Positions 1-52,669 of a stretch of DNA of 52,669 bases are shown piece by piece. Source of the DNA: Clostridiales bacterium (GTDB lineage Bacteria > Bacillota > Clostridia > Christensenellales > Aristaeellaceae); NCBI GenBank assembly GCA_015056125.1, contig SVGW01000012.1, forward strand, positions 1 through 52,669, given 5' to 3'. A program made the position numbers and the translations under genes. The notes below the pieces were generated by a model, which was not told the DNA's origin, ran no database searches, and saw only the letters and a list, made by a program, of their open reading frames with translations. Every line of letters starts with the position of its first letter. Within the stretch, counting starts at the first letter, position 1.

Positions 1-934
1 CCTTGGAGCCATTGATGATCATCTTCCAGCCTTCATAGGCGGCGGTGGAATTGAGGGAATAAGAGAGCAGCGCGCCGCCCCGGTATTCCACCAGCACAGC
101 CATGGTATCGTAGATGTTCACTTCGTCCCGGTACACGCAGGCGTCCTTATGGTAGCCGTCCAGGTGCTCATTATTCTGGTAGCGTCCCACTTCTTCTTCC
201 GTCTGTTCATAGTAGAATTCGCATTCCTGAGCATGGGGGCATACACGGCAGGTTTCGCCGCAATCGGCCCAGGGGGCATTCTTGGGGCCGTACACATTCA
301 TCTTGGCAAAGGCGCCCACCCGGGCGGGGCTGTCGTTTAAGAACCAGTTCACCATGTCAAAATGGTGGGTGGATTTATGCACAAGCAATCCGCCGCTCTT
401 GTCCATCACGCTGTTCCAGCGGCGATAGTAGCTGGAGCCGTGGCCGGAAAGCACCAGAGAGCGATCCAGGGACCATTCAAAATGCACGGAATACACGTCC
501 CCGATCACGCCTTCGGTGAGCAGTTCCTTGATGCGGGTGGTGTAGGGGCTGTAGCGGTAATTGAAGGTAACGGTGAGCTTTTTGCCCGTTTTCTTTTCGG
601 TGTCCAAGATCTTCTGGCAGCGCTCGGCGTCGATGGTCATGGGCTTTTCGGTGATCACGTCATAGCCCATTTCCATGGCACGGATGATATAATCGCTGTG
701 GTAGGCGTCCACGGTGGTCACGATTACGGCGTCGGGCTTTTCGGTGTTGAGCATTTCTTCAAAATCGTCATACACCTTGGCACCGGTATGCTTGGCAAAA
801 TATTCGCTGCGGCCCCGGTTGATATCATACACGCCGGCGATTTCGGCCGAATCGGCAAAATGCTTCAGAATTCCATTGGCATACATGTAATGGCCGCGTC
901 TGCTGGCGCCTGCGAAAGAATAGCGCTTTTTCAT
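1..934 (-). CDS. Gfo/Idh/MocA family oxidoreductase (3' end beyond window)
   Basis: NAD(P)-dependent sugar or cyclitol dehydrogenase, cytoplasmic. The start at 932-934 follows an AAAGGAG site. I translated it by hand: an N-terminal Rossmann strand (FAGASRRGHYM), the family EKPM motif near residue 98, the substrate-side block NYRYSP, and GGLLVHKSTHHFDM with the catalytic-region His residues. About 311 residues are visible; the C-terminus is off the left edge. Unusual for the broad family is a Cys cluster, CGETCRVCPHAQEC, which could hold a metal, as in some fucose- or inositol-type subgroups. It is transcribed divergently from an AraC regulator with a 132-bp gap and is probably its target. Substrate unknown. 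Confidence 0.9.
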   Translation of the reverse strand, partial: MKKRYSFAGASRRGHYMYANGILKHFADSAEIAGVYDINRGRSEYFAKHTGAKVYDDFEEMLNTEKPDAVIVTTVDAYHSDYIIRAMEMGYDVITEKPMTIDAERCQKILDTEKKTGKKLTVTFNYRYSPYTTRIKELLTEGVIGDVYSVHFEWSLDRSLVLSGHGSSYYRRWNSVMDKSGGLLVHKSTHHFDMVNWFLNDSPARVGAFAKMNVYGPKNAPWADCGETCRVCPHAQECEFYYEQTEEEVGRYQNNEHLDGYHKDACVYRDEVNIYDTMAVLVEYRGGALLSYSLNSTAAYEGWKMIINGSK

Positions 935-977
935 GATGGGATTGCTCCTTTCTGATATGAGAAATGATGACGGGTAT

Positions 978-1006
978 ATTATAATCCTGTGTAAATACTC
1001 TTGCAA
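978..1006 (-). promoter_or_regulatory. SigA promoter of the dehydrogenase gene
   Basis: On the minus strand, -35 TTGCAA (1001-1006), a 17-bp spacer and -10 TATAAT (978-983). The -35 hexamer is self-complementary and is also the -35 of the opposite promoter. Confidence 0.7.
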
Positions 1007-1029
1007 TAAACGTAATTGCGCATTATAAT
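1001..1029 (+). promoter_or_regulatory. SigA promoter of the AraC gene
   Basis: -35 TTGCAA (1001-1006), a 17-bp spacer and -10 TATAAT (1024-1029). The -10 lies inside the 14-bp palindrome CGCATTATAATGCG (1019-1032). Confidence 0.7.
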
Positions 1030-1032
1030 GCG
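1019..1032. promoter_or_regulatory. Perfect 14-bp palindrome over a -10 box, possible operator
   Basis: CGCATTATAATGCG is exactly self-complementary and contains the -10 box of the AraC promoter. A protein bound here would block that promoter. Further ATTGCG words lie at 1015-1020 and near 1047. Whether the neighbouring AraC protein binds here is inference. Confidence 0.4.
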
Positions 1033-1066
1033 AATAATGGAACAATATTGCGAATGTGAGGAGAAA

Positions 1067-1912
1067 ATGAACAGTTCTATTCAGATCGATGCGGGGCAAT
1101 GGGGGAAAATCGGCATCAATTTTTCGGATGAGGCCAGAGGAAGCACCATGATCGTGCCTCATATCCATGATGGATGGGAAATCTTCTGCTGGCTGGGCGG
1201 CCGGATGGTCTATTATCTGGATGAGCAGCCCCTGATGGTGCCTCATTCTGCCGTGGTGCCGGTGCCCCCGGGGATGGGGCATCGCACCCAGTATGACGAG
1301 CATGAATTGCGCTGGAAGGTGGATTTAAATTTTGAAGAAAAATTCTTCAATATATTCCCTACCAAGGCAGCCGGCGATCAGATCCGTGCATCCCTGATGC
1401 AGGGGATGGTTACAGTATCCATGAAATGGGCCAATGAATTGCGCCAATTGGTGGTGGACATGGTGCTGGATGCAGAAGAGGGCGAAATGGCGGCGGCCAA
1501 AGCGGTCTTTGCCCTGGCGTCCATATTGGCGGGCATTGCCCAGGCAGCAGGAGAACATCAGGAAACAGAAAAGGTGGGCATGCGCCATACTCACGTGGCC
1601 CGGGCCATGGCGATCATTGATCGGGAATATGTGCATTCAATTACGCTACCCGCGCTTTCGGAAAGGCTGCATCTCACCAAAAGCTATCTTTGCCACATCT
1701 TTCAGGAGGTGCAAGGCATGACAGTGACGGAGTATATCCGCTTTTGCAGAGTACGGGCGGCTAAGGAACTTTTGCTGGATGCGGGTTTATCCATTGCGGA
1801 AATTGCAGAGCGGGTGGGTTTTGGATGTGTTAATTATTTCACCAAATGCTTCCGGGAGGAGGAGGGGGCCACGCCCTCCTATTATCGTACCATTGTGCTG
1901 GGAAAAAAATAA
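1067..1912 (+). CDS. AraC-family transcriptional regulator with cupin sensor domain
   Basis: DNA-binding regulator, 281 residues. Residues 1 to about 130 look like an AraC-type cupin (PHIHDGWEIFCWLGG, then VPHSAVVPVPPG). The double helix-turn-helix is at about 175-275: LPALSERLHLTKSYLCHIF, then LSIAEIAERVGFGCVNYFTK with the typical ending GATPSYYR. The start at 1067 is preceded by GAGGAG at a short spacing of 3; two upstream in-frame ATGs lack a ribosome site. It diverges from the sugar dehydrogenase, so it probably senses a sugar or its derivative and controls that gene and perhaps the OPA-like transporter. Confidence 0.88.
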   Translation: MNSSIQIDAGQWGKIGINFSDEARGSTMIVPHIHDGWEIFCWLGGRMVYYLDEQPLMVPHSAVVPVPPGMGHRTQYDEHELRWKVDLNFEEKFFNIFPTKAAGDQIRASLMQGMVTVSMKWANELRQLVVDMVLDAEEGEMAAAKAVFALASILAGIAQAAGEHQETEKVGMRHTHVARAMAIIDREYVHSITLPALSERLHLTKSYLCHIFQEVQGMTVTEYIRFCRVRAAKELLLDAGLSIAEIAERVGFGCVNYFTKCFREEEGATPSYYRTIVLGKK

Positions 1913-1914
1913 AA

Positions 1915-1943
1915 AGATCCGAATGCTTTTCGCTTTCGGATCC
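1915..1943. terminator. Bidirectional terminator between AraC and MFS genes
   Basis: The stem GATCCGAA / TTCGGATC around a short loop lies between convergent stops. A-rich bases on its left serve as the T-tract for the minus strand. Confidence 0.6.
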
Positions 1944-1961
1944 TTCCGGTAATGATACTAT

Positions 1962-3155
1962 TTACTGCTTGCCAAAGCGCCGCTTCCAGGCGGGAATGCA
2001 AAGGAAGCAAATGGCGGTGCCGCTCAGGGCGATCAGGAACCAGATCAGAACGGTGGTATTCCAGCCGTAGCCCTCGGTAAGCAAGGCGATACCGTAGGTG
2101 GAAATGGCGCTGCCCACATAGGTGCAGGAATTGACCACCCCGGAAATCAGGGATACCCGGCCCGTATTCTTATAGAAGGCCGGCACCATACAGATCAGCA
2201 TCAGGTTCACCCCGTGCATGCTGCCGGTCAGGATGGCGGTGCAGATCACGGAGGCGGTGGCATTTTTGCCGGTCAGGAAAATCAGGAGGAAAGCAGAAAA
2301 CGCGCCCAGGGCAAAAATCAGCCCGCCCAGGAGCACGGGGTTATTGAGCTTCCGGCGATAAATATATTCGGCGGTTTTATGGCAGGCAATACCAAAGAGT
2401 GGAAGCACCACGCCGGTGAGAATGGCAATGCCGCTGCCTAAATTGTAGGTTTCGGAGATATAGGAGGGCATCCAGGTGGAAACGCCGTCCCGAAGCGCGC
2501 CCTGGAGCACAATGGCCAGCATGATAAATAGCAGCATGGGGGAGAGCCAGGCGGCGCTTGATCCAGCCGCTTTTTCCTTGATCCGGGAAGCGGCAGGAAG
2601 CGTGATATCGCAGCGCATCAACACGAAAAGCATCAAAAGAGCGCATGCCGCCGAAAAGAGGAATACGCTGCGCCAGCCCGTCATAGAAATCATCACGGGG
2701 GAAAGCAGATAGATCAGAATGGTGCCGACAGAGCTGCCGATAGAAACGGTGACGGTGGCCTTTTTATATTCATCATCACTGAGCAGGGAAAGCATCAGCC
2801 GGGTGATGGGGGGCCACATAAAGGCCTGGGCCAGGCCGTTCACCGCCCAAATGGCCGCCATGGCCCCGGGATAGGGGAAAAGGGGAATGAGCAGATTCAT
2901 CAGGGTGGTGATGATCAGGCCGCTCAAAATCAGGCGCTTGGGCTGCATCCGATCGCCCAGATAGCCGCTGAGCAGCTGGCCCGCGCCATAGGTAATGGCG
3001 CTGAAGGTGAGGGCGGTGGAAAGCTGGGCTTTGGAAAAGCCGGTGGCCCCTTCCATTTCCAGGATCACCGCGCCGTAATTGATTCTGGTGAGATAGCTTA
3101 CCATATATACCAGCATCAGCAGAAAGGGCAGCTGCCGGGAAGAAATTTTGCGCAT
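1962..3155 (-). CDS. MFS transporter, OPA (GlpT/UhpT-like) type
   Basis: Polytopic inner-membrane carrier, 397 residues with about 12 predicted hydrophobic segments. The early segment VYMVSYLTRINYGA followed by the GYLGDRMQPKR loop matches the organophosphate:phosphate antiporter branch of the major facilitator superfamily. The start at 3155 is chosen because AAAGGAG lies just upstream; a longer reading frame to 3251 has no ribosome site and covers the promoter. It is convergent with the AraC gene. A sugar-phosphate or similar anion is a reasonable substrate guess but is not shown by the sequence. Confidence 0.85.
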   Translation of the reverse strand: MRKISSRQLPFLLMLVYMVSYLTRINYGAVILEMEGATGFSKAQLSTALTFSAITYGAGQLLSGYLGDRMQPKRLILSGLIITTLMNLLIPLFPYPGAMAAIWAVNGLAQAFMWPPITRLMLSLLSDDEYKKATVTVSIGSSVGTILIYLLSPVMISMTGWRSVFLFSAACALLMLFVLMRCDITLPAASRIKEKAAGSSAAWLSPMLLFIMLAIVLQGALRDGVSTWMPSYISETYNLGSGIAILTGVVLPLFGIACHKTAEYIYRRKLNNPVLLGGLIFALGAFSAFLLIFLTGKNATASVICTAILTGSMHGVNLMLICMVPAFYKNTGRVSLISGVVNSCTYVGSAISTYGIALLTEGYGWNTTVLIWFLIALSGTAICFLCIPAWKRRFGKQ

Positions 3156-3186
3156 GATTTTGGCTCCTTTTCTTTGGTACTTTCGA

Positions 3187-3215
3187 AGAATATCATGATC
3201 CACTGGGAATGTCAA
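3187..3215 (-). promoter_or_regulatory. Promoter of the MFS transporter gene
   Basis: On the minus strand, -35 TTGACA (3210-3215), a 17-bp spacer and extended -10 TGA-TATTCT (-10 at 3187-3192). Confidence 0.7.
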
Positions 3216-3217
3216 TG

Positions 3218-3259
3218 AAAAAAAGCCGCAGGAAAAGGCCAATTCGCCCATCCTGCGGC
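3218..3259 (-). terminator. Rho-independent terminator of the Cys-rich gene
   Basis: GCCGCAGGA (3225-3233) pairs with TCCTGCGGC (3251-3259). Seven A residues at 3218-3224 give a T-tract on the minus strand. Confidence 0.75.
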
Positions 3260-3263
3260 GGGC

Positions 3264-3833
3264 TCACCGATCGTTCCAGGGATCAAAACGGGGCTGGGGA
3301 TACCAAGGCTTGGGCTCGGGGCAAGGAGGCGGGCAGGAAGCACCCATGGCGCAGGGGGAAAGAATGTAGCCCTCCAGCATCACTTCCAAAGGCGCTTCAA
3401 AGCACCCTGCCTGCATTCTGGCGCAGCCGGCCAGGCGCACTGCCGCCTGCACAAAAATTTGCCCTCGCCAACTTTCTTCCTCCCGGCAGGAAAGGCGGAT
3501 GCGAAGCTGCTCATTCAGGCTGCTTTCTTTGGAAAATACGCATCCGTTTTCGTCCCGGATCCGAAGCAAAAGGGGAACCGTCACCTGCAAAAGGATCGCT
3601 CCCCGCTCATGGCAGGGAATTTCCTCCCACTGGGGATTGCCCGATACCGTCACATCCAATAGCTGCAGATGATCATGGGAAGAACAGGCGCATAGGCAAA
3701 GGGAATAACAGGCCCTTCTTCTGTGCAGCTGCCCCTTCCCCAGAATGCGCTGCATGAGGAAAGCGCCGGATGGACGGGGAGGCTCAGGGGAATAGCAGCC
3801 GCCTCCCGGGCGGCAGGAATGATCTTTTATCAT
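3264..3833 (-). CDS. Cysteine-rich protein of unknown function
   Basis: 189 residues; I do not recognise the family. It has 14 cysteines, clustered at the N-terminus (HSCRPGGGC), in a CxC-rich stretch near residue 42 (CYSLCLCAC) and in a Pro/Cys tail (SPCAMGASCPPPCPEP). The middle alternates hydrophobic and polar residues, as in a beta-sandwich. There is no signal peptide. A GGGAGG site 6 bases before the ATG supports the start, and a strong terminator follows. Cys- and Pro-rich ends around a beta domain are common in spore-coat or exosporium proteins, but that is only a suggestion. Confidence 0.65.
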   Translation of the reverse strand: MIKDHSCRPGGGCYSPEPPRPSGAFLMQRILGKGQLHRRRACYSLCLCACSSHDHLQLLDVTVSGNPQWEEIPCHERGAILLQVTVPLLLRIRDENGCVFSKESSLNEQLRIRLSCREEESWRGQIFVQAAVRLAGCARMQAGCFEAPLEVMLEGYILSPCAMGASCPPPCPEPKPWYPQPRFDPWNDR

Positions 3834-4018
3834 AAAAATCCTCCCTTCAAAGGGGTATATTGCATCCTATGGAAGAAGGAAAAGAAAGGTTCCGGCATGA
3901 TGGAAGAAAAAAAGGCATCAGCAGGCGCATTCCCACCTTTTTTCCAAAAGGGGCTGGGCAAATACGCCTGGCTGTGGTATGATACATGGGTAATACTTTG
4001 TTCAAGCGGAGGATTCTC

Positions 4019-4903
4019 ATGGAAAAGAAAGAAACGAAAATGAACCTGGGCCAGCTTTTTGTGCGGGTGATCCAGGGCATTCTCATCGGCGCAGGCGCGG
4101 TGCTTCCCGGAGTATCCGGCGGCGTGCTGGCGGTGCTCTTTGGGGTGTATAAGCCTCTGATGCGCTTTTTTGCCCATCCTGCCAGGGAACTGAAAAACTG
4201 CATCCGCCTGCTCTGGCCCATTCTGGTGGGCGTAGTGGTGGGCTATATCGGCATTGCAAAGCTGCTGGCTGCGGTGCTGGAGCGGTATGAAACCCAGGCC
4301 TTGGCCCTCTTTGTGGGCCTCACCATTGGCATCATGCCCTCTCTCTTTAGGGAAGCCGGGGAAAAGGGCCGCAACCAGAAATCTTTTATTTCCCTGGGCG
4401 CGGTTTTTGCGGTGGCCATGGGGATTCTCATTGCCGCCCGGGTGCTGCAATTGACCATCGTGCCCAATTTCCTGTGGAATATGTTTGGCGGCTTTGCCCT
4501 GGTGCTTTCCATGATCGCTCCCGGTATGAGCGCTTCCGTGCTGATGCTGCCCCTCAATGCCACCAATGCTTCCGGCGATGTATTCACCTTCTATGAGCAT
4601 ATCACCGGCGCCATTGGCAATCTGGATTTTGCCGTGCTGCTTCCCATCGGCGTTGGCGCGCTGCTCACCCTGGTGCTGCTCACCAAGGCCATCGATTGGC
4701 TGCTGAGCACCCATTATTCCGTTACCTTCCACGGCATCATCGGCATCGTGATTGCGGCCACCATTTTCACCATTCCTTTCGCCGCCTTTGGCGCAGGGGT
4801 GGGCAGCTGCCTGATCCACGTTGCCTTTGTGGTGGTGGGCGCTATTGCTACCCTGGCTTTGGATAAGTTCAATCAGAAGGTGGAAAAGCCTGAGCTGGAG
4901 TGA
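4019..4903 (+). CDS. DUF368 family membrane protein (undecaprenyl-phosphate flippase family)
   Basis: Polytopic membrane protein, 294 residues with about 8 hydrophobic segments. The N-terminal signature GAVLPGVSGGVLAVLFGVY and the later matching repeat FALVLSMIAPGMSASVLML are the paired APG(V/M)SG motifs of DUF368. Characterised members of the family (PopT) recycle undecaprenyl phosphate across the membrane; the same role here is inferred from the family. The ATG at 4019 has GGAGG 6 bases upstream and is preferred over the ATG at 3986. The transcript runs into the hairpin element at 4904. Confidence 0.85.
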   Translation: MEKKETKMNLGQLFVRVIQGILIGAGAVLPGVSGGVLAVLFGVYKPLMRFFAHPARELKNCIRLLWPILVGVVVGYIGIAKLLAAVLERYETQALALFVGLTIGIMPSLFREAGEKGRNQKSFISLGAVFAVAMGILIAARVLQLTIVPNFLWNMFGGFALVLSMIAPGMSASVLMLPLNATNASGDVFTFYEHITGAIGNLDFAVLLPIGVGALLTLVLLTKAIDWLLSTHYSVTFHGIIGIVIAATIFTIPFAAFGAGVGSCLIHVAFVVVGAIATLALDKFNQKVEKPELE

Positions 4904-5275
4904 GCAGGGGGCTCTGCGCCCCCTGCACCCCGCGCCAGAGGAGCTCCTCCTCTGGACTCCGGTATGCGACCAAGGTGTTTTAACTATGCTGCTTGAATGC
5001 GCAAGCAGCTTTGGGAACGAAACAACGATTTACACGGGCACAATAAAACGAGAAAACGCCGGAGGAGAAAGCAAGCTTTCTCCTCCGGCGTTTTCTCGTT
5101 TTCCCGGATGCAATGCATCCGGCTGGCGGCGGAATGCCGCAGTGCCCGTGGGCGATATCGTTTCCCGGCGTTTCACCGGCACATTGCTTGTAAAAGGAAG
5201 TTGTTTATCCGGAGGATGGATCCAGGGTCAATGCCCCTGGGGGTGAAGGGGCAAAGCCCCTCAAAAGCCTCCGGC
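4904..5275. repeat. Hairpin-rich intergenic element, copy 1
   Basis: No gene is seen in these 372 bases. Hairpins in order: GCAGGGGGC/GCCCCCTGC (4904-4926); CCAGAGGA/TCCTCTGG (4935-4955); a perfect 28-bp inverted repeat (5045-5072 with 5075-5102); CCGGATGC/GCATCCGG (5104-5122); CCAGGG/CCCTGG (5222-5240); GGGGC/GCCCC (5248-5260). The same hairpins in the same order recur at 48061-48335. The element sits between convergent genes, where the long stem with A and T flanks can end transcription from both sides. Confidence 0.85.
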
Positions 5276-6466
5276 TCAGAGCTTATAGGAGCCTGCATTG
5301 ATCACCACGGTGTTTTCGTCTTCAGTCTTGTCCATCGCCGGGGTTTCGCGGACGAAATTGACACTGTCGCTTACCAATTGCAATACGCTCTGCTGTTCCT
5401 TGGTACACTGGCAGACGGCCACGCAGGACAGGGCCAAAAGCTTGCCGGAAAGCAAATCAAGCTCCACATCGGGAAGAACTTCCACGGTATTGCAATCGGC
5501 AATGCGCAGGCCCGATTCGCACATTTCCAGCAATTCCCGGCTGATGATTACAGGGGAATTCATGTCTTCAATCTTGCGGCTCTTATCGATCACTTTCACT
5601 TTGGCGGCTTGCTTGCACCGCTCTTGCCAAAACTCCATCAAATCTTCATGCACCTTGGCCGTTCCATGCACGATAATTTCTTCCAGGGCCTTGAGGCCAT
5701 CTGAGGCTTCGGCGTCAGCAGTGACGTTACCCACCACAAACAGCTTGGTGCCCTGGCTCCATGCAGTGCTTTCATCGATAGTGAGATTCCCCTGGATAAA
5801 GGTATAGCCCTCCGGTACGGATACAATATGAGTCTTGGGGGAAAAGAGCAATTCTCCGTCGGGATATCCGGAGGCAATATAGGCCTTCTTAGCATGGATG
5901 ATCACGTTTTTCGAAAGAAGCTCTTCCACATCCACATTTTTTTCCACAAGGATGGCAGCGCCGGTAGCAAAATAAACGCTGTTTTCCTGGACGAAGCGGC
6001 AAAAACGCCGGGTTAATTGCAGATTGCCCTCTACATATTCGGCTTCATCGGGATAAAAGGTTTCGTTTCCGTTGATGGTCATATTGCCCATCTGGCCTCG
6101 CATGCTTTCCGGTGCTACCAAGGAGCCGTTCACGATGATTTTAATAAAGCTGGAAAGGTTATTTTGGGCGCCGGGATGCAAGCGCATATGCCCGTTGGCG
6201 ATCAGCACGCTGTTTTCAGGCACATGGGTGTCCGCACGAAGTTCGTATTTTCCGTTGACCATGATGATATTTGCATCCTGGGGTACATCCAGAATGGTTC
6301 CCGTGTTGATCTGAGCGCCGACCATGGCCAGCAGCTTTCGGGCTTCCGGGGTCACAATGGCCATGCCGCAGTTCATTTCAATGGTTTCGTACTGCTCCAA
6401 GGCTTCCGGATGCACGTCGGTCAAGTTAATGATGCCGGCATTGATTTTCAGATGCTTTTTATCCAT
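5276..6466 (-). CDS. Beta-helix repeat protein paired with an ECF sigma factor
   Basis: 396 residues, no signal peptide or membrane segment. It is built of short strand-turn units with a recurring hydrophobic-x-hydrophobic-x-G pattern (IMVNGKYEL, VLIANGHMRL, IIVNGSLVA, MTINGNETF, FIQGNLTI, FVVGNVTA, IIVHGTAKV). This is the look of a parallel beta-helix, as in bactofilins and other polymer-forming proteins. A small Cys cluster (CVAVCQC) lies near residue 345. It starts 5 bases after the sigma-factor stop, so the two are co-transcribed and the protein could be the sigma factor's partner, target or structural product. Function unknown. Confidence 0.7.
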   Translation of the reverse strand: MDKKHLKINAGIINLTDVHPEALEQYETIEMNCGMAIVTPEARKLLAMVGAQINTGTILDVPQDANIIMVNGKYELRADTHVPENSVLIANGHMRLHPGAQNNLSSFIKIIVNGSLVAPESMRGQMGNMTINGNETFYPDEAEYVEGNLQLTRRFCRFVQENSVYFATGAAILVEKNVDVEELLSKNVIIHAKKAYIASGYPDGELLFSPKTHIVSVPEGYTFIQGNLTIDESTAWSQGTKLFVVGNVTADAEASDGLKALEEIIVHGTAKVHEDLMEFWQERCKQAAKVKVIDKSRKIEDMNSPVIISRELLEMCESGLRIADCNTVEVLPDVELDLLSGKLLALSCVAVCQCTKEQQSVLQLVSDSVNFVRETPAMDKTEDENTVVINAGSYKL

Positions 6467-6471
6467 TTTTG

Positions 6472-6933
6472 TTATTCCTCCGTTTCATGCCATAGGGCTT
6501 TTAATTGGTTCACGGCGCTGCGCAGCTTGGTGCGCACGGTGGCAGGGTTCATTTGAAGGGCGGCTGCGATCTCCCGGCTGTTCATGCCAGCAAAATGCCG
6601 CATGCGGAAGATCTGGGAGGCGTCCTTGGGGAGGTTAGCAAGAAACTGCACCACTTCCAGACGGGTGAGATCATCCTGAAAAATGGGATCTTCCTCTGAG
6701 GGCGGCTCCAGGGTATTTCGCCTGATTTGATCAATGGCCAGGCGGCGAGCGGTGGTGTAGAGCCAGGTTTTTTGCTGTCCGTCCGTAAGGGAAGAAAGAA
6801 GCACTTCATTTTTTTGCGCCCGGAGAAAGGCTTCCTGAGCAATATCCTCTCCTGCCGCGTGGTTTTCCATAAGCTTGCCCGCATAGGCGGCCAGCGCATG
6901 AAAATGATGATCATAGAGCAAGGAAAATTCCAA
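6472..6933 (-). CDS. ECF RNA polymerase sigma factor
   Basis: 153 residues. Region 2 is seen as EDIAQEAFLRAQ with the following WLYTTARRLAIDQIRR. Region 4 is seen as MNSREIAAALQMNPATVRTKL. The start is TTG (6931-6933), set by AAAGGAGG 7 bases upstream. It is the first gene of a two-gene operon with the beta-helix protein. No recognisable anti-sigma factor with a membrane segment lies next to it, so its control is not apparent here. Confidence 0.88.
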   Translation of the reverse strand: MEFSLLYDHHFHALAAYAGKLMENHAAGEDIAQEAFLRAQKNEVLLSSLTDGQQKTWLYTTARRLAIDQIRRNTLEPPSEEDPIFQDDLTRLEVVQFLANLPKDASQIFRMRHFAGMNSREIAAALQMNPATVRTKLRSAVNQLKALWHETEE

Positions 6934-7044
6934 GCGTCAGCCTCCTTTCGCGTGTTTCGGACGGGCCCGTCCCAAGGCGCTTCTCTTTGGCGCCTTTCTG
7001 ATATTAAGACGAATGAAAAGGGTTCAAGTGTTTTGGATATTCAA

Positions 7045-7076
7045 AAAAATTCCCGGAAAAAACTCCGGGAATTTTT
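7045..7076 (-). terminator. Terminator of the topoisomerase operon
   Basis: AAAAATTCCCGGA (7045-7057) pairs with TCCGGGAATTTTT (7064-7076). The A/T-rich flanks give a T-tract on the minus strand, just after the subunit A stop. Confidence 0.8.
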
Positions 7077-7083
7077 AGAAAGA

Positions 7084-9519
7084 TTAAAGAATTAAATCCA
7101 ATACCACGTCATCGAGTACCGCCAATACCGTGGGCTTACCCTTGTCCGCAAGATCCTGGCAGGGCAGCTCATCGGAGGTCATAGAGGTCATCATGCCGCC
7201 ATTTTGATAGACGGTGAAAGCCCGGGAAGCGGTGATCCGGGCGGCAGCGGCCACATAGGTGCCGGTGGAGCCCGATTTATTAAAGGATACGCACTTCACG
7301 CCTTTGCCGGCCCGGCCTTGGGTATCAAACATGGCGCCCATGAGCCGCTTGGCATAGCCGCGCTCGGTAAAGAGCAACACCTGATCGGAATTGGTGATGG
7401 GGGTGGCCAATATGATTTCGTCCTTTTCATCCAGCTTCATGCCGCGCACGCCGGCGCTGACCCGACCCATTTCCGGCACGGTATCTGCCTTAAAGCGGAT
7501 GCATTGGCCCAAATGAGATAGCATCAGGAAATCGGCCCCTTCTTCGGCGGGCACCACGGAGAGCAGAGAATCGCCGTTTTTCAGATTGATAGCGGCAAAT
7601 TTGGCTCGCTTCACATCGTATTCAGCTGCATTGGTGCGCTTCACCTGGCCCTGGGCGGTAAAGAAGATGAGATCGCCCATGGCGTTCAGGCTGCCGGGCG
7701 TGATGAGCAGGAGGGACACGCATTTTTCCCCCGTTTCCAGTCCCGCCAGTACGCCGGAGAGGGCGCCGCCCCGCTCCTTGGGCTTGTTGCTTTCATTCAG
7801 CGCGCCAACCGACAGGGGATAGCAATTGCCCTTATCGGTAAAGAAGAAGAGGGTGTGATCGGTTTGGGTATGGAAAAGCCAGCGGGGCATTTCATTTTCC
7901 TGCATGGGCATATCCATTTTTTCATAATACCGGGGAGCCATCCGGCGCAGCTGACCGCCCCGGGTCAAGAACACTACGGCTTCTTCGGGGACGGGGGCCT
8001 CTTCGGTGAGGGGCAGAGCCTCTTCTTCCTTTTCTTTCAGGATCACCGTGCGCCGGTCATCTCCGAACTGATCCGCGATCTCAAGCAGCTCTTTCTTGAT
8101 CACGTTCATCAGCTTCTTTTCGCTCTTGAGAATGCCTTCCAGGGTGGAAATCAGCTTGAGAATATCGGCATATTCCTTGCGCAGGGCTTCAATTTCAAGG
8201 CCGGTGAGGCGCTGCAGACGCAGATCCAGAATGGCCTGGGCCTGGATATCGGTAAAGCCGAAGCGTTCCATCAGGCGTGCCTTGGCTTCCTTGCCGTTTT
8301 TGCTGGCGCGGATCAAAGCGATTACTTCATCCAGGTTATCCACCGCAATGATCAGGCCCTCCAAGATATGAGCACGGGCCTTGGCCTGCTCCAGCTCATA
8401 CTGGGTGCGCCGGGTGACCACTTCTTTTTGATGGCGGATGAAATGGGAGATCACGGTTTTGAGGCCCATCTGCACCGGCTTGCCGGCGGCCACAGCCACC
8501 ATATTCACGCCAAAGGTGACCTGGAGATCGCTGTATTTATACAGATACGCTAGCACCTTCTGGGGATTAGCTTCTTTTTTCAGCTCAATCACTGCGCGCA
8601 TGCCCGTACGGTCGCTTTCATCCCGGATATCATGGATGCAGCCCAGCGCCGCTTTCTTTTCTTCGGAAAGCTTGAGGATTTTTTCCAGCATGGCGGCCTT
8701 GGCCACGCCGTAGGGAATTTCGGTAATTACCAGCAGGGTGCGCCCTGCGCTGCCCTGCTCCATATTCACCTTGGCACGCACGGTGAGCTTGCCCCGCCCT
8801 GTTTCATAAGCAGCCCGGATTTCAGGGGTATCCAGAAGCACGCCGCCGGTAGGAAAATCGGGGGCGGGCACGCATTCCATAAGCTCGTCCAGGGTGACGT
8901 TGGGATTATCGATCTGCTTACAGACGGCGTCGGTGACTTCGCGAAGATTATGGGTGGGGATATTGGTGGCCAGGCCCACGGCAATGCCCGATGCGCCGTT
9001 CACCAGAAGATTAGGGAAGCGGGCGGGAAGGAGATCGGGCTCTTTTAAGGTATCGTCAAAATTCAGGCGGAAAGGCACGGTATCCTTTTCAATATCCCGA
9101 AGCATTTGCAAAGCCAAGGGCGCCATGCGGGCTTCGGTATATCGCATGGCGGCGGCGCTGTCGCCGTCAATGGAGCCAAAGTTGCCGTGGCCGTCTACCA
9201 TCACGCCCCGGAGGGAGTAGGGCTGGGCCATGCGGGTGAGGGCATCGTAAACACTGCTGTCCCCATGGGGATGATATTTACCCAGGCAATCGCCCACGAT
9301 GCGGGCGCACTTGCGGTGGGGCTTATCCGGGGTGAGGCCCAGTTCGTTCATGGTGTAGAGGATGCGCCGCTGCACGGGCTTTAAGCCATCCTCCACCCGG
9401 GGAATAGCGCGCTCCAAAATAACATATTCCGCATAGGGCATCATGCTCTGGTGGAGCACGTCCTCCAGAGGCGTTTGAATAATATCAGGGGTGATGACTT
9501 CGGGCGGCTTCTTGGCCAT
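7084..9519 (-). CDS. parC: Type IIA DNA topoisomerase subunit A (ParC/GyrA)
   Basis: DNA cleavage/rejoining subunit, 811 residues, normal length. The catalytic Tyr is Y127 in AMRYTEAR; the DNA-gate block [12 protein letters not shown] is intact. The C-terminal domain has beta-propeller blades ([34 protein letters not shown]). Where GyrA carries the QRRGGKG box, this protein has QGRAGKG, a degenerate version, so I favour the ParC-like second topoisomerase over true gyrase; assignment needs the other locus. The start has GGAGGT 6 bases upstream. Subunit B lies immediately upstream in the same operon (35-base gap). Confidence 0.85.
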
Positions 9520-9554
9520 GTATATACCTCCAGATCATTGAGGAAACGGTTAGT

Positions 9555-11531
9555 TCAGAATTCTGAGTTCTGAATTTTTTCTGCCTGCTGATCAAAGTGA
9601 TCGGCTTTATTAAATTCGGCGTGCTCGATGATATATTCCCTGCGGGGCTCCACTTTATCGCCCATAAGCACGGTGATCAGGGAATCGGCTTCGGCGGCAT
9701 CCTCGATGGTCACCTGCATCAGCTTTCTGTGGGCGGGGTCCATGGTGGTTTCCCAAAGCTGCTCCGGGTTCATTTCGCCAAGGCCCTTATACCGCTGTAG
9801 GGTGTAGCCGCGAAGGCCTTGGGTGAGCTTTTTCAGCTCCCGATCATCATAGGCGTATTGGATGGAGCCGGCTTTTTTTACAGCATAGAGGGGCGGCATG
9901 CCGATGTACACATGGCCGTTTGCCACCAGATCCCGCATGTAGCGGTAGAAGAAGGTGAGCAGGATGGCCCGGATATGGGCGCCGTCCTGGTCGGCGTCGG
10001 CCAGGATAATCACCTTATGATATTTCAAGGGATTGATATCAAAATCCTCGCCGATGGAGGTGCCAAGGGCGGTGATGATGGAGCGAAATTCATCATTAGC
10101 CAATACCTGATCCAGCCGCTTTTTTTCGGCGTTCAAGGGCTTGCCGCGAAGGGGCAAAATGGCCTGGAAGCGCCGGTCGCGCCCCTGCTTGGCGCTGCCG
10201 CCGGCGGAATCGCCCTCCACGATGAAAAGCTCATTTTCCACGGCCTTGCGCCCGGTGCATGCGGATAATTTACCCACCAAGGGTGCGGCCTCCAATTGAT
10301 TTTTGGCCCGGGCCACGTCCCGTGCTTTTCTCGTGGCTTCCCGCACCTTGGCGCTTTTTACGGCCTTATCGATGATCTTCTGGGCCAGATCCTGATTTTT
10401 TAAATCCTCCAGAAATTCATAGAGCTTTTCAGCCACAATGGCTTCCACTGCCGGGCGCACTTCCGTGTTGCCCAGGCGGCCCTTGGTTTGCCCTTCAAAT
10501 TGGGGATTTTTCACCATGGTAGTGAGCACCACGGTGATCCCTTCGCGAAAATCTTCGCCGGCCAGGTTGTTATCCTTTTCCTTCAGGGCGCCGATCTTCC
10601 GGGCGTAATCGTTGAGCACCTTGGTCAGCGCCGCCTTAAAGCCTGTTTCGTGGGTGCCGCCCTCTCCGGTAGGAATATTATTCACATAGGAGAATACCGA
10701 TTCTGTGAAGCCGTCGGTATATTGGATGGCAGCGGCGCACACCACTTCATCTTTTTTTCCTTCAAAATAGATGGGGGTTTCATGGAGGGGGTTTTTATCC
10801 TTGTTCAGGAATTTCGCATAGTCCATGATGCCCCCGGCAAAGCAGTATTCCGCCTGGGCCTTGCCCTCTTCCTTGGTGCGCTCATCGGTAAAGGAGATTT
10901 TAAGGCCCTTATTCAGGTAGGCCAGTTCCCTCAGACGGCGGCGCACATTATCGCCATTGAATACCGTTTCTTCAAATACGGTGTCATCCGGCAGGAAGCG
11001 TACCAGAGTGCCCCGCTTGCGGGTGTTGCCCAGCTTTTCCATGGGAGAAACAGGATGCCCGGCAAGATACTTTTTTTCTTTGGGATCAAAATAATTTTCA
11101 AAGCGCATGGCATAGTGGCTCCATTCCCGGTAGATATCTACCGTGAGCCACTTGGACAGGGCGTTTACCACGCTGGCGCCCACGCCGTGGAGGCCGCCGG
11201 AATAAGCGTAATTTTCATTGCCGAATTTGCCGCCTGCATGGAGGCGGGTAAAAATAACTTCCACCCCAGGAACCCCAAGGGCGGGATGCATATCCACCGG
11301 CATGCCCCGGCCATTATCCCATACGGAGGCGGAGCCATCCTTATGCAGCGTTACCGCCACTTCGGTAGCATAGCCGCCCATGGCTTCGTCAATGGCGTTA
11401 TCCACGATTTCCCATAAAAGATGATGCAGGCCCCGGCTGCCGGTGGAGCCGATATACATACCGGGCCGCATGCGCACTGCATCCAGCCCTTCCAATACTT
11501 TAATGCTGCCCGCGTCGTAATTCTGCGCCAT
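9555..11531 (-). CDS. parE: Type IIA DNA topoisomerase subunit B (ParE/GyrB)
   Basis: ATPase subunit, 658 residues. The GHKL ATP site is seen as EIVDNAIDEA, DNGRGMPVD and GGLHGVGASVVNALS. The TOPRIM part has EGDSAGGSAKQGRDR and ILADADQDGAHI. LPLRGKPLNAEK and the lack of an insertion resemble the ParE-like branch found in many Clostridia. The start at 11531 (MAQNYDAG) is preceded by GAGGTG; the longer frame has no ribosome site. The downstream gene is subunit A, as is usual. The gyr/par distinction is uncertain. Confidence 0.85.
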   Translation of the reverse strand: MAQNYDAGSIKVLEGLDAVRMRPGMYIGSTGSRGLHHLLWEIVDNAIDEAMGGYATEVAVTLHKDGSASVWDNGRGMPVDMHPALGVPGVEVIFTRLHAGGKFGNENYAYSGGLHGVGASVVNALSKWLTVDIYREWSHYAMRFENYFDPKEKKYLAGHPVSPMEKLGNTRKRGTLVRFLPDDTVFEETVFNGDNVRRRLRELAYLNKGLKISFTDERTKEEGKAQAEYCFAGGIMDYAKFLNKDKNPLHETPIYFEGKKDEVVCAAAIQYTDGFTESVFSYVNNIPTGEGGTHETGFKAALTKVLNDYARKIGALKEKDNNLAGEDFREGITVVLTTMVKNPQFEGQTKGRLGNTEVRPAVEAIVAEKLYEFLEDLKNQDLAQKIIDKAVKSAKVREATRKARDVARAKNQLEAAPLVGKLSACTGRKAVENELFIVEGDSAGGSAKQGRDRRFQAILPLRGKPLNAEKKRLDQVLANDEFRSIITALGTSIGEDFDINPLKYHKVIILADADQDGAHIRAILLTFFYRYMRDLVANGHVYIGMPPLYAVKKAGSIQYAYDDRELKKLTQGLRGYTLQRYKGLGEMNPEQLWETTMDPAHRKLMQVTIEDAAEADSLITVLMGDKVEPRREYIIEHAEFNKADHFDQQAEKIQNSEF

Positions 11532-11612
11532 AAAGCACCTCGATCTTTTTTTCTGTCTATAAAAATCTTTCTCCTCAAAGGATAAAGAAAATTGCATAAT
11601 ACAGCATTCTTT

Positions 11613-11641
11613 ATTATATCACCAATTGCAATTTTACACAA
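11613..11641 (-). promoter_or_regulatory. Promoter of the parE-parC operon
   Basis: On the minus strand, -35 TTGTGT (11636-11641), a 17-bp spacer and extended -10 TGA-TATAAT (-10 at 11613-11618). The transcript would have a leader of about 75 bases. Confidence 0.65.
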
Positions 11642-11683
11642 GATTTTCCTGAAAGGGGAGAGGGTGAGCGCAGCTTTTCCAAT

Positions 11684-11713
11684 AAAAAAGGGAAGCAGCA
11701 AATGCTACTTCCC
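11684..11713 (-). terminator. Terminator of the solute-binding protein gene
   Basis: GGGAAGCAGC (11690-11699) pairs with GCTACTTCCC (11704-11713) apart from one mismatch. Six A residues before it give the minus-strand T-tract. Confidence 0.75.
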
Positions 11714-11728
11714 GCAAAGCACAATGGA

Positions 11729-12688
11729 TTACTTGGCGTAGAAGGCGTCATCCGGCACCTTGCCGCCCACGGAGGAGGGATTAGCAGAGAAGAGGATATC
11801 ATAGAGGGGCGCGGCCTGGGCCTGCATAGCTTCGCCGGAGATGAACACCAATTGGCAATTGGGCAGGGCCTTTTCGGCTACGGCAGCGGCGGGAATAATG
11901 CCCTGGGCGGCGATTTCCTGGGCAGCCTGGGCCACATTTTCCGTGGTGAAGGCGATGGAAGCTTCCAGATCCTTGAGGAAATCGGCCACCAATTCAGGAT
12001 GCTTTTCATAGAATTCGGTGCGCACGATGACCACGCTCATGGAAAGCTGGGCGTCGGCGTAGCCGTTCTTCTGAGCGGCAGCGGCAAATTCCTCGGTGAT
12101 ATTCAGGGCCACCCGGAAGGAGGAATCCTTCATGAGCACGTTGGTCACATGGGGTTCAGGCACCAAGATCACGTTAGCCATGCCGCTAAGGGCGCGGGTG
12201 GTCACTTCCGCATGCTCGCTGAAAAATTCCACGTTGGCGTTTACGTTATTGGTTTCCAGGATATAGCGGGTCACATATTCAGGGGTGGAGCCCTGGCCGG
12301 CAGCCGCGATATTCTTGCCCTCCAGATCGGCTACGGTTTTGATGGTGTCGCCCTTTTCCAATACAAAGAGCATGCCCCGGGTAATGAGGGAGAGTCCCTT
12401 TACGCCGCCCTGGGTTTTATTATAGAGCACAGCGCCCAGGTTCACAGGAACGGCGGCGATATCCACATCCCCCTTGATCACGGCGGCGGAAAGCTCGGTG
12501 GGGGCGCCGGCCAGGGTAAATTCATAGGTGCCGTCATTCTCGGTCATGATATGGGCCAGGGCCATGCCGGTGGGGCCCTTGAGGCCGCCCACGCGTACAG
12601 TCATATCGGCATCTTCAGCAGATACATACACAAAGGGAAGGGATGCCACTAACAATACAACCGCCAGCAATTTAATAAACTTTTTCAT
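11729..12688 (-). CDS. ABC transporter substrate-binding protein (NMT1/SsuA-like)
   Basis: Exported solute receptor, 319 residues. The Sec signal peptide MKKFIKLLAVVLLVASLP ends near residue 24; there is no lipobox Cys, so anchoring is unclear. The fold signals are RVGGLKGPTGMALAHIM, a ligand loop AAVIKGDVDIAAVPVN, and ADLEGKNIAAAGQGSTPEY, as in the periplasmic-binding family that takes nitrate, sulfonate or pyrimidine precursors. Its start overlaps the stop of the TM1266-type gene by 4 bases, so they are translationally coupled. No permease or ATPase gene is adjacent; they must lie elsewhere or be absent. Confidence 0.82.
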   Translation of the reverse strand: MKKFIKLLAVVLLVASLPFVYVSAEDADMTVRVGGLKGPTGMALAHIMTENDGTYEFTLAGAPTELSAAVIKGDVDIAAVPVNLGAVLYNKTQGGVKGLSLITRGMLFVLEKGDTIKTVADLEGKNIAAAGQGSTPEYVTRYILETNNVNANVEFFSEHAEVTTRALSGMANVILVPEPHVTNVLMKDSSFRVALNITEEFAAAAQKNGYADAQLSMSVVIVRTEFYEKHPELVADFLKDLEASIAFTTENVAQAAQEIAAQGIIPAAAVAEKALPNCQLVFISGEAMQAQAAPLYDILFSANPSSVGGKVPDDAFYAK

Positions 12689-12948
12689 TTTTCTTCTTTC
12701 CTTTCGCTTTTTGTCATGGCGCTTTTTACCTGCACGCCGGGAATATTGCCAAGCTTGCCTGTAAACGCGCCCACTTTGGCGCTGTCGCCCCGCACCAGCA
12801 GGCCGATTACCGCCATGTTTCTTTCATGGTCCGGCACGCCGATGCGCCCGGTGACCATTTCCTGATAAAGAGAGACCACCTGATTCACCCTTGCCGTTTG
12901 GCTTAGATCCTCAATCACGATGCCTACAAAGCCAATTCTTTCCTCCAT
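12685..12948 (-). CDS. TM1266 family putative regulator (iron-only hydrogenase system), ACT-like
   Basis: 87-residue single-domain protein with an ACT-like or ferredoxin-like alpha-beta layout: RIGFVGIVIEDLSQTARVNQ, then MVTGRIGVPDHERNMAVIGL and GKLGNIPGVQVKSAM. This matches the small TM1266 family often found beside [FeFe]-hydrogenase maturation genes, where it is annotated as a putative regulator. Here there is no hydrogenase gene; instead it overlaps the start of a solute-binding protein by 4 bases. The ribosome site is AAGGAG about 10 bases before the ATG. The long leader upstream is described separately. Confidence 0.75.
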   Translation of the reverse strand: MEERIGFVGIVIEDLSQTARVNQVVSLYQEMVTGRIGVPDHERNMAVIGLLVRGDSAKVGAFTGKLGNIPGVQVKSAMTKSERKEEK

Positions 12949-13160
12949 CGCGCAGCCTCTCCTTTTTCAGCATGCCCCTTGGGGCAATAAAATAAGCACG
13001 ATAAATTTCCCCTTTATCATGCCCCGTCAAAATAAGAATCCATATGGCTGCCTCCTTTCGCTCTCGGGCCCGGACGCATCCTGCCCTCAAGGGAAACAAT
13101 GAACTTAATCGCTCCAGCCGCTCCCCCTCATGGAATCCACTTGGGCTTGCTGCGCCTTTG
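12949..13160 (-). other. Long untranslated leader with stacked tiny open frames
   Basis: About 210 bases separate the likely promoter from the TM1266-type gene. Reading down the minus strand, a perfect AGGAGG is followed by an 8-codon frame MDSYFDGA whose stop overlaps the ATG of a 17-codon frame, MIKGKFIVLILLPQGAC, which ends just before the gene's own ribosome site. Small stems GATAAA/TTTATC and GCCCC/GGGGC are present. No known riboswitch motif was recognised. This could be a translated leader controlling the gene, or chance. Confidence 0.35.
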
Positions 13161-13167
13161 CACTCTT

Positions 13168-13195
13168 ATTATACACGCATTTTTTAAAATTGAAA
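13168..13195 (-). promoter_or_regulatory. Probable promoter of the TM1266/solute-binding operon
   Basis: On the minus strand, -10 TATAAT (13168-13173) with a weak -35 TTTCAA (13190-13195), spacing 16. It diverges from the T-box promoter. Confidence 0.45.
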
Positions 13196-13230
13196 CCCAT
13201 CTTTCAAAAGAAAATACGCATGGATTTTTA

Positions 13231-13259
13231 TTGACAGGAAAAGCTTTTCCTTTTATAAT
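13231..13259 (+). promoter_or_regulatory. Consensus SigA promoter of the T-box/aspS transcript
   Basis: Perfect TTGACA (13231-13236), a 17-bp spacer and perfect TATAAT (13254-13259). Such strength is typical of genes controlled by downstream attenuation. Confidence 0.92.
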
Positions 13260-13265
13260 AGGTGA

Positions 13266-13496
13266 GTAATGGGCGATGATGGGAAGAGGCCATCTCCCTG
13301 CGGGCAAAGAGAGCGCGGCCCTTGGCTGAAAGCTGCGTGCCGCAGATATGGCGGGACACCCCGGAGCCTTCCTGCGAAAGCAGGCGCATTCCTGCGTTAT
13401 CGGGTAGAAAAGCGGCGTTTTGATGATAAAACGCAAGCAGGGTGGCACCGCGAAGATTTCTTCGTCCCATGCATGTGGCATGGGCGTATTTTTTTA
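13266..13496 (+). promoter_or_regulatory. T-box riboswitch, probable tRNA-Asp sensor
   Basis: The leader holds the conserved T-box AGGGTGGCACCGCG at 13439-13452, followed by a terminator hairpin (13463-13472 with 13478-13486) and a T-run. Upstream is a stem I region with the AG-rich bulge and a specifier-loop region reading GGGACACC; the GAC at 13355-13357 would pair with a tRNA-Asp anticodon. The gene after it is an aspartyl-tRNA synthetase, which agrees. Uncharged tRNA-Asp is expected to bind and favour the antiterminator. The specifier choice is my reading of the stem, not a folded model. Confidence 0.88.
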
Positions 13497-13574
13497 AAGC
13501 GATTTTGTCCCCAATGAATCCTGGGGCTTGAATCCTCCCTGCAGCATTCATAAACTCAAAAGGAGATGCAAATA

Positions 13575-14864
13575 ATGAAGAGGAACCTGATTGCCAATGT
13601 GAAGACCGGGGAAGTAAACAAGATTCAGGGCTTTGTGGAAAACCTGCGCAACAAGCGCGCCATGGCGTTTCTGGTGATTCGCGATCATACCGGCCGTATC
13701 CAGGTGACCATTGAAAAGGAAAAGCACCCCGATCTGGCCGCCATCGTGGATCAGCTGACAGTGGAATCCGTGGTGACCTGCGTAGGCCCCATTGTGGAAA
13801 ACAGCTATGTGAAGATGGGCGGCAAGGAAATGCTGCCTGAGGAAATGGAGATTCTCTCCATCGCCGAGCCCCTGCCCCTTACCAAGGACGCCGCCATCGA
13901 TTCCCGCCTGGACTATCGCTGGGTGGATTTGCGCTCTGACCGCAATACCCTGATCTTTAAGGCCCAGACCGAGCTGGTGGCCTCCATGCGCTCTTTCCTG
14001 CTGGAAAAGGGATTTATGGAAATCCACACCCCCAAGCTCATCGGCGCTGCCAGCGAATCCGGCTCCGACGTGTTTGAACTCAAGTATTTCGATCGCAAGG
14101 CCTATCTCTCCCAGAGCCCTCAGTTCTATAAGCAGATGGCCATGGCCTCCGGCTTTGATCGGATCTTTGAAGTGGGCCCGGTATTCCGCGCCGAAAAATC
14201 CTTCACCAATAAGCATGCCACCGAATTTACCGGCTTTGACCTGGAAATGAGCTACATCACTTCTTTCCGGGACGTGATGGATATTGAAGCCGAACTTTTG
14301 CAGGCCGCCCTCAAGGCTGTGAAGGAAAAGTACGGCGAGCAGATCAAGGAGCTCTTTGGCCTGGACGTGGTGGTGCCCACCCTGCCTTTCCCCGAAATGA
14401 AATTGCAGGATGTGTACAAGGAACTGGAAGAGCGCTACGGCTACACCTGCCCCGAAGAGGAAAAGAACGATTTGACCACCGACGCCGAGCATCTTTGCGC
14501 CAAGCTGGCCATGGATAAATTCGGCCACGAATTCCTGTTCGTTACCGATTATGGCCCCGAAAAGCGCGCCTTCTATCATATGCGGGATGAAAATGGCATG
14601 CCTTTGGGCTACGATCTGATCTGGCGCGGTACCGAAATCACCACCGGCGCGCAGCGTGAGCACCGCTATGAACAATTGCGCAAGCAGGCGGATGAAAAGG
14701 GCCTGGGCGAAGATGTGAAATTCTACATGGATTTCTTCCGGTACGGCTGCCCGCCCCACGGCGGCTTCGGCCTGGGCGTGGACCGGCTCACCATGCTGCT
14801 GCTGGGCATTCCGATCAAGGAAGTTATGTTCCTCTTCCGCGGCCCCAACCGCGTATCCCCCTAA
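13575..14864 (+). CDS. aspS: Aspartyl-tRNA synthetase, archaeal/non-discriminating type
   Basis: Charges tRNA-Asp, and in organisms with GatCAB perhaps also tRNA-Asn. 429 residues, clearly shorter than the bacterial AspRS of about 590, with no GAD insertion; it is of the archaeal/eukaryotic type. An N-terminal OB-fold (residues 15-100: KIQGFVENLRNKRAMAFLVI) binds the anticodon. The class II motifs are motif 2 (FDRIFEVGPVFRAE, then HATEFTGFDLEM) and motif 3 (GGFGLGVDRLTMLLLGI). The start at 13575 is 9 bases from AAAAGGAG; an in-frame ATG at 13566 touches that site and is unlikely. It is controlled by the T-box leader. Confidence 0.92.
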   Translation: MKRNLIANVKTGEVNKIQGFVENLRNKRAMAFLVIRDHTGRIQVTIEKEKHPDLAAIVDQLTVESVVTCVGPIVENSYVKMGGKEMLPEEMEILSIAEPLPLTKDAAIDSRLDYRWVDLRSDRNTLIFKAQTELVASMRSFLLEKGFMEIHTPKLIGAASESGSDVFELKYFDRKAYLSQSPQFYKQMAMASGFDRIFEVGPVFRAEKSFTNKHATEFTGFDLEMSYITSFRDVMDIEAELLQAALKAVKEKYGEQIKELFGLDVVVPTLPFPEMKLQDVYKELEERYGYTCPEEEKNDLTTDAEHLCAKLAMDKFGHEFLFVTDYGPEKRAFYHMRDENGMPLGYDLIWRGTEITTGAQREHRYEQLRKQADEKGLGEDVKFYMDFFRYGCPPHGGFGLGVDRLTMLLLGIPIKEVMFLFRGPNRVSP

Positions 14865-14900
14865 GAAATGGGCATTTAGATGGCAGGTTTTCGGGAATGG

Positions 14901-14929
14901 TTGCCAAATTGCCGAAAATCTGCTATACT
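14901..14929 (+). promoter_or_regulatory. Promoter of the Asp23/Gls24 cluster
   Basis: -35 TTGCCA (14901-14906), a 17-bp spacer and extended -10 TGC-TATACT (-10 at 14924-14929). Confidence 0.7.
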
Positions 14930-14958
14930 GAATTATATCTGTAAGGAGGTGCATTTGC

Positions 14959-15603
14959 ATGCCACAGAAAAAGGAAAATCTCCCCGTTAAGGTGGATGTG
15001 GAATTGCAGAATGGCGGAACCATTACGTATGCCAATGAAGTGATCGCTACCATTGCCGGTGTGGCCGCCAATGAGATCGAAGGCATTGCGGGCATGTGCA
15101 TCAGCGGCGGTTTTGGCGAAATCCTCAGCCGCAACCGCAATATTACCCGCGGCGTAAAGGTGGAGGTGGGCAGCCAGGAAGCGGCTGTGGACCTTTACAT
15201 TATTGTGGAATACGGCCAGCCCATCCAGAAGGTGGCCACCGAGGTGCAGGAAAATGTGCGCAAGGCGCTGGAAAGCCTCACCGGGCTGCATGTGGTAAGG
15301 GTTGACGTGCATGTGCAGGGCGTAAGCTTTGAAAAGGAACGCAAGGCCAACCAGACCACCATCGAAGCCGCCCAGAATCCCGTGCTGAATGAAGCGGATC
15401 CCGCTGCGGAGGAAGCGCCTGCCCAGGAAGCCCCTGCTGCCCAGGAAGCGGCACAGGAGGATGAAGCGGTGGCTGCGGATGAAGCTGCGGAAGAAAATGC
15501 TGCCGATGAAGAAGTGCTGGCTGAAGAAGCGGCGGTAGACGGCGCGGAAATGGAAGAAGCTTGCTCCTGCTGCGAGGAAAAGAAGGAAGCGGACGCGGAA
15601 TAA
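14959..15603 (+). CDS. Asp23/Gls24 family envelope stress response protein
   Basis: 214 residues. The Asp23 domain spans about residues 10-125: GGTITYANEVIATIAGVAANE, then KVEVGSQEAAVDLYIIVEYG and VRKALESLTGLHVVRVDVHVQGV. After it comes a long tail of about 80 residues made almost only of Ala and Glu, closing with CSCCEEKKE. Family members act at the membrane through AmaP in alkaline or cell-wall stress. The ribosome site GGAGGTG is 8 bases before the ATG. It is first in the cluster with AmaP and DUF2273, the usual partners. The acidic Ala/Glu tail and terminal CxCC are unusual extras. Confidence 0.88.
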   Translation: MPQKKENLPVKVDVELQNGGTITYANEVIATIAGVAANEIEGIAGMCISGGFGEILSRNRNITRGVKVEVGSQEAAVDLYIIVEYGQPIQKVATEVQENVRKALESLTGLHVVRVDVHVQGVSFEKERKANQTTIEAAQNPVLNEADPAAEEAPAQEAPAAQEAAQEDEAVAADEAAEENAADEEVLAEEAAVDGAEMEEACSCCEEKKEADAE

Positions 15604-15645
15604 TTCCGCTCCCTTCCCTTTTGGATTGAAAAAGGAGCAACCAAA

Positions 15646-16452
15646 ATGAAAATGAAATTATGGGATCGGGTGATCCTCTTTCTTGGTGCGCTGCTTTGCC
15701 TTGGCGCAGGCGCCTGGCTGGCTGTGGACGGCATCGCCTGGATGCTGAATACTGCCGATTCCATGGCGATGTGGGTGCGGGCGGCGAAGGCTGCGCTGGG
15801 CGTGATTACGGTGTTGTTTTCCCTGTATCTGCTTGCTTTTCCCCGGAAGCTTGCCTATCGCAAACGGGATTTTGTGGTGCAGCATACGGATACGGGCGAA
15901 CTTCGCATTGCGGTGAAGGCGATTGAAAACCTGGTGCAAAAGTGCATTGATATGCATGATGAAATCCAGGTGGATACCATGCGCATCAAAAACAGCCGGG
16001 ATGGCGTGACGGTGGATATGAGCATTGCGCTGGCCAATAATATCGCTATTCCCTTGGCCGTATCTTCCCTGCAAAAGCAGATCAAGCAGTATCTGGTGGC
16101 TTCCTCGGGGATTGAAGTAAAGGAAGTAAGGGTATCGGTGATCACCACGCAGTCCGGGGTGGGCGAATCCCCCTATCTGGTAAATTCCGATGAGGAGCAA
16201 AAGGAGCAGGCCTCCGCCCCTGCGCAGCAGGAAAAGAAAAAGGCTCCTTTGCATCAGCGCCTGTTCCGCCGGGGCGACCAGGCGGTGACGGTGCCGGAGC
16301 CTCCCCTTGAAAAGGAAGAAATGCCTGCGGCAGCGGAAGAAGCCGGGGCGGCCGAAGAAGCAGCAGAAGAAGAAAAGCCTCTGGAAACGGCAGCGGAAGA
16401 AATGCCGGAAACCACCCCCGCAGAAGAACAGGAGGAAGACGCTCATGAATGA
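15646..16452 (+). CDS. amaP: Alkaline shock response membrane anchor protein AmaP
   Basis: 268 residues. It has two N-terminal membrane segments (about 8-33 and 47-68), then an Asp23-like cytoplasmic domain (residues 75-170, RIAVKAIENLVQKCIDMH, TVDMSIALANNIAIP). Family members anchor Asp23 to the membrane. The C-terminal 80 residues are an Ala/Glu/Pro-rich tail like that of the upstream Gls24 protein. AAAGGAGC precedes the ATG. The last 8 bases overlap the start of the DUF2273 gene, which indicates translational coupling. Confidence 0.85.
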   Translation: MKMKLWDRVILFLGALLCLGAGAWLAVDGIAWMLNTADSMAMWVRAAKAALGVITVLFSLYLLAFPRKLAYRKRDFVVQHTDTGELRIAVKAIENLVQKCIDMHDEIQVDTMRIKNSRDGVTVDMSIALANNIAIPLAVSSLQKQIKQYLVASSGIEVKEVRVSVITTQSGVGESPYLVNSDEEQKEQASAPAQQEKKKAPLHQRLFRRGDQAVTVPEPPLEKEEMPAAAEEAGAAEEAAEEEKPLETAAEEMPETTPAEEQEEDAHE

Positions 16453-16759
16453 AAAATGGAATGCGTTTGCGAAGAATATGTTGAAGATCGGCACGGCTGA
16501 ATGCGCCATTTTCTTTGCCGTGATGGCCATGGTGCTGGCATTGCTGTTCCTGATCGCAGGCTTCTGGCAGACGCTTTTGATTCTGGCGTTGGTGCTGGTG
16601 GGCGCTTTCATTGGCGGCGTGAAGGATAAAAAAGAATGGATTCGCAATACGGTGAACCGTCTTTTCCCCGCTAAGCAGGCCCCTGCCTACCGGGAAAAGA
16701 ATGAAGAAATTGCCAAGGCCGTGCATGAAGCGCTGGAAAAGGACAAGGAAGAAGAATAA
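16445..16759 (+). CDS. DUF2273 family small membrane protein
   Basis: 104 residues with two hydrophobic segments (about 20-60: AMVLALLFLIAGFWQTLLIL and LVLVGAFIGGV), then a charged helix KDKKEWIRNTVNRLF. This is the third conserved member of the Asp23-AmaP-DUF2273 envelope set. The start overlaps the end of amaP by 8 bases; upstream in-frame ATGs lie inside amaP and are not used. Its biochemical role is not known. Confidence 0.82.
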   Translation: MNEKWNAFAKNMLKIGTAECAIFFAVMAMVLALLFLIAGFWQTLLILALVLVGAFIGGVKDKKEWIRNTVNRLFPAKQAPAYREKNEEIAKAVHEALEKDKEEE

Positions 16760-16785
16760 ATTACGAAGGAACGGGGTAGAAACCC

Positions 16786-17202
16786 ATGGCTCGAAAATCA
16801 GCACGCGCCGCAGCCGTGCAGATGGTGTTTGAAAATATGCTGGGCGGCGATGGCGGCGAGGAAACCTTGCGCGGGCTGATCGAATTTGCCCCCGAGGAAG
16901 ACGATCAGGAATATATCGATGAATTGCTTCAGGGGATTGAAGCCCATGCAGAGGAATTGGATGCTGCCATTGAAAAATGCCTGAAGGGCTGGGCGCTGGA
17001 GCGCATTGCCAAGGTGGATTTGGCGGTGCTTAGGGTAGCGGTGTATGAGCTTTGCTATGCCCGCAAAACCCCCGATGCCGTAGTCATTAATGAAGCGGTC
17101 ACGCTGGCACAGCGCTTTGACGTGCCTCAGGCCGGAAAATTTGTAAACGGCGTGCTCTCTTCCGTGCTTGCCCAGCGGGATCAGGCGGAGGAAACACCCT
17201 GA
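16786..17202 (+). CDS. nusB: Transcription antitermination factor NusB
   Basis: 138 residues, all-helical. It works with NusE (S10) at boxA to prevent early termination of rRNA transcripts. N-terminal ARKSARAAAVQMVFENML and the C-terminal hallmark NEAVTLAQRFDVPQAGKFVNGVLSSV are diagnostic. It is the first gene of a tightly packed set: its TGA overlaps the ATG of the TsaD paralogue by one base. Confidence 0.92.
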   Translation: MARKSARAAAVQMVFENMLGGDGGEETLRGLIEFAPEEDDQEYIDELLQGIEAHAEELDAAIEKCLKGWALERIAKVDLAVLRVAVYELCYARKTPDAVVINEAVTLAQRFDVPQAGKFVNGVLSSVLAQRDQAEETP

Positions 17203-18164
17203 TGCTTGCGCTGGGATTGGATACCAGCTGCTATACTACTTCTGCGGCACTATGCAGCGATTTTGCTATGCCGCAGCAGGCACGGCAGCTTTTGCCCGTC
17301 CCCGCAGGAGAACGCGGCCTTCGCCAGAGCGAGGCCGTTTTTGCGCATGTAAGGCAGCTTCAAAAGGTGCTGCTTCCCCTTCTGGAAAAGGCGCCAACGG
17401 CTATTGACTGCGTGTGTGCATCCGCATCACCCAGGGATGGGGAGGATTCCTATATGCCCGTTTTTCAGGTGGGCGTTTCCCAGGGGCGGGCCATTGCGGC
17501 GGCGCTGCATGTGCCCTTTTATGAAACCACCCATCAACGGGGTCATGTGGCCGCGGCCAAATGGGGCACGAAGATCCAAGGGGATAAGTTTATCGCCCTG
17601 CATCTTTCCGGCGGCACCACTGATGTGGTGCTGGTGGACGGAGAAAAAATTTCTCCCATCGGCACATCTGTGGATCTCCATGCCGGCCAGTTGGTGGATC
17701 GGGTGGGCGTGGCTCTTTCTCTGCCCTTCCCCTGCGGACCGTATCTGGAGGAATTGGCCAGGAAAGGAAAAAGCGAAGCCAGGGTGCCTGTGAGCGTGGA
17801 AGCGGATGGGCTGCATTGCCATCTTTCCGGGGCGGAGGCTCAATTGATGCGCATGATCCGCAGCGGCGAAAAGCCGGAAAACGTGGCTGCCGAGGTATAC
17901 AGTATTTTAAACCGCACGGTGCTGCGGCTGCTCAAAGCAGCGGCGGATCAGAACGGTGCCCAGGATATGCTGCTGGCTGGGGGCGTGGCTTCATCGCTTT
18001 TGCTTCGGGATATGCTGGCAGAAAGAAACGATAAAAGAAGGCTGGGATTGAAGCTGCATTTTGGCCGCCCGGAATATTCCGGGGATAATGCAGTGGGCGT
18101 GGCCCTGCTGGGGCTGGAAAAGCTAAAAAAGGAGAAAGCAAATGGCAGTATTACTGGACGGTAA
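17202..18164 (+). CDS. TsaD/Kae1 paralogue (O-sialoglycoprotein endopeptidase-like)
   Basis: ASKHA-fold protein, 320 residues. It starts LALGLDTSCYTTSAAL (the TsaD-type phosphate loop), keeps two metal-site His residues in HQRGH, LHLSGGTTDVVLV, and the late Asp in SGDNAVGVALLG. True TsaD, the tRNA t6A enzyme, is about 340 residues and has a more canonical HMEGH; this looks like the shorter paralogue seen in the nusB-folD-xseA clusters of some Clostridia, so t6A synthesis by it is not assured. It overlaps nusB at the start and folD at the end (23 bases). Confidence 0.8.
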   Translation: MLALGLDTSCYTTSAALCSDFAMPQQARQLLPVPAGERGLRQSEAVFAHVRQLQKVLLPLLEKAPTAIDCVCASASPRDGEDSYMPVFQVGVSQGRAIAAALHVPFYETTHQRGHVAAAKWGTKIQGDKFIALHLSGGTTDVVLVDGEKISPIGTSVDLHAGQLVDRVGVALSLPFPCGPYLEELARKGKSEARVPVSVEADGLHCHLSGAEAQLMRMIRSGEKPENVAAEVYSILNRTVLRLLKAAADQNGAQDMLLAGGVASSLLLRDMLAERNDKRRLGLKLHFGRPEYSGDNAVGVALLGLEKLKKEKANGSITGR

Positions 18165-18987
18165 AGTAATGGCGGCTGAACTGATGGAAGGGCTGAAGGC
18201 CAGGGTGGAAGCGCTAAAAAATAAGGGTGTTTCCGTGGGCCTTGCCGTGGTGCTGGTAGGGGAGGATCCCGCCAGCCAGGTCTATGTACGCAATAAGGGG
18301 AAGGCCTGCGAGGAATTGGGTATTCTTTCCGAAACCATCCGTTTGCCGGAAAGCACCACCCAGGAGGAATTGGAAGCGCTGATTGACAGGCTGAATCACG
18401 ATCACCGCATGGACGGCATCCTGGTGCAATTGCCCCTGCCCAAGCATCTTGACGAGGCGGCGGTGCTGCGCAAAATCATCCCCGAAAAGGATGTGGACGG
18501 CTTCCATATTGAAAACGCCGGCAAGCTTTTTACCGGCCAGGAAGGCGTGGTGGCCTGCACCCCCAAGGGCATTCTGCATATGCTCAAAACGGCGGGCGTG
18601 CCCCTTTCCGGCAAGGACGCCGTGGTGATTGGCCGAAGCAATATTGTGGGCAAGCCCATTGCCATGCTGCTTCTCAATGAAAACTGCACCGTGACCATCT
18701 GCCACTCCCGCACCAAGGATCTCTCTGCGCATACCAAGCGGGCGGATATTCTGGTGGCGGCGGTGGGCAAGGCCAAGTTTGTCACTGCCGATATGGTGAA
18801 GGAAGGCGCTGCGGTGGTGGACGTGGGCATTAACCGGGTGGACGGCAAAGTGGTGGGGGACGTGGATTTTGAAAATGTGGCCCCCATCGCCGGCTACATT
18901 TCTCCCGTGCCCGGCGGCGTTGGGAAAATGACAATTGGCATGCTCATGGAAAATACCGTGGAAGCGGCGGAGAGAAAGGCAAAGTAA
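18142..18987 (+). CDS. folD: Bifunctional methylenetetrahydrofolate dehydrogenase/cyclohydrolase FolD
   Basis: Interconverts 5,10-methylene-, methenyl- and 10-formyl-THF, cytoplasmic. 281 residues, the usual length. The active-site motif YVRNKGKACEELGI has Y48 and the catalytic K52; DGILVQLPLP and the C-terminal SPVPGGVGKMTIGMLMENT are family signatures; VVIGRSNIVGKP binds the nucleotide. It starts inside the 3' end of the TsaD paralogue with GGAG upstream. The next gene, xseA, begins one base after its stop. Confidence 0.95.
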   Translation: MAVLLDGKVMAAELMEGLKARVEALKNKGVSVGLAVVLVGEDPASQVYVRNKGKACEELGILSETIRLPESTTQEELEALIDRLNHDHRMDGILVQLPLPKHLDEAAVLRKIIPEKDVDGFHIENAGKLFTGQEGVVACTPKGILHMLKTAGVPLSGKDAVVIGRSNIVGKPIAMLLLNENCTVTICHSRTKDLSAHTKRADILVAAVGKAKFVTADMVKEGAAVVDVGINRVDGKVVGDVDFENVAPIAGYISPVPGGVGKMTIGMLMENTVEAAERKAK

Positions 18988-18988
18988 T

Positions 18989-20212
18989 ATGGCCTGGACG
19001 CTCACGGTATCCGAACTCAACGATTACGTGCGCCGGGCGCTGGCCAGCGATCCCTCTCTTCGCTTTCTTTCCCTGAAAGGGGAAATCAGCGATTTGAAGC
19101 GCTACGCCTCCGGCCATTGGTATTTTACTTTAAAGGATGAGCAAAGCCGCATCCAATGCGTGTGCTACCGGCAAAATACCGTGCGCATCCGCTTTCAGCC
19201 GGAAAATGGCATGAAGGTGATTTTAAGCGGGGCCGTTGGGCTGTATACGGTATCGGGCAGCTATCAGTTTTACGTGGAAGATATGAAGCAGGATGGCGTA
19301 GGGGAATTATACCTGCGCTATGAGGCATTGAAAAATAAGCTGCTGAAAGAAGGGCTCTTTGACGTGGCCCGGAAAAAGCAACTGCCCCTGCTTCCCCGGG
19401 CCATCGGCGTGGTTACTTCCCGCTCAGGCGCCGTAATTCATGATATCGCCACCGTCACTCGCCGCCGTTATCCCGGCATGCAGATTATTCTGCGCCCCTC
19501 CCTGGTGCAGGGTGAAGGAGCGGCGGAGGATATTGCCGCCGGTATTGCGGAAATTTCCATGTTGCCGCAGGTAGACGTGATCATCGTGGGCCGGGGCGGC
19601 GGATCGCTGGAAGATTTATGGGCGTTTAATGAAGAAATTGTGGTGCGCGCTATCGCCGCCTGCCCCATCCCCATTGTATCGGCCGTGGGGCATGAAGTGG
19701 ATGTGACCCTTTCCGACCTGGCGGCAGATCTGCGGGCGGCCACTCCTTCCGCTGCTGCGGAAATGTGCGTGCCTGAAGTGCAATCGCTGGAAGCGACCAT
19801 CGAATCCATGCGGGATTCCCTGAAAAGGGCAGGCCAGAATGCTTTGCTTGCCCGCAGGGAAGCGCTGGCCCAATATGAAAAGAGGCTGGCGGCCCGGCAT
19901 CCTTTGGCCCTTTTGCACCATGCCAGGGCAAGGGCGGACGTAATCACTCAGCGGCTGCAAAATGGCGTGGAGAGGCAATTGGCATTGCGAAAGGCCCGGC
20001 TTTCTCTCCTTGGGGATAAGCTTTCGGCCCTTGGCCCCCGTCAGGCCCTTTCCAGGGGCTATGCGGTGGTGCTTAGTGGAAAAAAAGCGATCACCAGCGT
20101 AGGGGACGTGCAGGATGAAATGACCCTGGTATTGCAGGATGGCCGCGTGCAAGTGAAGACGGTGAATGCGCGAAAGGAGGATCCCTTTGGCAAAGAAACA
20201 GCCCAGCTTTGA
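18989..20212 (+). CDS. xseA: Exodeoxyribonuclease VII large subunit
   Basis: 407 residues. An N-terminal OB-fold (LTVSELNDYVRRAL, FLSLKGEISDLK, HWYFTLKD) leads into the nuclease core with GVVTSRSGAVIHDI and VGRGGGSLEDLWAFNEE, followed by a helical arm and C-terminal GYAVV. Together with XseB it degrades single-stranded DNA. The start is the ATG right after the folD stop; an earlier ATG at 18935 lies inside folD. It overlaps xseB by 26 bases. Confidence 0.94.
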   Translation: MAWTLTVSELNDYVRRALASDPSLRFLSLKGEISDLKRYASGHWYFTLKDEQSRIQCVCYRQNTVRIRFQPENGMKVILSGAVGLYTVSGSYQFYVEDMKQDGVGELYLRYEALKNKLLKEGLFDVARKKQLPLLPRAIGVVTSRSGAVIHDIATVTRRRYPGMQIILRPSLVQGEGAAEDIAAGIAEISMLPQVDVIIVGRGGGSLEDLWAFNEEIVVRAIAACPIPIVSAVGHEVDVTLSDLAADLRAATPSAAAEMCVPEVQSLEATIESMRDSLKRAGQNALLARREALAQYEKRLAARHPLALLHHARARADVITQRLQNGVERQLALRKARLSLLGDKLSALGPRQALSRGYAVVLSGKKAITSVGDVQDEMTLVLQDGRVQVKTVNARKEDPFGKETAQL

Positions 20213-20405
20213 AGAGCAGCTGCTGGAATTGGAAGCGCTGGTGAAGAAAATGGAAGAGGGCGCCATGACCCTGAATGAAACGCTGGCCGCCTATGAAAGC
20301 GGCATGAAGCTTTCCAAAGCGTTGACGGAGGCGCTGGATACGGCGGAAAAGCGAATGCTGGAATTATCCGGTGGCGAAGTGAAGGCGATGGAGGATGCGC
20401 CATGA
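20187..20405 (+). CDS. xseB: Exodeoxyribonuclease VII small subunit
   Basis: 72 residues: SFEEQLLELEALVKKMEEG, MTLNETLAAYESGMKLSKAL. The start is taken as TTG (20187-20189) because AAAGGAGG lies 6 bases upstream; the ATG at 20166 has no ribosome site. It is coupled to xseA (26-base overlap) and to the prenyl synthase (4-base overlap). Confidence 0.9.
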   Translation: MAKKQPSFEEQLLELEALVKKMEEGAMTLNETLAAYESGMKLSKALTEALDTAEKRMLELSGGEVKAMEDAP

Positions 20406-21262
20406 AAAATACGCTGGCACAGTATAAGCAGCAGGTGGAAGCGGCACTGGAAGCGCTTCCTATGGAGGGCGCGCCCGAGCCCCTCAGAAGCGCCATGCGC
20501 TATAGCCTGCTTTCCGGCGGCAAGCGGCTGCGGGGCTGCCTTTTGCTGGCCGCCTGCGATATGGCGGGAGGAAATGTAGCAGACGCCTTGCCTTTTGCCT
20601 GCGCTCTGGAAATGATTCATGCCTATTCTCTGATTCATGATGATTTGCCTGCCATGGATAACGATACCGTGCGCCGGGGTAAGCCTACCAATCATGTGGT
20701 GTATGGCGAAGCGGTGGCAATTTTGGCCGGGGACGGGCTGTTGACCCACGCAGTGGAAGTGATGGCGGCCTCCTGCCACCCCATGGCATTCAGGGCCCTT
20801 GGGGAAATCGTGGGCGCTGCCGGAGTGCGGGGTATGCTGGCGGGGCAGACTTTGGATGTGACCTTGGAGGGCACCCGACCTGATGTGGAAACCGTGCAGC
20901 GTATTCATAAAGGCAAAACCGCCGCGCTGCTTACTGCCCCCCTTACTGCCGGGCTGATCCTTGGCGGAGCCGGAGAAAAAGAAATTCAGGCGGGCCGGGA
21001 ATATGGATATCACTTGGGCATGGCGTTTCAGATTGTGGATGATCTATTGGATCTGGAAGGGGATCCTGCTCTGATGGGGAAAACCTTGGGGAAGGACCTG
21101 GAAGAAGGCAAGATCACCTGGCCTGCTGCCGTGGGCATTGAGCAGGCGCGAAAGGATGCCGCATGGCATGTGGATCAGGCGGTGAAAGCGCTGGATTGTT
21201 TTGAAAAAAAGGCAGAATTTTTACAGGCCCTTGCGGTATCCACCCTCAATCGCGTACAATAG
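20402..21262 (+). CDS. ispA: Polyprenyl synthetase (farnesyl/geranyl diphosphate synthase)
   Basis: Condenses isopentenyl diphosphate with allylic diphosphates. 286 residues. The first Asp-rich motif HDDLPAMDND starts at D80; the second, VDDLLDLEGD, is present; LLSGGKRLRG binds diphosphate. The residues before the first Asp-rich motif (MIHAYSLI) fit a short-chain product, but chain length cannot be fixed by eye. It sits directly after xseB, as in many Firmicutes. Confidence 0.92.
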   Translation: MKNTLAQYKQQVEAALEALPMEGAPEPLRSAMRYSLLSGGKRLRGCLLLAACDMAGGNVADALPFACALEMIHAYSLIHDDLPAMDNDTVRRGKPTNHVVYGEAVAILAGDGLLTHAVEVMAASCHPMAFRALGEIVGAAGVRGMLAGQTLDVTLEGTRPDVETVQRIHKGKTAALLTAPLTAGLILGGAGEKEIQAGREYGYHLGMAFQIVDDLLDLEGDPALMGKTLGKDLEEGKITWPAAVGIEQARKDAAWHVDQAVKALDCFEKKAEFLQALAVSTLNRVQ

Positions 21263-21278
21263 AGCGGAGGATGATTCT

Positions 21279-21725
21279 TTGGGATTTTTTGCTGAATTAT
21301 TGAGCAATCGGGCGCTGGTATGCGCCGGGCTTTCCTGGCTGGCAGCCCAGTTTCTGAAATTTGTGATCACGATGCTGATCGATAAAAAGCTGGATTGGGG
21401 CCGCTGGGTGGGCATGGGCGGCATGCCTTCGTCCCATACAGCCTTTGTATTTTCCCTGATGCTGATGGTAGGAATTACAGAGGGCGTTGGGTCTACGATG
21501 TTTGCTCTTTCTTTTGCGCTGGCCTCTGTGGTGATTTATGATGCTATGGGCGTGCGCGCTGAAACGGGCAAGCAGGGCGCGGTGCTCAATACAATCATCC
21601 GGGAAGTGCTGATTGAGGGAAAGCCCATTACGGAAAAGCGGCTCAAGGAATTGGTGGGGCATACGCCCCTGGAGGTGTTGGGCGGCGTGGTGGTTGCCGT
21701 TGTGATGGTACTGATGATGGCGTAA
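21279..21725 (+). CDS. Divergent PAP2 family protein (DUF212)
   Basis: 148-residue membrane protein. GGMPSSHTAFVFSLMLMVG, then YDAMGVRAETGKQGAVLN, are the PAP2-like phosphatase blocks of the DUF212 group. Four to five hydrophobic segments are seen. The start is TTG (21279-21281) with GGAGG 8 bases upstream; no in-frame ATG fits. Following a prenyl synthase, a role with polyprenyl phosphates is possible but unproven. Confidence 0.8.
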   Translation: MGFFAELLSNRALVCAGLSWLAAQFLKFVITMLIDKKLDWGRWVGMGGMPSSHTAFVFSLMLMVGITEGVGSTMFALSFALASVVIYDAMGVRAETGKQGAVLNTIIREVLIEGKPITEKRLKELVGHTPLEVLGGVVVAVVMVLMMA

Positions 21726-21761
21726 GGCCATGGAAGAATAAAATGACGGGAGGAAACAACA

Positions 21762-22319
21762 ATGGATCAATTTATGGAAGAAGTAGTAGCGCCCCGGAAA
21801 CGCGGCTTGCAGAGCCTGGTGCTGATTTTGGCAAATATTATGTGGGTGCTCTTTGCTGCCTATGCCTTCTTGCAGCTGCAAAACGTCACCTATTGCTTCA
21901 CCGCGGAGGGCTTTTCCACCAACACCATCATTTACCTGGTGCAATTGGTGGTATTTGGCGGCCTGGCTGCGCTGATCTTTTTGCGCCGGGATCGGCTCAA
22001 GACCGAATATGAATACACCTTCACCAACGGCCAGATGGACTTTGCCCAGGTGTATAACAATAAAAAGCGCAAGAACCTTGGCACCATGAATATCCGCAAT
22101 GTGGAAGCCTGCGGCCTGGTTTCCTCCGGCTCCTTCCAGCGGTATATCAATATGCAGGGCATCAAGCGCACTAATTGGTTCCTGAATCGGGAGGCGGAAT
22201 TGCTCTACTTCTATTTCCAGAAGGAAAATCAGAAGCGCATCATCATCATTGAGCCCAGCCAGGATTTGATCGATATGATCCGGCGCACCCTGCCCCAGGG
22301 CGTGTGGCAAGTGAACTGA
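21762..22319 (+). CDS. Small membrane protein, DUF6106-like
   Basis: 185 residues. Two hydrophobic segments (about 20-45 and 60-78) are followed by a soluble domain of beta strands (TEYEYTFTNGQMDFAQVYNNK, MNIRNVEACGLV, AELLYFYFQ). It resembles the two-membrane-segment clostridial family DUF6106, a name I give from memory. GGGAGG precedes the ATG. It ends one base before the desulfurase gene. Function unknown. Confidence 0.6.
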   Translation: MDQFMEEVVAPRKRGLQSLVLILANIMWVLFAAYAFLQLQNVTYCFTAEGFSTNTIIYLVQLVVFGGLAALIFLRRDRLKTEYEYTFTNGQMDFAQVYNNKKRKNLGTMNIRNVEACGLVSSGSFQRYINMQGIKRTNWFLNREAELLYFYFQKENQKRIIIIEPSQDLIDMIRRTLPQGVWQVN

Positions 22320-22320
22320 T

Positions 22321-23463
22321 ATGCCCATTTATTTAGATAACAGCGCCACCACCCGCCCCTGCGATGCGGCCATTCAGGCCATGGAAAAATGCATGCGGGA
22401 GGGGTATTTCAATCCGTCCGCCCTGTATGCACCGGCGCTGGAAGCGGATAAAATGATGCGGGAATGCAGGGCGGAGATTCTTTCCTCCCTCCATGCCCCC
22501 AGGGACGCCCGGATGATTTTTACTTCCGGGGGCACGGAAGCGGATAACCTGGCTATTTTGGGCCATCTTTCCTGCGTGCACGGGGGCGGAAGGGTGCTTT
22601 ATGGCGCAGGGGAGCATCCGGCGGTCAAGGAAGCCTGCCAGGCAGCGAATGGATTTGAGGCCATGGAAATGCCCTATGACCGGGAGGGAAGGGTGGATCT
22701 TACCGCCCTTCGGGAAATCATCACGCCGGATACAAAGCTGATTTGCTGCATGCAGGTGAATAACGAAACCGGGGCCATCCAGCCCCTTGGGGAAATTGCC
22801 GCTCTGCGCAAGGAAATTTGTCCTGACGCCCATTTCCATGTGGACGGGGTGCAGGGCTATTTGCGTGTACCCTTTGATATGGCGGCCCTGGGCGCGGAAA
22901 GCTATGCCCTTTCCGGGCATAAAATTCATGCTCCCAAAGGCATCGGCGCGCTGGTGCTGGGGCCCAAATGCCGGGTGAATCCCCGGGCGCTGGGCGGCGG
23001 CCAGGAAGGAAACCTTCGCTCCGGCACGGAAAACACCCCGGGCATTGCCGGATTGCTGGCGGCCATCCGCTCCTATCCCAAGGAGCAAAAGATGCAGGAA
23101 GTGAAAATGCATCTGTGGGAGTGCTTAAAGGAACTGATTCCTGCCGCGGCCATCAACGGCCCTGCGCCGGATAGCCCTCTGGCGGCCCCCCATATTTTAA
23201 ATGTATCCCTGCCGCCGGTGCGGTCGGAAACCATGCTCCATGCCCTGGAGGGCGAAAAAATCTATATCGGCATGGGCTCTGCCTGCGCGGCGCATAAGCA
23301 AAAGGTGAGCGCGGTGCTCCTGGCTATGCATGCGCCCCGCCATCTGGCGGAATCGGCCCTGCGCTTTTCCCTTTCTCCGGAAAACACCATGGAGGAAATG
23401 GAGCAGGTGGCCCGGGCATGCCAGAAAAATTTCGGGATTCTCTCCCGGTTTCAACGTAGATAG
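22321..23463 (+). CDS. Cysteine desulfurase, NifS/IscS-like
   Basis: PLP enzyme that moves sulfur from cysteine to a protein acceptor. 380 residues. MPIYLDNSATTRP opens the fold; the PLP Lys is in SGHKIHAPKG; the active-site Cys loop is MGSACAAHKQ. Typical NifS loops read SSGSACTS, so this one is modified. The next gene is thiI, separated by 15 bases; this pair is common, and the desulfurase probably feeds ThiI for 4-thiouridine or thiamin sulfur. Confidence 0.9.
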   Translation: MPIYLDNSATTRPCDAAIQAMEKCMREGYFNPSALYAPALEADKMMRECRAEILSSLHAPRDARMIFTSGGTEADNLAILGHLSCVHGGGRVLYGAGEHPAVKEACQAANGFEAMEMPYDREGRVDLTALREIITPDTKLICCMQVNNETGAIQPLGEIAALRKEICPDAHFHVDGVQGYLRVPFDMAALGAESYALSGHKIHAPKGIGALVLGPKCRVNPRALGGGQEGNLRSGTENTPGIAGLLAAIRSYPKEQKMQEVKMHLWECLKELIPAAAINGPAPDSPLAAPHILNVSLPPVRSETMLHALEGEKIYIGMGSACAAHKQKVSAVLLAMHAPRHLAESALRFSLSPENTMEEMEQVARACQKNFGILSRFQRR

Positions 23464-23478
23464 AGGGGAAGATAGGTT

Positions 23479-24627
23479 ATGCGAAAGCTGCTGATGGTTC
23501 GCTACGGCGAAATTTATTTGAAGGGCCTGAACCGGCCCTATTTCTTGCGCGCTCTGGTGAGCCGGGTGAAGGAGGCCGCCAAGCCCTTTGGGGGCAAGGT
23601 GTGGCTCCATGACGCCCGTGTATTTATCAGCGATGTGGAGGATATGGAAGCGTGCATGGATCGGGTGCGCAAAGTATTCGGCGTGCATTCCGTGTGCCCG
23701 GCCATTGAAATGGAAAAGGATAATTTTGAGGGCATTTGTGAGCAGGCTAACCTGATGATGAAGGATGTGAACGGCACCTTCAAGGTGGACGCTCGCCGGG
23801 CGGACAAGCACTATTTTATGGATTCTCCCCAGATCAACCGGAAACTGGGGGAATATGTGCTGATGCGCAATGAGGATCATCTGAAAGTGGATGTGCATCA
23901 TCCCGAACATCTTCTCTCCGTTGAAATCCGGGATCAGGCGTATATTTACTGCAAGGTGTATCCCGCCGTGGGCGGCATGCCCGTGGGCACCGGCGGCAAA
24001 GCAGCGCTGCTTCTTTCCGGCGGCATCGATAGCCCTGTGGCCGGTTATATGATCGCCAAGCGCGGGGTGCAGCTGGTGGCGGTGCATTATCATTCCTTCC
24101 CCTATACCAGCGAATTTGCCAAGCAGAAGGTGCTGGATCTGGCCAAGATTCTGGCGGAATACTGCTGTGGGCTGAAGGTGTATGTGGTGCCCTTCACGGA
24201 AATTCAGATGGAAATCCATGAAAAGTGCCCCGATGATTACACCACGCTGATTATGCGCCGATATATGATGCGCATTGCAGAAGAAATTGCCAAGAAGGAA
24301 GAGGCCTTGGCTCTGATCACCGGCGAATCCGTGGGCCAGGTGGCCAGCCAGACCATGGAAGCTTTGGCTACCACCAATGAAGTGGTTGAAATGCCTGTGT
24401 TCCGGCCACTGATCGGCTTTGATAAGATCGATATCATTGAATACGCCAAGAAGATTGGCACCTATGAAACTTCCTCCCTGCCTTATGAGGATTGCTGCAC
24501 GGTGTTTACCCCCCGTCATCCTGCTACCAAGCCCAAGATGCAAAAGATCATGGAGGGCGAAAGCAAGCTGGATCAGGAAGCGCTCATTGCTGCCGCTGTG
24601 GAAAATGCGGAAATCGTGGAACTGTAA
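23479..24627 (+). CDS. thiI: tRNA 4-thiouridine synthetase ThiI
   Basis: Adenylates and thiolates U8 of tRNA, and can supply sulfur to thiazole. 382 residues. An N-terminal ferredoxin-like and THUMP region (YGEIYLKGLNRP, FKVDARRADKHYFM) is followed by the PP-loop LLLSGGIDSPVAGYM and the ITGESVGQVASQT block. There is no C-terminal rhodanese domain, which is the usual short form in Firmicutes. A terminator follows 9 bases after the stop. Confidence 0.93.
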   Translation: MRKLLMVRYGEIYLKGLNRPYFLRALVSRVKEAAKPFGGKVWLHDARVFISDVEDMEACMDRVRKVFGVHSVCPAIEMEKDNFEGICEQANLMMKDVNGTFKVDARRADKHYFMDSPQINRKLGEYVLMRNEDHLKVDVHHPEHLLSVEIRDQAYIYCKVYPAVGGMPVGTGGKAALLLSGGIDSPVAGYMIAKRGVQLVAVHYHSFPYTSEFAKQKVLDLAKILAEYCCGLKVYVVPFTEIQMEIHEKCPDDYTTLIMRRYMMRIAEEIAKKEEALALITGESVGQVASQTMEALATTNEVVEMPVFRPLIGFDKIDIIEYAKKIGTYETSSLPYEDCCTVFTPRHPATKPKMQKIMEGESKLDQEALIAAAVENAEIVEL

Positions 24628-24635
24628 TATTGCCT

Positions 24636-24663
24636 GCGCCGGATGTGTTCCGGCGCTTTTTTT
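24636..24663 (+). terminator. Rho-independent terminator after thiI
   Basis: GCGCCGGA (24636-24643) pairs with TCCGGCGC (24649-24656), followed by seven T. It lies directly before the ribosome site of the sialidase-like gene, so that gene may depend on readthrough or an internal promoter. Confidence 0.88.
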
Positions 24664-24678
24664 GAAGGAGGTGGCCCG

Positions 24679-25659
24679 ATGAATCCTCTGCTTTTTGAGC
24701 CACGGCATTTTTTCCCTCAGTGCCATGCCTGCTGCCTTTTGGCCCTTCCGGACGGCAGAAAGCTGTGCGCCTATTTTGCCGGCACCCACGAAAAGCATGA
24801 TGACGTGGGCATCTGGCTCAGCGAATATAATGGAAGGAAATGGCTGGTTCCCCGGAAAATTGCGAAAATAGCAAATGAGCCCCACTGGAATCCGGTATTG
24901 TTTCCGGTGCGGGATGGTATCCGCATGGTTTTTAAGGTGGGCAAGGAAATTCGCGCCTGGAAAAGCTATACCATGCTTTCCAAGGATGGGGGAAGCACCT
25001 GGGAGGGATTGCACGGTTACATCGATAATCCGGCAGGCGGCCCTGTGCGCTCCAAGCCCATCCGGCTAAAAAGCGGGGCGCTGTTGGCCCCCAATTCGGA
25101 TGAAAATGGCCCTTGGCTTCCCAGAGTGGATATCTCCTTTGACGAGGGGGAAACGTTTCAGCGATATGGAGAAATTCCCGTAAACCTTACCGCCCCAGGC
25201 ACTCAGGATTATATCCCGGGCCGGGGCGCCATCCAGCCGGTGCTTTGGGAAAGCGAAGAAGGGCATGTGCACGCCTTTCTCCGCACCAGCGGCGGCTTTA
25301 TCTATCGCTCCGATTCTGTGGACGGGGGCAAAACCTGGTGCCGCGCCTATCCGACAAAAATGGCCAATAATAACAGCGGCGTTGATGCAATCATGGGGGA
25401 GGATGGGCGGCTGTATCTGATCTGCAATCCGGTGCAGGGGGATTGGGCGGCGCGCACGCCCCTGAGCATTTTTGTAAGCGATGATCAGGGGGAATCCTTT
25501 CGTCCCTGCGCAGTAGTGGATGATACCCCCTTGGATGAAGAAACCGGCAAAGCAGCCGAGCTTTCCTATCCTTCCTTGGTATTAGGGGGAGGGAAGCTAC
25601 AGGTCGCATACACCTTCAACCGCCGGAGCATTGCTTATTGGGAGCAAAAAATTAAATAA
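24679..25659 (+). CDS. Sialidase/neuraminidase-like BNR-repeat protein
   Basis: 326 residues, a predicted six-bladed propeller. Four Asp-box motifs are seen: SKDGGSTW, SFDEGETF, SVDGGKTW and SDDQGESF, at about residues 103, 152, 212 and 267. There is no signal peptide, so it would act in the cytoplasm on imported sugars, or it is not a sialidase at all; related intracellular proteins act on other glycosides. AAGGAGGTG precedes the ATG at 24679; an upstream ATG lies in the terminator stem and is rejected. The fucosidase gene 2.3 kb downstream suggests a host-glycan theme. Confidence 0.75.
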   Translation: MNPLLFEPRHFFPQCHACCLLALPDGRKLCAYFAGTHEKHDDVGIWLSEYNGRKWLVPRKIAKIANEPHWNPVLFPVRDGIRMVFKVGKEIRAWKSYTMLSKDGGSTWEGLHGYIDNPAGGPVRSKPIRLKSGALLAPNSDENGPWLPRVDISFDEGETFQRYGEIPVNLTAPGTQDYIPGRGAIQPVLWESEEGHVHAFLRTSGGFIYRSDSVDGGKTWCRAYPTKMANNNSGVDAIMGEDGRLYLICNPVQGDWAARTPLSIFVSDDQGESFRPCAVVDDTPLDEETGKAAELSYPSLVLGGGKLQVAYTFNRRSIAYWEQKIK

Positions 25660-25683
25660 AAACAGATTTTTTGAAAAATACCC

Positions 25684-25712
25684 TTGCATTTGCTGCCAAG
25701 CTGTGATATAAT
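25684..25712 (+). promoter_or_regulatory. tRNA-Pro promoter
   Basis: -35 TTGCAT (25684-25689), a 17-bp spacer and extended -10 TGA-TATAAT (-10 at 25707-25712), 12 bases before the mature tRNA. Confidence 0.8.
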
Positions 25713-25724
25713 ACCATTCGTTGA

Positions 25725-25801
25725 CTGGGTGTAGCGCAGCTTGGTAGCGTGCTTGAATGGGGTTCAAGAGGCCGGAGGTTCGAATCCTCTCACCCAGACC
25801 A
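25725..25801 (+). tRNA. tRNA-Pro (anticodon GGG)
   Basis: 77 bases including an encoded CCA. The acceptor CTGGGTG/CACCCAG, D-stem GCGC/GCGT, anticodon stem CTTGA/TCAAG with loop ATGGGGT, and T-arm GGAGG-TTCGAAT-CCTCT all close. Discriminator base A. Confidence 0.95.
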
Positions 25802-25810
25802 TCAAAAAGA

Positions 25811-25839
25811 CCTTGAAAACACTACGTTTTCAAGGCCTT
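25811..25839 (+). terminator. Terminator after tRNA-Pro
   Basis: CCTTGAAAAC (25811-25820) pairs with GTTTTCAAGG (25826-25835), followed by CCTTTT. Confidence 0.75.
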
Positions 25840-26009
25840 TTGCTATTTCTCGTTAAACGGAAAGTTTACCGATACTGAATTTTGCGGGACACTTTTTAAG
25901 ATTTCGCGGGACACCTGCACCCGAAAAAGCCTATGGCAAGGCGGTTTTCGGGACATGGCAACAATCAAAATACGGGATATAATTTATGCACGTATCAACT
26001 TTGGAATTC
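25840..26009. other. Gene-free island edge with GCGGGACAC direct repeats
   Basis: No gene is seen. The 9-mer GCGGGACAC occurs at 25884-25892 and 25906-25914, 22 bases apart, and a related CGGGACA follows near 25950. Spaced subterminal repeats of this kind occur at the ends of some insertion sequences, such as the IS21 family, but no transposase remains here. Confidence 0.4.
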
Positions 26010-26038
26010 TTGCTTTATTCTCTTTATTAAGATATAAT
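26010..26038 (+). promoter_or_regulatory. Promoter immediately before the island gene
   Basis: -35 TTGCTT (26010-26015), a 17-bp spacer and -10 TATAAT (26033-26038). Transcription should start near 26045, only about 5 bases before the ATG at 26050. Confidence 0.6.
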
Positions 26039-26049
26039 ATATGTGATTA

Positions 26050-27126
26050 ATGACTGCAATTGCCGATGTGTCAAATAATTCTTGGGAACTGAAACACTAT
26101 GTTGATGAATTCAATGACCCTACTGATGCGTGGTATGTTAGAACAACTACAACAGGAGCATTCAGCAACACTGCAACAGCTAATTCCGAAGTAACGGCTG
26201 TTCTCGTAATTGATGAACAGAATATCGCTATTATGCTTTACGAATATGGTCACTATCCTGTGACAAATACTTCAAGCAAAATGTTGGAGTATTCTGTTCG
26301 TATAAAGGACGGAAATGATGAAACGCATACCTTTGATGGATACTTGACTGCCGGTGGCGATAGAATAATCTTGTGGAGCGATGAATCCTTTGGACCATAT
26401 GATTCTACTCGCTCTCTGTATTCCGAAATAATCAATATTCTGAGTGCTGGTGGAAATGTTCGCTTTTCGATTTCTGAAGATGGAAACGCTGTAACTAAGT
26501 ACACCTTCCGAGTTGATGCAAATGGTTTCAAAGATGTGTATAGTGTGGATTCTGAAGGCTTATTTGGTTTCTTTAATCTGAATAGAGCGAACTTTATCAA
26601 AGAGTATCAGTCCCAAACAGGCCTCTCTTTGTTGTTTGTGGATAAAGGCTATAAATTTGTTTCTTCTGATTGTGGCTATGCTGGAGAGCCTACTGCCAGA
26701 GTTTCATTCTACTTTGGCGAAAATGGCTTGATGCATCGATATGATGTAAACTTCAATCATTCTGATGGTGGATGTTATAACAGGGTGCGTACAGAACTAA
26801 CAAACATGTATGGAACTCCTGTATACACAAAAGTATCAAAATCTATCTGTGAATTCCCCAGTGAAACAGGTGATTACTATAATCATAAAGAACGATATGA
26901 AAATGGCTGGGTAACACAGGAATATTCAGATGATTACAAACTCTATGGATGGTATGGCGATTATTGTCAATGGGTTGTGTGGCAAAATGATGGCTCTGCT
27001 ATTCTTGTCACTCTTTATCTGGAACATGGCGGCCTAACCGTCGGCAAGAATGAATTTACCGATGCTTATGCTGCTGTAATATGCGAGTATTATCCTGCTG
27101 AATTGGTTTCCAATCTTCGCAAGTAA
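26050..27126 (+). CDS. Orphan AT-rich island protein of unknown function
   Basis: 358 residues; family not identified. The first half (NNSWELKHYVDEFNDPTDAW, MLYEYGHYPV, GGDRIILWS) reads like the soluble beta domain of exported lipoproteins of gut Clostridia, but there is no signal peptide or lipobox here, so the N-terminus may have been lost. The second half is rich in aromatic residues and ends EYYPAELVSNLRK. There is no ribosome site before the ATG, and the promoter lies so close that the mRNA would be nearly leaderless. Base composition is lower in G+C than the neighbours (one sampled 60-base line has 25 G/C), which points to transfer. A terminator follows. Confidence 0.6.
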   Translation: MTAIADVSNNSWELKHYVDEFNDPTDAWYVRTTTTGAFSNTATANSEVTAVLVIDEQNIAIMLYEYGHYPVTNTSSKMLEYSVRIKDGNDETHTFDGYLTAGGDRIILWSDESFGPYDSTRSLYSEIINILSAGGNVRFSISEDGNAVTKYTFRVDANGFKDVYSVDSEGLFGFFNLNRANFIKEYQSQTGLSLLFVDKGYKFVSSDCGYAGEPTARVSFYFGENGLMHRYDVNFNHSDGGCYNRVRTELTNMYGTPVYTKVSKSICEFPSETGDYYNHKERYENGWVTQEYSDDYKLYGWYGDYCQWVVWQNDGSAILVTLYLEHGGLTVGKNEFTDAYAAVICEYYPAELVSNLRK

Positions 27127-27131
27127 CTTCC

Positions 27132-27170
27132 AAAGCCCCTGCTCTCCCACAACAGGAAAGCAGGGGCTTT
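27132..27170 (+). terminator. Terminator after the island gene
   Basis: AAAGCCCCTGCT (27132-27143) pairs with AGCAGGGGCTTT (27159-27170). Confidence 0.8.
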
Positions 27171-27172
27171 CT

Positions 27173-27258
27173 TTATCCCACCAATTTCAGATACTTATAC
27201 ACTGTGGGCCGCGATAAATTACAAACGCGGGCGATTGTTTTTTTATCATGGCCATGTT
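27173..27258 (-). pseudogene. Decayed serine recombinase, C-terminal helix-turn-helix only
   Basis: Reading the minus strand back from TAA at 27173-27175 gives GHDKKTIARVCNLSRP and then TVYKYLKLVG, the C-terminal helix-turn-helix of resolvase/invertase family recombinases. An in-frame stop lies directly upstream, where the catalytic domain should be; that DNA now carries the promoter of the HAD gene. This is a scar of a mobile element at the right edge of the tRNA-Pro island. Confidence 0.75.
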
Positions 27259-27263
27259 ATAAT
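27235..27263 (+). promoter_or_regulatory. Promoter of the HAD-fucosidase operon
   Basis: -35 TTGTTT (27235-27240), a 17-bp spacer and extended -10 TGT-TATAAT (-10 at 27258-27263). It lies within the recombinase remnant. Confidence 0.7.
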
Positions 27264-27283
27264 GTGCATCAGGAGGTAGGAAA

Positions 27284-27955
27284 ATGAATATGAAAGCAGC
27301 TATTTTTGACGTGGACGGCACCCTGGTGGACTCGCTGATGCTATGGGATATTTTATGGGCAGATTTTGGAAAAAAATATTGCGGCGGAAATGCATATAGC
27401 CCATCGGAAGCGGATGACCGGGCGATCCGCACCCTGCCATTAAGGGAAGCGATGGCGCTTTTGCATGCTCATGATGGCATTGGTGAAAGCGGCGAAATGC
27501 TGCTGGAGGAAGCCAACGCCGTATGTATGGATTTTTATCAAAACCGGGTGAAATTAAAGCCGGGCGTTAAAGAATTTCTGGAAAAATGCAGGGAAAATCG
27601 CGTGAAAATGTGCATAGCATCGGCCACTGCCCCACAGCTTCTGGAAGCGGCCCTTTCCCATTGCGGAATTCGGGATTATTTTATGCAGCTTTTTTCCTGC
27701 GGAAGCATTGGAAAAGGGAAGGACCAGCCGGACATTTTTCTCATGGCGCAGGATTTTTTAGGCACGCCCATGGAAGAAATCTGGGTGTTTGAAGATTCAC
27801 TGACGGCCCTTTCCACGGCACATAAGCTGGGCATGAAAACGGTGGGGATTTATGATCGCTTGAGCAGCGGTCAAGAGGAAATTCAAAAGATTGCCGACCG
27901 ATACGTTGGCCCTCATGAAACGATGATGAAAATAGCGGAGGAAGAGCATGGCTAA
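27284..27955 (+). CDS. HAD-family hydrolase (beta-phosphoglucomutase-like)
   Basis: 223 residues, Rossmann-type phosphatase with a helical cap. Motif I FDVDGTLVDS has the nucleophile D9 and acid D11; motif II CIASATAP; motif IV VFEDSLTAL. Substrate unknown; a sugar phosphate is likely given that it overlaps the GH95 gene by 8 bases. AGGAGG 7 bases before the first ATG sets the start; another ATG lies two codons on. Confidence 0.88.
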   Translation: MNMKAAIFDVDGTLVDSLMLWDILWADFGKKYCGGNAYSPSEADDRAIRTLPLREAMALLHAHDGIGESGEMLLEEANAVCMDFYQNRVKLKPGVKEFLEKCRENRVKMCIASATAPQLLEAALSHCGIRDYFMQLFSCGSIGKGKDQPDIFLMAQDFLGTPMEEIWVFEDSLTALSTAHKLGMKTVGIYDRLSSGQEEIQKIADRYVGPHETMMKIAEEEHG

Positions 27956-30287
27956 GAATTTACGGCTCTGGTATCGCCAGAGCGCTCAGGAATGGGTGGA
28001 GGCGCTTCCTCTTGGCAACGGGCGATTGGGCGCCATGGTGTATGGCGGAGCAAAGAATGAAAAAATTGCCCTGAATGAGGATAGCCTTTGGTCAGGCTAC
28101 CCCAAGAATACCAATGAAGAAGGCTCGAACCGGTATTTCCGCCAGGCCCAGCAGATGATCCTGGAAGGGAAAAATGATGAAACCCAGGATTTTATTGAAA
28201 AGCATCTGGTGGGGCCCTATGGGGAATCGTATCTTCCTTTGGGTGATTTGAATATTGCCTTTGACGGCATAGGGGAGACGGCGGATTATGAGCGGGAACT
28301 GCGGCTTGAGGATGCCGTGGCGAGGGTGCAGTTTACCGCCAATCATGTGGCGTATCGCAGGGAAATGTTTGTTTCCCATCCGGATCAGGCGGTGGTGATT
28401 TTCCTTTCCGCCAATCAGCCAGGGAGTATTTCCTGCACTCTTTCTTTTGAATGCCAACTGCGCCATGAAACGGGTGCGAAGGATCAGTTCTTGTGGCTCA
28501 CGGGCATTTGCCCCTCCCGGGTGGAGCCCCAGTATTTGCAGATTGACAATCCGGTCATCTATGAGGAAGCGGATGAAAAGAAGGGCATTCGCTTTGCTGC
28601 TGCCGCCTTGGTGGAGACAAAGGGTGGGTGTGTGACGGCGGAAAAGGGCTGCATTCATATTGAAAACGTTGATTCTGCGGTGATCAAAGTGGCAGCCCGT
28701 ACCAGCTTTAACGGCTTTGATCACCAGCCCTATCTGGAAGGCAGGGATGAAAGGGCGGATTTGGAGAAAGATTTGACCAGGCTGCAGGGAATGACCTATG
28801 CGCATATGCTGGAAAAGCATCTCGGGGATTATCGGCCCTATTTTCAGAGGATGTCGTTGGATTTGGGCGGAGGGGCATATGATGATCAGCCCACAGATCA
28901 GCGTCTCAGGCAGTTTGAAACCCAGCAAAATGACAAGGGCCTGATCGAATTGATTTTCCAGTACGGGCGCTATCTGATGATCGCCGCATCCCGGCCCGGC
29001 ACCCAGCCTATGAATCTGCAGGGAATCTGGAATCATAAATTGCGGGCTCCCTGGTCCTCTAATTACACGGTAAATATCAACACGGAAATGAACTACTGGC
29101 CGGCGGAAGTGTGCAATCTTTCCGAAATGCATGAGCCGCTGTTCAAAATGCTTCAGGAACTGATGACCACGGGGGCTGAAACGGCCAAGGCCTATTACGG
29201 CGCCCGGGGCGTGGTGGTGCATCACAATGTGGATTTGTGGCGCATGAGCAATCCGGTGGGCAATCACCGGGAGGGCTGCGCCGTGTATGCCTTCTGGCCC
29301 ATGGGCTTTGGGTGGCTGTGCCAGCATTTATATGAACATTATCTGTTTACCGGGGATCGAAAATTCTTACAGGATCAGGCGCTTCCAGCTATTCGGTCGG
29401 CCGTCCGGTTCTATTTGGATACCATGGCAGAGGATGAGCAGGGCCGTCGCTTTGTTTCGCCGGCAACGTCCCCGGAAAATCGTTTCTATATTGATGGAAA
29501 GGATCGGAGCGTGGCCAAAACGGCTACGATGTCCAATGCCATTGTCAGGGAAATATTGGGCAATTATCTGAGCATTCTTTGTGAATTGCATCTGGATGAG
29601 CCCATGGCGGAGGAAGCCAGGGCCGCCCTTCCCAGAATCTATCCTTTTGAGATCGGTGCCCGAGGGCAGCTGAAAGAGTGGGATCAGGAATTTGAAGAAA
29701 CAGATGAGCATCACCGCCACGTATCCCATCTGTATGCCCTGCATCCTGGGCATCAGATCACCCCGGAAGCGACGCCTGGGCTGCTGGACGCCTGCAAAAG
29801 AACCCTGGAAATTCGGGGAGACGACGGAACGGGATGGAGCCTGGGGTGGAAAATCAATTTCTGGGCGCGGCTCAGGGATGGGGATCATGCTCTGAAGCTC
29901 ATCAAGCGGCAATTGGAATTTGTGGAAAGCACGGTGGAAACCACCGCCCTGCACGGCGGCACCTACATGAATCTTTTTGACGCTCATCCGCCTTTCCAAA
30001 TCGATGGCAATTTTGGCGCTTGCGCGGGCATTGCGGAAATGCTTTTGCAAAGCGATGAAGAAAAAATCCTGCTGCTGCCTGCATTGCCTACGGAGTGGCA
30101 GGAAGGCAGCGTCACCGGCATTCGGGCCCGGGGCGGCTTGGAAGCGGATATCATCTTTGAAAATGGAATGCTCAAAAAAGCGGTGCTTCGCCGGGTGGCG
30201 CCGGGGAAAGAAGAAGTTCTTGTGCGCTATCGGGAGCGGGAGTGGACGCTTGCTCTTGGAATGGGAGAAAAAGCAGAACTATGCTAA
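27948..30287 (+). CDS. GH95 alpha-L-fucosidase
   Basis: 779 residues, normal for glycoside hydrolase family 95 without extra domains. N-terminal LPLGNGRLGAMVYGG and LNEDSLWSG are family signatures. Catalytic-region blocks are NINTEMNYWPAE (the paired Asn that activate water, near residue 375), LKEWDQEF (general acid region, near 578) and HPPFQIDGNFG (near 685). The family inverts alpha-1,2-fucosyl or related linkages. No signal peptide, so it acts on imported fuco-oligosaccharides. It is coupled to the upstream HAD gene by an 8-base overlap. The fucose or galactose specificity is not settled by eye. Confidence 0.92.
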   Translation: MAKNLRLWYRQSAQEWVEALPLGNGRLGAMVYGGAKNEKIALNEDSLWSGYPKNTNEEGSNRYFRQAQQMILEGKNDETQDFIEKHLVGPYGESYLPLGDLNIAFDGIGETADYERELRLEDAVARVQFTANHVAYRREMFVSHPDQAVVIFLSANQPGSISCTLSFECQLRHETGAKDQFLWLTGICPSRVEPQYLQIDNPVIYEEADEKKGIRFAAAALVETKGGCVTAEKGCIHIENVDSAVIKVAARTSFNGFDHQPYLEGRDERADLEKDLTRLQGMTYAHMLEKHLGDYRPYFQRMSLDLGGGAYDDQPTDQRLRQFETQQNDKGLIELIFQYGRYLMIAASRPGTQPMNLQGIWNHKLRAPWSSNYTVNINTEMNYWPAEVCNLSEMHEPLFKMLQELMTTGAETAKAYYGARGVVVHHNVDLWRMSNPVGNHREGCAVYAFWPMGFGWLCQHLYEHYLFTGDRKFLQDQALPAIRSAVRFYLDTMAEDEQGRRFVSPATSPENRFYIDGKDRSVAKTATMSNAIVREILGNYLSILCELHLDEPMAEEARAALPRIYPFEIGARGQLKEWDQEFEETDEHHRHVSHLYALHPGHQITPEATPGLLDACKRTLEIRGDDGTGWSLGWKINFWARLRDGDHALKLIKRQLEFVESTVETTALHGGTYMNLFDAHPPFQIDGNFGACAGIAEMLLQSDEEKILLLPALPTEWQEGSVTGIRARGGLEADIIFENGMLKKAVLRRVAPGKEEVLVRYREREWTLALGMGEKAELC

Positions 30288-30336
30288 GCGGTTTCATATC
30301 CTGCCAAAAAGGCGAGGATCGTGCAAAAGAATAGCC

Positions 30337-30365
30337 TTGACAAAAAAATAGGGCTAAAATACAAT
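30337..30365 (+). promoter_or_regulatory. Promoter of the MATE transporter gene
   Basis: Perfect -35 TTGACA (30337-30342), a 17-bp spacer and -10 TACAAT (30360-30365). Confidence 0.8.
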
Positions 30366-30406
30366 AAAAGAAACAAAATGCCGTTGCGAAAAGGAGAGAA
30401 TACACG

Positions 30407-31777
30407 TTGAGTACGCTTGGAGCTACATTCAAAGAACTGACGGATAAGAAATATCTAAAGAAGATGATTCATCTGCTGATCCCTATGGCTTTGGCCGGGG
30501 TGCTCACTTCATCTTTGCAGATTGTGGATACTTTGATGATCGCTACCCTGGGGGATGTGCCGGTGGCGGGCGTGGGTCTGGCCAATCGGCTCACCTATTT
30601 CCTTTCCTTCCTCTTTGCCAGCGTTACCAGCGGCGTATCCATTTATAGCGCGCAGTTTTGGGGAGAAAAGAATCAAAAAGGCCTGCGCCAGTGCCTGTCT
30701 TTTGCAATGATGTTGATTTTGCCCATTGCTGTGGTGTTCAGCCTGATTTCCATTTTTGCCCCCCATCTGGTGATGCGCATTTTCTCCCAGGATGAAGCGG
30801 TGATTGAAGCGGGCTGCACCTATCTTCGCTTTATTGCGCCGGCATATTTATTCCAGTCCGTAACGGCTCTGCTGGCAGCTCTGCTCAAGGCTACCGAGCG
30901 GCCCAGCCTGCCCATGACGGCCAGCGCCGCGGGCATTGCCCTCAATATCGTGCTCAACTATATCCTGATTTTCGGTAAATTCGGCGCGCCTCAAATGGGT
31001 GTAAAGGGCGCTGCAGTGGCCACGCTGATTGCAGCCGTGCTGGAAATGGTGCTTCTGATCGTCTTTGCCCGGCTGAGAAAGGCCCAGGTGGCCCTGCGCA
31101 AAGCCGATTTCTGCAAGCCGGAAAAGGCGTTTATCCAAAAATATATCAAAACCACCGTGCCCATTTTCTTCAATGAAATCGGCTGGTCCCTGGCCGTGAT
31201 CACCATGACCTGGGTGTATTCCACCTTGGGTACCGCCGCTGCCGCCGCCGCCACGGTATATGAAACCATCAAGAGCTTTGTGGTGGTTTGCTGCGTCAGC
31301 ATAGGCAATGCAGGCGCCATTCTGGTGGGCATCGAATTGGGCGCAGGAAGGCTGGATGAGGCGGAAAAGAATGCCCGGCGGATGCTGCTGGGCGGCCTGC
31401 TGGTGGCCTTGTGCCTGGTACCGGTGTTCCTGGTATTGATTGATCCGCTTTTGACGTTGTACAAAGAAATGTCTCAGGAAGCACTCAAAAATCTCCGGGG
31501 CATGCTGATTGCTCTTTCTTGCCTCTTTTGGATCAAGATGCTGAACTATAACCTGATCAACGGCATTCTTCGTGCCGGCGGCGATACCAAAGCGGCGGCC
31601 TGCATTGATGTGCTTACCAATTGGTGTATCGCCGTGCCGATCATCTTTGTTACCGGCTATTTGCTCAAGTGGCCCATCATTTACGTGTTCCCCTTCACCT
31701 TCCTGGCGGAAGGCGTTGCCACCCTCCTCAGCTTCATCCGCTATAAGAAAGGATACTGGAAAAAGAAGCTGGCATAA
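30407..31777 (+). CDS. MATE family efflux transporter
   Basis: 456 residues, about 12 membrane segments. PMALAGVLTSSLQIVDTLMI and a mirrored second half are typical of the multidrug and toxin extrusion family, NorM/DinF-like. It exports cationic drugs or metabolites by Na+ or H+ antiport; the actual substrate is unknown. The start is TTG (30407-30409), with AAAAGGAG about 10 bases upstream. It has its own promoter and terminator. Confidence 0.9.
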   Translation: MSTLGATFKELTDKKYLKKMIHLLIPMALAGVLTSSLQIVDTLMIATLGDVPVAGVGLANRLTYFLSFLFASVTSGVSIYSAQFWGEKNQKGLRQCLSFAMMLILPIAVVFSLISIFAPHLVMRIFSQDEAVIEAGCTYLRFIAPAYLFQSVTALLAALLKATERPSLPMTASAAGIALNIVLNYILIFGKFGAPQMGVKGAAVATLIAAVLEMVLLIVFARLRKAQVALRKADFCKPEKAFIQKYIKTTVPIFFNEIGWSLAVITMTWVYSTLGTAAAAAATVYETIKSFVVVCCVSIGNAGAILVGIELGAGRLDEAEKNARRMLLGGLLVALCLVPVFLVLIDPLLTLYKEMSQEALKNLRGMLIALSCLFWIKMLNYNLINGILRAGGDTKAAACIDVLTNWCIAVPIIFVTGYLLKWPIIYVFPFTFLAEGVATLLSFIRYKKGYWKKKLA

Positions 31778-31793
31778 CAAAAATCCAATGCTG

Positions 31794-31829
31794 AAAGGAC
31801 TGTGGGATCGTTTCCTCAGTCCTTTTTTT
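31794..31829 (+). terminator. Terminator after the MATE gene
   Basis: AAAGGACTG (31794-31802) pairs with CAGTCCTTT (31817-31825), with a T-run through 31829. Confidence 0.82.
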
Positions 31830-31866
31830 GTGCGCCCAGGCATAGGATATGCCGGGGTGAGAATGG

Positions 31867-32121
31867 ATGAAGGGATTATCTTTTGCGCCAGTGGAAGCAA
31901 AGCTGGATCAGCCAAGGGTGGTATTATCAGGGGATAGTGAGGTGCTCATTGAGCAGCATGCCGGGCTTTTTTCCTATGAGAGCAAATGCGTGCGGGTGCG
32001 CACAAAGCGGGGGCTGATTTCGGTAACGGGTGAAAACCTGTTGATTTCTTACTTTGGCATTCAGGATTTGATGATTCAAGGGCATGTGAGTGGCATCGCC
32101 TTGCAGGGGGAAACCACATGA
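31867..32121 (+). CDS. yqfC: Sporulation protein YqfC (YabP/YqfC family)
   Basis: 84 residues: EVLIEQHAGLFSYESKCVRV, RTKRGLISVTGENLLI, YFGIQDLMIQGHV. The family is needed for spore formation in the mother cell. It opens the classic clostridial order yqfC-yqfD-phoH-pgpH-ybeY. The ribosome site is weak (GGGGTGAGA region), and its stop overlaps the yqfD start by 4 bases. Confidence 0.88.
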   Translation: MKGLSFAPVEAKLDQPRVVLSGDSEVLIEQHAGLFSYESKCVRVRTKRGLISVTGENLLISYFGIQDLMIQGHVSGIALQGETT

Positions 32122-33257
32122 AGGGATGCTTTCAGGTACGCTTTTGCCTATCAGGCCTGGGCGTGGAAAAGCTGCTCAATGAAGCCCGCAAAAAGGGAAT
32201 ATTGCTCCATAAAACGGTAAGGCAGGCGGACAGAAGCTTGATCATCTGCTGCAGCCGAAGGGATTACAGGGCCTTTCGGGCATTGAGCGAGGAAAAGGGA
32301 TTTTCGCTCACGGACGCCCAGCCGGTGGGAATTCTGGGCATGCTGAGCCGATTCAAAAAGCGGCGGGGCCTGTGGATGGGCATGGGAATATGCATAGGTC
32401 TGCTCATCTATTCCATGGGCTTTATCTGGCAGGTGAAAATCGAAAATGCAGGCGCGTATACAGGGGAAATCCGCACCTATTTGGAGGAAAAGGGCATTCA
32501 ACGGGGGATGCCAAGGGCACAGATTGATCTTGCCGCCCTGCAGGAAAGCCTGGAATGGCGGCTGCCCAAGGTGAAGTGGGTGCAGGTGAAATATGAGGGC
32601 GTTATGCTGGTGGTGCATGTGGAGGAGGGCGTGCCGCCGCCCCAGGTAGAAACCGAGGGAGAAGCGGGAGATATCATTGCAGGGGAGGATGGGCTTCTCA
32701 TCCGGCTCACCGCCTATGCAGGCACGCCACAGGCCCAAGCAGGGGATTTTGTGCGGGCGGGCCAGGTGCTGATTAAAGGGGAGGAGCGGGGGAGCAATGG
32801 GGAATGGATTCCCGTAAAGGCCCGGGGGGAGGCTATTGCCAGAGTGTGGACCACCGTGCGGGCCCAAGCATCGCTTCTTGAAACGGCATCCATCCCCAGC
32901 GGGCGGACGTATCAGCGTCCCGTGATCCAAACGCCTTTATTTTCTTTCAGCTTTCATCCGCTTCCTAACTTTCTTACCTGGGATTTGGAAACGGAGCAGA
33001 AAAGCATTGGCGGGATATGGTTGCCGCTGGTACTGCAAAGGGAAAAATACCTGGAAGCAGCACTGGAAAAGCAGCCGCGGAGCACCGAAGAAGCCAAGGA
33101 GGAAGCCCAGCGGTTGGCGTTTACATCTATGGCAAAAGTATTACAAAATGAGGAAGTGGTTGACAAATGGGTAGAATTTAGTATGATAAATGGGGATACT
33201 ATTGTAGCGACGGCAACGGCGGAAATTCGCCGGGATATTGCCCGTCAGAACAACTAA
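32118..33257 (+). CDS. yqfD: Sporulation protein YqfD
   Basis: 379 residues. A cytoplasmic N-terminal domain (about 1-85), one membrane segment (GMGICIGLLIYSMGFIWQV, about 92-110) and an extracytoplasmic POTRA-like part (IKIENAG...VKWVQVKYEG, VHVEEG) followed by a beta domain. Required for sporulation in Bacillus. It is coupled to yqfC by a 4-base overlap; phoH follows 5 bases after its stop. Confidence 0.87.
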   Translation: MKGCFQVRFCLSGLGVEKLLNEARKKGILLHKTVRQADRSLIICCSRRDYRAFRALSEEKGFSLTDAQPVGILGMLSRFKKRRGLWMGMGICIGLLIYSMGFIWQVKIENAGAYTGEIRTYLEEKGIQRGMPRAQIDLAALQESLEWRLPKVKWVQVKYEGVMLVVHVEEGVPPPQVETEGEAGDIIAGEDGLLIRLTAYAGTPQAQAGDFVRAGQVLIKGEERGSNGEWIPVKARGEAIARVWTTVRAQASLLETASIPSGRTYQRPVIQTPLFSFSFHPLPNFLTWDLETEQKSIGGIWLPLVLQREKYLEAALEKQPRSTEEAKEEAQRLAFTSMAKVLQNEEVVDKWVEFSMINGDTIVATATAEIRRDIARQNN

Positions 33258-33262
33258 AGGAG

Positions 33263-34234
33263 ATGCGCATCTTTTTGCAATTATCGCTTGAAAACATGGA
33301 AACCTACCTCTCCCTCTTTGGGATGAACGATCGGAACATGGCTGTATTGGAGCAGGAATTGAATGTAGCGGTGGCTCTTCGGGGCCAGGAACTGAGCATT
33401 CAGGGGGATGAAGAAAACGCCCAAATGGCAGAGCAGGTGATCGGAAAGCTGATTGAAATGCTGCGCCGGGGTGAAATGATTGACGCTTCCCGCATCCATT
33501 ACGCCGTGGCCCTGGCCCGGGAGGGAAGGCTGGAGGAAATTGAAGAAATAATGGGGGACGTGGTGGCTATTACCCATCGCGGCCGCCGGATTCAGTGCAA
33601 AACCCTGGGTCAGCGGGAATATGTATCCGCCGTGAGAAATGGGGAGCTTACCCTGGCAGTGGGCCCTGCGGGCACGGGGAAAACCTACCTGGCCATGGCC
33701 ATGGCAGTGGTGGCCCTAAAAAATAAAGAAGTGGAAAGAATTGTGCTCACCCGCCCTGCTGTGGAAGCGGGAGAGCGCTTGGGCTTTTTGCCTGGGGACA
33801 TGACCCAGAAGGTGGACCCCTATCTGCGCCCCCTATACGATGCCCTGTATGAAATGATGGGCGTGGAAAGCTATCAGCGATTGGTGGAACGGGGTACGCT
33901 GGAAGTGGCTCCGCTGGCATTTATGCGTGGTCGCACCCTGGCGGATGCCTTCATTATTCTGGATGAAGCCCAGAATACCACCACCGAGCAGATGAAAATG
34001 TTTCTAACCCGCCTGGGTGCCGGCTCCCGCTGCATTGTGACGGGAGACGTATCCCAGATTGACCTGCCTAAGGGTCGCAAAAGCGGCTTGGTGGAGGCCA
34101 TGGAAGTGCTCAAGGATGTGCCGGATATTCATATTGTGGAGTTGACGGCCAAGGATGTGGTGCGTCATGAGCTGGTGCAGAAAATCGTGCGCGCTTATGA
34201 TGCCTATGAGGCCAAGGGAGGAGAAAACGCATGA
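33263..34234 (+). CDS. phoH: PhoH-like ATPase
   Basis: 323 residues as drawn. An N-terminal KH-like domain precedes the P-loop AVGPAGTGKTYLAMAMA (near residue 133) and the Walker B segment FIILDEAQNTT. The family is an RNA-linked ATPase/helicase that occurs with YbeY. The start is uncertain: AAAGGAG touches the ATG at 33263, so the TTG at 33275 (12 bases from the site, MQLSLENMETYL) may be the true start. It overlaps pgpH by 4 bases. Confidence 0.88.
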   Translation: MRIFLQLSLENMETYLSLFGMNDRNMAVLEQELNVAVALRGQELSIQGDEENAQMAEQVIGKLIEMLRRGEMIDASRIHYAVALAREGRLEEIEEIMGDVVAITHRGRRIQCKTLGQREYVSAVRNGELTLAVGPAGTGKTYLAMAMAVVALKNKEVERIVLTRPAVEAGERLGFLPGDMTQKVDPYLRPLYDALYEMMGVESYQRLVERGTLEVAPLAFMRGRTLADAFIILDEAQNTTTEQMKMFLTRLGAGSRCIVTGDVSQIDLPKGRKSGLVEAMEVLKDVPDIHIVELTAKDVVRHELVQKIVRAYDAYEAKGGENA

Positions 34235-36660
34235 GTGGGGCTGGAGGGGCGAAAGTCGCCAAGGGAATGGAGCGATTGAAAGATTTTCTTCATTCGCCAA
34301 AGGCGCTTCGCCTTCTGATTTGCATTGTGGGCGTGGCTTTGCTGGCTGCAATTTTTGAAGTGGCCATTGTGCCTGTGCGCTATGATTTAAGGGTGGGCAT
34401 GGTGCCCACGCATACCATTTCCGCCACCAAGGATGTGGTGGATGAGGGCAGCACGGAAAAGCGCAGGGCAGAGGCGGCTGCAGCCGTAACGCCCACGTAT
34501 TACTACGCCGAAGGCGTTACCGAAACGGTGCTAGCGGATTTTGATCAGATCTTTGCGCAGCTTCGGGCTGTGCGCCAATATGGCGCTACCCTGCTTGATC
34601 AATCCCCCAACCGGGAATATTCCAAGGATGAATTGCAATATGCCCGGGATATGCTCACGGCTATTTCTCTTCGGGATTATCAGCTTATCGCGCTGCTGCA
34701 TAGCACCCAGGAGGAATTGGAGGAAGCGTATTCCCTTTTATACAGCGCCCTTCAAAGCATCATGCAAGGCCGCGTGATCGAAGGGAAAACCAGTACCGCT
34801 ATCGCCAGCGTAAGGCAGATTGTGGATTTCCGCATTTCCATTCCTCTGGGGCAGAATGTGGTGCCTGCGGTGCTGAACGCCTGTGTAAAGCCCAATATGC
34901 TCATCGACCAGGAGGCCACCGAAAAGGCGCGCCAGGCTGCCCGGGACGCCGTGGAGCCGGTGGTATATAAGCAGGGGCAGAATATCGTGGTGCGGGGCGA
35001 GGGGAGAATCACCAGCAATCAGCTGGCCATGCTTTCTACGCTGGGCCTGCTCAGCTCCGGCGATGTGGATATCACCATGTATCTGGGCGCCGCGCTGATG
35101 ATGACCATCGTGCTTGGCAGCATGATTTTCCAATTGCACCGCCCCTATTATCATCTGTTTGATCATACCAAGCGGTTATTGCTTTTGTTTATTATCCTGG
35201 TGGTTACCCTGGGGCTGTGCGTGCTGGCGCGATTGATCAATATCTATCTGGCCCCCACCCTTCTTGGGGTGCTTTTGATCACGGCGCTGCTGGGCATGCG
35301 CCCGGCCATTATTTGCAATACGGCGCTTACCATTCTGGTGGCGACCCTGGCTGCCGGCAGCAGCGAAGCGTATACGGAAACCATGGTGATGATCATTTCC
35401 ACCGGCATGCTCTCCGGCACCGTGGCGGCGTTGATTCTCAATAACCGGGTAACCAGGCTGCGGGTTCTTTTTTCCGGGCTGGCTGCCGTGGCCGTGGACT
35501 TTTTGATTTTCCTGGCCATGGGCCTGATGACGGCCAGCGAGCTATCCGGCAATTTGATCAATGGGGCGATTCGGGCAGGGGGCACCTTGATTTCCACCCT
35601 GCTGTGCATCGGCTTGCAGCCCTTATTGGAAACGGCCTTCAACCTGGCTACGCCTATGAAGCTGATGGAGCTTTCCAATCCCAATCAGCCTCTTTTGCGC
35701 CGGCTGCTTCTGGAAGCCCCCGGCACCTATCACCATTCCACCATTGTGGCCAGCCTGGCAGAAGCGGCGGCAGAGGCCATTGGCGCCAATCCGCTCCTTG
35801 CCCGGGTAGGCGGCTATTATCATGACGTGGGCAAGCTCAAGCGTCCCCTGTATTTTAAGGAAAATCAGATGGGCGATCGCAATGTGCACGATTACACCGA
35901 TCCTTTGGTGTCTGCCGCCATCGTCACCTCCCATACCCAGGATGGCGTTACCCTGGCCAAGCAATATCGCCTGCCCCAGGAAGTATTGAATATCATTGGC
36001 GAGCATCATGGCAATACCCCGGTGATGTTTTTCTATCATAAGGCGCTGCAGCTGGCGGGGGGCAAGCCGGTGGATATCAACACCTTCCGCTATAGTGGCC
36101 GTCCTCCTAAGACGCGGGAGGGCGCGGTGGTGCTCCTTTGTGATACCATCGAAGCCGCCGTGCGCACTTTGAAAAATCCTACCCCCGAATCCATTGAAGA
36201 ATTTATTTTGAAGCTGGTGCGGGGAAAATTGGAGGATGGTCAGCTCAGCGACAGTCCTCTGACCTTGCAGGATATTGACAAAATCTGCATGGCTGCTACC
36301 ACTGTGCTTACCGGCGTATTCCACGAGCGGATTGAATACCCCGACGTGGATGAAATCAAGAAGCAGGAAGAGCCCAAGGAAGAAGCGCAAAAGGGAGAAG
36401 AGCAGGAAAAGAGCGAGGAAGCAGAGCAGCCCATGGTGGTTGCTCCTCCGGAAGCCCAGCCTATGCCGGTAATCGAAGTGGCCGCTCGAGCGCCCCTGAA
36501 GGTGGTTACCCCTGAAGCGCCTGCCGAACTGGTGGAAGTGGCGCCGCCGCCTGCGATTGAGCCTGTGGCGGTAGCGGATCTGGTGCGGGCGGAGCGGATG
36601 CCCCTTGAGGAAGAGGCCCAGGCGCAGCCAGAGAAAGAAAAGGAAGAAGAGAACGAATGA
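34231..36660 (+). CDS. pgpH: Cyclic-di-AMP phosphodiesterase PgpH/YqfF (7TM-HD protein)
   Basis: 809 residues. One N-terminal membrane segment, a long extracellular domain (about 45-275), seven membrane segments (about 285-470), then a cytoplasmic HD domain: HHSTIVASLAEAA, GGYYHDVGKLKRP, GEHHGNTPVMFFYHKAL. Family members degrade c-di-AMP or pApA. A Glu- and Pro/Ala-rich tail of about 100 residues follows the HD domain and is longer than usual. Coupled at both ends by 4-base overlaps. Confidence 0.9.
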   Translation: MSGAGGAKVAKGMERLKDFLHSPKALRLLICIVGVALLAAIFEVAIVPVRYDLRVGMVPTHTISATKDVVDEGSTEKRRAEAAAAVTPTYYYAEGVTETVLADFDQIFAQLRAVRQYGATLLDQSPNREYSKDELQYARDMLTAISLRDYQLIALLHSTQEELEEAYSLLYSALQSIMQGRVIEGKTSTAIASVRQIVDFRISIPLGQNVVPAVLNACVKPNMLIDQEATEKARQAARDAVEPVVYKQGQNIVVRGEGRITSNQLAMLSTLGLLSSGDVDITMYLGAALMMTIVLGSMIFQLHRPYYHLFDHTKRLLLLFIILVVTLGLCVLARLINIYLAPTLLGVLLITALLGMRPAIICNTALTILVATLAAGSSEAYTETMVMIISTGMLSGTVAALILNNRVTRLRVLFSGLAAVAVDFLIFLAMGLMTASELSGNLINGAIRAGGTLISTLLCIGLQPLLETAFNLATPMKLMELSNPNQPLLRRLLLEAPGTYHHSTIVASLAEAAAEAIGANPLLARVGGYYHDVGKLKRPLYFKENQMGDRNVHDYTDPLVSAAIVTSHTQDGVTLAKQYRLPQEVLNIIGEHHGNTPVMFFYHKALQLAGGKPVDINTFRYSGRPPKTREGAVVLLCDTIEAAVRTLKNPTPESIEEFILKLVRGKLEDGQLSDSPLTLQDIDKICMAATTVLTGVFHERIEYPDVDEIKKQEEPKEEAQKGEEQEKSEEAEQPMVVAPPEAQPMPVIEVAARAPLKVVTPEAPAELVEVAPPPAIEPVAVADLVRAERMPLEEEAQAQPEKEKEEENE

Positions 36661-37556
36661 AGGCGAAAATCGAGCTGGAATGGGATGACGAAGTGATCCC
36701 GGGCGCAGAGGAAGATTTGCAAAGAATTGCTATTGAATGCGTGAAGGCAGAAGGAATCAAATCCTCTGTGTATGCTCAGCTGCGCATCACCGATGATGAA
36801 TCCATCCGGGCAATCAACCGGGATTACCGCATGATCGATCGGGCAACGGACGTGCTTTCCTTTCCTGCCATTTCCTGTACCCCGGAAAAAACTTTGGGCC
36901 AGTGCCCCAAAAAGCTTTTAAGGGAGCGGGATGAAACGGGGGCGTGCTTCCTGGGGGATATTATCATCTCCCTGCCAAGGGCCCGGGAACAGGCCCAGGA
37001 ATATGGCCACAGCCTGAAAAGAGAAATGGCCTATCTTACGGCCCATGCCCTTTTTCATCTCATGGGCTATGATCATATGAATGAGCAGGACAAGGAAAGG
37101 ATGCGTGCCATGGAAGAAAAGGCGCTGGGCATGGCGGGGATTGCCCGGGTGACGGATGATGAATTGATCGCCCTGGCAGAAAAGGCTATGCAGTTTTCCT
37201 ATTCTCCCTATTCCCATTTTAAGGTGGGTGCGGCGCTGCTGAGCAAGGATGGCCGGGTGTTTACCGGCTGCAATATTGAAAACGGCTCCTACGGCGCCAC
37301 CAATTGCGCAGAGCGCACAGCTCTTTTTAAGGCCGTCAGCGAGGGCGTTACCGAGTTTACTGCCATTGCCATTACCGCTGAAAAATCCGCCCCCTGGCCC
37401 TGCGGTATCTGCCGCCAGGCGCTGAATGAATTTGCGCCGGATATCCGGGTGATCGTTTCCTGGGATGGAAATCGGGATGAAGCGATGCTTCCGGATCTTT
37501 TGCCCCACGGCTTTGGCCCCAAGCAGGGCACCTTGGATTTCCTTGGGAAGGAATAA
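36657..37556 (+). CDS. ybeY-cdd: YbeY endoribonuclease fused to cytidine deaminase
   Basis: 299 residues in one frame. Residues 1 to about 160 are YbeY: INRDYRMIDRATDVLSFP, GDIIIS, and the zinc motif HALFHLMGYDH (His near 130, 134, 140), for rRNA 3' processing. Residues from about 164 are a complete tetrameric-type cytidine deaminase: YSPYSHFKVGAALL, zinc ligands in NCAERTALF and PCGICRQALNEF. Both active sites look intact. In many Firmicutes the order is ybeY-dgkA-cdd-era; here dgkA is missing and the two enzymes are joined. I see no strong ribosome site at the junction. Confidence 0.9.
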   Translation: MKAKIELEWDDEVIPGAEEDLQRIAIECVKAEGIKSSVYAQLRITDDESIRAINRDYRMIDRATDVLSFPAISCTPEKTLGQCPKKLLRERDETGACFLGDIIISLPRAREQAQEYGHSLKREMAYLTAHALFHLMGYDHMNEQDKERMRAMEEKALGMAGIARVTDDELIALAEKAMQFSYSPYSHFKVGAALLSKDGRVFTGCNIENGSYGATNCAERTALFKAVSEGVTEFTAIAITAEKSAPWPCGICRQALNEFAPDIRVIVSWDGNRDEAMLPDLLPHGFGPKQGTLDFLGKE

Positions 37557-37559
37557 AAA

Positions 37560-37886
37560 ATGGGCAAAGTGGTCTATCATAAATTGGTGCGGGATCGGAT
37601 CCCTGAAATTATTGAAGCTTCCGGAAAGAAATGCACCTGCCGCATCCTTTCGGACAGCGAATATCTGGAAATGCTGGATGAAAAGCTCAATGAAGAATTG
37701 GCCGAGTATCAGAAAAGTAAATCCTTGGAGGAATTGGCCGATCTGATGGAAGTGATCCATGCAGTGATCAGGGCCTGTGGAAGCACTTTTGAGGAAGTGG
37801 AAATAATCCGCCAGGAGAAAGCCAGGAAACGCGGCAGATTTGAAAAGAAGATTCTGCTGGAAGAAGTAAATGAAGGGGAGCAATAA
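37560..37886 (+). CDS. MazG-like nucleotide pyrophosphohydrolase (phosphoribosyl-ATP pyrophosphohydrolase-like)
   Basis: 108 residues. VYHKLVRDRIPEIIEASGK opens it; EKLNEELAEYQKSKSLEELADLMEV holds the Glu/Asp metal cluster of all-alpha NTP pyrophosphohydrolases. The family clears noncanonical nucleotides. It starts 3 bases after the ybeY-cdd stop, so it is the last gene of that operon and sits next to a nucleoside enzyme. Confidence 0.82.
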   Translation: MGKVVYHKLVRDRIPEIIEASGKKCTCRILSDSEYLEMLDEKLNEELAEYQKSKSLEELADLMEVIHAVIRACGSTFEEVEIIRQEKARKRGRFEKKILLEEVNEGEQ

Positions 37887-37934
37887 TGCTCCTCTTTTTC
37901 AATACATAAATCCAAGTAATCGTTGAATTTGAAA

Positions 37935-37951
37935 CAATAAATTGATTATTG
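37935..37951. promoter_or_regulatory. Inverted repeat CAATAA-N5-TTATTG, possible XRE operator
   Basis: The 6-bp inverted repeat overlaps the -35 hexamer of the promoter of the XRE regulator. Autorepression is possible. Confidence 0.45.
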
Positions 37952-37976
37952 TAATTAGGGGGAAAAATGATATAGT
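37949..37976 (+). promoter_or_regulatory. Promoter of the XRE regulator gene
   Basis: -35 TTGTAA (37949-37954), a 16-bp spacer and extended -10 TGA-TATAGT (-10 at 37971-37976). Confidence 0.6.
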
Positions 37977-38014
37977 AAAAATACACCAGGAAGAAAAGAA
38001 TGGAGGAACATGCG

Positions 38015-39175
38015 ATGCAGCTCAATTTAGGAAATAAAATTAGGGAACTTCGCCACAGGGACGGCAGAACACAGGAGGCGCTGGCGGAAGCGCTGGGGGT
38101 GACGAGCCAGGCAGTGTCCCGGTGGGAAAGCAACGGCGGCTATCCGGATATGGAAATGATGCCGGCTATTGCCAATTTCTTTGGCATTACCATGGATGAA
38201 CTTTTTGGCTATCATCATGACAGGGATGAAAAAATTGCCGCAATTATCAGCCGGGTGGAGAGCTTTCATATCAAAAGCCGGGGAGACGACGGCTGGGTGG
38301 ATGAATGCCTGGGGATTCTCAGGGAAGGTCTGGCCGAATTTCCCCAGAATGAAAAACTGCTGATCACCCTGGCAGATACCCTTTCCGAAGCCGGGTGGAG
38401 ACGGCACCGTGAATGGCTGCGTTATGATGAAGCGGGCTATCTTCGGCATGATTATGATAAGCACAAGAAAAATGAATACTGGGTGGAAGCTATCAAGATT
38501 TGCGAGCATTTGGTGCAGGCTGCCCAGGAGCATATGATCGTTTCCCAGGCAATTGCCATTTTGGTATTGCTCTATCGGAATATGGGCGAAACAGAAAAGG
38601 CTGTTTTTTATGCCAATCGCATGCCTGAAATGAAATACAGTCGGGAAATGATGCTGGCTGCCGCCGCAGATGGAGAAGAGGAAGCCCGGTATATCGGCGA
38701 TCTGCTTTTGAAAATGTCGGCGAAATTTGCGGAGCAGATGGTTTATGCATTGATGGCATATAAGCCCTATTTTGACAGCGATCTGCCCATGGAGAAGATC
38801 AAGGGCGTGATCAAAATTTTTGATTTGGTTTGTGAGGATGGGTATTTCGGCCCCTATCACGGGGAACTGATTAAGCTCTATCTCTATCTTTCCAGAGTGC
38901 AATGGGAACGGGGCGATCATGACGGCGCCTTCGTTTCTCTGGATCAGGCGCTGAAGCATGCCAAAGCGATGGAAGGCCTGATGGACGGCAAGGAGCATCG
39001 CTTTACGGCTGCACTCGTTTCTACGGTACAATACCAGATGAAAGCAGGCGGAGAAATCGCCCAATATCTGCCCCAGGATTGGCCCTTCTGGAGAATGCCG
39101 GAGTGCAAACAAGCGGCACAGGAAATCAAAGCAGATCCGCGCTGGGCGGAATGGGTGGAAAAAACGCAGAAATAA
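38015..39175 (+). CDS. XRE-family regulator with helical-repeat C-terminus
   Basis: 386 residues. The helix-turn-helix is at about 5-58: NKIRELRHRDGRTQEALAEA, GVTSQAVSRWESNGGYPD. The rest is helical with TPR-like units (YWVEAIKICEHLVQAAQEHM, AIAILVLLYRNMGETEKAVF), as in regulators that bind peptides or count stress. No signal peptide. The start at 38015 has GGAGG 8 bases upstream; the ATG at 38000 lies over that site. A terminator shared with the convergent GNAT gene follows. Target unknown. Confidence 0.85.
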   Translation: MQLNLGNKIRELRHRDGRTQEALAEALGVTSQAVSRWESNGGYPDMEMMPAIANFFGITMDELFGYHHDRDEKIAAIISRVESFHIKSRGDDGWVDECLGILREGLAEFPQNEKLLITLADTLSEAGWRRHREWLRYDEAGYLRHDYDKHKKNEYWVEAIKICEHLVQAAQEHMIVSQAIAILVLLYRNMGETEKAVFYANRMPEMKYSREMMLAAAADGEEEARYIGDLLLKMSAKFAEQMVYALMAYKPYFDSDLPMEKIKGVIKIFDLVCEDGYFGPYHGELIKLYLYLSRVQWERGDHDGAFVSLDQALKHAKAMEGLMDGKEHRFTAALVSTVQYQMKAGGEIAQYLPQDWPFWRMPECKQAAQEIKADPRWAEWVEKTQK

Positions 39176-39180
39176 AAGAG

Positions 39181-39201
39181 CCGGGGAGCATAGCTCCCCG
39201 G
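39181..39201. terminator. Bidirectional terminator, XRE/GNAT
   Basis: CCGGGGAGC (39181-39189) pairs with GCTCCCCGG (39193-39201), filling the gap between two convergent stops. Confidence 0.8.
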
Positions 39202-39942
39202 TTATTCTTTGAGAATATATGCTATACCGTATTTTTCATAACCAATGGATTCAGCCAGCGCGATGGAGGCGGTATTGGTGATCCTGCATTCCCATTGAGG
39301 GCAGATGCCCCGTTCAATGAGGTGATGGGCCGCCAGGGCGGCTGTACATCGGGCATAGCCTTTCCGGCGGGCCTCAGGCAGGGTAAGGATGCCGGTATGC
39401 TGAACCCTATGCGCCAGATAGGGCATATCCGGGGCGTCGCAAACGGATACCAATTGGCCGTCCCGGACAAAGCCGGTAAAGTATTCCCGGGTCGTTTTTT
39501 CTTCAAAATATTCTCTTAGCCAGCTGGAGGGGCTGGCAGTGGGATGGGCTGTGCAGAAGAAGGCTTCATACAGCGGATAGTCTTCCTTCTTAAGAATCTG
39601 CGCGCTTCCGTATTCCCTCACGCATTCCTGGCGAAAGCTCATCAGCTGCACTTTTGTGATCGTAAAGGAAGCCTCCAGGCAGGTTAACACATCGGCCGTG
39701 TTTTTTCCCCGAAGCTTTTCAAAAAAGGCCGCATAGTGGGGAGCATAAGCAACAATGCATTTTTCATCCTTTACCAGCGCATAGATGGAGTATTTACATC
39801 CCAAGCCTTTCATGGGCTCATTGCGGGCATCGGTGCAGACCAAGGAAACACCAGGGGGAGCTTCGGATACATTCGTTCCAACGAAGCAGGAATAGAATTC
39901 ATGGGTAAGCGCTGCTATTTGCTGCTCGGTTAATCTGGGCAT
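39202..39942 (-). CDS. GNAT family N-acetyltransferase
   Basis: 246 residues. The acetyl-CoA loop is HTGILTLPEARRKGYARCTA, followed by ECRITNTASIALAESIGYEK, which are GNAT motifs A and B in the C-terminal 100 residues. The N-terminal 140 residues are an unassigned domain. GGAGG precedes the ATG. It is the last gene of a minus-strand operon after the nitrilase-family gene (24-base gap). Substrate unknown. Confidence 0.82.
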   Translation of the reverse strand: MPRLTEQQIAALTHEFYSCFVGTNVSEAPPGVSLVCTDARNEPMKGLGCKYSIYALVKDEKCIVAYAPHYAAFFEKLRGKNTADVLTCLEASFTITKVQLMSFRQECVREYGSAQILKKEDYPLYEAFFCTAHPTASPSSWLREYFEEKTTREYFTGFVRDGQLVSVCDAPDMPYLAHRVQHTGILTLPEARRKGYARCTAALAAHHLIERGICPQWECRITNTASIALAESIGYEKYGIAYILKE

Positions 39943-39966
39943 TTTTATTCCTCCGCCCGGGTTCTT

Positions 39967-40680
39967 TTAGACGTCCGCATAGAGCAAGCCTTCCTGAAAG
40001 AGGGGAAGCTCTTTCGGGATGCTTCCGTTGGCAAACATGGCTGCGCCCCCAAAGGCATCTTCTCGGCAAAGGGAATTGACATACAGGGTATATGGGCAGC
40101 ATCGTTTCGCCTGCTCTGCGTATTCCTTTTTGCCGCCGTTTTCCCATTCTTCCCGGGTCCAGGATACATAGACGGGCCAGAAGAGGATATCTTCCCCCAA
40201 GGCGAAACGCTCAGGAAAATCCCATACATCCCCGCATAGGGCGATTACACATTTTTTTCCGTGATAGTCAAATATATCAACGATTTCCCCCTCTTGATAG
40301 TGCAGATCGGTTCTGGAATATTCTTTCCAGCCTTTGGAAATACGGCGATAGTTCCGGAGGAGTTCTCCGTTTGCAATCAGCGCACAGGAGGAATACAGGC
40401 GGTCTCCGTCCAGTTCATTATACCCGAACAGCACATCGATCCCGATTTTAGTTGACCATGCCTTGATTTTTGCAAATTCTTCCGATTCAGTGGACAAGGC
40501 TGTCTTTCGATCCTTTTCAAACTGCCAGGAGAGCGCATTGAATCCTTGCAGAAAGGCTTCTCCAAAGCATACCAGGCAAGCGCCGTTTGCTTTTGCTTCC
40601 TGCATATATTTTTCCATTTGCGAAAGATTGAAAGGAATATCCCGGTCGATGATCAGGGCCGAAGCCAGGGCAATTTTCAT
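39967..40680 (-). CDS. Carbon-nitrogen hydrolase (nitrilase superfamily)
   Basis: 237 residues. The expected Glu-Lys-Cys triad is visible: E41 in CFGEAFLQGF, K116 in NYRRISKGW and C149 in VIALCGDVWDFP. Such enzymes cleave amides or nitriles. AGGTGA precedes the ATG. It lies in an operon between the sigma factor and the GNAT enzyme, so the three may form one inducible response. Substrate unknown. Confidence 0.85.
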   Translation of the reverse strand: MKIALASALIIDRDIPFNLSQMEKYMQEAKANGACLVCFGEAFLQGFNALSWQFEKDRKTALSTESEEFAKIKAWSTKIGIDVLFGYNELDGDRLYSSCALIANGELLRNYRRISKGWKEYSRTDLHYQEGEIVDIFDYHGKKCVIALCGDVWDFPERFALGEDILFWPVYVSWTREEWENGGKKEYAEQAKRCCPYTLYVNSLCREDAFGGAAMFANGSIPKELPLFQEGLLYADV

Positions 40681-40703
40681 TCGGTCTCACCTGCTTTCAT
40701 TTT

Positions 40704-41987
40704 TCAGATAATATAATCGCTGATGCAGTCGTACCAGTGGACATAGGTTTCGCCATTGATCAGCAGGCGCTCATTATCTGGGAGCATTTCCGTCCAGGGC
40801 TTCTGGTAGCGATGGGCGGCCCAGTTGTTGTGGTTAAAGCGCCGCCAGAGGATGGTGCGGCCGTTTTGATCCAGGAACTGTTCGGAGGCAATGGAATCAT
40901 TGAAGGTTTCAATATCCATCACGCATACGGTATCATAGCTTTTTCCATTGATGGTCACGGTATAGCGGCCCACGATATCCAGGTTTTCCGCCTTCTTGGG
41001 GCCGGTGATCACGTTGCCTTCGCGATGGAGGATACCCTTGGGGGACATATGGATTTCGGTGCCGCAGTTGTCCGGGCCAAAGCCCCAGTTATTCATGAAG
41101 GGCTCTCCGTCCAGGAAGGTATAGCATTTGCGCACGCCGTTTTCCATGTGGCTTTCCGCCAGATAGCGGCAGTGGGTATCGGTGAGCTGGGCGATGAAGC
41201 GGCGTTCGATTTCCTTGATGCTGCCGGTGCGGTAGTAATTTTCGGCGTCATATTGGATGGCTTTGAATTCCACCCCTTCGATACCATGCACCTCTGCTTT
41301 GCCCACCACTTCCATTTCGGTATATTCAGTGCGCTTCTTGGAAGCAAAATCATACAGGCCCCAGGAGAGCTTTTCGCCCAGTTTCGGGACGATCATCCAA
41401 CCCAGCAGCTCTTCCCATTTTACCGAGAAGGGAGGAAGATCGGATTTTTCGATGGTGTATGCGGGCAGCTTTTCGGGAAGTTTGGTCATAGAATCGTCTC
41501 CTTTTTCATGATTCAGATAGGGATAATGCTGCTGGAACTGCTGCTTGGCCGTGTGCAGGCGGCTTTTCACCGTACCCGGGGGAATGCCCAAGCGATTGGC
41601 GATCTCCGCCTGGGGCAGCTCCTTCCAATAGGCCAGATACAAAATCTGCTTTTCCTTATCCCCTAATTTTTCCAGGGTATCCTGCACGGTGTCTGATACC
41701 GTCACGCCCTGTCGGCCATAAGTGAGGGATTTTTCCGAGAGAGAATCCAGAGGAATATCCATGCGCCTGGCCTTTTCCCGGAAATAATCGTGGCATTTAT
41801 TCCGTGCAATGCCAATCAGCCAGAATTGAAAGGCGGACGGATCCCGAAGCTGAGGAAATTTTTGATGCGCCGTGAGAAAAATTTCCTGGAGCACATCCTC
41901 TGCATCGGCGCGGTTGGGCAAGCGGAATTTTACATACCTTTCCACGCCCAGCGCATGCGTCGCCAAAAGGCTCTCAAAGCGTTCCAA
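40704..41987 (-). CDS. ECF sigma factor with a 260-residue C-terminal extension
   Basis: 427 residues in one open frame. Residues 1 to about 160 are an ECF sigma factor: region 2 ADAEDVLQEIFLTAHQKFP, region 4 LPQAEIANRLGIPPGTVKSR. Residues 167-427 are a soluble alpha/beta domain of unknown role (WGLYDFASKKRTEYTEMEVV, GRYTVTINGKSYDTVCVMDI, WRRFNHNNW). The start is TTG (41985-41987) after AAGGTG. An in-frame ATG at 41487-41489 has a perfect AAAAAGGAG 8 bases upstream, so the C-terminal part may also be made alone. The extension may act as a built-in sensor or as a separate product. Confidence 0.82.
   Translation of the reverse strand: MERFESLLATHALGVERYVKFRLPNRADAEDVLQEIFLTAHQKFPQLRDPSAFQFWLIGIARNKCHDYFREKARRMDIPLDSLSEKSLTYGRQGVTVSDTVQDTLEKLGDKEKQILYLAYWKELPQAEIANRLGIPPGTVKSRLHTAKQQFQQHYPYLNHEKGDDSMTKLPEKLPAYTIEKSDLPPFSVKWEELLGWMIVPKLGEKLSWGLYDFASKKRTEYTEMEVVGKAEVHGIEGVEFKAIQYDAENYYRTGSIKEIERRFIAQLTDTHCRYLAESHMENGVRKCYTFLDGEPFMNNWGFGPDNCGTEIHMSPKGILHREGNVITGPKKAENLDIVGRYTVTINGKSYDTVCVMDIETFNDSIASEQFLDQNGRTILWRRFNHNNWAAHRYQKPWTEMLPDNERLLINGETYVHWYDCISDYII
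41487..41506 (-). promoter_or_regulatory. Internal ribosome site and ATG within the sigma-fusion frame
   Basis: On the minus strand, AAAAAGGAG (41498-41506) lies 8 bases before an in-frame ATG (41487-41489). Translation from here gives a 261-residue protein, the C-terminal domain alone. Confidence 0.65.
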
Positions 41988-41991
41988 AGCA

Positions 41992-42174
41992 TCACCTTCC
42001 TTCTGTATCTTTCTGAAAGCAGCGTATATGCTGCCAAAAGGTTTTCATAGTGATCCAGAACATCACCCTCTTTTTAAGTGGTTGCAGGGGAGCGTAGGCA
42101 ATCAGGTAGGCTCCCATAAGAGAGAAAACAAGGGAAAGAAAAGGAAAGATATGCAGGAAGCATTCCATCTGCAT
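41992..42174 (-). CDS. Small membrane protein upstream of the sigma factor (candidate)
   Basis: 60 codons with a strong AAAGGAGG site 8 bases before the ATG, ending 4 bases before the sigma-factor start. Residues 5-30 (FLHIFPFLSLVFSLMGAYLI) form one hydrophobic helix; the rest is basic (PLKKRVMFW, KTFWQHIRCFQK). No family recognised. It could be a membrane-bound partner or a leader that couples translation of the sigma factor. Confidence 0.5.
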   Translation of the reverse strand: MQMECFLHIFPFLSLVFSLMGAYLIAYAPLQPLKKRVMFWITMKTFWQHIRCFQKDTEGR

Positions 42175-42200
42175 GCCGCTTCCTCCTTTTCATGATCGAT

Positions 42201-42214
42201 TGAAACCGGTTTCA
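42201..42214. promoter_or_regulatory. cre-like/LacI-type operator palindrome
   Basis: TGAAACCGGTTTCA is a perfect 14-bp palindrome and fits the CcpA catabolite-response element TGWAANCGNTNWCA exactly. It lies just after the ECF-type promoter of the sigma operon, where binding would block elongation. No lacI/ccpA gene is in the window. Confidence 0.65.
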
Positions 42215-42222
42215 CTTAAAAA

Positions 42223-42248
42223 GACGGAATTTTGACGGGAAAGGTTCA
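42223..42248 (-). promoter_or_regulatory. ECF-type promoter of the sigma-factor operon
   Basis: On the minus strand, TGAACCTTT (42240-42248), 13 bases and CGTC (42223-42226), matching the -35 AAC and -10 CGTC elements of ECF promoters. It suggests autoregulation. Confidence 0.6.
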
Positions 42249-42262
42249 TTTGAAGCGAAAAA

Positions 42263-43102
42263 TTATTTTTTATTACGGTATCGGCTGGGTGGGTTGCCGA
42301 TTCGGGCGGTGAATTCCTTGGTGAAGCGGTTCAGGCTGGAAAAGCCTACGGAAAGGGCGATCTCCGTAATGGAAAGATCGGAGGATAAAAGCAGCTCCAG
42401 GGCCTTTTGAATCCGGCGGTTGATGAGATATTGATGCATGGTTTGGCCGGTATGATGAAGGAATAGGCGGTTTAAGTAATTGGGATGATAATTGACAGCC
42501 TGGGCCAGCTGCTGATTGGTAAGGGACTCAGCAAAATGTGTACCGATCCATTGCAGCACCGCTTCTACGGCATCCGGATGCCGGGGAAGATCGGAGAGCT
42601 GAATCCGGGCCAGCTGGGTGAGCAGAGAATGAAAGAGGGCGCTTAGGCGGCTGTGCATGAATAGGCGCTGATCCAGAAATTCTTTCTCCATTTCCTGAAG
42701 CACGGGAACCAGCGTATGCATCTTTGAAAAGAATAAGGGACGATCAAAGAAAGGGGCATTTTCCATGGGGGGCGCTTCAAAAATAAGGGGATGCATTTCG
42801 GGAGAGGAAGGAGGAAGAGGTTGGGAAATTTTTGCATTTTCCCAGGTGAAATCAAAATTGATGCTGTAAAATTGCACAGGCTCCTGGGGCAGCACGGGAA
42901 AGCAATAGGGGAATCCTGCGGGAATATACACGCAATCCCCCGGACACAGCGTGATTTCGTGCTCCAGAATAAGCTGCATTTTTCCTGATTGCACCAGCAA
43001 AAGCCGGCAATCCCTGGCGACAGTAAGGCTGGCTACGTTGGCAGCGCTAAGGGCTATGGTACGGGCAAAGCGAACAAAGGGGCGAATATCTTCAAATTGC
43101 AT
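42263..43102 (-). CDS. AraC-family regulator with cupin domain
   Basis: 279 residues. The cupin sensor is at about 30-100 (ITLCPGDCVYIPAGFPYCFP). The DNA-binding part covers the last 100 residues: LTNQQLAQAVNYHPNYLNRLF, then LSITEIALSVGFSSLNRFTK ending NPPSRYR. The start at 43102 is set by AAGAGGTG; a longer frame to 43135 lacks a site. It diverges from the glycosidase-like gene and is probably its activator. Confidence 0.88.
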   Translation of the reverse strand: MQFEDIRPFVRFARTIALSAANVASLTVARDCRLLLVQSGKMQLILEHEITLCPGDCVYIPAGFPYCFPVLPQEPVQFYSINFDFTWENAKISQPLPPSSPEMHPLIFEAPPMENAPFFDRPLFFSKMHTLVPVLQEMEKEFLDQRLFMHSRLSALFHSLLTQLARIQLSDLPRHPDAVEAVLQWIGTHFAESLTNQQLAQAVNYHPNYLNRLFLHHTGQTMHQYLINRRIQKALELLLSSDLSITEIALSVGFSSLNRFTKEFTARIGNPPSRYRNKK

Positions 43103-43158
43103 AGATGCACCTCTTAAAATCTTTATTTTCGCCAAATTTCAATCTTTTTTCAGTCTGT

Positions 43159-43187
43159 ATTATAAATGCTTCCCATGCTAAAATCAA
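43159..43187 (-). promoter_or_regulatory. Promoter of the second AraC gene
   Basis: On the minus strand, -35 TTGATT (43182-43187), a 17-bp spacer and -10 TATAAT (43159-43164). It lies close to the start of the divergent gene. Confidence 0.65.
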
Positions 43188-43219
43188 GATACGGAAAAAG
43201 AAAGAGGAGGGATGGAAGC

Positions 43220-44911
43220 ATGGCATATGCGATCATCACCTATTCGGATGGAACAAATGAATCGGTTGCGCTGGAAGAAAGAAAAACATTGGATGGCTTT
43301 TCGGTGAGCCTTTCACGAGAAATGATCAAAAAGCCCGCCGAGTATGTGGATTTCATGCCGGATTATGCGCCTGCCTATGAAGGAGAAGAGGGATATTTTG
43401 TATTCAATAATCGCATGGTACATTTTATGGGCCATGAGGATGCCAAGCTGGATACAGGCTACCTGATCATGCCCTTCTTTGGAGTGAAAACGCCCCGCAT
43501 CTGCTATGCTGCTATTTTTACCGGGCTTTGGGAGCAGCATACGGTGATCATTGAAAGAAAAAATGGCGTGTATACGGCCCATTCCCGGTTCAATCTGGAG
43601 GGCCAGGAGGCGCCTTCTGATATGCAGGTGGATTTCCATATGCTGTTAGGCGATCAGGCCGATTACAGCGGCATGGCGGCCGTTTATCGGGCCTATCAAT
43701 TGAACCGCGGCGCCTGCACTAAAATTCGGGATAAAATGAACGAGCATTTGGCGTATCTTCTGGACGCTCCCGAAGTGCGGGTGCGCCTGGGCTGGAAGCC
43801 TGCGCCGCCTCTCGTATTGGAGCAGACCAGGGAAAACGAGCCGCCCATGCACGTGGCCGTGGATTTTGGCCGGATGGAAGCGCTTCTGGACGCCTGCAAG
43901 AAGGCAGGGGTGGACAAGGCGGAATTCTGCCTGGTGGGCTGGAATGTATCCGGGCATGATGGCCGCTGGCCTGAGGCCTTCCCGGTGGATGAACGATTGG
44001 GTGGGGAAGAAAGACTGAAAAAGCTGATTCAAAAGGCCAAGGATATGGGCTATAAAATGGTGTGCCATACCAATGCTACAGATTGCTACAGCATTGCGGA
44101 TTGCTGGCATGAAGAATTGCCCATCCGCGCACGGGATGGAAGCATGGCCACCCATTCCGCATATAGCGGCGGCACCATGTATGATATGTGTCCCAAGAGC
44201 AGTGAAGAAATCTCCGTGGAAACGCTGAAACGCGTGAGGAAATTGGGCTTTGAAGGGCTGCATTATATTGATGTCATTTCTACCATCGCCCCACGCCGCT
44301 GCTTTTCTTCCATACATCCCTGCACCCAGGCAGAATATATTGCCGCAATGAGGCGGTTGGCGAAGAAATCCAAGGAACTATTCGGTGGCTTCCAGTCCGA
44401 GGGCTGTTATGATTATTTGGGAGATGACCTGGATATGGGCCTGTATGCGGATTTTCATATGACGGATTCCAAGCTGCCCCTGGTGGATGATAACGTGCCC
44501 ATGTGGCAAATGGTGTATCACGATGTTATGCTGCATAACCCTGGCACGCTGACGGTGAACTATCCCTGTAAGGATTGGATGAGCCGCCTGAAATTTTTTG
44601 AATACGGCGGGCATCCTTCCATTTACATTCATTCAAAGTTTCTGAAAGGGAATTATTGGATGGGAAATGAGGATTATACCGCCGAATCGCCGGAGGCTAT
44701 GGAAAGAAGCGCCCAGGGCATTTTCAAAGCATTGGAAGATTATCGCCTGGTAAAGCCGCTTCAGCTTCAGGCTATGATGCGCCATGAGCGGAAGGGGAAT
44801 CTTGCTATCGTCACGTATGAACAGGGCGATCAGCTGGTGTGCAATTACGGGGAGGCAGCCATTGATTATCGCGGCGCATCTGTTCCGCCCCATGACTTCG
44901 TAATTATATAA
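43220..44911 (+). CDS. Glycoside-hydrolase-like TIM-barrel protein, family not identified
   Basis: 563 residues, cytoplasmic. An N-terminal beta domain of about 190 residues is followed by a barrel-like region: VAVDFGRMEALLDACKKAGV, AEFCLVGWNVSGHDGRWPEA, AKDMGYKMVCHTNATD, FEGLHYIDVISTIAP, FGGFQSEGCYDY. The closing part is a small beta domain. Acidic residues in HYIDV and SEGCYDY could be catalytic, as in melibiase-type folds; this is a guess. The start at 43220 has GAGGAGGG upstream; the earlier ATG at 43166 lies in the promoter region. Divergent from an AraC regulator, a common layout for sugar genes. Confidence 0.65.
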   Translation: MAYAIITYSDGTNESVALEERKTLDGFSVSLSREMIKKPAEYVDFMPDYAPAYEGEEGYFVFNNRMVHFMGHEDAKLDTGYLIMPFFGVKTPRICYAAIFTGLWEQHTVIIERKNGVYTAHSRFNLEGQEAPSDMQVDFHMLLGDQADYSGMAAVYRAYQLNRGACTKIRDKMNEHLAYLLDAPEVRVRLGWKPAPPLVLEQTRENEPPMHVAVDFGRMEALLDACKKAGVDKAEFCLVGWNVSGHDGRWPEAFPVDERLGGEERLKKLIQKAKDMGYKMVCHTNATDCYSIADCWHEELPIRARDGSMATHSAYSGGTMYDMCPKSSEEISVETLKRVRKLGFEGLHYIDVISTIAPRRCFSSIHPCTQAEYIAAMRRLAKKSKELFGGFQSEGCYDYLGDDLDMGLYADFHMTDSKLPLVDDNVPMWQMVYHDVMLHNPGTLTVNYPCKDWMSRLKFFEYGGHPSIYIHSKFLKGNYWMGNEDYTAESPEAMERSAQGIFKALEDYRLVKPLQLQAMMRHERKGNLAIVTYEQGDQLVCNYGEAAIDYRGASVPPHDFVII

Positions 44912-44917
44912 TCAAAA

Positions 44918-44940
44918 AAGGACGCTGATGCGTCCTTCTT
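44918..44940. terminator. Terminator between the glycosidase-like gene and the EamA gene
   Basis: AAGGACGC (44918-44925) pairs with GCGTCCTT (44930-44937). A and T flanks allow use from either strand. Confidence 0.8.
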
Positions 44941-44951
44941 TAAATGATTGA

Positions 44952-45830
44952 TTACAGGCTGAGCATGATGATGCTGGCGATGGCCATAAGAATGCCAAGC
45001 AATTGCATCTTGGATAGTTTTTCCTTAAAGAGAATGCAGGAATAAATTACCGACAGCATCAGCACGCCGCCGTTATCGATGGTATAGAGAATGGTGGCAT
45101 CCACCAAAGTAAGGATGTAAACCAGCATGTGCACGGCGGTGGTAGCGCATACACAGCAGATGATGAGATAGCGAAAGGGTTTTTTCGGAATCTTGAAGCC
45201 CTGCACCAGCGCCTTGCGATCCTTGAAAAGCTGGAGAATGGCATACATCACCGCCATGCCCAGATAGGAAAGGATGATCATTTCGTTTCGCTGGGCGCCG
45301 TTCATTTGCTGCTGCTGCAGGTTCATGAGGATAGAATAAATGCCGTTGCTGAAAAAGAGCGCCGCGCACCAGAAGAGAAATTTCTTGGAACTGCCCTTGA
45401 GGGAAAGGCCCTTTAAATTGATGAGCACAAACGAAATGAGCATCAGCACAATGGCGATCAATTGCATGGCGCTGAGGGATTCCCCCTGAAACACCACGCC
45501 AAAGACCAACTGCAGCACAATGGCGCCAAAGAGCATGCAGATCATCTGGAAGGAATAGGAGCCTGTGCGGCTGGCCTGAATCATGGCGGTATTATAAATC
45601 AGCAGCATCACGGCATTTGAAAGGCCGCAGATCCACGTGATGGGAGAAGGGGAAAACTGAAAGCCGGAAATGATCAGGGTAACCAGGCCGGCAAAGCCGC
45701 CAAAGAAAATGGAAAACACAGTGGAGGTGAGAGCGGGGCTGCCGCTGTTATACTTTTCAGAAAACAGCTTGCAAAACAGGGATTGGAAGGAATAAAGGAC
45801 CACCATGATCGTAACCAGCAGCGCAGTCAT
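44952..45830 (-). CDS. EamA/DMT family transporter
   Basis: 292 residues with about 10 membrane segments in two repeats; the last repeat (MLSVIYSCILFKEKLSKMQL) is the typical EamA end. Drug/metabolite transporter superfamily, substrate unknown. The start at 45830 (MTALLVTIM) has GAGGT 7 bases upstream, while the ATG at 45836 touches that site. It diverges from era. Confidence 0.85.
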   Translation of the reverse strand: MTALLVTIMVVLYSFQSLFCKLFSEKYNSGSPALTSTVFSIFFGGFAGLVTLIISGFQFSPSPITWICGLSNAVMLLIYNTAMIQASRTGSYSFQMICMLFGAIVLQLVFGVVFQGESLSAMQLIAIVLMLISFVLINLKGLSLKGSSKKFLFWCAALFFSNGIYSILMNLQQQQMNGAQRNEMIILSYLGMAVMYAILQLFKDRKALVQGFKIPKKPFRYLIICCVCATTAVHMLVYILTLVDATILYTIDNGGVLMLSVIYSCILFKEKLSKMQLLGILMAIASIIMLSL

Positions 45831-45934
45831 AACCATTACCTCGTTTCAAAATTTCTCTTTCATTATATGATAAGAAAAGCATTTGTCAATCCAGGAAATT
45901 TGATTTGGGGGATGAAAAACAAAAGAGAATATGA

Positions 45935-45940
45935 TATAAT
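45935..45940 (+). promoter_or_regulatory. -10 region of the era promoter
   Basis: Extended -10 TGA-TATAAT; the -35 position (ATGAAA, 45912-45917, spacer 17) is weak. Confidence 0.5.
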
Positions 45941-46005
45941 TGTTCCGTTGCAGCATACCAGGGAAAAATGCCTGCAAGATCATGAGAAAGGAAATAAAAA
46001 TCAAC

Positions 46006-46899
46006 ATGGTAAAAGAATTTCACTCCGGTTTTGCCACCATCGTTGGCCGCCCCAACGTGGGCAAATCCACTTTGCTCAACACCCTCATTGGCGAAAAGGT
46101 GGCCATCACCTCCAGCCGTCCCCAAACCACCCGCAATCGTATGATGGGCGTAATGGGCGGCGAAAACTGCCAGATCGTGTTTGTGGATACGCCCGGTATT
46201 CATAAGCCCCGCACGAAGCTGGGGGAATTTATGGTACAGAGCATTGAAGAGGCCATGGAGGGCATTGACGCTCTGGTGGTGCTGGTGGACGTGACCGCCA
46301 TTGGCCCCCATGACCGGGCGATCGTGGCCGATATGAGCCGGAAAAAGGTATATAAGGTGCTGGTGCTCAATAAGATCGATATGAAGGAGCCCAAGGATCT
46401 GCTTGCCATTATCGATTCTTTCAAGGATGCCGGCTACGATGCCATCCTGCCCGTCAGCGCCCGCACTGGGGATGGGGTGGATAAGCTCAAGGAGCAATTA
46501 GCCGCCCATCTGCCCGTGGGCCCCAAGTATTTCCCAGATGATATGCTCACCGATCAGCCCGAAAGGGATATTTGCGCGGAGCTCATCCGGGAAAAGGCTC
46601 TGCGCAATCTACGGGATGAGGTGCCCCATGGCATTGGCGTGGAAATGATGGCCATGAAAAAGGAAAATGATCATTTCATGGAAATTGATGCCACCATCTA
46701 TTGCGAGCGGGATTCTCATAAGGGCATCATCATCGGCAAGAAGGGCGCTATGCTACAAAAGATCGGCGGCGAGGCCCGGAAGGATATCGAAAATCTGCTG
46801 GGGATGCATGTGAACCTACAGCTGTGGGTGAAGGTGCGGCCCGGCTGGCGGGATTCTGCCGAGGATCTGAAAACCCTGGGCTATGTGCAAAATCGCTGA
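46006..46899 (+). CDS. era: GTPase Era
   Basis: 297 residues, essential GTPase in 16S rRNA maturation and 30S assembly. G1 is GRPNVGKST (residues 14-22), G2/G3 are PQTTRNR and VDTPGIHKP, G4 is NKID, and the C-terminal KH domain has KGIIIGKKGAMLQKIGGEAR. The start ATG at 46006 is 13 bases from AAAGGA; an in-frame ATG at 45982 is an alternative. In related genomes era follows cdd; here it lies 8.4 kb downstream of ybeY-cdd. Confidence 0.94.
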   Translation: MVKEFHSGFATIVGRPNVGKSTLLNTLIGEKVAITSSRPQTTRNRMMGVMGGENCQIVFVDTPGIHKPRTKLGEFMVQSIEEAMEGIDALVVLVDVTAIGPHDRAIVADMSRKKVYKVLVLNKIDMKEPKDLLAIIDSFKDAGYDAILPVSARTGDGVDKLKEQLAAHLPVGPKYFPDDMLTDQPERDICAELIREKALRNLRDEVPHGIGVEMMAMKKENDHFMEIDATIYCERDSHKGIIIGKKGAMLQKIGGEARKDIENLLGMHVNLQLWVKVRPGWRDSAEDLKTLGYVQNR

Positions 46900-46902
46900 G
46901 CC

Positions 46903-47601
46903 ATGAAAAAATCGATTGCGCTGCTGTGCATCCATGGCATTATGGGCTCGCCGCGGCAATTTGATCCCTTGAAAGCTGCATTGAGCGACGTATGCGAAGT
47001 GATCGCTCCTTGGCTGCCAGGCCATGGGGGAGATGCCCGGGATTTTGCCAGGAGCAGCATGCAGGAATGGGAAGGGGCGGTCAGGCAGGCGGCGCAAGCC
47101 GTTTTTGCCCAGTATGATCGGGTGTATTTCCTCGGTCATTCCATGGGTGCCCTGCTGCTGACGGAATATTGCCTGAATATGCACCGGGCAAAGGGGCTGA
47201 TTCTGGTGGCGATGCCCCTGCGGTTTCGATATATGCCCCATGCTTTGCAAAATTGCCTGAAAGTTACCTTTACCTCTGCGCCATGCTTGGCCAGGGAAAT
47301 GTGCGGCGTGCGCCCTCGGCCGCTGACGGCGTGCATTGGATGGATTCCGAGATATTTGGAGCTATTTCGGAAAGCGAAAGACGTGAAAAAGCGGATGGCG
47401 CAGCTTTCCACACCTGCTTTCTGCTTCTTTTTTGAAAGGGACGAGCTTTGCTCGCCGCGCTCCATTCATTCGCTGCCTGCCGGTGTAAAATGGCAATTGC
47501 TTTCAGGATCGTGGCATTCGGAATGGTCTGAGGAAACATATCGGCGCATTGCCGGCGCAGTGCGCTGGGGAATAGAAAGGGGATATTTCCATGATTTATG
47601 A
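46903..47601 (+). CDS. Alpha/beta hydrolase (carboxylesterase/lipase-like)
   Basis: 232 residues. The oxyanion loop is LLCIHGIMGSPRQFD, the nucleophile elbow GHSMGALL with Ser near residue 80, and a late His in LSGSWHSEWSEE. It resembles carboxylesterases such as Est30. It starts 3 bases after era and overlaps the YhcH-type gene by 11 bases, so it belongs to the era operon. Substrate unknown. Confidence 0.82.
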   Translation: MKKSIALLCIHGIMGSPRQFDPLKAALSDVCEVIAPWLPGHGGDARDFARSSMQEWEGAVRQAAQAVFAQYDRVYFLGHSMGALLLTEYCLNMHRAKGLILVAMPLRFRYMPHALQNCLKVTFTSAPCLAREMCGVRPRPLTACIGWIPRYLELFRKAKDVKKRMAQLSTPAFCFFFERDELCSPRSIHSLPAGVKWQLLSGSWHSEWSEETYRRIAGAVRWGIERGYFHDL

Positions 47602-48049
47602 TAAGCTGAAGAATTGCATGCAGTATGCGGGCATTTCTCCCTATTTTGCCAAGGCGTTCGCTTTCATGCTGGAAAACGATTTGGAAAAGCTGCCCGTGGG
47701 CAAGTATGAAATTGACGGCGCCAACGCCTATCTCATGGTGCAGGAATTGAACCTGAAAGATTGGGAAGAGGGCGTATGGGAAGGCCACCGCAACTATGCC
47801 GATATTCAGATGGCCATGAACGGCGGAGAAATTCTGGGCGTGCGCTCCACGGAGGGAATCCAGGTGAGCCAGCCCTACAACCCTGAAAAGGACGTGGAAT
47901 TTTTCGATCAAAAAGCCGAGGGCAGTATCCTGCCCCTGGAAAAGGGCGATTTCGCCGTGCTTTTCCCCCAGGATCTGCACCGCCCTGGCATTCGCAAGCC
48001 CGGCGGCGCGATTCCTACCCGCCGCATTGTGGTGAAGGTAAGGGTATAA
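47591..48049 (+). CDS. YhcH/YjgK/YiaL family protein (DUF386)
   Basis: 152 residues, cupin-like beta fold. GVWEGHRNYADIQMAMNGGE and GDFAVLFPQDLHRPGI hold the usual His/Glu metal ligands. Family members act on or bind sugar acids and beta-galactosides. It overlaps the esterase gene and is followed by the hairpin element. Confidence 0.85.
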   Translation: MIYDKLKNCMQYAGISPYFAKAFAFMLENDLEKLPVGKYEIDGANAYLMVQELNLKDWEEGVWEGHRNYADIQMAMNGGEILGVRSTEGIQVSQPYNPEKDVEFFDQKAEGSILPLEKGDFAVLFPQDLHRPGIRKPGGAIPTRRIVVKVRV

Positions 48050-48350
48050 CGCAGAACAGGCAGGGGGCTTCTCGCCCCCTGTACCTCTCGCCAGAGGACA
48101 TCGTCCTCTGGACACCGGCATGCGATGGAGCAAACTTAAAAAGCTCTGGTTTTTCCGCAAGAAGCTTGAGGAAACGGAAAAGCAACTTCACGGTCACAAT
48201 GAAAACGAGAAAACGCCGAGAGAGAAAGTGATGAACTTTCTCCTTCGGCGTTTCTTCTCGTTTTTTCGGATGCAAAGCATCCGGAGGAAGGATCAAGGGA
48301 CAATGTCCCTTGTGGGGTGAAGGGGCGAAGCCCCCATCGTTCCCTGCATA
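48050..48350. repeat. Hairpin-rich intergenic element, copy 2
   Basis: No gene is seen in these 301 bases. Hairpins in order: CAGGGGGC/GCCCCCTG (48061-48081); CCAGAGGA/TCCTCTGG (48091-48111); an imperfect long stem (48202-48228 with 48236-48264); CGGATGC/GCATCCG (48267-48283); AAGGGAC/GTCCCTT (48295-48311); GGGGC/GCCCC (48322-48334). Order and spacing follow copy 1 at 4904-5275. It again lies between convergent stops. Confidence 0.85.
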
Positions 48351-49523
48351 TCATTCCAGAATCAAATCCATGCCGTTAGGCGCCATGGTATATTTGCTGT
48401 CGGCGGTGCCTTCACCCTGCTGGCCGAATTTGCTGATGCCGGCGGAGAGCACGGTGCCGTCCTTCAGCATGGCGATGCAAAAGAGGCTACCGCCCTGTAC
48501 CAGCACCACGTCCTTATCCCAGCACATGCCGGGGAGCACGCCCTCCGTGGAAGAGGAGCGAAAGCCCAGGCCCAATTGGCCGTAGCTATTATTCCCCCAG
48601 GACCAGAGAGAGCCATCCTCCAGAATGGCGTAGGTTTGGGAGGAGTAGGCGGCTACATAGGTGACCTTGCCGGGGAGGGGCACGGCCTGGGGAGTGGAAG
48701 TGGATTTCTTTTTCGTTTCATAGCCCAGCTGATACATATCATTGTGGCCCCAGGTCCAAAGAGTGCCCTCTGTATCCAGAATCACCACGCTGGCTCCGCA
48801 ACCGTCAATATAGGCAATATCAATATCCCCGGTATCGATTTTCACAGGGGTTTTCTGGTTTTCGGTGGTATTGGGGAGCAGGGTATGGTGCTCGTTATCC
48901 CCCCAGCCCCAAAGCTGGCCGTTCGCATCCAGCGCCAGGGAGAATTTTCCGCCGCAGGCGATTTGCACGATGTTTTGAAGGGGTAGCTTATAGGGCTCCT
49001 GGATCTTCTTGGTTTTTCCGTTGCCCACCTGGCCTTGACTGTTCCTACCCCAGGCGTACACTTCGCCATTTTCCGTCAGGATCATCACATGCCCAAACCC
49101 GGTGGCCATCGCTACGGGAGCTTCCGGCAGCTTGGTGGTCACGTGGGTGGTGTAAGTGCCTTCTTTTTTGGTAAGGGGGAGATAGGAATTATTGCCCACC
49201 CCCCACACGGAGCCATCTTCCATCCACATGAAGCTATAATCGGAGGCAGTAACAACATCTTTCAGTTGCGATAGATTGATATCTGCATTCTTGGTTTTAA
49301 AATCCGCCACTTTGAAAGTTTGCTTGGTATTGCCTTTGCCCAGTTGACCGAACTGATTATCCCCCCACACCCGGAGATTGCCTTCCGTATCACGGGCATA
49401 GGCAAAGCTGCCGCCAATGGCCAGGAGCACATTTTTTCCGTCCTCGCATTCATAAATCACGGCAGAAGCAGAGGAGCAAAGCAGGCAAAGAAGCAAAGAA
49501 AGAGAGAGAATTCGTTTGATCAT
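48351..49523 (-). CDS. Exported RCC1-repeat propeller protein
   Basis: 390 residues. The Sec signal peptide MIKRILSLSLLLCLLCSSAS ends near residue 21. Seven RCC1-type blades follow: VWGDNQFGQLGKG, VWGVGNNSYLPL, AWGRNSQGQVGNG, GWGDNEHHTLLP, TWGHNDMYQLGYE, SWGNNSYGQLGLG and SAGISKFGQQGEG. A closed seven-bladed propeller on the outside of the cell usually binds protein or glycan. There is no anchor motif. It overlaps the Lgt-like gene by 4 bases and is the last gene of that operon. Confidence 0.87.
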   Translation of the reverse strand: MIKRILSLSLLLCLLCSSASAVIYECEDGKNVLLAIGGSFAYARDTEGNLRVWGDNQFGQLGKGNTKQTFKVADFKTKNADINLSQLKDVVTASDYSFMWMEDGSVWGVGNNSYLPLTKKEGTYTTHVTTKLPEAPVAMATGFGHVMILTENGEVYAWGRNSQGQVGNGKTKKIQEPYKLPLQNIVQIACGGKFSLALDANGQLWGWGDNEHHTLLPNTTENQKTPVKIDTGDIDIAYIDGCGASVVILDTEGTLWTWGHNDMYQLGYETKKKSTSTPQAVPLPGKVTYVAAYSSQTYAILEDGSLWSWGNNSYGQLGLGFRSSSTEGVLPGMCWDKDVVLVQGGSLFCIAMLKDGTVLSAGISKFGQQGEGTADSKYTMAPNGMDLILE

Positions 49524-50491
49524 GGACGGCTATCCTCCTTATGGATACGGCGGCCAATCAGGCCGGTCATCAGCACCAGCACCAGCGCCCAGCCGGCATA
49601 TACCAAAGCGGGGGGCCAGGCGGTGATTTTATCCAGGGCATAGATGGCCAGAATGCATAGCCCCACCCCCAGCAGGGTAAGCGCCAACTCCAGGCTGAAA
49701 ACGCCGACACTCAGGCCCTGCTTCTTCCCCCGGATCAGGGAAAGCAGCATCACGGAAAACAGCATCACAGCCAGGCCGATATGGGTGACCCGGGCGAAGA
49801 TGAAGATGTAGAGCACGTCATCCCAGCGGAATGCTTCCGGAAGAATTTGGCTGATGGAAAACAACAGCGCGGTATAGAGCGCAAGGGTTCCGGGCTTTTT
49901 CATGCGGCAGCGCATAAAAAGCAGAAAAACGGCGATGAGAAGCGCCAGCATTCCTTCGATAAAACAAACGGAGAGCATGGCTTCTCCCCAATCATTGATG
50001 ATGGCAAAGGGGAAAACGGCGAAGGGGGATTCCTCCATGGGAATGCCGTATCCGTTTCCGCTGAGGGGCTCAATCAAGCGCATGAAAGCAAAGAAGAAAA
50101 GCGCGGGCAGGGCAGCATGATCCAGGATGCGGGCAGGGCTGCATTGGGTGAACAGGCGAAGCATCGGCGCAGCCAGGATGGCGCCCAGCACTACCCCTAC
50201 CACACTTACGCTGCCGGCGGAGGGATCAAAGAAGGGGGAGAGGCCCAAGGGCTCCCCCATTTCATCGTAGAAAAGGGTGTCCATCCGCACCAGGCAGAAG
50301 ACGAGCCGGCCAAGCAGCAGCCCAAGCACACAGGAAAGCATGGCATACAGCCCGGATGCCTTGCGGGAAAGATGGAATTTGGGGGCAAAAAAGATCATCA
50401 GTCCGGCAAAAAAAGCGAATCCGATTCCTGCCAGCAGGACATACAGGGTCATTTCCATTCCCAGGAAAGAGAGCATAGGAAGTTCTGTCAT
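49520..50491 (-). CDS. Lgt-like polytopic membrane protein with altered catalytic residues
   Basis: 323 residues, about 8 membrane segments. The layout follows prolipoprotein diacylglyceryl transferase: GRLVFCLVRMD, then SVSVVGVVLGAIL where Lgt has the SFHGG segment (the catalytic His becomes Val), then FMRLIEPLSGNGYG where Lgt has RIGNFINGExxG (Arg and Gly kept, both Asn and the Glu changed). So it is an Lgt homologue that probably lacks that activity. Coupled to the genes on both sides (1-base gap after the glycosidase stop; 4-base overlap with the RCC1 gene). Confidence 0.75.
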   Translation of the reverse strand: MTELPMLSFLGMEMTLYVLLAGIGFAFFAGLMIFFAPKFHLSRKASGLYAMLSCVLGLLLGRLVFCLVRMDTLFYDEMGEPLGLSPFFDPSAGSVSVVGVVLGAILAAPMLRLFTQCSPARILDHAALPALFFFAFMRLIEPLSGNGYGIPMEESPFAVFPFAIINDWGEAMLSVCFIEGMLALLIAVFLLFMRCRMKKPGTLALYTALLFSISQILPEAFRWDDVLYIFIFARVTHIGLAVMLFSVMLLSLIRGKKQGLSVGVFSLELALTLLGVGLCILAIYALDKITAWPPALVYAGWALVLVLMTGLIGRRIHKEDSRP

Positions 50492-50492
50492 A

Positions 50493-51452
50493 TTATTTCA
50501 CCAGCGTTGCAAAGTAGATGATATCGCCCAGAAAGCGCTCGATTTCGGGGCAATTGTATTTCACATAGCTCAGCTTTCCAGTCTTGGCATTCATGGCCTT
50601 GAATACCAAGGTGGCGCTGTTTCCGCCGTCCAGGTTATAGGCCAATTGGCAGCCATTTTCGCTCAGATCCTTGCCCAGCATTTCGCAAAGGGAGGCAAAT
50701 TCAAAGATGGTCATGCCTTTATTATTCTTTGTCTGGCTGCTGTTGCAGGTGACCAGCATGTATTCCAGCGGGCCCAGCTGCGCAATGGCAGAGCGCTGGG
50801 CACTATTCTGGGAGCCGATGGATTTATTCAAATATTCTTCATCAATCAGGGAAGCGCCGTCCTTCACCAGCACGGGGCCAAAGCAGAATACCTGATACAT
50901 GTTTTGCTGATTTTCTTCGTAATAGGCTTGATATTCTTCCTTGGTGCACAGGGGAAGATAGGAAAAATCGCCGTTCATATCAATGACCAAAAGATCAGAC
51001 ATGCCTTCCGAAATGTTGCGCACCTGCTTGCCCTGGCGCAGCACCACCTTCACCATATCCGTCTTGGTGTAAAAATCCCCATTGAGGGCCACCACGGCAT
51101 TCACCTTATTGGCCACCAACCGGCCCTTGAAATTGGCCTCGGACGCCCGGGCCACAAAGCTGGCCTTGGGGGAATTATAAATGGCGGCAGGCGCGGTGCG
51201 CAGCTGAGAGGGATGGGATATTTTCACATGGGCATACACATAATCCGTATCCGCATAGCGCCCTTCATAAATTTTTACAGAAATGGATTCATCCTGATAT
51301 TCCGTATCGGAAAGATAATTTTCATCCTTGGGTTTGGGGCCGGAAGATACTTGATCCATGGGGAGGGGCTCCAGTTCCGCGGCAAACGCAGGAATACAGG
51401 AAAGGGCCAAAACCAGCGCCAAAAGGAGGGAAATAAAGCATTTTTTACGCAT
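50493..51452 (-). CDS. Exported phosphodiester glycosidase family (NAGPA domain) protein
   Basis: 319 residues. Signal peptide MRKKCFISLLLALVLALSCI, cleaved near AFA at residue 24. The NAGPA-type domain shows AVVALNGDFYTKTD near 120 and LAYNLDGGNSATLVF near 268. The family removes sugar phosphodiester caps, such as GlcNAc-1-phosphate. AAGGAGA precedes the ATG. It is first in the operon with the Lgt-like and RCC1 genes, which together look like a cell-surface system. Substrate unknown. Confidence 0.85.
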   Translation of the reverse strand: MRKKCFISLLLALVLALSCIPAFAAELEPLPMDQVSSGPKPKDENYLSDTEYQDESISVKIYEGRYADTDYVYAHVKISHPSQLRTAPAAIYNSPKASFVARASEANFKGRLVANKVNAVVALNGDFYTKTDMVKVVLRQGKQVRNISEGMSDLLVIDMNGDFSYLPLCTKEEYQAYYEENQQNMYQVFCFGPVLVKDGASLIDEEYLNKSIGSQNSAQRSAIAQLGPLEYMLVTCNSSQTKNNKGMTIFEFASLCEMLGKDLSENGCQLAYNLDGGNSATLVFKAMNAKTGKLSYVKYNCPEIERFLGDIIYFATLVK

Positions 51453-51500
51453 GGCAGGATCGTCTCCTTTTTTTCAGAAAATTCCGTTTATTGCCTGTTC

Positions 51501-51529
51501 AGCATACCATATATGAAGCGAAAAATCAA
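51501..51529 (-). promoter_or_regulatory. Promoter of the phosphodiester glycosidase operon
   Basis: On the minus strand, -35 TTGATT (51524-51529), a 17-bp spacer and -10 TATGCT (51501-51506). Confidence 0.6.
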
Positions 51530-51587
51530 GATTCATCCATGCTCGCATATGATCGTTTATGCGAAAATATCAAGCCATTACCCAGCG

Positions 51588-51616
51588 TTGACTTCCCAAA
51601 GATCGTGTGATACAAT
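51588..51616 (+). promoter_or_regulatory. Promoter of the TIM-barrel isomerase gene
   Basis: -35 TTGACT (51588-51593), a 17-bp spacer and extended -10 TGA-TACAAT (-10 at 51611-51616). Confidence 0.75.
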
Positions 51617-51648
51617 GCAAGCAAAAAAAGGACACAGGAGGGAAGAGC

Positions 51649-52494
51649 ATGCTGCTTTCTGCTACGACGGAGATGCATTGGCGCAGGCCTGGGAAGCGCC
51701 CGTATGATATGGCCACGGAATCAGTGGATTTTCTTGCGAAAATGGGTATTAAGGGGCTGGATGTGAGCTTTTGCGCCTGCATTTATAAAGGGGACGCCCG
51801 GGAAACCATTGTGGACGGCGACAATTGGAAGGAAAAACTGGATGTGCTGATCGACAGCTGCCGGAAGAATGATATGAAAATTACTTCTACGCATTTGCCT
51901 TATAGTATCAATTATTTGATGTATGAGGAAGAAGACTATGCGGAAAACTATGCCATGATGGTGCGCACGCTTCAGGCGTCTGAATATATCGGCTCGCCCT
52001 GGGCTGTGGTGCATTTCAGGGGAGAGGGCGTATCCGATACTTTCTTCAAACAATTGATGGAGGATGCCGGTGTGAAGCATACGGGTCTGGCCCTTGAAAC
52101 CACCCCCCGGTATTCCCTGGAATCCCTGATTGCCGTGCATGATCGGCTGAAGGAGCAAGGCTATCCTGTGGGCATTTGCTTTGACAGCGGCCATTGCAAT
52201 ATCAAGCGGGAGCATTATCAGTATGAAATGCTCCAGGCCATGGAAATGCTGGGTGAACGCATCAAAGTATTGCATCTGCACGATAACCGTGGCGACCGGG
52301 ACGCGCATCAAATGCCCTACGAAGGCAATATTCCTTGGGAAGATGCCATGCGGATGCTGAAAAAAATAGGCTACCGTGGGGCATTCAATTATGAAATATC
52401 CAATTCGCACGTGCCCGAATGGCTCCGGGAAGATCAGGCCCGGTATTATGTAAAAATCGCCCGGAATTTGATTTCTGTATTTGAAAATGCATAA
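51649..52494 (+). CDS. Sugar phosphate isomerase/epimerase (xylose-isomerase-like TIM barrel)
   Basis: 281 residues. Metal ligands of the family are visible: GLALETTPR, GICFDSGHCN, VLHLHDNRGDRDAH and FNYEISN. GGAGGG lies 6 bases before the ATG at 51649; an earlier in-frame ATG at 51607 lies in the promoter. Isomerises or epimerises a sugar or inositol derivative; it would pair naturally with a Gfo/Idh/MocA dehydrogenase such as the one at the window start, but the two are far apart. Confidence 0.85.
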   Translation: MLLSATTEMHWRRPGKRPYDMATESVDFLAKMGIKGLDVSFCACIYKGDARETIVDGDNWKEKLDVLIDSCRKNDMKITSTHLPYSINYLMYEEEDYAENYAMMVRTLQASEYIGSPWAVVHFRGEGVSDTFFKQLMEDAGVKHTGLALETTPRYSLESLIAVHDRLKEQGYPVGICFDSGHCNIKREHYQYEMLQAMEMLGERIKVLHLHDNRGDRDAHQMPYEGNIPWEDAMRMLKKIGYRGAFNYEISNSHVPEWLREDQARYYVKIARNLISVFENA

Positions 52495-52502
52495 AAAGCA
52501 AA

Positions 52503-52668
52503 GCGAAGGAACATGTCCTTCGCCCAGTTTGTCGAAAAAGTTTTTTCGACAAACTGCGAATGGAAGTCAGCTAAAGCAGTCTTCCATTCGATCCATCACA
52601 TTTACTGCAAAAATGGCTTTCCAGCCCTGTGAAAAAGGGATGGAAAGCCTATTTTTGCGGCCGTAAAT
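52503..52668. repeat. Cluster of four hairpins at the window end
   Basis: GCGAAGGA/TCCTTCGC (52503-52523); a 15-bp palindromic stem CAGTTTGTCGAAAAA and its complement (52525-52556); CGAATGGAAG/CTTCCATTCG (52557-52590); a long stem GCAAAAATGGCTTTCCA with its complement (52607-52658), extended by TTTAC/GTAAA. No gene seen; the first or second stem may terminate the isomerase gene. Confidence 0.7.
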
Positions 52669-52669
52669 T

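Follow-up and report, generated by a model that had tools for sequence, protein, structure and literature searches.

The window, by which we mean the whole 52,669-nucleotide stretch of DNA analysed here, carries two copies of an intergenic, non-coding element of about 365 nt that is built of about ten hairpins. Both copies fill gaps between convergent genes, as the earlier note had stated: the genes around the first copy (W1) end at 4903 and 5276, and those around the second copy (W2) at 48049 and 48351. W1 is a full element in a gap that extends to 5275, and W2 is a partly deleted element. No relative of the right neighbour of W1 was found in the 24 other genomes searched, and the left neighbour of W2 had matches in 11 other genomes at 25 to 39% identity. 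The coordinates of all features are given in Table 1.

Table 1. Window coordinates of the two element copies, their parts and the genes beside W1
Feature	Positions	Strand	Basis
Left convergent neighbour of W1, undecaprenyl phosphate translocase-like, PF04018	3986..4903	+	
Right convergent neighbour of W1, 396 aa, no family found	5276..6466	-	
W1, full copy, H1 to H6	4904..5263	+	module profile hits and core model match
W1 modules	M1 4904-4960, MC 5033-5122, MD 5123-5212, ME 5213-5263	+	profile hits
W1 core model match	5025-5156	+	123.5 bits
H1, outer hairpin, left end	4904..4926	+	fold, 27-copy alignment
H2, second hairpin, left end	4935..4955	+	fold; covariation in 46 copies
P3, TGCG (4965-4968) with CGCA (5000-5003)	4965..5003	+	covariation
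P4, junction-closing helix, CACGGGCAC (5033-5041) with GTGCCCGTG (5142-5150)	5033..5150	+	fold; paired changes
P5, two fully complementary 28-nt arms, A-rich 5' part, T-rich 3' part	5045..5102	+	
P6, hairpin CCGGATGC/GCATCCGG	5104..5122	+	fold, covariation alignment
P7, GCGGC/GCCGC hairpin, third junction arm	5126..5140	+	fold, covariation alignment
P8 (putative, by eye), CCGG...CCGG, variable interior	5176..5212	+	alignment; W1 fold leaves arms unpaired
H5, inner hairpin, right end; inverted counterpart of H2	5222..5240	+	
H6, outer hairpin, right end; inverted counterpart of H1	5248..5260	+	
W2: H1, H2, P5, P6, H5, H6	48060..48336	+	module hits and core model match
W2 modules	M1 48060-48115, MC 48188-48284, ME 48285-48336	+	profile hits
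W2 core model match	48181-48311	+	61.2 bits

We aligned 27 copies from the window's own genome (G000) in one orientation and obtained the 5'-to-3' order H1, H2, P3, the 5' arm of P4, P5, P6, P7, the 3' arm of P4, P8, H5 and H6. When W1 was folded as single-stranded DNA, its core formed a four-way junction in which P4 closes over P5, P6 and P7 (z = -12.1 versus dinucleotide shuffles, with 0 of 100 shuffles as good; for W2, z = -9.5 and 0 of 200). P3 was not formed in this fold, which preferred a local hairpin at 4988-5009 instead. The ends are imperfect inverted repeats: M1 (H1-H2) scored a mean of 11.5 over 24 copies against the reverse complement of ME (H5-H6), compared with -1.2 for shuffled controls and -5.8 for the direct orientation. 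In some relatives, the end module of H1-H2 plus P3 is tandemly repeated every 123 to 130 bases or so (L065, L071 in G021 and L076 in G001), and a P3-like unit downstream of the core is also repeated in some copies of G015 and G024. A protein encoded in the variable region was considered and rejected, as the 24 copies translated from the shared start had no conserved reading frame (16 stop within 29 residues and 8 run for 66 to 103).

The six hairpins that the earlier note had seen in the same order in both window copies are indeed there (H1 with GGGGGC, H2 with CCAGAGG, P5, P6, H5 and H6). So are its two examples of changed sequence with kept pairing: H5 differs yet pairs, with CCAGGG/CCCTGG in W1 versus CAAGGGAC/GTCCCTTG in W2, and the long stem P5 has at its tip a C-G pair in W1 where W2 has T-A. 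Between two ATCCGG repeats, W2 has lost a block that comprises P7, P8 and the 3' arm of P4. The same ATCCGG-bounded loss is present in another copy of the 27-copy alignment (L009), and the loss in W2 looks like a slippage deletion. Because W2 lacks this part of the core, the four-way junction was missed from the window pair alone.

Paired changes and the strands they point to

We picked cores by pattern from all loci, which gave 162 distinct sequences on both strands, kept the 129 that read P5 before P6, thinned these to 61 and aligned them with MAFFT without using the structure. In this alignment, 93.5% of core cells pair, and pairing falls to 43.6 to 53.8% when the partners are slid by one to three columns. 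Changes on both sides were found for 26 of the 47 core pairs, and on none of five measures did any of 500 shuffles come up to the real alignment. When 94 matches were aligned with the model, pairing was 95.0% and 31 of 47 pairs had changed on both sides, with one measure reached by 2 of 500 shuffles; paired changes occupied 453 cells in these 94 cores, a figure that counts sequences and not independent events.

The changes extend to whole helices. Three pairs of P4 were changed on both sides in 20 of the 61 cores, such that CCACGGGC/GCCCGTGG in one clade corresponds to GCTTCTGGCC/GGCCAGAAGC in the other, and one further copy (L039) has, by eye, a third version of P4 together with a different version of P6. 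Outside the core, the outer pair of P3 occurs as TA, GC, AT and CG among relatives, and 5 of 8 pairs of H2 changed on both sides in 46 copies. Taken together, H2 and P3 exceeded nearly all shuffles on four of five covariation measures; the measure of further pair types was not above the shuffles (250 of 500), and another was reached by 8 of 500. P6 is nearly invariant while the other stems vary, an invariance that is partly an artefact because the core-picking patterns contained GGATGC or GGTGCGC. Selection on the structure, which the earlier note had suggested from two copies, is strongly supported by these comparisons.

An RNA read from one strand is expected to keep G-U pairs and to lose A-C pairs. 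Among 4386 scored core pair cells, we counted 85 G-T and 89 A-C mispairs (binomial P value = 0.82). By helix, the G-T and A-C counts were 26 and 9 in P4, 53 and 67 in P5, 6 and 1 in P6, and 0 and 12 in P7; outside the core, they were 15 and 8 in H2 and 1 and 2 in P3. Stems of tRNAs, used as a control, had 16 G-T and 0 A-C of 203 pairs, a small comparison that comprises 9 tRNAs from the loci and whose finder, ARAGORN, itself disfavours A-C. In tandem contexts, cores ran with the genes in 43 cases and against them in 28 (P value = 0.10). Searched against Rfam, the window matched only a tRNA at gathering level, and five loci at E values up to 0.5 gave only two weak matches, to a microRNA model; membership in a known RNA family was therefore rejected.

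These counts bear on the proposal, one of three in the earlier note, that the element is a structured RNA. A structured non-coding RNA, or a family of RNA leaders or trailers, read from one strand would fit the strong covariation and the excess of G-T over A-C in P4 and H2, but the core as a whole has no such excess, both orientations occur in tandem contexts and Rfam holds no match, and we regard this explanation as very improbable. The near equality of G-T and A-C speaks for selection that acts on folded DNA, or for both strands being used equally, and against an RNA read from one strand; selection thus looks to act at the DNA level or equally on both strands. Equal mispairs also fit a terminator that is used on both strands.

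Range, placement and behaviour at shared sites

The earlier note, which had two copies before it, proposed a covariance-model search of the genome and its relatives, and with such a model we found the core in 24 of the 25 genus genomes, and there are far more than two copies (8 to at least 81 matches per genome, counts that probably include reverse-strand hits to P5, as in the search of loci). The core model found no match in the remaining genus genome, G016, which is 65% complete, or in any of 16 other genomes of the order. A DNA search of G000 and 40 relatives with W1 gave matches in all 25 genus genomes and in 1 of the 16 others (G031), where the match was weak and restricted to the end module. 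Within G000, the best 40 of 94 candidates were scored and at least 71 matches were listed, reverse strand included, the full-length copies being 74 to 83% identical to W1. A pattern for H2 with up to 3 mismatches had 46 matches in G000 and 0 for the reversed control. Twelve of these 46 matches lie within 400 bases of a contig end (for example, on C6, C55, C7, C14, C19, C34, C2, C31, C28, C120, C42 and C43), and the repeat therefore probably helped break the assembly.

Among 291 genomes drawn from the class, matches were found in G000 and in two others, G224 and G301, both weak (32 to 38 bits); three G301 loci with weak matches fold as long two-way hairpins. A P6-P7 pattern matched at least 119 stretches in genome contigs, and the matches listed include Clostridia, Clostridiales, Christensenellaceae and one Oscillospiraceae assembly, with many isolate names referring to goat, sheep, red deer or RUG. 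Weak matches aside, the family is, by these searches, restricted among the genomes covered to one genus of ruminant-gut Clostridia, possibly Aristaeella. W1 had no match in phage or plasmid collections, and carriage by either was rejected with a single exception: one core copy lies on an IMG/VR viral contig (L289:1960-2088), near a gene that we take, by the look of its translation, to encode a phage capsid, and this contig is a possible vehicle for spread.

Gene contexts were obtained with our own codon-usage gene caller. Of 168 placed copies (the window and the loci from L060 on), 92 lay between convergent genes, 71 between tandem ones and 5 between divergent ones; a further 76 were at an edge. 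The 41 clusters of G000, classified with a simple caller, were convergent in 26 cases, tandem in 5, divergent in 0 and at a contig edge in 10, and stop codons lay within 21 bases of both element ends in 20 of the 23 convergent clusters having both end modules. With a retrained caller, the G000 gaps containing a core comprised 31 convergent, 6 tandem and 0 divergent, and convergent gaps without a core in the same loci numbered 3, with a median of 26 bases; the convergent excess in G000 is biased, the search query having been a full-length convergent copy. In the less biased, pattern-collected loci, gaps with versus without a core were 28 versus 51 convergent, 44 versus 363 tandem and 3 versus 68 divergent. 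Copies are biased to gene 3' ends and mostly lie between convergent or codirectional genes.

P5 of W1 is terminator-like on both strands, having a G+C-rich stem with A- and T-tracts on either side. Every one of the 65 cores from the window's clade has at least 5 T in 8 bases on both strands; of the 64 sister-clade cores, 20 have such a tract on the + strand and 62 on the - strand. In G000, one half element (L160) breaks off immediately after P5. A terminator function is thus likely for the window's clade, as judged from these tracts. Given that the sister clade has mostly lost the + strand tract and kept the junction, termination is not the feature preserved across the family.

The element could in principle be a functional bidirectional terminator or 3'-UTR cassette and nothing that moves: both convergent mRNAs would end in P5 and be protected by H1-H2 or H6-H5, and the copies would stay alike by gene conversion. 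The T-tracts of the window's clade, the convergent position of 26 of the 31 placed G000 clusters (5 tandem, 0 divergent), the half element cut after P5 and the two-way hairpins of G301 all agree with such a cassette. However, it accounts poorly for the sister clade, where the junction outlasts the tract; a terminator needs neither a covarying four-way junction nor P6 and P7; at one site in five genomes, the copy lies between codirectional genes; and five sites are without the element in a relative. We consider an immobile cassette possible, if on the unlikely side.

Those five site pairs, filled in one genome and empty in another, include three that we read letter by letter. With the filled locus named first, these are L274 and L178 (flank identity 94%), L220 and L173 (93 and 88%), and L173 and L091 (75 and 71%). 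The first is not a clean empty site because the L178 gap holds a different inverted repeat, built on GGGATTAGGGAATAGGGATTAG (L178:6701-6812). By eye, the three pairs showed no target-site duplication; their gap sequences are too divergent to place the ends exactly, and filled/empty pairs may be the result of deletion.

Relative to G015 and G024, the collinear flanks of site B run in the opposite direction in the G007 locus, and the strand of the core does not differ among the three loci; the whole copy is therefore inverted relative to the genes in G007. The alignments at this site break at the element. The filled L173 copy has M1-type modules at both ends and a core running against one of them. 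Another site, filled in G007, G015, G024, CADCJO and G018, lies between two codirectional genes, which we take to be an oxaloacetate-decarboxylase-type pair. Here, the copies of G007, G015 and G024 are vertical (identity 0.91 to 0.98), and the CADCJO core, in a comparison across clades, has a mean identity of 0.90 to its own paralogues versus 0.67 to 0.71 to its orthologues. At sites D, F and G, orthologous cores (0.80, 0.73 and 0.77) are no more alike than unrelated copies. Single pairs at sites B (0.88) and E (0.99) are clearly inherited; the value for site C (0.88) does not clearly exceed the paralogue maxima of 0.88 and 0.93, and that for site H (0.92) comes with no paralogue comparison.

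Across shared places, 85 of 94 redundant rows were filled on both sides (two of the filled rows being L289 versus itself) and 9 were without a core. Most shared places are filled in both genomes, and turnover is therefore slow. Core identity within a genome is only slightly above identity to near species, so that we claim concerted evolution for clades and single sites and not at the species level. Other sequences are nested in the element or replace parts of it (L158:2079-2330, L220:1157-1257 and L160:2200-2305), and in L158 and L160 they sit at P5, as though other DNA tended to land there.

The filled and empty sites, the whole-copy inversion and the core replacement indicate that the element recombines or moves. 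The inversion and the replacements could have arisen by gene conversion between dispersed copies, with no dedicated enzyme involved. We also weighed an attC-like folded-DNA site, in which a tyrosine recombinase or resolvase would exchange the junction core between fixed ends. The replaced cores at shared sites, the inverted whole copy and the L173 copy with its M1-type modules at both ends would suit such a site, as would the nearly fixed P6 among varying stems, were that fixation not partly produced by the core-picking patterns; a non-systematic look showed neither cassette genes nor a cognate recombinase. We regard such a site as very improbable.

A proposed folded DNA element and its relation to known systems

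Our preferred reading, to which we assign a probability of roughly 0.52, is that of a dispersed, non-coding, composite palindromic DNA element that is REPIN/MITE-like in build, contains a bidirectional terminator, and recombines or is mobile via folded DNA. The folded DNA, extruded or single-stranded during replication, would be recognised by a recombination or transposition function acting in trans, and through that recognition copies would spread or convert one another. They would persist at gene 3' ends, where they may be harmless, and in the window's clade perhaps also since P5 would end transcription from both sides. Against this reading, no transposase or recombinase was identified in a search that covered the Y1_Tnp family. 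The mobile miniature element and the paired terminator, the other two proposals of the earlier note, thus both have evidence on their side, and the reading that combines them is partly supported.

A bolder version, which we think doubtful, is that the element represents a new class of folded-DNA mobile element, whose protein would recognise the four-way DNA junction by shape and not by sequence. Recognition by shape would explain how P4 could be swapped between the clades, and to a third type in L039, with the junction kept, and it would also explain the inverted copies and the replaced cores at orthologous sites. If the combined reading of a mobile palindromic element with a terminator is right, a genus of ruminant-gut bacteria has tens of copies per genome at the 3' ends of its genes, and these form a natural data set of paired changes for asking whether selection acts on folded DNA rather than on RNA. 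The element may also be one reason for the breaks in these assemblies.

REPs and REPINs are described in PMC3116915, PMC3733652 and PMC2817692 as extragenic, many-copied inverted hairpins placed at 3' ends. We considered a classical REPIN/BIME system whose mover, a RAYT (Y1 transposase), was lost from, or missed in, most assemblies; the inverted hairpins at the ends, the many copies and the position at 3' ends match the published descriptions (PMC3116915, PMC3733652). A Y1_Tnp profile search gave any match in 8 of the 25 genomes searched, G016 to G024 being outside the search. G000 had one match, partial in that the first third of the profile was unmatched, and this gene follows directly on a truncated element copy (L151:2401-2981, on contig C58), a position that speaks for a RAYT. 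The gene contains a short inverted repeat of its own, GGGCGACC/GGTCGCCC. Yet this single fragment is all that G000 offers, no Y1_Tnp match was found in G007 and G015 (91 and 94% complete, with at least 81 core matches in G007 and 67 in G015), and no element modules were found at the Y1_Tnp loci of G001, G002, G014 and G031 (L152 to L155). A RAYT as the general mover was rejected for now on these grounds, and we rate a classical RAYT system as quite improbable.

No description of this family or its architecture was found in the portions of the open-access literature that our searches returned. With respect to Clostridia, Christensenellaceae and convergent placement, a recent survey of REPs (PMC12306157) showed a single Bacillota passage. 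Like REPINs and BIMEs, as PMC3116915 and PMC3733652 describe them, the element has many extragenic copies, inverted palindromic ends and hairpins in single-stranded DNA, and it lies mostly downstream of or between convergent or codirectional genes. Unlike them, it is about 365 nt long and combines some ten hairpins with a four-way junction that covaries, whereas REPs are 20 to 40 nt and come in doublets; no matching RAYT was found for it, and inspection of the 27-copy alignment by eye showed no unpaired GTAG or CGTC tag at a hairpin foot.

Large repeats at 3' ends, the Ype and Efa elements among them, are already known, and the element shares with these and with bacterial MITEs, as PMC1590033 portrays them, its non-coding, structured sequence, imperfect inverted ends, location near gene 3' ends and empty sites in relatives. 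It differs from them in that neither a target-site duplication nor a parent transposon was seen (the transposon search covering the Y1_Tnp family), in that compensatory change keeps its structure across the genus, and in the whole-helix swaps of P4. P5 resembles bidirectional intrinsic terminators in that its G+C-rich stem is flanked on each side by A- and T-tracts, but it is one of about ten stems, and its + strand T-tract is mostly lost in the sister clade. The family and its four-way-junction core appear to be new, and in kind the element is akin to palindromic repeats of the REPIN/MITE type.
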